A stretch of 41,160 nucleotides of DNA from Desulfobacteraceae bacterium (GTDB lineage Bacteria > Desulfobacterota > Desulfobacteria > Desulfobacterales > JALSRD01), in NCBI GenBank assembly GCA_027061725.1, contig JAMOVG010000198.1:1-41160 (forward strand), in the 5' to 3' direction. Positions 1 to 41,160 of the stretch are shown one piece after another. Both the position numbers and the translations under genes were made by a program. How positions within the stretch are numbered: position 1 is the first letter of the stretch; the number at the start of each line of letters is the position of its first letter. A model generated the notes under the pieces. That model was not told where the DNA came from, did not search any database, and saw only the letters and a list, made by a program, of their open reading frames with translations.

Positions 1-488
1 ACCGGGAGTCCTTGGGGGCCCGCTTCAAGCTGGGCACGGAGATGGTGGAGATCGGGCCGGGCGTGTACCTGACAGGCGAGGTGCCGCGGGAGAGCGCCTT
101 CGAAAAGGGCGACCCCAACATGACCATGATCACCGAGGATGGACGGCAGGTCCGTCCCGATCCCCTGCACGACGACCTGTCCATGATCGTCGACACCGAC
201 CGCGGGATGGTGATCGTACTGGGCTGCGCCCACGCCGGCATGATCAACATCCTCAACTACGCCATCGCGCAGCTCAAACGCGACCGCATCTTCGCCGTCA
301 TCGGCGGCACCCACCTGGGGTTCTCCAGTGACGAACAGTTCGACGAAACGGTCAAGGTCATCGACCAGTACCGCATCGAGCGCCTGGGTGTGTCGCACTG
401 TACGGGGCTGGAAAAGGCTTCCCTGCTGCATGCCAAGCTGGGGCCGCGCTTTTTCTTCGGCACCGTGGGAGCCGTGCTGGAAGGCTGA
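1..488 (+). CDS. MBL-fold metallo-hydrolase, C-terminal part (5' truncated by window edge)
   Basis: Open frame runs off the left edge (RESLGARFKLG...); GCAHAGMINIL and GGTHLGF segments typical of metallo-beta-lactamase fold hydrolases related to MJ0296/7,8-dihydropterin synthase-like proteins. Confidence 0.75.
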   Translation, partial: RESLGARFKLGTEMVEIGPGVYLTGEVPRESAFEKGDPNMTMITEDGRQVRPDPLHDDLSMIVDTDRGMVIVLGCAHAGMINILNYAIAQLKRDRIFAVIGGTHLGFSSDEQFDETVKVIDQYRIERLGVSHCTGLEKASLLHAKLGPRFFFGTVGAVLEG

Positions 489-500
489 AGCCGTCCTCTG

Positions 501-547
501 AAAAAAAGGCACCGGACGTCGACGAATATCGTTCGACGCCCGGTGCC
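501..547 (-). terminator. Rho-independent terminator for the minus-strand membrane protein gene
   Basis: Long hairpin GGCACCGGaCGTCGA...TCGACGcCCGGTGCC; on the minus strand it is followed by TTTTTTT. Confidence 0.75.
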
Positions 548-597
548 GGTCACAAGCCGATTTCCCTTTGGAAATTGCTAACTTTTACCTTCTGACT

Positions 598-1206
598 TCA
601 CGCTTCCCCTGGCGGGGGAGGGGGCGGTGCTTGCAGAGGAGAGCCCCCCGCCCCGACGACGTTTTCCTCGTAGGCTGACACCAGCAGGATCATGGCAAAA
701 GGCTGGGTGAACAGCCAGCCGATGAACACGGAACTGCCCACCGCCGAGATGCCCACCAGCAGGATCAACAGCACGATGTGGTCCATGATGTCGTCCCGGG
801 AACTGACGATGCGGAAGCTCTCCTTGAAAGCCTCGACCACTCCCATGCCCCTGTCCACCATCAGCGGAAGCATGTACAAGCTGGCCCACGCGATGGCACA
901 GGCCAGGATGATGCCCGGAATGAAGAGCAGTGCAAAACCGATGCTCGTGACGATTACCACGACGATGCTGTAGCCCAGCAGGGGCAGGAACAGCCTCATT
1001 TCTGAGAAGATGTCGGCAATTTTGGGTTCACGGCCGGTACGCACCATCAACAGGATCGCCTTGGTGTAGCCGGCCAGGGTGACCAAGGCCAGTATGCCCA
1101 GCGTTAGGCCGCTGACCACCACCATCACCAGGGTCATCAAGACCAGCGGCACCAGGTTGTCGATGGTCAGGCGCCAGGCCCGTTCCAAATGGTGTTTGAA
1201 ATTCAT
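598..1206 (-). CDS. Multi-pass integral membrane protein, DUF975-like, proline-rich C-terminus
   Basis: Several hydrophobic segments; C-terminus APPPPPPGEA; terminator directly downstream. Confidence 0.65.
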   Translation of the reverse strand: MNFKHHLERAWRLTIDNLVPLVLMTLVMVVVSGLTLGILALVTLAGYTKAILLMVRTGREPKIADIFSEMRLFLPLLGYSIVVVIVTSIGFALLFIPGIILACAIAWASLYMLPLMVDRGMGVVEAFKESFRIVSSRDDIMDHIVLLILLVGISAVGSSVFIGWLFTQPFAMILLVSAYEENVVGAGGSPLQAPPPPPPGEA

Positions 1207-1363
1207 GCGATGCCCTCTCCTTATCGTTTGTCCGTCATCTCCAATCCGTTTTCCGTGGTCGCCATATCCAGATTCTCAAAAGCATGGACCACCCGACAGC
1301 GGATTGATGGCCAGTGCCGCTATCGGCCGAAATAGTTTGCGCTGAGTCCGCCCGTTTGTCAAT

Positions 1364-2785
1364 CTATATAACGGTACGCACGGCCGCTTCCGCCAGGTCC
1401 AGCAGCGGCGCCGGGAAAATGCCGGCACACACCGTAACGGCCACCAGAGCACCGGCCAGCAGGCGTTCGCCCACCGAAAGCCGAATGGCCGGAAGATTTT
1501 TCGCCGGTTCGGTCAGGTAGGCCGCCTTGATGGCCAGCAGGTAGTAGTAGAGGGAAACCACCACGTTGAACATGGCGATGAGCACCAGCACCAGGTGCCC
1601 CTTGGCCATGGCGGCCGTGAAGATGAACAGCTTGCCGGTAAAGCCGATGGTCGGCGGAATGCCGGCCAGGGCGAACAGGGCCATCATCAGCACCATGGCC
1701 AGCAGCGGGCTTCGCCGGTGAAGGCCGGCCAGACCGTCGATGGAGAGGTTGGCGCCGTCGGTCGCCACCTTGGCCAGCACGAAGAAGCAGCTGAACTTGA
1801 GCACCAGCACGGTGAAGGCGTAGAAAACCGCGGCGGAAAACCCTTCGGGGCTCATGCTCAGGATGCCCAGCAGGATGTAGCCGCCGTGGGCGATGGTGGA
1901 GTAGGCCAGCATACGCTTGAAGTCCTTCTGCACGATGGCCGTCAGGTTGCCCACCGTCATGGAGACGATGGCCAGCGCCGCCAGGGCGCGCACCAGCAAG
2001 AGGCTTCCGTCGCCGGCCATGGCGACGATGCGGATGAGCACGGCCACCGTGGCCACCTTGGAGGCCGTGGCGATGTAGGCCGCCACCTGGTTGGCGGCCC
2101 CCTCGTAGACGTCGGGCGCCCAGAAGTGGAAGGGGAACAGGGCCAGCTTGAAGAAGAACCCGCCCAGCACCATCAGCAGGCCGGTGAGCACGTCCGGCCG
2201 GGAAATCAGCTGCGGCAGGGCGGCCGAAAGCGCGACCACGCTGGTGGTACGGGCCGCGCCGTAGATCAGCGCCAGGCCGAAGAGCATCACCGCCGAGGCC
2301 GAGGCCCCGACCAGGAAATAGCGGATGGCGGTCTGGGCGCTGCGTGCCTGCCCCTTTCGCAGGAACACCAGCACGTACAGGCAGTAGCTGGACAGCTCCA
2401 GGGCCACGTAGATGGTGACCAGGTTGACGGCGCTGACCAGCATCATCATGGCCAGTGTGCACAGCGACAGCAGCAGGTAGACCAGGGCGTGGCGCTTTTC
2501 GTCCACGCCCGCAAGTTCGCTGCACAGCAGCACCACCAGCAGCAGCCCCAGCGACAGCATGACCTTGAAGACCTGCGAGAACAGGTCCACGCGGTAGGTG
2601 TCAACGAACAGGTCGCCGCGCATCCCCGTGGCGCCCACGGTGACGGCCAGCCCCACGGCGGCCAGGATCAGCGCCGTGGCGTGGTCCCGACGGGGGTTGG
2701 CCGGCACCAGGCACAGCACCATAAATACCGCCGTCATGACGAGGCCGTAGAACAGTTCGGGGCTGAGGGTCATCCAGTTTACCAT
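1364..2785 (-). CDS. nuoN: NADH-quinone oxidoreductase subunit N
   Basis: Polytopic antiporter-like subunit (LELSSYCLYVLV, FHFWAPDVYEGA, AYSTIAHGGYILLG); last gene of nuo cluster. Confidence 0.93.
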   Translation of the reverse strand: MVNWMTLSPELFYGLVMTAVFMVLCLVPANPRRDHATALILAAVGLAVTVGATGMRGDLFVDTYRVDLFSQVFKVMLSLGLLLVVLLCSELAGVDEKRHALVYLLLSLCTLAMMMLVSAVNLVTIYVALELSSYCLYVLVFLRKGQARSAQTAIRYFLVGASASAVMLFGLALIYGAARTTSVVALSAALPQLISRPDVLTGLLMVLGGFFFKLALFPFHFWAPDVYEGAANQVAAYIATASKVATVAVLIRIVAMAGDGSLLLVRALAALAIVSMTVGNLTAIVQKDFKRMLAYSTIAHGGYILLGILSMSPEGFSAAVFYAFTVLVLKFSCFFVLAKVATDGANLSIDGLAGLHRRSPLLAMVLMMALFALAGIPPTIGFTGKLFIFTAAMAKGHLVLVLIAMFNVVVSLYYYLLAIKAAYLTEPAKNLPAIRLSVGERLLAGALVAVTVCAGIFPAPLLDLAEAAVRTVI

Positions 2786-4260
2786 GGCAGCCTGCCTATG
2801 AACGGGATCGAAGCCGTCTGTATCAGGTTGTACATCAGGGACGGAAACAGGCCGAAGAGCACGATGACCGACACCAGGATGGCCCGCGGTACGGCCAGGC
2901 CGGGCGAAATGTCCGGCAACTGCGCGACGCGTTCGGCAGGCGGACCGTAGCAGGTGCGCTGCACCACGCGCAGCATGAACAGGGCGCTGACGGCCAGTGC
3001 GCCGACCGCGAAAACGGCGTAGACCGGGTAGACCTTAAAGGCCGCGATGAACACCAGCAGTTCGGCCCAGAAGCTGGCCAGGCAGGGCACCCCGATGCCG
3101 GCCAGGGCCGCCACGATGAAAAAGCCCGCGGCCAGCGGCATGCTGCGGCTGAGCCCGCCCAGCTCGGCGATGGCCTTGGTGTGGGTGCGGTCGTAAATGT
3201 AGCCCACCGACGAGAAGAACAGGGCCGTCATTACGCCGTGGGCGAACATCTGGAAAACAGCGCCGTTGAGCCCGCTGACCGTCATGGTGGCCAGGCCGAG
3301 TCCCACCACGCCCATGTGCGACACGCTGGAGTAGCCGATGACGTACTTGAGGTCCGTCTGGCGCAGGCCCGCCAGCACGCCGTAGACGATGCCGACGGTG
3401 GCCAGCAGCGCCATCAGGGGCGCCCAGTACTGCCAGCCCACGGGGCACAGGAACATGCCCAGGCGCAGGATGCCAAAGGCCCCGATCTTCATGAGCACGC
3501 CGGCGTGGATCATGCTCACGGCCGTGGGCGCGGCCACGTGGCCCACCGGCGACCAGGTGTGGAAGGGCCACACCGCCGCCAGGATGCCGAAGCCGATGTA
3601 GAACAGGAAGAAAGCCAGCTTCTGTTCGGAGGGGGTAAAGGTGCCTGGCTCCATGAGCACCGTCAGGTCGAAGGTGAACATGCCGGACTTGACCACCAGG
3701 TAGACGATGCCCGGCAGGATCAGGGCGCTGCCGGCCAGCAGGTACAGCGTCAGCTTCATGGCCGCGTATTCCTTGCGGGTGCTGCCCCACACGGCGATGA
3801 GCAGGTACATCGGAAACAGGGAAACGTCGAACCACACGAAGATGAAAAACAGGTCCAGGCTCATGAACAGCCCGAAGACACCGGTGACCAGCAGGATGAT
3901 GAGGGCGAAGAACTCCTTGACCCGCAGCTCCAGTTCCCACATGGTCAGCACGCCGGTGAAAAAGACGATGCCCGTGAGCAGCAGCATGGGCAGGCTGAAG
4001 CCGTCCACGGCGTTAAAATAATGGATGCCCAGCGACGGCACCCAGGCCACCTTCTCGGCGAACTGCCACCCGCCGGCGGCGTGGTCGTAGGCCACGAAGA
4101 GGTACAGGCTAATGGCCAGGGTCACGCCGGCGCACACCGCGCTGACCCGCTTGATTTGCCGTGTCTGTTCAGCGGGAAGAAACAGGATGATCAGCAACCC
4201 CGCCACGCAGGTCAGCAAAATGGTGGTCAGATAAGGAAAATTGGCATAGGCAATGGGCAT
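2779..4260 (-). CDS. nuoM: NADH-quinone oxidoreductase subunit M
   Basis: Antiporter-like subunit motifs (PFHTWSPVGHVAAPTAVSMIHAGVLMKIGAFGILR, YSSVSHMG); overlaps nuoN start. Confidence 0.94.
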   Translation of the reverse strand: MPIAYANFPYLTTILLTCVAGLLIILFLPAEQTRQIKRVSAVCAGVTLAISLYLFVAYDHAAGGWQFAEKVAWVPSLGIHYFNAVDGFSLPMLLLTGIVFFTGVLTMWELELRVKEFFALIILLVTGVFGLFMSLDLFFIFVWFDVSLFPMYLLIAVWGSTRKEYAAMKLTLYLLAGSALILPGIVYLVVKSGMFTFDLTVLMEPGTFTPSEQKLAFFLFYIGFGILAAVWPFHTWSPVGHVAAPTAVSMIHAGVLMKIGAFGILRLGMFLCPVGWQYWAPLMALLATVGIVYGVLAGLRQTDLKYVIGYSSVSHMGVVGLGLATMTVSGLNGAVFQMFAHGVMTALFFSSVGYIYDRTHTKAIAELGGLSRSMPLAAGFFIVAALAGIGVPCLASFWAELLVFIAAFKVYPVYAVFAVGALAVSALFMLRVVQRTCYGPPAERVAQLPDISPGLAVPRAILVSVIVLFGLFPSLMYNLIQTASIPFIGRLPW

Positions 4261-4306
4261 TTATAGTTCACCCTTGATCTGTTTTCCGTAAGTTTCGCGC
4301 CGCTCG

Positions 4307-4482
4307 GCACAAGATCCATTTCGGCTCCGCTCCCGTGTCCATCCGGAGCGTCATGCATCTGTCCGAATGAATTGCAAAAATTCGTCGCCGGCTCCTCAAA
4401 CAGTTTGAAATTCTCAATGCCGGCCAGATGGATGCCTTTTCCCCCGGATGGACAATGCCGCTGCGCCGAATCGGATCTTGCG
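4307..4482. repeat. Intergenic element with about 38-bp imperfect inverted arms in the nuoM-nuoL gap
   Basis: Arm 4307-4346 GCACAAGATCCATTTCGGCTCCGCTCCCGTGTCCATCCGG; reverse complement of 4444-4482 is GC(G)CAAGATCCGATTCGGCGCAGCGGCATTGTCCATCCGG; 11-bp perfect core TGTCCATCCGG. Confidence 0.7.
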
Positions 4483-4512
4483 CTCCCCTGTCTGGTTGCT
4501 TGTCAAATCAAA

Positions 4513-6432
4513 TCACCCCAAAAAGAAATAAAGCGTCAGCAGCCCCATGACCGCGAAGATGACCATCATCTTGTACTGCACCATGGAAAGGTGCAGCACG
4601 GACAGCCGGCGGCTGCCGCCTACCGTGCCGCGTGCCACGGCGTCCAGGCCACCGTCGATGACGCGGCGGTCGCCCTGGTCGCAGAAAGCGGAGAGCCGGG
4701 CGTAGACCACGCGGTCCAGGAACCAGCGGTAGAAATCGTCGATGTACCAGCGCCGGGCGAAGAGCCGCGCCACCGGTTCGACGCGCTCCACGAACCCGAT
4801 GCGCGCAGAAGCCGTTCGGCCGAACTCCACCCAGGCCAGCAGCACGCCGGCCAGCGCCAGGCCGATGGCCACGTAGGGCAGCCAGGCCAGGTGGGCCGCC
4901 GGGTGTGCGTCCAGGCCCGGGTCGACGGCGGTCAGAAAACGGCCGAGCGCCCCGTGGGCCCAGCCCAGTGCCAGGGTGACGCCGGCCAGCACCACCAGCG
5001 GCGCGGCCATGAGGCGGTAGTGGCGGTCGTGGTGCGGGTCGCCGCCGTGGCCGCCGTGTGGCGCGCCTACAGGCGCTTCGTCGCCGCTCTTCTCCGGTGC
5101 CGGTACGGCCACGGCGAAGATCAGGCGGAAGGTGTAATAGGCCGTCAGGAATGCCCCCAGCAGGCCGGCCCCCAGCCAGAGGGGGTTGGAGAGACCGGCC
5201 AGCCGGCCCATGATGGTCTCCTTGGAGAAGAATCCCGACAGGGGCGGCAGGCCCGCCAGGGCCGCGGCACCGATGGTCATGCAGATCATGGGAATTTTCA
5301 GTGCGCGTCCGCCGGCCCGCCCGATGGCGAACATGTCGTTGGTCCCGAAAGTGTGAATAAACACGCCGGCGCACAGGAACAGCAGGGCCTTGAAACCTGC
5401 GTGGGTGGTCAGGTGGAACACCCCGGCCACGTATCCGCCGGCGGCCAGGCCCATGATCATGAAGCCCAGTTGGCTGATGGTGGAGTAGGCCCAGACCTGC
5501 TTGATGTCACGGGTTACCATGGCCATGGTGGAGGCCAGCAGCATGCTGATGGTGCCGATGGCCAGAAAGACGGTCATGGCCGTGGGCGACAGGCGAAAGA
5601 ACGGGAACAGGCGCGCGAACAGGTATACCCCGGCGGCCACCATGGTGGCCGAGTGCAGCAGGGCGCTGACCGGCGTGGGGCCTTCCATGGCGTCCGGCAG
5701 CCAGGTCAGCAGGGGGAACTGGGCGCTCTTGCCCACGATGCCGCCGAAGATCAGCAGAGCCGACAGCGTGATCATGGCCGGCGGCATGTGCAGCGGCACG
5801 TCGCCGGCGTTCATCTTAAGGATGTCCAGGTTGCCGAAGTGGACCAGCACCAGCAGGAGCCCCAGGAAGAAGGCCACGTCGCCCGTGCGGGTCATCACGA
5901 AGGCCTTCTTGCCGGCCTCGCTGGCCGAAAACTTCTCGTACCAGAAGCCGATCAGCAGGTAGGAGGCCACCCCCACCAGTTCCCAGAAGACATAGAGCTG
6001 CAGCATGGTGGGCGAGACCACCAGGCTGGTCATGGCCCAGGCGAACAGGGACATGCAGCCGTAGTAGCGGGCGAAGCCGGGGTCGCCGGCCATGTAGCCC
6101 AGGGAGTAGACCTGCACCAGGAAGCTGATGGCCGTCACGATGGTCAGCATCAGCAGGCTGGTGGGGTCCAGCAGGAAACCGATGGATACCGTGATGCGGC
6201 CGGACACCAGCCACTGGGCCGCAGCCCCGATGGGCGCGGTCATGTGCCAGTGCCGCACCAGCAGCAGAAGCGCGGCGGACAGCGAGACCGTGATGGCGGC
6301 AATCGACAGGCCCGCGCACAGCCGCGGCCGGCCCCGCAGCGCCGCCATGATCAGGGCGAAAGCCGCGAAGGGCAGGCCGGTGGCCAGCAGAACCGCGGCG
6401 GTCGTGACGGTATCGGGTGTGGCGGCGGTCAT
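4513..6432 (-). CDS. nuoL: NADH-quinone oxidoreductase subunit L
   Basis: Start assigned at MTAATPDTV; motifs WELVGVASYLLIGFWY, LLTWLPDAMEGPTPVSALLHSATMVAAGVYL. Confidence 0.93.
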   Translation of the reverse strand: MTAATPDTVTTAAVLLATGLPFAAFALIMAALRGRPRLCAGLSIAAITVSLSAALLLLVRHWHMTAPIGAAAQWLVSGRITVSIGFLLDPTSLLMLTIVTAISFLVQVYSLGYMAGDPGFARYYGCMSLFAWAMTSLVVSPTMLQLYVFWELVGVASYLLIGFWYEKFSASEAGKKAFVMTRTGDVAFFLGLLLVLVHFGNLDILKMNAGDVPLHMPPAMITLSALLIFGGIVGKSAQFPLLTWLPDAMEGPTPVSALLHSATMVAAGVYLFARLFPFFRLSPTAMTVFLAIGTISMLLASTMAMVTRDIKQVWAYSTISQLGFMIMGLAAGGYVAGVFHLTTHAGFKALLFLCAGVFIHTFGTNDMFAIGRAGGRALKIPMICMTIGAAALAGLPPLSGFFSKETIMGRLAGLSNPLWLGAGLLGAFLTAYYTFRLIFAVAVPAPEKSGDEAPVGAPHGGHGGDPHHDRHYRLMAAPLVVLAGVTLALGWAHGALGRFLTAVDPGLDAHPAAHLAWLPYVAIGLALAGVLLAWVEFGRTASARIGFVERVEPVARLFARRWYIDDFYRWFLDRVVYARLSAFCDQGDRRVIDGGLDAVARGTVGGSRRLSVLHLSMVQYKMMVIFAVMGLLTLYFFLG

Positions 6433-6746
6433 GGGCGCTCCGTTGAAAACAGGTCTTTGATGGACTGCGGGTCCAGCGAGCCGGTGCGGCGGTAGGCGAA
6501 CACGATCAGCGCCAGCCCGATGGAGACCTCGGCGGCGGCCACCGCCAGGATGAAGATCACCATGGTCTGGCCCTCGATCTGCTGCCAGCGCAGGGCCGCC
6601 CCCACGAAGGCCACCGCGCCGGCGTTTAACATGATCTCCAGGCCCAGCAGCACCATGATCAGGTTGCGGCGGGTGACGGCGCACAGCATGCCCAGCACGA
6701 ACAGCAGGGCCGACAGCAGCAGGATGTGGCTGTAGGGGACGATCAT
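6429..6746 (-). CDS. nuoK: NADH-quinone oxidoreductase subunit K
   Basis: 105-aa three-TM protein; VRRNLIMVLLGLEIMLNA-type segment; overlaps neighbours. Confidence 0.93.
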   Translation of the reverse strand: MIVPYSHILLLSALLFVLGMLCAVTRRNLIMVLLGLEIMLNAGAVAFVGAALRWQQIEGQTMVIFILAVAAAEVSIGLALIVFAYRRTGSLDPQSIKDLFSTERP

Positions 6747-7270
6747 GACGCATTCTCCTTGCCGGTCTGGCGGCGGCGGATGTCGCGGCCCAGGTGCAGC
6801 ACCCCCATCAGCGCGATCAGCAGCAGGAAGGAGGCGATCTCGATGGACAGCCAGTGCTGCCGGAAGAGGTATTCGCCGAAAACGGCCGGCTCGGCCACGG
6901 CCGCCTGCAGCGCCGCGTTGCCGCCAGCGGCCGCGGCGCGCACCAGCATCACGGCGGCGGCCACGTAGACGATGCCCAGCAGCGCGGCCGCGGCCTGCTG
7001 CCCGCGGGTCAGCACGCCGCTGTCTTTGCCTTTGACTTCAACCATCATTATCACGAATAAAAACAAGACCATGATGGCGCCGACGTAAACGATGACCTCA
7101 AGCATCGCCAGCAGCGGCGCCCCCAGCAGGTAGAAGAGCATGGCGCTGCCGAAAAACGAGAGGGCCAGGAAAACGGCCGCGTGCACCAGGTGCCTGCGCG
7201 TCACGGCGATGGCCGTGGACGCCAGGATGAAGACGGCGATGGCGTAAAACAGTATGGCGTAAACGCTCAT
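6743..7270 (-). CDS. nuoJ: NADH-quinone oxidoreductase subunit J
   Basis: Start at MSVYAILFY; LEVIVYVGAIMVLFLFVIMMVEV signature. Confidence 0.92.
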   Translation of the reverse strand: MSVYAILFYAIAVFILASTAIAVTRRHLVHAAVFLALSFFGSAMLFYLLGAPLLAMLEVIVYVGAIMVLFLFVIMMVEVKGKDSGVLTRGQQAAAALLGIVYVAAAVMLVRAAAAGGNAALQAAVAEPAVFGEYLFRQHWLSIEIASFLLLIALMGVLHLGRDIRRRQTGKENAS

Positions 7271-7848
7271 GGCAGATTGCTCTTTGCGTCCACCGGCGGC
7301 TGTTCGTTGACGTGCTCCCCCTTGCCGGCCGTGTCGGTGGCGATGCCGGCGTGGCGGTAGAAGCAGTAGCGGTCGTCCCTGCCGCCGTGGTCCACCAGCA
7401 GGTCGTCCTTTTCGAAGACCATCTCCAGGATGTCCTGCCGGCAGTTCTCGAAGTCGGGCGTCAGCTGGATGGCCGACGTCGGGCAGGCCTCCTCGCACAG
7501 CCCGCAGTAAATGCAGCGCGAAAAATTGATGCGGAACCAGGCCGCCACGCGCCGTCCGCCTTCGCCCCCGGTGGACTGCATGGAGATGCAACTCACCGGG
7601 CAGACCGCCGAGCACAGGTAACAGGCCACGCAGCGCTCCCGTCCGTCCGGGTCGCGGGTCAGCACGATGCGCGCCCGCGAGCGCTCCGGCAGGACGCGCT
7701 TTTGCTCCGGGTACTGCTCGGTGACCGGCCGACGCAGCAGGTGCTTGGCCGTCGTGGCGAAGCCGCTGCCCAGCGCTTTGATGGATTCCGCGATCAGTGT
7801 GCCCGGATGATCCGCGGGTTTGGTTTTTTTGGTCCGGTCAGAAGACAT
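7267..7848 (-). CDS. nuoI: NADH-quinone oxidoreductase subunit I (two 4Fe-4S)
   Basis: CVACYLCSAVCP and CIYCGLCEEACP ferredoxin motifs; position between nuoH and nuoJ. Confidence 0.94.
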   Translation of the reverse strand: MSSDRTKKTKPADHPGTLIAESIKALGSGFATTAKHLLRRPVTEQYPEQKRVLPERSRARIVLTRDPDGRERCVACYLCSAVCPVSCISMQSTGGEGGRRVAAWFRINFSRCIYCGLCEEACPTSAIQLTPDFENCRQDILEMVFEKDDLLVDHGGRDDRYCFYRHAGIATDTAGKGEHVNEQPPVDAKSNLP

Positions 7849-7923
7849 TTGTTGATTCTTTTAGCATGGATAACAAATGGTTGTATGGTAAAAGCGTACG
7901 TTTTCGGTAAATTCCGCCGTTTC

Positions 7924-7961
7924 GCACAGGATGCGTTTCGGTTCCGTTCCCGTGTCCGTCC
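7924..7961. repeat. Solitary copy of the arm sequence found in the nuoM-nuoL gap
   Basis: GCACAGGATGCGTTTCGGTTCCGTTCCCGTGTCCGTCC vs GCACAAGATCCATTTCGGCTCCGCTCCCGTGTCCATCC at 4307; lies between nuoI and nuoH. Confidence 0.7.
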
Positions 7962-7967
7962 CATTTT

Positions 7968-8957
7968 TCAAATCAACATCACAAATCCCGTAAGGATAAT
8001 GTTGATCAGTGCCGCCGGCACCAATACTTTCCAGCAGATGGCCATCAGCTGGTCGTAGCGCAGGCGCGGCAGCGTTCCCCGGATCCAGATCATGACCAGG
8101 GCCACGGCGATGATTTTGACAAACAGCCACAGCGGGCCCGGCAGCCAGGGGCCGCGCCAGCCGCCCAGGAAAAAGACCGCCACCAGCGCCCCTAGCACCT
8201 GCATGTGCACGTACTCGCCCAGGAAAAAGAGCCCGAAACGCATGCCGCTGTACTCGGTGTGAAAACCGGCCCCCAGCTCGTTTTCGGCCTCGGGCAGGTC
8301 GAAGGGGATGCGCTTGCTCTCGGCCATGGCGCTGATCACGAAGATCGCGAATGCCAGCGGCTGCACCAGGATGAAGGGGTAGCTGTTCTGGGCGTTGACG
8401 ATGTCCACCAGCGAAAAGGAGCGCGCCAGCATGACCACCGGCACCAGCGACAAGCCCAGGGGCAGCTCGTAGCTGATCATCTGGGCCGCACCGCGGATGC
8501 CGCCGATGAGGGCGAATTTGGAGTTGGAGGCCCAGCCGCCCAGGGCCACGCCGTAGACCCCCAGCGAGGAGAAGGCGAACACCAGCAGCAGCGCCACGTT
8601 GATGTCCGAGATGATCAGCGGCACGCGCCGTCCGAACAGGGTGATGTCCGTGCCGAAGGGCACCACGGCGAACATCAGCAGGGCCGTGACCGACACCACG
8701 GCCGGTGCCAGCAGGAAGATGACGCGGTCGGCGGACTCGGGCACCAGGTCTTCCTTGGTCAGCAGCTTGATCATGTCGGCGATGGGCTGCAGCAGGCCGA
8801 ACTTGCCGGCGCGGTTGGGGCCCAGGCGCACCTGCAGCCGGGCCAGCAGCTTGCGCTCGGCCCACACCAGGTAGGCGGCGGTGAGCAGCAGCGCCACCAG
8901 CACCACGACCAGTTTGACCAGCAGAACGATCAGTCCGGTGATCCAGGCCAGCATCAC
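7968..8957 (-). CDS. nuoH: NADH-quinone oxidoreductase subunit H
   Basis: ERKLLARLQVRLGPNRAGKFGLLQPIADMIKLLTKED and SKRIPFDLPEAENELGAGFHTEYSGM signatures. Confidence 0.95.
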   Translation of the reverse strand: MMLAWITGLIVLLVKLVVVLVALLLTAAYLVWAERKLLARLQVRLGPNRAGKFGLLQPIADMIKLLTKEDLVPESADRVIFLLAPAVVSVTALLMFAVVPFGTDITLFGRRVPLIISDINVALLLVFAFSSLGVYGVALGGWASNSKFALIGGIRGAAQMISYELPLGLSLVPVVMLARSFSLVDIVNAQNSYPFILVQPLAFAIFVISAMAESKRIPFDLPEAENELGAGFHTEYSGMRFGLFFLGEYVHMQVLGALVAVFFLGGWRGPWLPGPLWLFVKIIAVALVMIWIRGTLPRLRYDQLMAICWKVLVPAALINIILTGFVMLI

Positions 8958-11410
8958 GATTCCCCGTTGGGCTTTACGCTGCGGATGTCGGCGACTGCGA
9001 CAACCAGCGGCCCGTCGGCGGCCGCGTGCCAGTCAATGCCCCGCAGACGGGGCACCAGCAGCACGCCGCGCGCCATCTCGTTTACGATTTCGATTTCGCC
9101 CTCAATGACGCCCCGTCCGCAGTCCACGGCCACCCGCTGGCCGGCGGAAAGCTGCAGCGCCGCCGCGTCCCCGGGGTGCAGGCCCAGCCGCGGCGCGCTT
9201 TCCAGTTCCTGCAGACAGGCCGCGCGCCGGGACAGCGGTTCGCTGCCGAAGATGTGTTCGCACACCACCACCTCCAGACCACCGTCGGCGGCCGTGGCCG
9301 GGTCTTCCGGCGGCTGGAAAGCGTCCGGAGCAGACGCCGGCAGCGCCAGCCGTTTCCCCGGGGCCGCCCCGCAAAGGGGTGCGGGCAGCGCCTTGCGCAG
9401 GGTGTCGGCCGAGACGCGGGTCCCCTCGCGGGCCAGGGCGGCCAGGACCTGCCACGCCGGCAGGGGATCGGCGCCCGGGATGTCGGGCGAAAAGGTGCGC
9501 GGCGGGTGGCCGCCCCCGCTGACCTGGGCCACCGGCGTGCCGCCCCGGAAAGCCGGACGGGCCTCCCGGACCCGGGCCTCTGCGCTGACGAAGGTCCCGC
9601 CGGCCTCAAAGACCGTCTGGGTGGGGATGAAAACCCGTGCCGCCCGGCCTGCGGCGCTGTCCAGGCAGTCGCAGACCACCAGTGCTTCGAGGTTTTCCAG
9701 GAGCGGGTCGTCGGCGGAAAAGCCCAGTTCGGACAGGTTCGTTTCCACTACCACCAGGGCCCGCACATCGCCCTTTTCCAAAGCTTCGCGCAGCGCCGCA
9801 CCGTGGTCTGCGGTCCGGCCCGCCAGGCCCAGGGCCAGGGCGTTGGCGCCGGGCAGTACGGGGAAAAAGCCGGCCTTTCGGCCCTCTGCGGCCAGCAGGC
9901 GTGCAACGTTCGCGGCCGCGGCCGGGGTGTCGGGTGCCACGGCCGACGTGCCGCACACGACAACCGGCCGTCGGCTCTCCCGGGCCGCCAGGCCCAGGTG
10001 GTCGATCTGTTCGTCCACGGCCGGGTCGACGCGGCTGTCCCGGCAGGCCTGCAGAAACCCCCGGGCCCTGTCGGACAGGGCGGCACCGCCGTCGGCCACG
10101 GCCTTCCCGGCAAAGCGCATCAGCGCGGCGGTCAGCTGCGATGGCCGCAGCGCCAGGCGTCGCGCATCCAGCGGCAGCTGTACGGATCGTGCGTCCGCCA
10201 GGGCCACGACGGCGCCCCTGCGCCTGGCCTGGCGCACGGACAGGGCCAGCATGGGCGCTTCGTTGACAGGGTCGCAGCCGACCAAAAGGATGAAATCTGA
10301 TTTTTCGATATCTTTCAGTGAGATGGAAATTTTTTCTTCAAGGTTTTTCGAGGCGCTCTGCAGGGCTTCGGCCGTGCGGGGACCGGCCCGGAAAAACGGT
10401 CCGCGCCATCCCTTTTCGCTCCCGAAACGGGTCAGGGCCCCCAGGGTCTCCAGGCAGACGCGGCCCGAGGCCGCCAGCGCCACGCTGCCGCTGCCGTGGC
10501 GCTGCGCGATGCCGGAGAGGCGCCGGGCGGCCTCGTCCAGGGCCTCGTCGACACCGGATTTGCGGCCGTCGATGCGGGCGCTGCGCGGGCGCTGCGGGGA
10601 ACTGGCGTATGGGAACCCGTAGCGGCCCCGGTCGCAGATGAACCAGCCGTTGACCTGCGGGTCGTGGGCGGCCTCCACGCGCACCACCTCCCGGTAGCGG
10701 GTGTTGACGGTGACGCGGCAGCCCAGCGAGCAGTGAATGCAGACCGAAGGTGTTCTCTCGAAGTCCCAGTAGCGCCCCTTGAAGCGCGAGGGGCGGTCCG
10801 TGAAAACCCCCGTGGGGCAGACGTCGATGAGATTGCCGGCGAAGGGGCTCTCCAGGACGCCGTCGCTGCGGCGGCCGAAGTAGACGCGGCCGGCGCTGCC
10901 CATGACGCCCAGGTCGGTGTAGCCGGCATATTCGCGGTAGAACCGCACGCAGCGGTAGCACTGGATGCAGCGGTTCATCTCGTGGACCACCAGCGGGCCC
11001 AGGTGCTGGTCGATGTGAGTGCGTTTTTTGACCGGCAGCCGCCGCCGGCCGTGGCCGCCGGAGACGGTCATGTCCTGCAGCAGGCACTGGCCGCCCTCGT
11101 CGCACACCGGGCAGTCGTGGGGGTGGTTGGCCATCAGCCACTCGATCACCTGGCGGCGGAAGGCCACGGCCTCCTCGTCGGTGGTGGAGATCACCATGCC
11201 CTCTTCGGCTTCGATCATGCAGCTCATGCGGATGCCCCGGCACGATCCCTCCAGCACCTGGACGGCGCATACCCGGCAGGCACCCACCGCTCCCAGCGCC
11301 GGGTGGTAGCAAAAGCGCGGGATCATGATGCCGGCCTGCTCGGCGGCGTCGATAACGCGGGTGCCGGGCGGCACTTCCACGCGCAGGTTGTCGATGATCA
11401 GTTTAATCAT
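8954..11410 (-). CDS. nuoG: NADH-quinone oxidoreductase subunit G
   Basis: Start at MIKLIIDNLRVEVPPGTRV; 2Fe-2S CYHPALGAVGACRVCAVQV, CPVCDEGGQCLLQD, molybdopterin-oxidoreductase-like domain. Confidence 0.93.
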   Translation of the reverse strand: MIKLIIDNLRVEVPPGTRVIDAAEQAGIMIPRFCYHPALGAVGACRVCAVQVLEGSCRGIRMSCMIEAEEGMVISTTDEEAVAFRRQVIEWLMANHPHDCPVCDEGGQCLLQDMTVSGGHGRRRLPVKKRTHIDQHLGPLVVHEMNRCIQCYRCVRFYREYAGYTDLGVMGSAGRVYFGRRSDGVLESPFAGNLIDVCPTGVFTDRPSRFKGRYWDFERTPSVCIHCSLGCRVTVNTRYREVVRVEAAHDPQVNGWFICDRGRYGFPYASSPQRPRSARIDGRKSGVDEALDEAARRLSGIAQRHGSGSVALAASGRVCLETLGALTRFGSEKGWRGPFFRAGPRTAEALQSASKNLEEKISISLKDIEKSDFILLVGCDPVNEAPMLALSVRQARRRGAVVALADARSVQLPLDARRLALRPSQLTAALMRFAGKAVADGGAALSDRARGFLQACRDSRVDPAVDEQIDHLGLAARESRRPVVVCGTSAVAPDTPAAAANVARLLAAEGRKAGFFPVLPGANALALGLAGRTADHGAALREALEKGDVRALVVVETNLSELGFSADDPLLENLEALVVCDCLDSAAGRAARVFIPTQTVFEAGGTFVSAEARVREARPAFRGGTPVAQVSGGGHPPRTFSPDIPGADPLPAWQVLAALAREGTRVSADTLRKALPAPLCGAAPGKRLALPASAPDAFQPPEDPATAADGGLEVVVCEHIFGSEPLSRRAACLQELESAPRLGLHPGDAAALQLSAGQRVAVDCGRGVIEGEIEIVNEMARGVLLVPRLRGIDWHAAADGPLVVAVADIRSVKPNGES

Positions 11411-12672
11411 CCAAACGGACAGGCCTTTCGCTCTATGTGTTCCTGCACTTCGTCTGCAAAGTGCGCCAGCAGGCTCTCCAGGGGGGCCGCCGCGCCGGGG
11501 GCGAAGGCGCAGTAGGCGTTCCACAGGTGGCGGCCCATCTCTTTGAGCACGCCGACGTATTCGGGCTTGCCGCGGCCCTCTTCGATCTCGCGCAGCAGTT
11601 CCCGGATCACGGGCAGCCCCTCGCGGCAGGGGGTGCACCAGCCGCAGGACTCGCGCGCAAAGAATTCCATCAGGTTCAGGGTGACGCCCACCAGGCAGGT
11701 CCTGTGGTCGAAGACCATGATGGCGCCGGTGCCCAGGCGGTTGCCGGCCTGCTTGAGCGACTCGAAATCCATGGGGATGTCGTAGTGTTCGGCCGGCAGA
11801 AAACCGGTGGAGGCCCCGCCCGGCAGGCAGGCCTTGAAGCGCGAGCCCTCGGCCATGCCGCCGGCATGGTTTTCGATGATCTCCGACAGGCGCACCCCCA
11901 TGGGCAGTTCGAAACAGCCCGGCCGCCGGACCCGGCCGCTGATGCCGAAGATCTTGGTGCCGGCCCCGCTCTCGGTGCGGGCCAGGCCCTTGAACCAGTC
12001 GGCGCCGTTTCGCACGATGTGGGGCATGCAGCACAGGGTCTCGACGTTCTGCAGCACCGTGGGCCGGTCCCAGAGCCCCTTTTCGGTGGGGTAGGGCGGC
12101 GGCTGCTGCGGGTTGGGGCGTCTTCCCATGATGGCGTTGAGCTGCGCGGTCACCTCGCCGCAGATGTAGCGTCCCCCGCTGCGGTGCACAATGATGTCGA
12201 AGTCGAAACCGGAGCCCAGGATGTTCTGCCCCAGCAGGCCCTCTTTTTCGGCCAGCGCGATTTCACGCTCCAGGATGCGCGCGGCGCCCTCGTACTCCGG
12301 ACGGATGAAAATGATGCCCTCGTGGGCGTCGACCGCGAAGCCCGCCAGGCAGATGCCCTCGAGCAGCTGGTGGGGATCGGCGTGGATCAGCACGCGGTCC
12401 TTGAAAGTGCCCGGCTCCATCTCGTCGGCGTTGCACACCACGTACCGCGGGTAGGGTGCATCGGCGGCCACCGTCGAGAGCTTGACCCCGGCCGGAAAGG
12501 CGGCGCCCCCGCGCCCCAGCAGCACGGCGTCGGTGAGCACCTGCTGGACCTGCTGGCGCGAACTGTCGGCGAGCACCTTTGCCAGCGCCTCGTAGCCCCC
12601 GCTGTGGCGGTACTCCGCCAGCGTGGCGATGCGGTCGGGGTGACGGTTTTTAAACAGCACCTGGGCCGTCAT
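11407..12672 (-). CDS. nuoF: NADH-quinone oxidoreductase subunit F (FMN/NADH binding)
   Basis: GRGGAAFPAGVKLS, CNADEMEPGTFKDR, ESCGWCTPCREG. Confidence 0.95.
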   Translation of the reverse strand: MTAQVLFKNRHPDRIATLAEYRHSGGYEALAKVLADSSRQQVQQVLTDAVLLGRGGAAFPAGVKLSTVAADAPYPRYVVCNADEMEPGTFKDRVLIHADPHQLLEGICLAGFAVDAHEGIIFIRPEYEGAARILEREIALAEKEGLLGQNILGSGFDFDIIVHRSGGRYICGEVTAQLNAIMGRRPNPQQPPPYPTEKGLWDRPTVLQNVETLCCMPHIVRNGADWFKGLARTESGAGTKIFGISGRVRRPGCFELPMGVRLSEIIENHAGGMAEGSRFKACLPGGASTGFLPAEHYDIPMDFESLKQAGNRLGTGAIMVFDHRTCLVGVTLNLMEFFARESCGWCTPCREGLPVIRELLREIEEGRGKPEYVGVLKEMGRHLWNAYCAFAPGAAAPLESLLAHFADEVQEHIERKACPFG

Positions 12673-12673
12673 G

Positions 12674-13153
12674 TCAGTGCGCCTCTCTCAGCTCGTCCAG
12701 CAGTTGGTCGATCGTCTCAGGGGTCAGCGGTCCGTAGACCTTCTTGTTGATCAGCATGGCCGGTGCCCGGTCGCAGTAGCCGATGCAGCACACCGGCAGC
12801 AGGGTGAACAGACCGTCGGCGGTGGTTTCACCGGGCGCGATGGACAGCTTCTGCGACAGGTACTCCTGCAAGCTGCGGCCGCCCTCCAGCCAGCAGATCA
12901 CGCTGTCGCACACGTGGATGACGTATTTGCCCACCGGGCGCCGATAGACGAAGGTATAGAAGGTGGCCACCTCGTCGACTTCCATGGGGGTCATGCCCAG
13001 CAGCCCGGCGGCTTCCTCGACGGCCTCGTCGGTGACAAAACCGTAGTGCGCCTGCAGGGCGAAGAGCACGTCCACCACCAGCTCACGGGGGTGATCGACG
13101 GCCGCGATCCTGTCTTGCAGTTCTTTTTTAAGGTTTTCTGGCAACATATTCAA
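12674..13153 (-). CDS. nuoE: NADH-quinone oxidoreductase subunit E
   Basis: TrxA-like 2Fe-2S pattern (HVCDSVICWLEGG... CCIGYCDRAPAMLINKKVYGPLT). Confidence 0.93.
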   Translation of the reverse strand: MNMLPENLKKELQDRIAAVDHPRELVVDVLFALQAHYGFVTDEAVEEAAGLLGMTPMEVDEVATFYTFVYRRPVGKYVIHVCDSVICWLEGGRSLQEYLSQKLSIAPGETTADGLFTLLPVCCIGYCDRAPAMLINKKVYGPLTPETIDQLLDELREAH

Positions 13154-13201
13154 ACAATACAGAAAACGACTCTAAAGCGGCACGGGCATTTGCCGGCCAT
13201 C

Positions 13202-15580
13202 TCACCGGTCGATGTCCGGCAGAATGTAGTCCACGGACCCAATGATGGCGATTAGGTCCGAAAGCGACCAGCCGCGCACCATTTTCGGAAGCACCTGCAC
13301 GTTGGCAAAACCCGGCGCCCGGATGCGCATGCGATAGGCGCACGTGCCGCCGTCGCTGACTACGTAGTAGCCCTGTTCGCCGCGCGGAATTTCGCACGAG
13401 GCGTAAGCCTCGCCGGCCGGGATGGTCGGGCCGCGGCTGACATTGACGAAGTGGTGGATCAGGCTCTCGATGTCGCTGAGCATCTCATCGCGCTGGGGCA
13501 GGGCGTAGCGATAGTCGTCGGTGCGGTAGCGCCCTGCCGGCATATTCTCCGCGGCCTGTTCGATGATCCGGAGGCTCTCGCGCATCTCGGCCACGCGCAC
13601 CAGGTAACGGGCGTAGCTGTCGCCGTCCTCCGCCGTCGGAATCTGGAAATCGAAATTTTCGTAGCCCGAGTAGGGAAAAGCCTTTCGCAGATCCCAGGCC
13701 AGGCCGCAGGCCCGCAAGTTGGGGCCCGTGACGCCCCAGTCCACGGCGTCTTCGCGCGAAAGGCGGCCGATCCCCTGGGTGCGGGCCTTGAAGATGGCGT
13801 TTTTCGTGATCAGGGCTTCGTAGTCGTCGAGCTTTTCCGGGAAGATGTCGGTAAAGGCCTTGACCGCTTCGCGCCACCCGTCGGGGAGGTCGGCGGCCAC
13901 GCCCCCGATGCGGAACCACGAGGGGTGCAGCCGGCCCCCGGTGATCATCTCCACGATGTCCATGATCATCTCGCGCTCACGGAAGGTGTAGAAGGTGGGT
14001 GCCATGGCCCCGGTGTCGTGGGCGAAGGTGCCGAAGTAGACCAGGTGATTGCTGATGCGGAACAGCTCGCTGAGCATCACCCGGATGCACTGCGCACGGT
14101 CGGGCACCGTGATGCCGGCCAGCTTTTCCACGGCCAGCACGTAGGGCAGGTTGTTGGCCGCGCCGGCCAGGTAGTCCACCCGGTCGGTGTAGGGGATGAA
14201 CTGGTGCCAGTGCTGGCGTTCGCCGATCTTCTCGGCGCCGCGGTGGTGGTAGCCGATCTCGATCTTCAGATCGGTGATCTCCTCGCCCTGCAAAGCCAGG
14301 ATGAAGCGGATCAGGCCGTGGGTGCTCACGTGGTGGGGGCCCACGTTGAGAATCAGTTCGTGGTCGTCGTCGTTGCCGCCCAGCAGGATGCCGGCGTCCA
14401 GGGGCTGGTGCTCGGCCGCGTCGCGGGTGGTGTAGGGCGGCATCTCGGTGGCGCGTCCGGGGTAGTCCTTGCGCAGCGGGTGGCCCTCCCAGTCGTGGGG
14501 CAGCAGGATGCGCCGCAGGTCGGGGTGGCCGGTGAAATCGACCCCGAACATGTCGAAGATCTCGCGTTCGTACCAGTCGGCCGAGGGCCACAGGTCGCAG
14601 ATGCTCTCCGCCGTCTGGCCGGCGGGCAGCGGCACCTTGAGGCGCAGGCGCATGGCCGGATCGAGGCACAGCAGACTGTAGACCAGGGTGGTGTCGTGGG
14701 CCGGCCTCCGGCGGCGGGCGGTCTCGTCGATGGCCGTCAGGTCCTCCAGACGTGCGAAACGCCGGGGGGCCTCGTGCTTGAGGTAGCGCAGCACCGCCTT
14801 GAGCGAAGCCGGCGAGGCCTCGAAGGTGGCCATGTCCGCGGTGGGGGAGACGGGGCGCACGGCGTCGCCGAAGCGCCCGGCCAGCTCACGCGTGAGGTTT
14901 TTTTCGGCCGTGCCCGGTTCGATGCGGGCGGCCGCCGGCGTCCACATGAGCCGGTCGCGGCTTTCGAAGAACCCGGGGGGCACGGCGGCGCTGCCCCGGA
15001 TGGGGATGCCCTGCATGCCCGGCCCGCGGGGATCCCGCGACTTGCTGCGGCCGTCCACCAGTACCGGCTTTTCGGTGCCCTGGCTGCCGCCGCCCAGGTG
15101 GAAGATGCGCCCGCCGGGGCGCTCGGCGGCGATTTTCTCCTGCAGCATGGTCAGGCCCTTTAGCACCGCCTCGGGACGCGGCGGGCAGCCCGGGATGTAG
15201 ACGTCCACCGGCAGGATCTGGTTGACGCCCTGCACCACGCTGTAGACGTCGTACATGCCGCCGCTGTTGGCGCACGATCCCATGGAGATCACCCAGCGCG
15301 GTTCGGCCATCTGCTCGTAGAGGCGCAGCACCACCGGGGCAATTTTCTTGAAGACCGTGCCGGCGATAATCAGCAGGTCAGCCTGGCGCGGCGAGGGCCG
15401 CAGCACCTCGGCGCCGAAGCGGGCGATATCGTAGCGCGACGTGAAGGTGGTGGCTTCTTCCACGAAACAGCACGACAGCCCGAAGAACATGGGCCACAGG
15501 CTGCGGGAGCGTGCCCAGTTGATCAGCGGGTCGACGGCCCGTGTGAAGGCGGCTATTTTCTTCGGCTGGTCGGCCCCCAC
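13202..15580 (-). CDS. nuoBCD: Fused NADH-quinone oxidoreductase subunits B/C/D
   Basis: One frame contains NuoB ([25 protein letters not shown]), NuoC ([24 protein letters not shown]) and NuoD ([15 protein letters not shown] ... [12 protein letters not shown]) with no stop; GTG start at 15580 preceded by GGGAGG. Confidence 0.93.
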
Positions 15581-15966
15581 TCGAGCCCTCCCTTTTTCCA
15601 GATGTAGACCAGCCCGTAGAGCAGGATGAGGATGAAAAAAGTCATCTGCAGCCAGCCGGCCCAGCCCAGTTCGCGGCTGGCCACGGCCCAGGAGAAGATA
15701 AAGGCGCCCTCCACGTCGAAAAGCAGGAAGAAAATGGCCACCATGTAGAACGGCACCGGGTTGTGCAGGCGGGCCGCACCGGTGGGGATGACGCCGCTCT
15801 CGTAGGCACGCTGTTTTTCCACACCGGGCCGCTTTTCGCCCAGCCACGCCGACAGGAAGATCATGGCGCCGATGACCACCAGCACCACCAGGGCGTAGAG
15901 TACCAGGCTGAAGATGCCCGGGTGCCAGGGGGACAGAACGCTGGATACGGCGGCGGCAGATTGCAA
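15553..15966 (-). CDS. nuoA: NADH-quinone oxidoreductase subunit A (TTG start likely; frame open to 16029)
   Basis: [12 protein letters not shown]... [27 protein letters not shown] spaced before TTG at 15966; ATG alternative at 16029. Confidence 0.88.
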
Positions 15967-16040
15967 GGTCTTTACTCCGGCTTTCTGTTGATGACGAAAA
16001 GCCCTTACCGGAACACTACTGTGTGGCACGAAACTTCATA

Positions 16041-16068
16041 ATTAGACGATGGCCGGGTGTGCTGTCAA
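16041..16068 (-). promoter_or_regulatory. Candidate sigma70-type promoter of the nuo operon
   Basis: Minus strand TTGACA-16 nt-TCTAAT upstream of nuoA. Confidence 0.55.
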
Positions 16069-16086
16069 GTCAAACCTAAGGTGAGC

Positions 16087-16322
16087 GCAGGGTAATCGCA
16101 AGTAGCGATTGGCATGGAGGATACCGGGACCCTTCATGGGTTGCGTGCCCCTGGGGTTAAGGGGCGGGCAGGTATCGGCGGCGCGTCAAGAAAGGCGCGC
16201 TGTCGGAGCGCAAGCGCGCACCCCGCCTTTCAGCGCCGGCGGCTGGCGCATCTCCGCCGGGCCTCACGAAACGTGGGCGGCATCTGCCCGCCCCGGCGGT
16301 TCAGGCAACTTGCGATGGCCCT
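16087..16322. repeat. Structured dispersed repeat, copy 1 (E1)
   Basis: Outer IR CAGGGtaATCGCAAGTaG/CAaCTTGCGATggCCCTG; inner IR GGGGCGGGCAG (16161) / CTGCCCGCCCC (16284-16294); internal hairpins AAAGGCG...CGCCTTT and CCGGCGG...CCGCCGG; reverse complement aligns to 30886-31209. Confidence 0.8.
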
Positions 16323-16379
16323 GAAATGGAGCGGTTTTCATGTGAACCCTTTTTAACAACGTGAAACGCCCCGCTTTGG

Positions 16380-17828
16380 TCAAAGCAGGGGCGAGAGCAG
16401 GCGGGCCACCTTGACGGCCAGTTTGAAAAGCGGGCTGCGGCGATGGTAGTCGGCCATGGTCACGCGGATGCAGTTGGCAAAGTCGGTTTCCAGCATTTTC
16501 TCCACGTCGGCCACGAATGCCCTGTCGCTGACCACCATGCTGATTTCAAAATTGAGTTTCAGCGACCGGTTGTCCAGGTTGGCGGTGCCCACGGAAGCCA
16601 GGTCGTCGTCCACCAACATGACTTTCTGGTGGAGGAATCCGGGTTTGTAGCGGTAGAAGCGGATGCCGGGCATGGTGAACTGGGGCAGATAGGAGAACGA
16701 CGCCAGGTAGACCAGGCGATGGTCCGGGCGCAGCGGCAGCATGATGCGCACGTCCACACCCCGCAGAGCGGCCAGCTGCAGCGCGCTGATGACGGCCTCG
16801 TCGGGCACGAAGTAGGGGCTGACAATCCAGACCCGCTGCCGGGCGGAGTGGATGGCGTGGCAGAAAAACAGGCTGCAGGTGTCGTGTTCGTCGGCCGGTC
16901 CCGTGGGCAGCACCAGGATGTGCTGGTTGCCGGACGGGGCGGCCTGCGGCTGCCATTCAAGCTCTGGCAGCTCGTGGCTGGCCCAGTACCAGTCTTCCAT
17001 GAAGGACAGCTGCACGCAGGTTACCGAGGGGCCCCGGAAACGAGCGTGAGTGTCCCGCCAGGGACCGAAGCGGGGGCTGCGCCCCATGTATTCATCGCCG
17101 ACGTTGAGCCCCCCCACAAAGGCCACCCGGCCGTCCACGATGACGATCTTGCGGTGGTTGCGGAAGTTGATCTGGAAACGGTTGCGCCACCCCTTGCGGG
17201 TGTTGAACGGCCGCACGTCAACGCCGGCCTCGCGCAGCCGTTGCCGGTATTCCGAGGGCAGTTTGTGGCAGCCCACTTCGTCGTAGAGCAGGTAGACGGA
17301 AACACCCTGGCGGGCTTTTTCGATCAGCAGGGCCTGCAGCTCACGCCCGATTTCGTCATCGTGAATGATGAAGAATTGCACAAGGATATAATGCCGGGCT
17401 TCCCGGATAGCTTCAAAGATGGCACCGAAGGTTTCGTGCCCGTCGATGAGCAGTTCGGCGCTGTTGGCACCGGTGAACGGCAGCTGGGCCAGCTCTTCCA
17501 GGGCGCGGTAGCGGCCGGAGGCCCCGCGCAGGGTGGCCGAGTATTTTTCGGTATAGGCTTCCAGGCTGGCGATGATCTGGCGCAGTACCTGGTTGCCTTT
17601 GCGGCGGGCATTGACATATCCCTGAAACTTGTTGCGGCCGAAGATCCAGTAGAGCGGCAGGGCCGCATAGGGAAAGGTGATCAGGGAGACGGCCCACGCA
17701 ATGGCCCCCTGGGAGGTGCGCACCGTCATCAGGGCGTGGGCGCTCGACACGATGCCCAGCACGTGCAGCAGTGCTGCAAAAACGGAGATCAGCGCGACGA
17801 AGTGGGCGTGCAGGAACTCGAGGCTCAT
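16380..17828 (-). CDS. cls: Cardiolipin synthase (phospholipase D superfamily)
   Basis: Two HKD motifs: HRKIVIVDGRVAFVGGLNVGDEYMG and HQKVMLVDDDLASVGTANLDNRS; N-terminal TM segments. Confidence 0.9.
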   Translation of the reverse strand: MSLEFLHAHFVALISVFAALLHVLGIVSSAHALMTVRTSQGAIAWAVSLITFPYAALPLYWIFGRNKFQGYVNARRKGNQVLRQIIASLEAYTEKYSATLRGASGRYRALEELAQLPFTGANSAELLIDGHETFGAIFEAIREARHYILVQFFIIHDDEIGRELQALLIEKARQGVSVYLLYDEVGCHKLPSEYRQRLREAGVDVRPFNTRKGWRNRFQINFRNHRKIVIVDGRVAFVGGLNVGDEYMGRSPRFGPWRDTHARFRGPSVTCVQLSFMEDWYWASHELPELEWQPQAAPSGNQHILVLPTGPADEHDTCSLFFCHAIHSARQRVWIVSPYFVPDEAVISALQLAALRGVDVRIMLPLRPDHRLVYLASFSYLPQFTMPGIRFYRYKPGFLHQKVMLVDDDLASVGTANLDNRSLKLNFEISMVVSDRAFVADVEKMLETDFANCIRVTMADYHRRSPLFKLAVKVARLLSPLL

Positions 17829-17862
17829 GATGCCTCAATGTTCCACAGGAGGCGGGCGGCTG

Positions 17863-19596
17863 TCAAGGGTGCTGCGGGCTCCCGGCGGCGCCGGGCATGA
17901 GGGTCACGCGGCCGGCGTCCTTGGCGTAGCGGTCGGCCTTGTTTTCGTCTTTGGCGCCGCGGTCGCCGGCAGGCAGGGGGGCGCCGCCTTTGAGCGCCCG
18001 CTGGACCGTGCGTGCCAGCTCACCGATGGTGGGCGGCTTCATAAGGAATTCCTGGATGCCCAGAGCCCGGGCCTGGTCCCGCGAAACGCTGCGGCTGTAC
18101 CCCGTGCACAGCAGGATGGGAAGGCCGGGACGCATGGCGTGGACATGCCGGGCCAGGACGTCGCCCGTCATGTCGGGCATGGTCATATCGGTGATGACGA
18201 TGTCGTAGAAATCCGGGTTCTTGCGGAAGCTGTCGAGTGCCTCGGGGCTGTCGGTGAAGGCGGACACGCTGTAGCCCAGGTACTCGAGCATCTGCACCAT
18301 GACCTCGATAATTTTCTCCTCGTCGTCGACCAGCAGGATACTACCGCTGCCTTTGGGGATCTGTTCAGCCACCGGCGACTTATCGGCCTTGGCCTTGGCC
18401 TCGATGCACGGCAGGTAGACGTTGAAAGTGGTGCCTTTTCCCGGCTCGCTGTAGGCCTTGATGTCGCCGTTGTGGCCCTTGACGATGCCGTGCACCACCG
18501 ACAGGCCCATGCCGGTGCCCTCGCCCTCTTTCTTGGTGGTGAAGTAAGGCTCGAAGATGCGATCCAGCACCTCGGCGGGCATGCCGTGCCCGGTGTCGCT
18601 GACGGTCAGGCGCACGTACGTGCCGGGTTTCATATCGAGGTAGTCGGCCAGGTCTCCGGAACGGATCTCGACCTCTGACAGGCTGACGTCCAGTACGCCC
18701 CCCTTTTCGCGCATGGCGTGACCGGCATTGGTGCACAGGTTCATCAGGATCTGGTGAATCTGGGTGGCGTTGGCCATAACGGCGCCGCAGTGGGCGATGT
18801 TCTGCTGGATGTTGATGGTCGTAGGCAGCGACGCCCTCAGCAGGCGCAGCGCCTCCTTCAGGATGGTGTGCAGCTGCAGGGGCCGCTTCTCTTCACTTTC
18901 CTGGCGGCTGAAGGACAGCACCTGCCGGACTAGGCTGCGGGCGCGGTCCACGGCCTGGATAATGCCCTTGAGATTCTTGGCGGCATCGTGGTCACTGCCG
19001 ATCTTGAAAAGCGCAATTTCGGCGTGGCCGCTGATGGGCGTCAGGATGTTGTTGAAGTCGTGGGCAATGCCGCCGGCCAGGGTGCCCAGGGACTCCATTT
19101 TCTGGGACCGGCGCAGCTGGGCCTGCAGCTTGGCCTTTTCCTCCTGGGCGCGGATACGTTCGCTGATGTCCCGGGCGATGGTCAGGATGGCCGGCTCGTA
19201 GTCGTACTCGATGAGGCGGCAGTTGGCCTCCACGGGCAGCACACTGCCGTCTTTGCGCAGGTACTCGGCCTCATAGATGTTGTGCCCCTTTTCGCGCAGG
19301 ATCTTACGGCGCTGGGGAACCGTTATGGCGGTGTCCGGGCTCTCGATGCCCTCTCGCTGCATGGCGGTCAGTTCGCGGTAGGTGTAACCCAGCAGCTCGC
19401 AGGCCACCTGGTTGGCGTCCAGGATCTGTCCGTCCCAGTCGAAGACAAAGATGGCGTCGCCGGCGCTTTCGAACAGGGTGCGGTAGCGGTTCATGGACCG
19501 GCGCAGGGCGTGCATGGTCGAGAAATCGAAGGACAGGGACTCCAATGATTTTGGCTGGGAACCGGATTTGCGGGCGGCGGCCATGCTGTTCTCCAT
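17863..19596 (-). CDS. PAS-domain hybrid sensor histidine kinase with C-terminal receiver domain
   Basis: PAS (YRTLFESAGDAIFVFDWDGQILDAN), H-box LAGGIAHDFNNILTPI, G-boxes DTGHGMPAEV / GEGTGMGLSVVHGIV, REC (ILLVDDEEKI ... VITDMTMPDMTG ... FLMKP). Confidence 0.9.
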   Translation of the reverse strand: MENSMAAARKSGSQPKSLESLSFDFSTMHALRRSMNRYRTLFESAGDAIFVFDWDGQILDANQVACELLGYTYRELTAMQREGIESPDTAITVPQRRKILREKGHNIYEAEYLRKDGSVLPVEANCRLIEYDYEPAILTIARDISERIRAQEEKAKLQAQLRRSQKMESLGTLAGGIAHDFNNILTPISGHAEIALFKIGSDHDAAKNLKGIIQAVDRARSLVRQVLSFSRQESEEKRPLQLHTILKEALRLLRASLPTTINIQQNIAHCGAVMANATQIHQILMNLCTNAGHAMREKGGVLDVSLSEVEIRSGDLADYLDMKPGTYVRLTVSDTGHGMPAEVLDRIFEPYFTTKKEGEGTGMGLSVVHGIVKGHNGDIKAYSEPGKGTTFNVYLPCIEAKAKADKSPVAEQIPKGSGSILLVDDEEKIIEVMVQMLEYLGYSVSAFTDSPEALDSFRKNPDFYDIVITDMTMPDMTGDVLARHVHAMRPGLPILLCTGYSRSVSRDQARALGIQEFLMKPPTIGELARTVQRALKGGAPLPAGDRGAKDENKADRYAKDAGRVTLMPGAAGSPQHP

Positions 19597-19898
19597 GTCT
19601 TTGCGCCTGCTTGCGCGGGTAAACAATCCTAGGATGAAGCAACAATTGTGCCGCCCCCGATCTCCCTGCCTCAAAAGTCCTCGAAGGCCGGTGAACTTCT
19701 GCTATAAACGGGTTCCAGAGAGGAGATACTTTTTTCCCTATACATTAAAAAATCAGGTTGTTGAAGTGCTTGGCAGGAGATGTTGGAAGCGTGCAGCAGT
19801 GGAGATGACGCTCCCGCGGCCGCACCCCCCGCACCGGACGGGCCCAGCGCAGCAGTGCGGGATTTTTGACGATTATTGGCGGGCAATAACAAAATACG

Positions 19899-20660
19899 TC
19901 AGAAACGCAGCGACAGGCAACTCAGGCCACCGTCTATTTTGCGAAACTCGGATACGTCCAGGGCAATGGTTTCGAAACCGGCCTGCTCGATGCATTTGCG
20001 GGTCCCGGGAAAACCCTCGGCCACCAGCACTCGCCCGTTGATCCACAGGCAGTTGGCGGCGTAACATTCCGCGTCGTCTACGGCCAGGATGTGAAACCGC
20101 CGGAAGGCCGGGTGATCGACGAATTCTCCGGCGGCCACCAGGGTGTCGTTTTCCAGGTAGGCGACGCCGCTCTTGAGGTGCAGAAAATCATGCAGGGCCA
20201 CGGTGGAGGCGCCCAGTCCGCGCTTTTCGAGGATAGCGGTCATCTGCGCCGCACCTTCACGATTGGTGCGCTGCGACAGGCCGATGAAGAAGTGGCTCCC
20301 GACCATCATGATGTCGCCGGCGTCCACTGTACCGGGTGCGGTGATGTGCGCAATGTCGTCGAAGAATGCCGCCAGGGCCGCTTCCACCGTGGCGGTTTCG
20401 CCGCGGCGGCTGGGGGCGCCGGGGCGGGTGATGACGGCACAACCCGGAACCAGCAGGGCGGTGTCTTCGATGAAGGTCGAGTCGGGGTAGGCCTCGTCGG
20501 CTTCCAGCACGGTGACCGCCAGGCCGCAGTCGCGCAGCGCCTGCACGTAGGCGGCGTGCTGCTCCAGGGCGCGGGCAAAATCCGGTTTGCCCAGGCCGGC
20601 TGTGGTCAGGCCGTGGATCATGTTTCTGCAGGGGGTTTTGACCAGTGCTTTGGTGAACAT
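19899..20660 (-). CDS. Dimethylarginine dimethylaminohydrolase-like (amidinotransferase fold) enzyme
   Basis: DSTFIEDTALLV, ITRPGAPSRRGE, GTVDAGDIMMVG, HLKSGVAYL, NGRVLVAEGFPGT... C near C-terminus. Confidence 0.85.
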   Translation of the reverse strand: MFTKALVKTPCRNMIHGLTTAGLGKPDFARALEQHAAYVQALRDCGLAVTVLEADEAYPDSTFIEDTALLVPGCAVITRPGAPSRRGETATVEAALAAFFDDIAHITAPGTVDAGDIMMVGSHFFIGLSQRTNREGAAQMTAILEKRGLGASTVALHDFLHLKSGVAYLENDTLVAAGEFVDHPAFRRFHILAVDDAECYAANCLWINGRVLVAEGFPGTRKCIEQAGFETIALDVSEFRKIDGGLSCLSLRF

Positions 20661-20668
20661 GGCTTCCT

Positions 20669-22240
20669 TTAAGTCCTGATTTCGACTTTGCCTTTAAGAT
20701 ACTGTTTTACAGAACTAATTGGTACCTCACGACGATGGAAGATGCCGGCCGCCAGGGCCGCTTCGGCCGCGGTGCGGGTGAAGACTTCCAGGAAGTGCTC
20801 CTCGCAGCCGGCGCCGCTGGAGGCGATCACCGGGATGGAGACGGCGCCCTTGACGGCGTTGATCAGTTCGATGTCGAAGCCGGCGTTGGTGCCGTCGCGG
20901 TCGATGCAGTTGAGCAGGATCTCCCCGGCACCCAGCTGCTCGCAGACGCGCGCCAGGGTGACGGCGTCCAGGTCGCGGTCCTCGCGGCCGCCGCGGACGG
21001 TGCACTGGTACCAGCAATGGCGTTCTCCGTTTGGCCCCGGGGTGGCGGTTTCGATGGTGGGGTGGGGCACCGCATCGGCCGAGGCCACGTACACCCGGTG
21101 CGGATCGATGGAGATCACCACGGCCTGGTTGCCGTAGCGGCGCGAGATGGTCTCGATGGCGCTGTCACCGGAGGGATGCCCGCGTTTTATCACCTCTTCG
21201 GCGATGCGCACGGCGTCGCTGCCGATGGAGATCTTATCGGCGCCCGAACGGAAATAGGCGTCCGCCACTTCCAGCGCCGTCCAGCTGCGGCCGTTGCGGT
21301 CGGTGAAATCCCGGATGCCGCCCCCGATGGTCAGCGGTACAAAGACGTTCTCCGAGGTGCGCCGAAGGACCTCCAGCATGGGCATGTCCTGCAGCGGAAA
21401 GTCGCGGAAACCGGTGATGTTGAGAAATGTGATCTCGTCGGCGCCCTCCTGGTAATAGCGTCGGGCCAGTTCGACGGGCTTTCCCAGGTTGCGCACCTCG
21501 CCGTCTTCGCGCACGTCGTACTGGTCGCCCTTGGTGACCACCAGGTCGCCGCGGTCGTTGGTGCGCACGTCCAGGCAGGCGATGATGCGCCGGGCCAGCC
21601 GCGTGGGGCCGGCGGCCGGGGCGGGCCGGACAGGGGCGCTGTCGGCACGCAGGAAATTTTCCAGGATGCGCAGCCCGGCAGGGCCGCTTTTTTCCGGGTG
21701 AAACTGGGTGGCCACCAGGTTGCCGCGCTGGACGGCGCTGACGAAGCGGTAGCCGTAATCGGTGGTGGTCAGTACCGCCGCCTCGTCATCGCACACCACG
21801 TGGTAGGAGTGCACGAAGTAGAACTTCTCGTCGCCGCGCAGGCCGTCGAAGACGCGCGACGGCTGCTGGACGCGCAGCCCGTTCCAGCCCATGTGGGGCA
21901 CGGCCCGGTCGATGTCGAAGCGCCGCACGCTGCCCTCGATGGCGCCCAGCCCTGGCACGCCGGGGGCCTCCTGGCTGCCGGCAAACAGCGCCTGCAGCCC
22001 CAGGCAGATGCCCAGGAAGGGACGGTCGGCCGCCAGGTAGCGTTTCAGGGGGGCCACGAAGCCGCGGTCGCGGAGCTCCTGCATCATGCTGCCGAAGGCA
22101 CCCACCCCGGGAAACACCAGTTTCTCGGCGGCCAGGATGTCGTCGGGCGTCCGGACGACGCGGACCCGTTCTCCCAGCTTCTCCAGGGCGTTTATCACGC
22201 TGCGCACATTGCCGGCGCCATAGTCGAGCAGGGTGATCAT
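20669..22240 (-). CDS. hisHF: Bifunctional imidazole glycerol phosphate synthase, HisH-HisF fusion
   Basis: HisH GATase (LDYGAGNVRSV, GICLGLQALF, FHPEKSG) continuous with HisF (RIIACLDVR, LTIGGGIRDF, DKISIGSDAV, GEILLNCIDRDGTNAGFD, VIASSGAG). Confidence 0.93.
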   Translation of the reverse strand: MITLLDYGAGNVRSVINALEKLGERVRVVRTPDDILAAEKLVFPGVGAFGSMMQELRDRGFVAPLKRYLAADRPFLGICLGLQALFAGSQEAPGVPGLGAIEGSVRRFDIDRAVPHMGWNGLRVQQPSRVFDGLRGDEKFYFVHSYHVVCDDEAAVLTTTDYGYRFVSAVQRGNLVATQFHPEKSGPAGLRILENFLRADSAPVRPAPAAGPTRLARRIIACLDVRTNDRGDLVVTKGDQYDVREDGEVRNLGKPVELARRYYQEGADEITFLNITGFRDFPLQDMPMLEVLRRTSENVFVPLTIGGGIRDFTDRNGRSWTALEVADAYFRSGADKISIGSDAVRIAEEVIKRGHPSGDSAIETISRRYGNQAVVISIDPHRVYVASADAVPHPTIETATPGPNGERHCWYQCTVRGGREDRDLDAVTLARVCEQLGAGEILLNCIDRDGTNAGFDIELINAVKGAVSIPVIASSGAGCEEHFLEVFTRTAAEAALAAGIFHRREVPISSVKQYLKGKVEIRT

Positions 22241-22302
22241 GCGTGTTTTCCCCTTAGCGATAATGCGTTGCCATACTCCCAAAACCGAACATGATTTCTA
22301 CC

Positions 22303-22329
22303 ACAGAGATCGCGGAGATCACAGCGATT
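22303..22329. repeat. Short 9-nt tandem repeat
   Basis: acagagatc gcggagatc acagcgatt in the hisHF/cupin intergenic region. Confidence 0.45.
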
Positions 22330-22523
22330 TTTTCAGCGTTCTGCCCTCTGGATATATGGCGGTTCGGCGCCGGAACGCTTGTCGTGGTCTCGAGCGGTCC
22401 CACCTTTTGCTTGACAATACGGGGCGAAGATTCATTTTAGGAAATACTGGACCCGTTGGCAGGTTTGAACCCAAGGCCCTGGAGGGGGCCGTCTTGTCTA
22501 TTTTGCGCAAAGGAGTGTGCTCC

Positions 22524-22874
22524 ATGATCATTGCAAATGAAAAAGAAGCCCCGGCGCAGGTGCTGGAGAGCCCGGAGCTCAGGGATGTGGCCATGAAGGT
22601 GTTGGTGTCGCCCGAAGAGGGCTGGCAGGATCACGTCATGCGGCTGTTCGAACTGGGCGAGGGCGGCTACACGCCCCGGCACACCCACGACTGGCCGCAC
22701 ATCAACTACATCGTGGAGGGAAAGGGCGTGCTGCATGTCAACGGGCAGGACACCCCCATCGAGAGCGGCTCCTATGCCTTCGTGCCCGCCGGCAGCACCC
22801 ACCAGTTTCGAAATGCCGGCAGCGGCAAGTTCCGCTTTATCTGCATCGTGCCCAGGGAGGGGCACCAGTTCTAG
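22524..22874 (+). CDS. Cupin-domain protein
   Basis: GGYTPRHTHDWPHINYIVEGKGVLHVNGQDTPIESGSYAFVPAGSTHQFRNAG; start assigned at MIIANEKEAP. Confidence 0.88.
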   Translation: MIIANEKEAPAQVLESPELRDVAMKVLVSPEEGWQDHVMRLFELGEGGYTPRHTHDWPHINYIVEGKGVLHVNGQDTPIESGSYAFVPAGSTHQFRNAGSGKFRFICIVPREGHQF

Positions 22875-22898
22875 AGAAGGCTTTCAGCCGACAGGGGC

Positions 22899-22926
22899 AG
22901 GTATCAGCGGTCAGCTGACCACTGAC
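22899..22926. other. Hairpin between the convergent cupin and PPIase genes
   Basis: agcggtcag-ctgacca-ctgaccgct, 9-bp perfect inverted repeat. Confidence 0.5.
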
Positions 22927-23025
22927 CGCTTCTCACCCGGTGTTCATGGACGGCTGACTTTTGGACTCGAAGCTGTTTCCGATCGGCAAATGAGGATTTT
23001 TGCGCACGGCCAGGCAAATCCAAAG

Positions 23026-23070
23026 ATGGTGCGGAGGCGTACTCGCGTACGCCGCGCAAGCCATCCCGCC
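23026..23070. repeat. Extragenic imperfect palindrome
   Basis: gatgg-t-gcg-ga-ggcgtac-tcgc-gtacgcc-g-cgc-aag-ccatc. Confidence 0.55.
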
Positions 23071-23113
23071 GATTGATGCCGAGATTACGAAGAAAACCCG
23101 TTACGGAGGGAAA

Positions 23114-24088
23114 CTAAATGAACTTCTCGATCTTGGCGCCCTCCTTGAGCTTTTTGATGTAACCCTCCAGGGCGCTGTTGATTTTCTGCTGCTTTAGATA
23201 GCCGCGGATTTTTTCCTTGACGTCCTTGAAGGGCACCGTGCCGGCGGCCTTCTTGTCGGTCACCTTGATCAGGTGGTAGCCGAAGCGGGTCTGGACGATG
23301 TCGCTGACCTGGCCCGGCTTCAGGGCGAAGGCGGCGTCCTCGAAGGGCTTGACCATTTGGCCGCGGCCGAAATACCCCAAATCGCCGCCCTGCTTGCTGC
23401 TGGGCCCCTCCGAGTATTTCTTGGCCAGTTCGGCGAAATCCCCGCCGTTTTTGACCTTCTTCTGGATATCTTCGATCTTCTTCTTTGCCGCGTCCTTCTT
23501 GGCTTGGTCGTCCTTGGCGTCCGACTTGATCAGGATGTGGCTGGCCTTGACCTGCTCGGGTTGCTTGAAGAACTCCGGATGGGACTTGTAGAATTTCTCC
23601 ACTTCGTCGTCGGAAATGGTGATCTTGCCGGCCACGTCCCTGTTGATGAGCTCCTGGATGGCCATGCCCTCGCGGGTCTTTTCCCTGAGGTCGGCCTCGG
23701 TGAGGTTCATCTGCTTGAGGGCCTTGTTGAATGCCTCCTTGGAGGGGAAACGCGCCTTCAGCTTGGCGATGTGATCGTCGATGGTCTTGTCCGAGATCTG
23801 AATGCCCTCTTTTTTGCTCTGGGCGTAGAGCAGTTTCTGCTCGATGAGCCGGTCGAGTATCTGGGCCCTGAGCTTGGCGGTATCGGCCTCCTTTACCATC
23901 TGGCCCTGCTGGGCCATACGACGCTTGGCCTGGTTGACTTCGTTGTCGAGTTCGCTGACGCTGATGACCGTCCCGTTGACCACGGCGGCCTTTTTCGAGG
24001 CGGCGATCACCGGCGCGGCCGCGACGGCCGCCGTGCCGAAGCAGGTGATCATGCACAGCGCGCAGAGTTTGCTGAATCGGATTCTCAT
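23114..24088 (-). CDS. Exported peptidyl-prolyl cis-trans isomerase (parvulin/SurA-like)
   Basis: Signal peptide MRIRFSKLCALCMITCFGTAAVAAAPVIA; SurA_N-like region; rotamase core VKASHILIKSD...GGDFAELAKKYSEGPSSKQGGDLGYFGRGQMVKPFEDAAF. Confidence 0.9.
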   Translation of the reverse strand: MRIRFSKLCALCMITCFGTAAVAAAPVIAASKKAAVVNGTVISVSELDNEVNQAKRRMAQQGQMVKEADTAKLRAQILDRLIEQKLLYAQSKKEGIQISDKTIDDHIAKLKARFPSKEAFNKALKQMNLTEADLREKTREGMAIQELINRDVAGKITISDDEVEKFYKSHPEFFKQPEQVKASHILIKSDAKDDQAKKDAAKKKIEDIQKKVKNGGDFAELAKKYSEGPSSKQGGDLGYFGRGQMVKPFEDAAFALKPGQVSDIVQTRFGYHLIKVTDKKAAGTVPFKDVKEKIRGYLKQQKINSALEGYIKKLKEGAKIEKFI

Positions 24089-24247
24089 TGGATGCGGTCC
24101 TTTCTCTGGGCATTCAGAGAAGCGGTGACAGATTTTAAGACTCACGGAGCGGACTGGAAGGTGGAAAAATTCCCGAAGGCGGTTCGTCGATCTGTGCGGC
24201 CCTCTGGTTGTGGTTGAACCTATGTTGAGCGGTTTACAAGTAAAATA

Positions 24248-24283
24248 AGGGGCACTTCGGAAATCTCCGGAAAGTGCCCCTGG
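24248..24283 (-). terminator. Rho-independent terminator of the cold-shock gene
   Basis: Minus strand AGGGGCACTTTCCGGAGATTTCCGAAGTGCCCCTTATTTT. Confidence 0.8.
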
Positions 24284-24305
24284 TGGTCATGATGGATTTT
24301 GCAGA

Positions 24306-24506
24306 TCAGACAACGGTGACGTTGACGGCGGCAGGACCCTTCTGTCCATCTTCGATGTCGAAGGTCACCCGGTCGCCCTCGTTGAGCGTCCTGAATCCAC
24401 TGGCGTTGATGCCGGTGTGGTGCACGAACACATCCGGTCCGTCTTCCTGCTCGATGAAGCCGTACCCCTTACTGTCGTTAAACCATTTGACGATTCCCTC
24501 GGCCAT
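24306..24506 (-). CDS. CspA-family cold-shock protein
   Basis: [38 protein letters not shown] ribosome-binding site. Confidence 0.96.
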
Positions 24507-24651
24507 TGTGACAATCCCTCCTTTCTTACTGTGATCTTGGTTTCAAACTTCAGGCTGCCACGCTGGCAAAAGTGGTGCTGTCCTGCAGAACGAAACCGGC
24601 CCGCCGATTTTCTGGCTGGGCCAATACCCAACAAATTTCACAAGGTCTTTC

Positions 24652-24680
24652 AGAATACCTTTTCTGAAATCATAGATCAA
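24652..24680 (-). promoter_or_regulatory. Candidate promoter for the cold-shock gene, overlapped by an 8-bp inverted repeat
   Basis: Minus strand TTGATC-17 nt-TATTCT; TTTCAGAA-TACCTT-TTCTGAAA at 24648-24669. Confidence 0.4.
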
Positions 24681-24733
24681 GACTTTTGTGCATTTTTTTT
24701 GGAAAAAGCCAAATTCAATTTCTGGGGAGAGCT

Positions 24734-26152
24734 TCAGCCGACGGCATGGCTTTTCCGGTAGGCCTCGATGCGCTCGTCGATTTCCGCGATGCGGGCCTGC
24801 TGCCTCTCCCAGTATTCCTGGTCCGCCTGGGCGTTGAGTTCCTCGATGCTTTTGCCCTGCTGCTCGACCCAGGTGTAGTATTTCAGGTTGTGCCAGCGGG
24901 CGCGGTTGAGGCGCGTACCCTCGCTGATCCAGTCCAGCTTCTGCTTGTGGAAGATACTTACCGTGCGCACGCAGGCCTCGGTCTCGTCCATGGGGCCCAG
25001 GTCCTCGGTAAGCTGGGCCATGACCGAGTGGTAGCGGTCGATGGCATCGGTGCAGATGGTGGCCACCAGGTCGTTTTTTCCCAGTCCGTAGAACTTGGCG
25101 GTCTTGATGGCACCCAGCACGTTGCAGACCCCCGAGATGCCGAAAATCTGCGACAGGCGCTGCACGGTTTCCCCGTCGATGCCGTATCGTTCGCTGAGCA
25201 CGCGCCAGCCGGCCTCCTCGGTGAGCAGCTGCAGCCCCATCTTGGACTCCATGTCGTCGATGCACATGACGGCGTCCATGTTGGTGACGTTGTGGATCCA
25301 GGTGACGTGCTTGTCGCCGATGCCCTGGATGTCGTGGGCGCCGTAACCGTTGGCGAACAGCGTGGGGCACTGGATGGGCTCCAGGCCGACGATGCGGTGG
25401 CTGCCCGGCCACTGCTGCTTCAGGCGATCTCCGGCTGCGATGGTGCCGCCGGAACCCATGGCCGAAACATAAGCCGCCACGCGGCCGTCGCCGATGCCGC
25501 GCGCCTTCAGCTGCCCGGCCAGTTCGATGAGGGTGTTGCCGGTCACGAAGTAATGGAAACGATAGTTGCCGAAGGCCTCGAACTGGTTCATGACCCGCAC
25601 CCGCTCGGGGTCTGCGGCCACCAGTTCGTGGCACTTGTCGTAGATCTCCTTGACGTTGCTCTCGCATCCCGGGGTCAGTTCCAAGCGTGCACCGTAGCGC
25701 CGCACGATGTCGAAGCGCTCCTGGCTCATCTCCTCGGGCAGGATGACCACCGAGTCGAACTGCATGCGGCAGCCCACCCAGGCACCGCCGATGCCATAGT
25801 TGCCCGTCGACGGCCAGACGATGGTGTGCCGCGCCGGGTCCACCTCGCCGCCGATGGCCTTTTCCACCAGCACGGCGTAAGTGGCGCCCACCTTGTGGCT
25901 GCCGGTGGGAAAGTCCTTGCCGTAGAGCACCACGATGGGCGCTTCCACGCCGGTCAGCGCTTCGGGCAGCACCTCGTGGTAGATGCGGTTGTCAGCGTCT
26001 TTCCAGGAGATGTTGAATAGGTTGATGGGGTCCAGGGGATCCTTCCCGCGGGCCTCCAGGGCCTGTTGGCGGATGCGGGGGTCGATTTTGTCCGGGTCCA
26101 GCATTTCCGCGAAAGTCGGTCCGGTGATCAGGGTCGTCGAATCAGAAGTCAT
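24734..26152 (-). CDS. Fold-type II PLP-dependent enzyme (cysteine synthase/TrpB-like superfamily)
   Basis: PLP-lysine context FPTGSHKVGATYAVLVEKA; STGNYGIGGAWVG; AMGSGGTIAAGDRLKQ. Confidence 0.85.
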   Translation of the reverse strand: MTSDSTTLITGPTFAEMLDPDKIDPRIRQQALEARGKDPLDPINLFNISWKDADNRIYHEVLPEALTGVEAPIVVLYGKDFPTGSHKVGATYAVLVEKAIGGEVDPARHTIVWPSTGNYGIGGAWVGCRMQFDSVVILPEEMSQERFDIVRRYGARLELTPGCESNVKEIYDKCHELVAADPERVRVMNQFEAFGNYRFHYFVTGNTLIELAGQLKARGIGDGRVAAYVSAMGSGGTIAAGDRLKQQWPGSHRIVGLEPIQCPTLFANGYGAHDIQGIGDKHVTWIHNVTNMDAVMCIDDMESKMGLQLLTEEAGWRVLSERYGIDGETVQRLSQIFGISGVCNVLGAIKTAKFYGLGKNDLVATICTDAIDRYHSVMAQLTEDLGPMDETEACVRTVSIFHKQKLDWISEGTRLNRARWHNLKYYTWVEQQGKSIEELNAQADQEYWERQQARIAEIDERIEAYRKSHAVG

Positions 26153-26166
26153 GGCGGTTCCTTTCT

Positions 26167-27657
26167 CTATGCAGCGCTGCGGTCCAGCCCGGTGAAGAAC
26201 AGGACCACGTTTTCCACAGGGGCGATGTCGCCGGCGGCCGTCAGCTGCAGCAGCCCGGCTAGGCCGGATGTGCCCGTGGCGCACGGCGTCATGTCCGTCT
26301 CGGCACGGGCCAGGCCGTGGGCGCGGGCGATCTGCGTTTCGTCGATGATTTCTGCGCGGCCGCCGGTCCGCAGTATGGCGGCGGCCAGCGCGAGCCAGTC
26401 ATAGGTCTCGTCATCCAGGATGCCGTGGGCCAGGCTGCGGGGCGGCGCCCCGTCCCAGGCCCACATGAACGCGTCGCGGCGGGTCACCGCTTCGGCCAGC
26501 ACCTGCCCGACGGCCGGGGTATCGAAATGCCGCCGGGCGAAATCGGCGACCCGTCGGATTCGGGGCGCCCCGGAACGGCTGAAATTTTTCAGGCGTGCGA
26601 GCTGCGGCCCGGGGTCGCTGTCGTGCTGCCAGGGCGGCAGGTCCCAGGCCAGACCGTTGCGCACGGCGATGCGTCCCAGCAGCAGCAGGTAGGCGCGCAC
26701 GAAGGGGAAGCCGCCCTCGGGCTGGCACGCGTAGATCCTCGGCAGGCGTTGCGCCAGGCCCAGGGCCAGCGCCGTCTGCCAGGCCTGGACGATGGCCCTG
26801 CCCAGGGCGCCGCCGCCCACCTGGATGACGGTTGCCGTGACATCCAGGCCGGTTTCGGCCACCTGCATGAGGGCCTCCCAGCCCAGGGTCTCGCCGCCCT
26901 CGATATTGGACCAGTTGTCGTTGCCCGAGCAGGAAAAGGGCAGCCAGCCCTTTTGCTCCACCGCCCGGCGGAAGGCCAGGTAGCAGGGGTCTCCGGCCGC
27001 CTCACGGTCGCGGCCGTACTTGTGCACCCGGGTCCGGTGTCGGTGCAGCAGTTTTTCGACCAGCGGGTCCACCTCCTGGGGCACGAAAGCGTGCAGGTCG
27101 AACCCGCCGGCGCGCGCCACGGCGGCCGCGCCCAGGGCCGCGTTGCCGCAGCTGTAGATGGCCAGCGTCGGCCGGGGGGCCTGTGGACGTCTGCGGCGTA
27201 TGGCCTCGAGGTACAGCAGGCTGCCCATCAGATGGCGGGCCTTGTGCGAGCCGCTCACATTGACGGTTTCGTTCTTGATCAACAGTCGTCCGGGCCGTGC
27301 CAGCGCCCGTGCCAGCCGTTGGCCCTCGACCAGCGGGGTGACCCGGAAGCCGGTGCCCTCCATCTCCTGCAGACGGCCGTCGAGCTCGTCCAGCACCGCT
27401 TCGTATGCCGGCCGGCCGAGCAGGGCGCGGCTGGCGAAGCCGGCGCTGAAGAGGCGGAAAGGGTCCCTGGAACCCGCCTGCCAGGATTGCCGCAGGTGCG
27501 CTGCCGCCGCCCTTGCAGAGGGGCCGAACGCGGTCAGCCGACGGAGGGTGTGCTCGGCTCCCGGACGGCGGTGGGGGCAGGCCAACAGGCCGCCGGACGG
27601 GTCGTAGCCGCGGCCGCAGGCCGGACAGTACAGGGTGATGTGCGGCGCTCTTTTCAT
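26167..27657 (-). CDS. Second fold-type II PLP-dependent enzyme, threonine-synthase-like, with N-terminal Cys-rich motif
   Basis: NVSGSHKARHLMGSLLYLE; YSCGNAALGAAAVARA; N-terminal CPACGRGYDPSGGLLACPH. Confidence 0.82.
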   Translation of the reverse strand: MKRAPHITLYCPACGRGYDPSGGLLACPHRRPGAEHTLRRLTAFGPSARAAAAHLRQSWQAGSRDPFRLFSAGFASRALLGRPAYEAVLDELDGRLQEMEGTGFRVTPLVEGQRLARALARPGRLLIKNETVNVSGSHKARHLMGSLLYLEAIRRRRPQAPRPTLAIYSCGNAALGAAAVARAGGFDLHAFVPQEVDPLVEKLLHRHRTRVHKYGRDREAAGDPCYLAFRRAVEQKGWLPFSCSGNDNWSNIEGGETLGWEALMQVAETGLDVTATVIQVGGGALGRAIVQAWQTALALGLAQRLPRIYACQPEGGFPFVRAYLLLLGRIAVRNGLAWDLPPWQHDSDPGPQLARLKNFSRSGAPRIRRVADFARRHFDTPAVGQVLAEAVTRRDAFMWAWDGAPPRSLAHGILDDETYDWLALAAAILRTGGRAEIIDETQIARAHGLARAETDMTPCATGTSGLAGLLQLTAAGDIAPVENVVLFFTGLDRSAA

Positions 27658-27883
27658 GGGGGCGATCTTACCTTCATTGGTTGTGGTTTGCCAAGTGTTC
27701 TTTTTCCCCTTTGGGGCCCGGTTTCCGAATCATCTTTACTTGACAAAGCCGATGCGATAGGCGATGTTTAGACATCTACCCTTCGGTAACCCATTTGCCG
27801 GTGTGCGGTACCCGCCGGCATTCCCCCGCAAGAATCGCAGTGCTTTCACCAGGCGTTTTTCTGCGGTATCGAATGAGGGATCC

Positions 27884-28396
27884 TTGGTTAACGCTGAACT
27901 TGCCCGCAAGATGGATGCATTCGGACGGCGCCTGAACTGGCTGGTGGAGCGCCTGTGTGCCCTGCTGATGGCCGTCATGGTGATGGTAATCTGGTTTGGT
28001 GTGTTGGAGCGCTATTTCCTGGGCCTGGGTGTCACCTGGACCGAGGAGTTCTCACGCTACGTCATGATCTGGGTGGCGCTGCTGGCCGTGTCCTGCGGCG
28101 CCTACCGCCGTGAGCACATCGGGCTGGACTTCATCCTGCAGCGCCTCTCGCCCGACAACCGCAAGCGTCTGCGCCTGGCCCTGGACCTGATGGGGCTGTG
28201 CTTTTTCCTGTTCATGTTCTATTACGGTCTGGGCATGGCGGCCGGCGGGGCCAGCCAGTACGCCACCATCTTCGGCATGACCATGCTGGTGCCCTTCGCC
28301 TCGGTGCCGGTGTCGGCGGCCCTGACCAGCATCCAGATCGTGGTCACCATGATCCGCGATTTCAGCGCCGAACCCCTTTCCCCGGAGGCCCAGTGA
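27884..28396 (+). CDS. dctQ: TRAP transporter small permease DctQ (start uncertain: 27764, TTG 27884 or 27911)
   Basis: Four hydrophobic segments, VTWTEEFSRYVMIWVALLAVSCGAYRREHIGLDF; followed by dctM. Confidence 0.88.
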   Translation: MVNAELARKMDAFGRRLNWLVERLCALLMAVMVMVIWFGVLERYFLGLGVTWTEEFSRYVMIWVALLAVSCGAYRREHIGLDFILQRLSPDNRKRLRLALDLMGLCFFLFMFYYGLGMAAGGASQYATIFGMTMLVPFASVPVSAALTSIQIVVTMIRDFSAEPLSPEAQ

Positions 28397-28397
28397 C

Positions 28398-29681
28398 ATG
28401 ACCATCGTGGCCGTCACCTTTTTCGGTCTGATCCTCATCGGCCTGCCCATCGGTTTCGTGCTGGGCATCGCCGGCGTCATCGGCCTGCTACAGATCGGCG
28501 GGCAGAACTTCCTCACCATGGCGCCCAAGCGCTTTTTCGAGGGCCTGGACCTGTTCACCTTCATGGCCATGCCGTTCTTTATCCTGGCCGGCGAGATCAT
28601 GAACCGCTCGGGCATCACCGAGCGTCTGGCGGCCTTTGCCGATGCCCTGGTGGGGTACCTGCGCGGCGGCCTGGCGCACTCCAACATGGTGGCCTCGGTG
28701 ATGTTCGCCGGCATGACCGGCGCGGCGGTTTCCGACACGGCGGCCTTCGGCAACACCCTGGTGCCCGCCATGGTCAAGCAGGGCTATACGCGGCCCTTTT
28801 CCTGCGCCGTGACGGTGGCCGGGTCCATCATCGGACCCACCATCCCGCCGTCCAACCTGATGGTCATTTACGGGTCGCTCATGGGGGTCTCCATCGCCGG
28901 CCTGTTCGCCGCCGGCATCCTGCCCGGCCTGCTCATCTGCCTGCTGTGCATGGCGGTCATCGCCGCCCTGGGACGGCGGCTGAACCTGCCCAAGAGCCAA
29001 AGGGGGCCCAGCCTGCGGGTGATCGTGGCCGCCTTCCGCTCCAGTTTCCTGGCGCTGCTGATGCCGGGAATCATCCTGGGCGGCATCCTGCTGGGCATCG
29101 TGACGCCCACCGAGGCGGCCGCCATCGCCGTTTTCTACGCCCTTTTCATCGGGGTGGTGGTCTACCGCGCCATCACCTTCGCCGACATCGTGGACATGCT
29201 TATCCGCACCGCGCTGATCACGGGGGTGGTCTTCCTGATCATCGCCTCGGCCTCCATCCTGAGCTGGTGGATGACTTTCATGCAGATCCCCCAGACCATC
29301 GCGGCTTTTTTTCTGTCGCTCTCGAGCAACCCCAAGGTCATCATCGGCCTGATCCTGGCGCTGCTGCTGGCCATCGGCATGTTCATGGACATCAACGCCG
29401 CCCTGATCATCCTGGCCCCGGTGCTGGGTCCCCTGACGGCGGCCGTGGGCATGAACCCGGTGCACGCCGGCATCATGATCGTGCTGGCGCTTAACATCTC
29501 GCTGATGACCCCGCCGGTGGGCGCCTGCCTGTTCGTGCTCTCCTCGGTGACCGGCGAGCGCATCGAACGCATCAGCGCCGCCCTGGTTCCCTTCCTGGTG
29601 GTGGAGGTGCTGGTGCTGGTGATGGTGGCCTACTGGAGCGACATGACCATGTGGCTGCCGCGGCTGCTGCTGGGCAAGTGA
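28398..29681 (+). CDS. dctM: TRAP transporter large permease DctM
   Basis: LPIGFVLGIAG, FILAGEIMNRSGITERL, GPTIPPSNLMVIYGSLMGVSIAGLFAAGILPG, MTPPVGACLFVLS. Confidence 0.95.
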   Translation: MTIVAVTFFGLILIGLPIGFVLGIAGVIGLLQIGGQNFLTMAPKRFFEGLDLFTFMAMPFFILAGEIMNRSGITERLAAFADALVGYLRGGLAHSNMVASVMFAGMTGAAVSDTAAFGNTLVPAMVKQGYTRPFSCAVTVAGSIIGPTIPPSNLMVIYGSLMGVSIAGLFAAGILPGLLICLLCMAVIAALGRRLNLPKSQRGPSLRVIVAAFRSSFLALLMPGIILGGILLGIVTPTEAAAIAVFYALFIGVVVYRAITFADIVDMLIRTALITGVVFLIIASASILSWWMTFMQIPQTIAAFFLSLSSNPKVIIGLILALLLAIGMFMDINAALIILAPVLGPLTAAVGMNPVHAGIMIVLALNISLMTPPVGACLFVLSSVTGERIERISAALVPFLVVEVLVLVMVAYWSDMTMWLPRLLLGK

Positions 29682-29747
29682 TGACTGGATTTGGAATCGG
29701 TATTGTTTGGCGTCTAACTTACATCAATGGGAAAAAGGAGGAAACGC

Positions 29748-30794
29748 ATGAAGCACTTCACCCGTATTTTCGTCATTTTCGTCGTGGCGCTGGGGCTGGC
29801 CCTGGCCGCTCCCATGGGGGCCCAGGCCGCCAAGGTCATCAAGCTGCACCACCTCAACAAGGACGACCCCTTCGACAACCCCACCGGCGCCATGGCCACG
29901 GTTTTCAAGAGCCTGGTGGAAGCCGGCACCAACGGCAGCGTCCAGGTGCAGACCTTTCCCAGCGGCCAGCTGGGCAAGGACGCCGAGGTGGTCCAGCAGG
30001 TCAAGGCCGGCGTGATCCAGTCCGGCATCCACTCGGTGGGCGGCTTCGCCTCGGTCTACCCCATGATGGGGGTCATCGACATCCCCTTCGCCTTCCCCAA
30101 CATCAGCACCACTTACGCGGTCTTTGACGGGCCCTTCGGCAAAAAGTTTGCCGGCGATATCGAGAAGAAGACCGGCCTCAAGGTGCTGGGCTTCGGCGAC
30201 TCCGGGGGCTTTTTCCAGTTCACCAACTCCAAACGGCCCATCAAGACCCCGGCCGACATGAAGGGCCTCAAGATCCGCACCATGGGCTTAGACACCCACA
30301 AGACCATCATCAAAGCCCTGGGCGGCCAGCCTGCCGCCATCGCCTGGAGCGAGGTCTACACGGCGCTTCAGACCGGCGTGGCCGACGGGCAGATGAACCC
30401 CATTCCCATCATCGCCTTCGCCAAGTTCAACGAGGTCCAGAAGTACCTGACCCTCAGCGGGCACCTCTTCGCGCCCTACGTGTGGGTCATGAACCAGAAG
30501 TTCTGGGACAGCCTGACGCCGTCCGAGCAGTACGTCGTGAAGTACGCCGCGCGTTCCGCCATCGTGGCCGGGCGGGGCATGGGCCGCATCATCGAGGCCT
30601 CCGACCGCGGTCTGCCGGCGCTGGCCAAGGACATGCAGGTCAACGCCCTGTCGCCCGAGGAGAAGGCCAAGTTCCGCGATGTGGCCATGCCGGCCGTCAA
30701 GGAGCTGATTGTCAAGAAGTTCGGCGCCGAGGGCCAGGAGATGATGCAGGCCTTCCTGGACGCCATCGCCCAGGCCGAAAAGGCCGAAAAGTAG
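29748..30794 (+). CDS. dctP: TRAP transporter substrate-binding protein DctP
   Basis: RBS AAAGGAGG before ATG; signal peptide; GLKIRTMGLDTHKTIIKALGGQPAAIAWSEVYTALQTGVADGQMNPIPI. Confidence 0.94.
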   Translation: MKHFTRIFVIFVVALGLALAAPMGAQAAKVIKLHHLNKDDPFDNPTGAMATVFKSLVEAGTNGSVQVQTFPSGQLGKDAEVVQQVKAGVIQSGIHSVGGFASVYPMMGVIDIPFAFPNISTTYAVFDGPFGKKFAGDIEKKTGLKVLGFGDSGGFFQFTNSKRPIKTPADMKGLKIRTMGLDTHKTIIKALGGQPAAIAWSEVYTALQTGVADGQMNPIPIIAFAKFNEVQKYLTLSGHLFAPYVWVMNQKFWDSLTPSEQYVVKYAARSAIVAGRGMGRIIEASDRGLPALAKDMQVNALSPEEKAKFRDVAMPAVKELIVKKFGAEGQEMMQAFLDAIAQAEKAEK

Positions 30795-30819
30795 CCGGTT
30801 CCCGGCTGCACCGTTAAAC

Positions 30820-30859
30820 ACCCCCCTGTCGCGGGAAACCGGGGCAGGGGGTTTTTTTG
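30820..30859 (+). terminator. Rho-independent terminator after dctP
   Basis: CCCCCTG...CAGGGGG followed by TTTTTTT. Confidence 0.75.
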
Positions 30860-30885
30860 ATTTTCACAGCCGGGGTATCTCCGCT

Positions 30886-31209
30886 TGGCGGGGCAATTGC
30901 AAGGCTCCTCCGTCTTTGGGTGAAAGCCCCGTCTGCAGCATGACTCGACCGGGGCGGGCAGGCATCGCCTGTGCTCCGTGAGCCCCGGCGGGGATGCTCC
31001 GCCCGCCGGCGCTCAAAGGCGAGAACACGCTGCGCTCAGACAGCTCGCCTTTTTTAATGGGCCCCCGGCCTGCGCATCTTTTTCCCGCCGGTTCTCCAAC
31101 TGCGCACAGCCGACACCTGCCCGCCCCTTCCGCAGGGATGGGCCAAAGATAGCGAAGGACAATTGCCGCAAAAAATGTAGAAGGCTGCTTGCAATTGCGT
31201 TGCCCCGCC
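30886..31209. repeat. Structured dispersed repeat, copy 2 (E2), opposite orientation to E1
   Basis: Outer IR GGCGGGGCAATTGCAAGG / CTTGCAATTGC(gttg)CCCCGCC; inner IR GGGGCGGGCAGG (30951) / CCTGCCCGCCCC (31116); hairpins CCGGCGGG...CCCGCCGG and AAAGGCGAG...CTCGCCTTT. Confidence 0.8.
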
Positions 31210-31346
31210 TTGTCTCACCGGTTGACAGCGCCGGCCCACCTCCTGTAGTTTCAACCATCGCCGGCGGCGCAGGGGGCATCGGCCGGCAGACGATCCGCCA
31301 TCGGGCGGAAAACCGCCTACAGCCAGAGAAGAGAGGAAAGCCGGCC

Positions 31347-33095
<1,749 letters not shown>

Positions 33096-33264
33096 GCGCA
33101 GATGAAAAAGACGGAAAAAACGAGATCGGGCGAGATTGCAACGGGGACGGCGTTGTCAATAAATTGTTCATAACGTTCTAACCTGTTGACGGGACAGGTG
33201 GATATTCGTTGGCCGGAAAATCTGCGATTGGCAATGGCCGAGGCGGAGCATGCGTTAAAATAAC

Positions 33265-33297
33265 AGTATAAACAGATAGATGCAGATTGTTTATAAC
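33265..33297. other. AT-rich inverted repeat
   Basis: TATAAACA-gatagatgcagat-TGTTTATA between glnS and the response regulator. Confidence 0.5.
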
Positions 33298-33519
33298 TTT
33301 TCCGGCACCTTCCTCAAATCCGCTTTTTTGGGCATTGACAATCCGGCCGTCCTGTTTCAGATTGCCCCTCAGATTTCCCCGAGGGCGGTAAAGCCCAGAG
33401 GCTGATTTTCCGTCCCTCGTCTTCGGTAGTGTTTTGCGCTATCCGGGTGCCGGGTTCCGCTACCGGCGAATCCCGGCGGCTTTCCTTCAATCCCGATTAC
33501 CGCAGGTGAGAAGCGACGG

Positions 33520-33930
33520 ATGTACCGTATCCTGATTGTCGACGATGATCCCGGGATCTCCACCATGATGTGCGAGGCGCTCACGCACTTCGGCTACGCT
33601 GCAGAGACCGCCGAAAGCGGGTGGGAGGCATTGGAGCGGCTGCAGCAATGCGTGTTCGATCTGGTGATTACCGACATGTACCTGCCGGACCTGGAGGGGG
33701 CCTGCATCGTGCGCCACATCCGGCGCTCCGCGCGCCCGCACACCCCGGTGATCGGTGTATCCGGCACCCCCTGGATGCTAGACGGGTCGGGCTGCGACGT
33801 GGTGCTGACCAAGCCTTTCCCTCTTAACGCCCTGGTGGAGGCAGTCCAACGGCTGGAGCGAAGGGCGCCCGTGATTTCTCCCGCATCGGCTGCCGCCCCT
33901 CTGGACACCGCCGCGCCGCTGCATCCCTGA
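33520..33930 (+). CDS. Stand-alone response-regulator receiver protein
   Basis: YRILIVDDDPGISTMM ... DLVITDMYLPDLEG ... DVVLTKPFPLNAL; no output domain. Confidence 0.9.
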   Translation: MYRILIVDDDPGISTMMCEALTHFGYAAETAESGWEALERLQQCVFDLVITDMYLPDLEGACIVRHIRRSARPHTPVIGVSGTPWMLDGSGCDVVLTKPFPLNALVEAVQRLERRAPVISPASAAAPLDTAAPLHP

Positions 33931-33984
33931 AGGGCGTTGCCCAGCCTCTCGCCCGGTTGAACCAACCGGCTCAAGCTAGCAGCC

Positions 33985-34530
33985 TCAGGGAAGGGCGTCC
34001 TTGACCGCCTGAGGCACTTTCTTTTCCTTGACTGTTTTGCTCTTGATGCCGATGGACATGGTGCAGTAGCCGACCTGCGCCCCGCAGATGGTTCTGAGAG
34101 TGCCCTTTTTCAGTTCCCCGGTCTTCTTATTCTGCTTGCCACTGAGCACAAACCCCAGGTAGATGTCCGACGTGTCAGCACCCTCCGTGATCTGGAAGTA
34201 AGTGGTGAAGATCCCCTTGTCATAATTGCCCATTTTCCTTTCAAGGTCCATCTTCAGGGAGTCCCAGTAATTGTTATCTTCGTCGTAGAACACCAGGTAG
34301 GCCTCCATGCCGGAAAAACCGGTATGGGTGATCTTGATGTACACCGTCCCCTTGAGTTTTTCCTTCGCCATGTTGCCGTTGTCGTTACAAACCCCCCCGC
34401 CGGAGAGCTTTCCCTTGAGCCACTGGCCCTGCCAGTCATCGTGCATGAGCGCGTAGGCGCGGTGGTTTGCCGCAGTGCACAACAACAGCAGCGTTATGGC
34501 CAGGATCGTCATCAGCCTGACGGTTTTCAT
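33985..34530 (-). CDS. Uncharacterised secreted protein
   Basis: N-terminal signal peptide MKTVRLMTILAITLLLLCTAANHRAYA; mature protein not recognised. Confidence 0.7.
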   Translation of the reverse strand: MKTVRLMTILAITLLLLCTAANHRAYALMHDDWQGQWLKGKLSGGGVCNDNGNMAKEKLKGTVYIKITHTGFSGMEAYLVFYDEDNNYWDSLKMDLERKMGNYDKGIFTTYFQITEGADTSDIYLGFVLSGKQNKKTGELKKGTLRTICGAQVGYCTMSIGIKSKTVKEKKVPQAVKDALP

Positions 34531-34928
34531 GAATCCACCTCCCTTTTGTCAACGGTTTCCGGATGCCGCGGGAAAAGCAGCGGTGGCGTACGCCCGCCGG
34601 GCAGCGGGAAACAACACGGTTGCGCCACCGTGTCTTACAGGCGGCCTCCTCTTTTCGGATTGTCCAGAAGACCGATTGCCGTCGGAACGGCTACCGTGGG
34701 GAGAGGTCGGGGGGCAGAAGGCAGAGGCGCAGTGGTCGCTGTCGGCAGGGACCGTCCCGTTGGCTTCGCATCCATCGAATTAGCATTTAGCATAATTTAT
34801 GCCATTTTGAGAAAGTCGAAAATTGATGAAATTCCAGATTGTTGTGATTCGCAATGGATATCTTTGGGCCTAAGATAGGAATATATTGCTATAAAGATAG
34901 GCAAAAAAGGTAACGCTTCTGGGAATAA

Positions 34929-35090
34929 ATCGCCATATCTGCAGCCGCCCTTGCGGCCGTCTTTGGGAAAACGGACCGGCGCGCGGAGCACGTCCGCGAC
35001 GGCAGGGAGATCCTGCTTGACGGCCGGTTCGAGGACCGTATATGGAAGTCCATGCAGGCCAACAACCACCGCAAGACAGGGGAGGGAGAC
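34929..35090 (+). pseudogene. Possible gene remnant: open frame without a start, in frame with the downstream oxidoreductase
   Basis: IAISAAALAAVFGKTDRRAEHVRDGREILLDGRFEDRIWKSMQANNHRKTGEGD; coding-like composition directly after an AT-rich segment. Confidence 0.4.
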
Positions 35091-36092
35091 ATGACCGAAC
35101 AAACCTTTCGTGCCCTGGTGGTGCGGGAAGTCGAGAAGAGCCGCTTCAACCGCAGCATCGAGGAGCGCACCACCGCCGATTTGCCCGCGGGCGATGTCCT
35201 CATCCGCGTACGCTATTCTTCGCTCAACTACAAGGACGCGCTGTCGGCGTCGGGCAACCGCGGCGTGACGCGCACTTACCCACACACGCCGGGCATTGAC
35301 GCTGCCGGTATAGTCGTACAGAGCGCCTCGCCGGACTTCCAGCCCGGGCAGCAGGTGCTGGTGACCGGCTACGACTTGGGCATGAATACCGCCGGCGGGT
35401 TTGGCCGGTACATCCGCGTGCCGGCCGGGTGGGTCGTCAAACTGCCGGACGGGCTGAGCCTCAGGGAGAGCATGATCTACGGTACGGCCGGGTTCACGGC
35501 AGCCCTCTCCGTGGCCGAACTGGAAAAGGGCGGGCTGACGCCGCCGGCGGGTGAAGTTCTGGTGACCGGCGCCACCGGTGGGGTGGGCAGCATGGCGGTG
35601 GCCATCCTGGCGCACATCGGGTTTTCGGTGGTGGCCCTGAGCGGCAAACCCGACGCCGCCGATTACCTCAAAAAACTGGGCGCCGCCGCGGTTCTCCCCC
35701 GGGAAGAAGGCCTCGACGACAGTTCGCGCCCGCTTCTCAAGGGACGCTGGGCCGGGGTGGTGGACACCGTGGGCGGTGCGTACCTGGCCACGGCCCTCAA
35801 GGCCACCCGCCAGCGCGCCGTAGTGACCTGCTGCGGCCTGGTGGCCTCCCCGACCCTGGAGACCACGGTTTTCCCCTTCATCCTGCGCGGCGCGCGGCTC
35901 ATCGGCATCGACTCGGCCAGCTGCCCCTATCCCCAGCGCCTGGAGACCTGGCAGAAGATCGCCGGCCCCTGGAAACTGGAGAACCTGGACGTCATGGCCG
36001 CCGAGATCACGCTGGAGGACCTGGACGGGCAGATCGAAGAGATGCTGCAGGGAAGATCTCGGGGCCGCAAGATCGTACGCATGGGGGACTGA
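35091..36092 (+). CDS. YhdH/YhfP-family MDR oxidoreductase (acrylyl-CoA reductase-like)
   Basis: SSLNYKDALSASGNRGVTRTYPHTPGIDAAG, VTGATGGVGSMAVAILAHIGFSVVALSGK; RBS GGGGAGGG. Confidence 0.92.
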   Translation: MTEQTFRALVVREVEKSRFNRSIEERTTADLPAGDVLIRVRYSSLNYKDALSASGNRGVTRTYPHTPGIDAAGIVVQSASPDFQPGQQVLVTGYDLGMNTAGGFGRYIRVPAGWVVKLPDGLSLRESMIYGTAGFTAALSVAELEKGGLTPPAGEVLVTGATGGVGSMAVAILAHIGFSVVALSGKPDAADYLKKLGAAAVLPREEGLDDSSRPLLKGRWAGVVDTVGGAYLATALKATRQRAVVTCCGLVASPTLETTVFPFILRGARLIGIDSASCPYPQRLETWQKIAGPWKLENLDVMAAEITLEDLDGQIEEMLQGRSRGRKIVRMGD

Positions 36093-36095
36093 GCC

Positions 36096-37322
36096 GTGGA
36101 CGAGCTGTGGGTCAACGTGCGTCTGGCCACCATGGTACCGGGACCGGAGCCATACGGCCGCATCGACGATGGGGCGCTGGCGGTGTCCGACGGGCGCATC
36201 GCCTGGGTTGGAAAAGCCGGTGACCTGCCGTCCGGGCTGCGCAACGGGGCCGGTCGGGTGCACGACGGAGAGGGGCGCTGGGTCACGCCGGGCCTTGTCG
36301 ACTGCCACACCCACCTGGTCTACGCCGGCAGCCGTGCGGCCGAGTTCGAACAGCGCCTGCAGGGCGTGAGCTACGAGGAGATCGCCCGGCAGGGCGGCGG
36401 CATCCTCTCCACGGTGCGCGCCACGCGGGCGGCCGACCTGAAGACGCTGGTCGCCCAAAGCCTGCCCCGTCTGCGCTCGCTGATGGCCGAGGGCGTGACC
36501 ACCGTGGAGATCAAGTCCGGCTACGGCCTGGAACCCTCCGCCGAGTTTCGCCAGCTGGCGGCCGCCGCGGAATTGTCCCGCCGCCTGCCGGTCACCGTGG
36601 TGCCCACCTTCCTGGGGGCCCACGCGCAGCCCCCCGAGTACGACGACGCCGACGATTACATCGATGCCGTCTGCGGGAAGATGCTGCCCGAGGTGGCCCG
36701 TCGCCACCTGGCCGCGGCTGTGGACGCCTTCTGTGAGCGCATCGCCTTTACGCCCGCCCAGACCGCGCGGGTCTTCGAGGCCGCCCGCGGCCTGGGCCTC
36801 TCCGTCAAGCTGCACGCCGACCAGCTCTCCGACGGCGGCGGCGCGGCCCTGGCCGCCCGGTACGGCGCCCTGTCGGCCGATCACCTGGAGTACACCAATG
36901 CCGGGGGCATCGCGGCCATGGCGGCCGCCGGCACCGTGGCCGTACTGCTGCCGGGCGCCTTCTACTTCCTGCGCGAAACCCGCGTACCGCCCGTGGACGG
37001 TTTCCGGCGGGCCGGGGTCCCCATGGCGGTGGCCTCGGACAGCAATCCGGGCAGCTGCCCGGCAGGCTCGCTGCTGCTGATGCTCAACATGGCCTGCACC
37101 CTCTTCGGCCTGACCCCCGAAGAGGCCCTGGCCGGCGCCACCCGTTACGCAGCCCGGGCCCTGGGAAAGGAGATGCGCATCGGCACCCTGTCGGCCGGAA
37201 AGGACGCCGACTTCGTGCTCTGGGACATCGCCCACCCCGCCGAACTTTCCTACGGCCTGGGCGTCAACCCCTGCCACACTGTCGTGCGCCGCGGCCGGAT
37301 ATCCGAACCATCGCCGCGCTGA
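36096..37322 (+). CDS. hutI: Imidazolonepropionase (GTG start)
   Basis: [71 protein letters not shown]. Confidence 0.94.
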
Positions 37323-37562
37323 TCAGCCCCCGAAGATGCGCTGAAAGACGTGAACACGCTCGCCGCCCTGCAGGCGGTGGGAGGATTTAACCAGTTTGCC
37401 GTCCACGGAGACCATGCCCAGGCGACTTGCAGGAATGCCCAACTGCTCGATGAGACGGCCGACATCGGCACCCTCCGGCAGCGCTACTACGAGACCGCTG
37501 CGGGCGTCGTAGCCGGGCACATGCCTGGGAAGGGTGCCGAACAGTTTTACGGAGACGTTCAT
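37323..37562 (-). CDS. MoaD/ThiS-family beta-grasp sulfur carrier-like protein
   Basis: 79 aa, VSVKLFGTLPRHVP... ends in GG; next to AOR. Confidence 0.85.
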   Translation of the reverse strand: MNVSVKLFGTLPRHVPGYDARSGLVVALPEGADVGRLIEQLGIPASRLGMVSVDGKLVKSSHRLQGGERVHVFQRIFGG

Positions 37563-37571
37563 GGCGGCCCG

Positions 37572-39299
37572 CTAGAAGTCGAAGGTCTTGTCCATCTCTT
37601 CGTCGCTGATGATGACGACCTTGTTGTGGGGCGGCAGGGGCTCTTCGTAGAACATGGGCGCCAGCCGATCGTCCTGGCTGGTGAAGCCGGCGCGCCGGTT
37701 GAAGTCGCGCTCGGCCTTGAGAACGCGGGTCCCCAGGTCGGTCCAGTCCGCCTCGGTAAAGGCTTTGCCGGACTTGGCGGCGATCATTTTGCACACGTTT
37801 TCCAGGCCGCCCGGGGCGGCCAGGCCGCTCTGGGCAAAGTCGCAAATGCCCACGCTGTCCACGGCCGCCATATGGATCTGGGTGTTTCGGGAGGCCTCCA
37901 CCTGTCCCTCGGCGGAAAAGCGGTCCAGGGTCCCGCCGAAATCCTCCAGGCTCTGGTCCACCACCCACCCGGCGGTGTGATCGGCGCCCATGGGGGAGGT
38001 GGCGTAGGTGACCGCCATACCCTGGATGGCCCGGGGGTCGTAGGCCGCCATGCTCTGGCCCTTGACCACCGGCACGCGCGGGTGGCCGAAGTGTTTCCCC
38101 ACCGCCACCGGCCCGTTTCCGATGACCTTCCCGAAATCGGTTCCACCGGCGACTTCTTCCAGCATCTCGATGGCGGCCCGCCCGTCACCGAACGGTTTGT
38201 ACCCGGCGTCCATAGCCACGGCTACGGCCACGCCGGTGCTGATGGTGTCCAGGCCGATGTCGTCGCACAAAAAGTCCAGCCGGGCGATGGTGTCCAGGTC
38301 GTCGTTTCCGATCATGGCCCCCATGGACCAAATGGTCTCGTATTCGAGGGACGAAGTCACGTATTTGCCTTCGCGGTCCACGTACTCGTTGGAACAGTTG
38401 ATGATGCACTGGGCGCAGCCCTTGTGGGTGGTTTTGCCGCCCCGTTCGCGGATGATCTGCGCCATGGTTTCGCCGCTGATGTGGTCGGCCCCCTCGAACT
38501 GTCCTTCCCTGGCGTTGCGCGTGGGCAGGGCGCCGGCGGCGTTGATGGGTGCCACCAGCACGGCGCTGCCGAGTTCGGGAAGTACTTCTCCGCTGAACTC
38601 GTCGGCGCGCACGGCCCTGGCATACTCCCTGGCGGCGGTCTTGAAAGCCTCGGGGTCGGCCAGGGGCGCCGGTGCGTTGCCCTTTTTGTGCACCACCAGG
38701 GCCTTAAGCCCCTTGGACCCCATGACGGCGCCCAGCCCCCCCCGGCCGGCCGCCCGGCAGGGCCGGCCGTCGAAATCCGTCGTCTGGATGGAGGCTGCTG
38801 AAAGCTGCATCTCGCCGGCCGGGCCGATGCCGGTGACGCTGTAGTCCGGACCGAGCTGGTCCCGAATCTGTTCCACCATCTCGTACGTGCGGCTACCCCA
38901 AATGCGGCCGGCATCCGCCAGGCTCGCTTCGCCGTTTTCGTCGATTTTTAGAACAAAGGTTTTGCCGTCCTCCGGCCGCCCCTCGACCACGACCGCGGTG
39001 ATGCCGAGCCGCGCCAGGTCGCGAGCCACGGTGCCGCCTACGTTGCTCTCCTTGATACCGCCGGTCAGGGGACTCTTGGCGCCGACGGACAGGCGGCTGG
39101 TGTTGACCAGCGGCGTGGCGCTGAAGTAGCCCGGCGCGAAGATCAGTTTGTTGTCCGGCCCCAGGGGATCGCAGTCGGCGGGCACCTCGGCGTTGATTAA
39201 CAGGGACGTCAGGGCCCGTCCGCCCAGATTCGTGAATTCTTCGGGGACATCCCGGGTGGTTACGGTGGCGTTGGTCATATCGACGCGAATGAGTTTCAT
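37572..39299 (-). CDS. aor: Aldehyde:ferredoxin oxidoreductase family protein (tungsten/molybdopterin, 4Fe-4S)
   Basis: LGGRALTSLLI, GAKSPLTGGIKESNVGG, GRGGLGAVMGSKGLKALVV, C-x2-C-x3-C (CAQCIINC), DDIGLDTISTG. Confidence 0.92.
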   Translation of the reverse strand: MKLIRVDMTNATVTTRDVPEEFTNLGGRALTSLLINAEVPADCDPLGPDNKLIFAPGYFSATPLVNTSRLSVGAKSPLTGGIKESNVGGTVARDLARLGITAVVVEGRPEDGKTFVLKIDENGEASLADAGRIWGSRTYEMVEQIRDQLGPDYSVTGIGPAGEMQLSAASIQTTDFDGRPCRAAGRGGLGAVMGSKGLKALVVHKKGNAPAPLADPEAFKTAAREYARAVRADEFSGEVLPELGSAVLVAPINAAGALPTRNAREGQFEGADHISGETMAQIIRERGGKTTHKGCAQCIINCSNEYVDREGKYVTSSLEYETIWSMGAMIGNDDLDTIARLDFLCDDIGLDTISTGVAVAVAMDAGYKPFGDGRAAIEMLEEVAGGTDFGKVIGNGPVAVGKHFGHPRVPVVKGQSMAAYDPRAIQGMAVTYATSPMGADHTAGWVVDQSLEDFGGTLDRFSAEGQVEASRNTQIHMAAVDSVGICDFAQSGLAAPGGLENVCKMIAAKSGKAFTEADWTDLGTRVLKAERDFNRRAGFTSQDDRLAPMFYEEPLPPHNKVVIISDEEMDKTFDF

Positions 39300-39309
39300 G
39301 GGTCCTCCT

Positions 39310-39906
39310 TAGTCTTTGGAAATGATGTTTTCGACAGGCTTGTTCATCCGATGATCGCTCCTGCCCTTTTTACTTTCCGGATCCCTCGATGTTCTCGGTT
39401 CCCCGGTTTGGGCGCCGGAGCGGGCCAGGGATGCCACCTGCATCTCCTGGGGCGCCAGGTGAATATTTCGGGCTTTGACGCTGTTTGGAGAAGCGTTCGT
39501 CTCCGATCATGGCGGGCACCGAGAGCAAGTTTCGCAGCGGGATATGGCCCATGGGGAAGATGAACCCCTTCTGCGTTTCGGGAATCTTGCAGGAGTCGCC
39601 GATCATGCCGGCCAGCGTGCGGCACAGGTTGTCGCCGGTGACGGGGGCGATGGACGATACATAGCCGTATTCGCTCTGGGTGAATACTTTCGCGTAGTTC
39701 AGAACGATATCCGCAATTCCTGCCACGGAGACAGCGGTGGCAATCAGAGAATAAGACAATTCAGCGATAGCCGCATTTGCGCAGGACTTCCAGGATTCGC
39801 TTTCCTGGCGGTGGCCCGTCTGGAAAAAGGCGGACGCGAAGTGCTTGATGCGACGGCGCAGTTCGCAAAGCTCCTCGAAAAGCGTATCCTGGGAAGGCAT
39901 GGACAT
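39310..39906 (-). pseudogene. Conserved-looking gene upstream of AOR with apparent single-base frameshift near 39480-39495
   Basis: Frame 1 encodes MSMPSQDTLFEELCELRRR...SVPAMIGDERFSKQR; coding-like signal continues in another frame as KARNIHLAPQEMQVASLARSGAQTG...NKPVENIISKD, ending at TAAGGAGG just before the AOR ATG. Confidence 0.5.
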
Positions 39907-40150
39907 CGTGGTCTGTTTCTCCGGCGGAAAGGGGCCTGCCCCGCCGCCTGGCGGAAGCTGGATCCGGATGCAATAGATTAATTATGCCATACTCATTTGA
40001 AATGGTCAAGATCGTAACATCCAACAATTACACTAAAAAGATGTTGACTGGATCGAAGGGCGGCTCGTTTCCGGAAAAAGAGGGCGTTGACATTTCATGG
40101 GCTTGAAGGGATTCTTGTGAATGAAACCGTATTGAGGATGGGATGACGAT

Positions 40151-41160
40151 TTGAAGGCCGTTGCCGAAAATAGCGCGGTGATCAGCGAGACCCTGCGGGG
40201 GGTCGTCAGCCGCGTGACCTACCACAACCCCGAGAGCGGGTGGTCGGTGCTGCGGGTGTCGCCCTTCGACAATCCCCACGGGCAGGAGACGGTCATCGTG
40301 CACCAGACTAGGGTGTTTGCCGGGGCCACCATGGAGTTCCAGGGTACCTGGGTCGAGCACCCTAAATACGGCCGCCAGTTCCGGGCCACGGCTGCCATCG
40401 AGAAGAAGCCCGCCACCACGGCGGCGCTGGAGAAGTACCTGGGGTCGGGGCTCATCCGGGGGGTGGGGCCCAAGACGGCCAGGAAAATCGTGGCACACTT
40501 CGGCAAGGACACTCTGGAGGTGTTTGAAGCCCACATCGAGCGGCTCACCGAGGTGCGCGGCATCGCCGACAAGAAGCTGCACATGATCCGCGACGCCTGG
40601 CGCGAGCACCGCGCCATCCGCGAAGTCATGATGTTCCTGCAGTCCCACGGCATCAGCACCTTGTTCGCCGTGCGCATTTATAAAGAATACGGCGACGACG
40701 CCATCGCCATGGTGACCGAGGACCCCTACCGCCTGGCCGACGATTTTTATGGCATCGGCTTCTTCTCGGCCGACAAGGTGGCCCTGAGCATCGGACTGTC
40801 GCCCGACAGCCCCCGGCGCATCGCCGCCGGCATCCGCCACGTGCTGGCCGCCAGCCGCGCGTTCGGCCACTGCTACCTGACGGCCTCCCAGATCCGGGAG
40901 CAGGTCCGGGAGCTGCTGGGCCTGGACCTGGCCGACCGCCTGGTATCGCTGCTCGAGGAGATGGAGCGCGAGGGGCAGCTGAAGGTGCGGCGCCTGGCCG
41001 GTGGGGACGGCGCCGTGGAGCTCTGCTACTACGCCCGCTCGCTGTACTACGACGAGCAGTACGTGGCCCACTGGGCCGCCCGCATGAGCCGGCCGGTGCC
41101 GGTAGAGCGGGGCCGCGTGGCGCGCTGGGTGGCGCTATACTGCAAGGCCTCGGGGCTGGA
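40151..41160 (+). CDS. RecD2-like ATP-dependent helicase, N-terminal part (truncated by window end; TTG start proposed)
   Basis: ETLRGVVSRVTYHNPESGWSVLRV, YLGSGLIRGVGPKTARKIVAHFG, EDPYRLADDFYGIGFFSADKVALSIG. Confidence 0.88.
   Translation, partial: MKAVAENSAVISETLRGVVSRVTYHNPESGWSVLRVSPFDNPHGQETVIVHQTRVFAGATMEFQGTWVEHPKYGRQFRATAAIEKKPATTAALEKYLGSGLIRGVGPKTARKIVAHFGKDTLEVFEAHIERLTEVRGIADKKLHMIRDAWREHRAIREVMMFLQSHGISTLFAVRIYKEYGDDAIAMVTEDPYRLADDFYGIGFFSADKVALSIGLSPDSPRRIAAGIRHVLAASRAFGHCYLTASQIREQVRELLGLDLADRLVSLLEEMEREGQLKVRRLAGGDGAVELCYYARSLYYDEQYVAHWAARMSRPVPVERGRVARWVALYCKASGL

Follow-up and report, generated by a model that had tools for sequence, protein, structure and literature searches.

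Diverged MITE copies of probable ISAs1 origin lie at a fixed distance upstream of predicted sigma70-like promoters in a Desulfobacterales genome

Two intergenic repeats in a 41,160-nucleotide stretch of a Desulfobacteraceae genome (contig JAMOVG010000198.1 of assembly GCA_027061725.1; the whole stretch is referred to as the window) raise the question of whether they are a mobile element or a structured RNA, and of why each of them lies just before a predicted promoter. As described in the first-pass annotation, the repeats E1 and E2 share homology and point in opposite directions, with 73-nt arms that are 79% complementary and a further 27 nt at 89%, and the outer inverted repeat, the inner inverted repeat and the AAAGGCG hairpin ascribed to them were all found to be present. 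Both elements had been located in the right places, their exact ends being off by 1 bp for E1 and by 3-7 bp for E2; the coordinates used here are given in the table, together with those of the neighbouring genes and predicted promoters. Within the same window, one open reading frame at positions 13202-15847 encodes a NuoBCD fusion (nuoB, nuoC and nuoD).

Table. Positions of E1, E2 and adjoining features in the window.
Feature	Position	Strand	Remarks
E1, MITE copy, 236 bp	16088-16323	-	ends CAGGGCCATCGCAAGTTGC..GCTACTTGCGATTACCCTG
E1 left target-site duplication	16324-16333	-	CGCTCCATTT (- strand); 7/10 identical to right copy
E1 right target-site duplication	16078-16087	-	CGCTCACCTT (- strand)
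Predicted -35 hexamer TTGACA, 19 bp past E1	16063-16068	-	promoter score 8.7
Predicted -10 hexamer TCTAAT, nuoA promoter	16041-16046	-	spacer 16
nuoA-containing ORF, first nuo operon gene, downstream of E1	15553-16029	-	NADH-quinone oxidoreductase subunit A from residue ~40
cls (cardiolipin synthase), upstream of E1	16380-17828	-	TIGR04265
E2, MITE copy, second outer subfamily, 314 bp	30889-31202	+	ends CGGGGCAATTGCAAGG..CTGCTTGCAATTGCGTTG
E2 left target-site duplication, CTCCGCTTGG	30879-30888	+	7/10 match to 31203-31212
E2 right target-site duplication, CCCCGCCTTG	31203-31212	+	read from sequence
Predicted -35 hexamer TTGACA, 19 bp past E2	31222-31227	+	read from sequence
Predicted -10 hexamer TGTAGT, glnS promoter	31244-31249	+	spacer 16
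E2 inner nested palindromic block (GGGGCGGGCAGG..CCTGCCCGCCCC) with AAAGGCGAG hairpin	30951-31127	+	inverted-repeat pairing
glnS-containing ORF, downstream of E2	30978-33095	+	family match starts at residue ~147; true start beyond E2
dctP, TRAP transporter substrate-binding protein, upstream of E2	29727-30794	+	

The search for further genomic copies by BLASTN, proposed with the original description, was carried out in the window's own genome, a sulfate-reducer-type Desulfobacterales (410 contigs, 4.07 Mb, 97.6% complete), and yielded 35 places for E1 and 57 for E2, far beyond chance. Of two models built on the right end, the covariance model gave 60 matches at E<=0.01 in this genome and the profile recognised about 75 places in the retrieved loci. 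E1 and E2 are members of a family with at least 60 copies in their own genome. Terminal inverted repeats (consensus CAGGGCAATCGCAAGTARC..GYTACTTGCGATTGCCCTG) are common to all copies, which vary in length from 91 to 314 bp, the shortest being about 91-96 bp. Inside the ends the copies are mosaic: the longer ones carry an optional palindromic block (GGGGCGGGCAGG..CCTGCCCGCCCC) in which a hairpin block (AAAGGCGAG..CTCGCCTTT) is nested, either block can be absent, and the outer parts fall into two subfamilies, E1-like and E2-like. Two near-identical copies consisting of an end plus its flank are located at contig ends (L067 and L074 on contigs C210 and C223), which suggests that the assembly is interrupted there by a longer repeat, perhaps a segment present in duplicate.

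Target-site duplications, likewise proposed as a check, were found to be 10 bp long and decayed in this genome. Among 34 of its copies, the paired 10-bp flanks agreed at a mean of 4.62 of 10 positions, compared with 2.60 (sd 0.24) for permuted pairings, and nine copies had pairs with at least 7 matches where 0.2 were expected; E1 and E2 have 7/10 each, and further pairs are AACACAAGGG/AACACCAGGG, CGCCACGTCC/CGCCACGTTC and TTCCCCTGGT/TTCCCCCGGT. In other genomes, duplications around elements with the same ends mostly match at 8-10 of 10 positions, and the copies studied here are therefore old. The copies are short, non-coding, bounded by terminal inverted repeats and dispersed in large number, as is characteristic of MITEs, and the suggestion of a MITE-like non-autonomous element was borne out by the terminal repeats, the 10-bp duplications and an ISAs1-family parent. 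At the nuoA locus of the only same-genus genome, the one genome compared for this purpose, the element is absent, but a different gene lies upstream and the locus is not syntenic, so that no clean empty site was found.

The parent was recognised by its ends. A pattern scan detected the end pattern in 22 of 293 Desulfobacterales genomes and also in Planctomycetota and Phycisphaerales MAGs, while the reversed pattern gave zero matches in the window's own genome and in the genomes with several copies. A search of 58 relatives with E2 found interior homology nowhere outside its own genome; what is shared with relatives is thus the ends only. Two elements of 1.3 kb with matching ends (L111 and L124) each contain a transposase ORF, and the transposase of L124 matches the NCBIfam model of the ISAs1 family (NF033564) at 427 bits as well as Pfam PF13808 and PF01609. 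On the strength of these matching ends in other genomes, MITEs of the E1/E2 type can be assigned to a putative ISAs1 parent: with the ISAs1 family they have in common the CAGGG..CCCTG ends, the 10-bp duplications and autonomous elements of ~1.3 kb in related genomes, from which E1 and E2 differ in having no transposase. None was found among the copies of their own genome, whose 410 contigs (97.6% complete) gave zero matches to PF13808, NF033564 or L124. A transposase in the same genome is not strictly defining for a MITE, as MITEs outlive their parents.

The position of the copies relative to promoters was analysed with predicted sigma70-like promoters (-35 and -10 hexamers, score of at least 7) in 58 unique flanks from this genome. 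Out of these 58 flanks, 27 had the -35 hexamer at an offset of 18-20 past the last base of the element (mode 19), compared with 0.23 in shuffled flanks. Across 80 offsets, 27 of the 41 promoter matches fell at 18-20 (p ~7e-29), 17 of them at exactly 19, about half of the copies having no good predicted promoter at 18-20. An ungapped logo anchored on the right ends displays TTGACA (+20 to +25) and TATAAT (+43 to +48), with no sequence conservation in the 19 bp between the element end and the -35 hexamer. E1 is placed 19 bp before the predicted -35 hexamer of nuoA and E2 likewise before that of glnS. The 10 bp adjoining the element belong to the target duplication, which puts the near edge of the original 10-bp target 9 bp before the -35 hexamer. 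In most copies the promoter is faced by the same element end, one reversed copy (L002) having it at the other end. The fixed spacing of ~19 bases suggests a jumping gene that used the transcription machinery as its address. This fixed promoter distance, the main feature of the elements, was missing from the first-pass annotation. A further copy (L010, contig C294, 348-625) has its inner palindromic block turned round with respect to the outer parts, and the promoter still adjoins the outer right end, so that orientation is set by the ends and not by the core.

We then scanned both flanks of elements in other genomes. The MITEs of other Desulfobacterales had 19 flanks at exactly 19 and 23 of 50 matches within 17-21 (3.8 expected), and for full-length ISAs1-type elements 12 of 21 promoter matches lay in this range (1.6 expected). 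Planctomycetota MITEs had 6 of 10 matches at offset 18, and 143-bp MITEs of Phycisphaerales 7 of 12 at 29-30, one helical turn further; for the Phycisphaerales SJ207 MITEs (L105-L137) the distance to the -35 hexamer was ~10.5 bp greater than in Desulfobacterales. Furthermore, among autonomous insertion sequences with perfect 10-bp duplications in two genomes (G259 and G277), nine of ten copies had a match of at least 6.5 at 18-20. The G259 genome harbours many copies of an intact 1458-bp ISAs1 element; both ends were in hand for 14 of them, and eight of these 14 combine perfect 10-bp duplications with a promoter (scores 6.7-8.7) 18-20 bp from the left end, which in those eight is always the promoter side. 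Of its other copies, L291 has no matching duplication and a promoter score of 7.0, and L257 has the promoter at offset 16. The spacing agrees in three further genomes (L168, L170 and L172). In a Planctomycetota genome (B36T1B5, L133, 3368-3625) a second end of the same kind starts right after the 10-bp duplication of the first, which indicates insertion into or beside an existing element.

ISAs1 relatives from outside this lineage served as a negative control for the promoter scan. Those from Aeromonas, E. coli, Nostoc, Citrobacter, Moellerella and a more distant member of the Desulfobacterota (G608, transposase 53% identical to that of L124) carry perfect 10-bp duplications, and none reached a score of 6.5 at 18-20, the best value being 6.4 in one Aeromonas copy (1 of about 16). 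Promoter targeting as a general property of ISAs1 was rejected, given the distant members without promoter placement; the placement is lineage-specific within the family. In a small transposase tree the non-targeting elements cluster with support of 86/93, a grouping that is only indicative because of long branches. One ISAs1-family element on an IncC plasmid of Citrobacter freundii (CP135470.1, L317) adjoins blaNDM-1 and has a perfect 10-bp duplication and no promoter at the fixed distance. Two records labelled as plasmids (NZ_AP026896.1, 4.9 Mb, and NZ_OL790696.1, 4.8 Mb) are probably mislabelled chromosomes.

Taken as a whole, the results make it highly probable that an ISAs1-family transposase once mobilised the MITE of which E1 and E2 are diverged copies, with insertion at a fixed position upstream of sigma70 promoters. 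Mobilisation by ISAs1 is supported by the terminal repeats, the 10-bp target duplications and the matching autonomous elements in relatives. Insertion in this lineage is not random: the near edge of the 10-bp target that the strand-transfer complex opens is 9 bp from the sigma70 -35 hexamer, on its upstream side, and after duplication the element end rests 19 bp from the hexamer, a distance established statistically from predicted promoters. The transposase presumably docked on promoter-bound RNA polymerase, contacting either sigma region 4 or the C-terminal domain of alpha, and would have struck the nearest DNA left exposed on the upstream side; the orientation of insertion is biased by the difference between the two element ends. 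The shift by about one turn in Phycisphaerales, which keeps the same face of the DNA, fits protein docking better than the reading of a DNA motif, though the transposase may read promoter DNA directly instead of contacting RNA polymerase. Placement upstream of a promoter and not inside it would leave the gene expressed and would let copies accumulate beside housekeeping operons such as nuo and glnS; with the transposase gone from this genome, the remaining copies are fossils.

A rival explanation is a domesticated regulatory module: a binding site or an insulator that would owe its spread to the regulation of promoters from a constant position upstream. The element end lies ~55 bp upstream of the expected transcription start, near the positions of class-I activators, orientation is biased toward the promoter, and both copies in the window are situated between the end of the upstream gene and the promoter of the next operon. 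However, each copy shows independent decay of its terminal repeats, the genes that follow E1 and E2 (nuo and glnS) are unrelated in function, intact autonomous insertion sequences elsewhere have the same spacing, and the target duplications demonstrate that the arrangement was made by insertion, which leaves a regulatory module very unlikely. Random insertion with survival only just upstream of promoters would agree with copies that are intergenic and leave genes undisrupted. Under such a bias, insertions farther upstream, or in the gap between two convergent genes, should be tolerated at least as well, yet matches drop sharply outside 18-20, and a peak three bases wide is not explained by survival. 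Moreover, closely related ISAs1 elements survive elsewhere without the spacing and recent copies with perfect 10-bp duplications are already spaced, so that survival bias has, if anything, a slighter chance of being correct than regulation.

The last alternative is that of a structured RNA family functioning in a folded transcript, with selection on structure, as the first-pass annotation had envisaged from stems that are retained while the arms differ. Folding energies are low (MFE z-scores against shuffles of -2.25 for E1 and -4.46 for E2) and the inner arms covary, 13 cells being changed on both sides compared with 3.2 in shuffles when a hand-drawn structure of nested arms is used. The retention of stems is thus true of the inner arms; it is not true of the terminal repeats, whose identity within copies (12.44/18) equals that between copies (12.43/18). 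The closing stem of a conserved RNA would show the reverse, and for this reason we interpret the covariation of the inner arms as the maintenance of DNA palindromes. Palindrome correction in replication, e.g. by template switching, explains it at least as well as selection does, and selection for DNA hairpins is possible. No match to Rfam was found, and an RNAalifold consensus of 14 inner blocks was essentially devoid of covariation support (covariation term +0.26, compensatory changes in only 4 of the 34 pairs). Deletion or inversion of blocks from one copy to another is free (L010), and the element abuts its promoter from the upstream side, not from the downstream side. A functional RNA is the least credible of these alternatives and very unlikely.

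Promoter-guided insertion by a transposase has precedents. The TnGBS/ISLre2 (p-MULT 3) and ISKra4 (p-MULT 4) elements insert 13-17 bp upstream of sigmaA promoters, their orientation is set by asymmetric ends and contact with RNA polymerase has been proposed (Guerillot et al. 2014, PMC3942029); TnGBS, ISLre2 and ISKra4 have Mutator-type transposases, and that study makes no mention of ISAs1. The ISAs1-type elements described here share with p-MULT 3/4 a fixed short distance upstream of -35 hexamers and differ in the distance itself (18-20 bp) and in the transposase, which is ISAs1 (PF13808 and PF01609) and not Mutator-type (IS256-like). In yeast, the integration of Ty3 by its integrase is guided by the transcription initiation machinery (cited in PMC3942029); Ty3 is a eukaryotic retrotransposon that relies on TFIIIB/TFIIIC, and its likeness to the placement of these MITEs is one of analogy only. 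In the literature searched, ISAs1 is not described as having a fixed promoter spacing, which is also absent in relatives outside this lineage, and no report of promoter targeting by the family was found in the open-access literature, although an earlier one may exist in subscription journals.

What is new here are ISAs1-derived MITEs with an insertion habit so far known from unrelated transposases. It appears rather probable that an ISAs1 lineage, independently of Mutator-type elements, evolved RNA-polymerase-guided insertion at distances set by helical phase (18-20 or 29-30 bp) in at least two phyla, seeding promoter MITEs genome-wide. In the literature found, promoter-targeted transposition in bacteria is confined to a few families of the Mutator type; with an unrelated second family of transposases that targets promoters at a different, phase-locked distance and has close non-targeting relatives, promoter finding by transposases becomes directly testable. 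In addition, the element end marks a promoter ~19 bp away and could thus be used for sequence-based promoter finding, and a class of intergenic repeats that could pass for regulatory RNAs would be explained.
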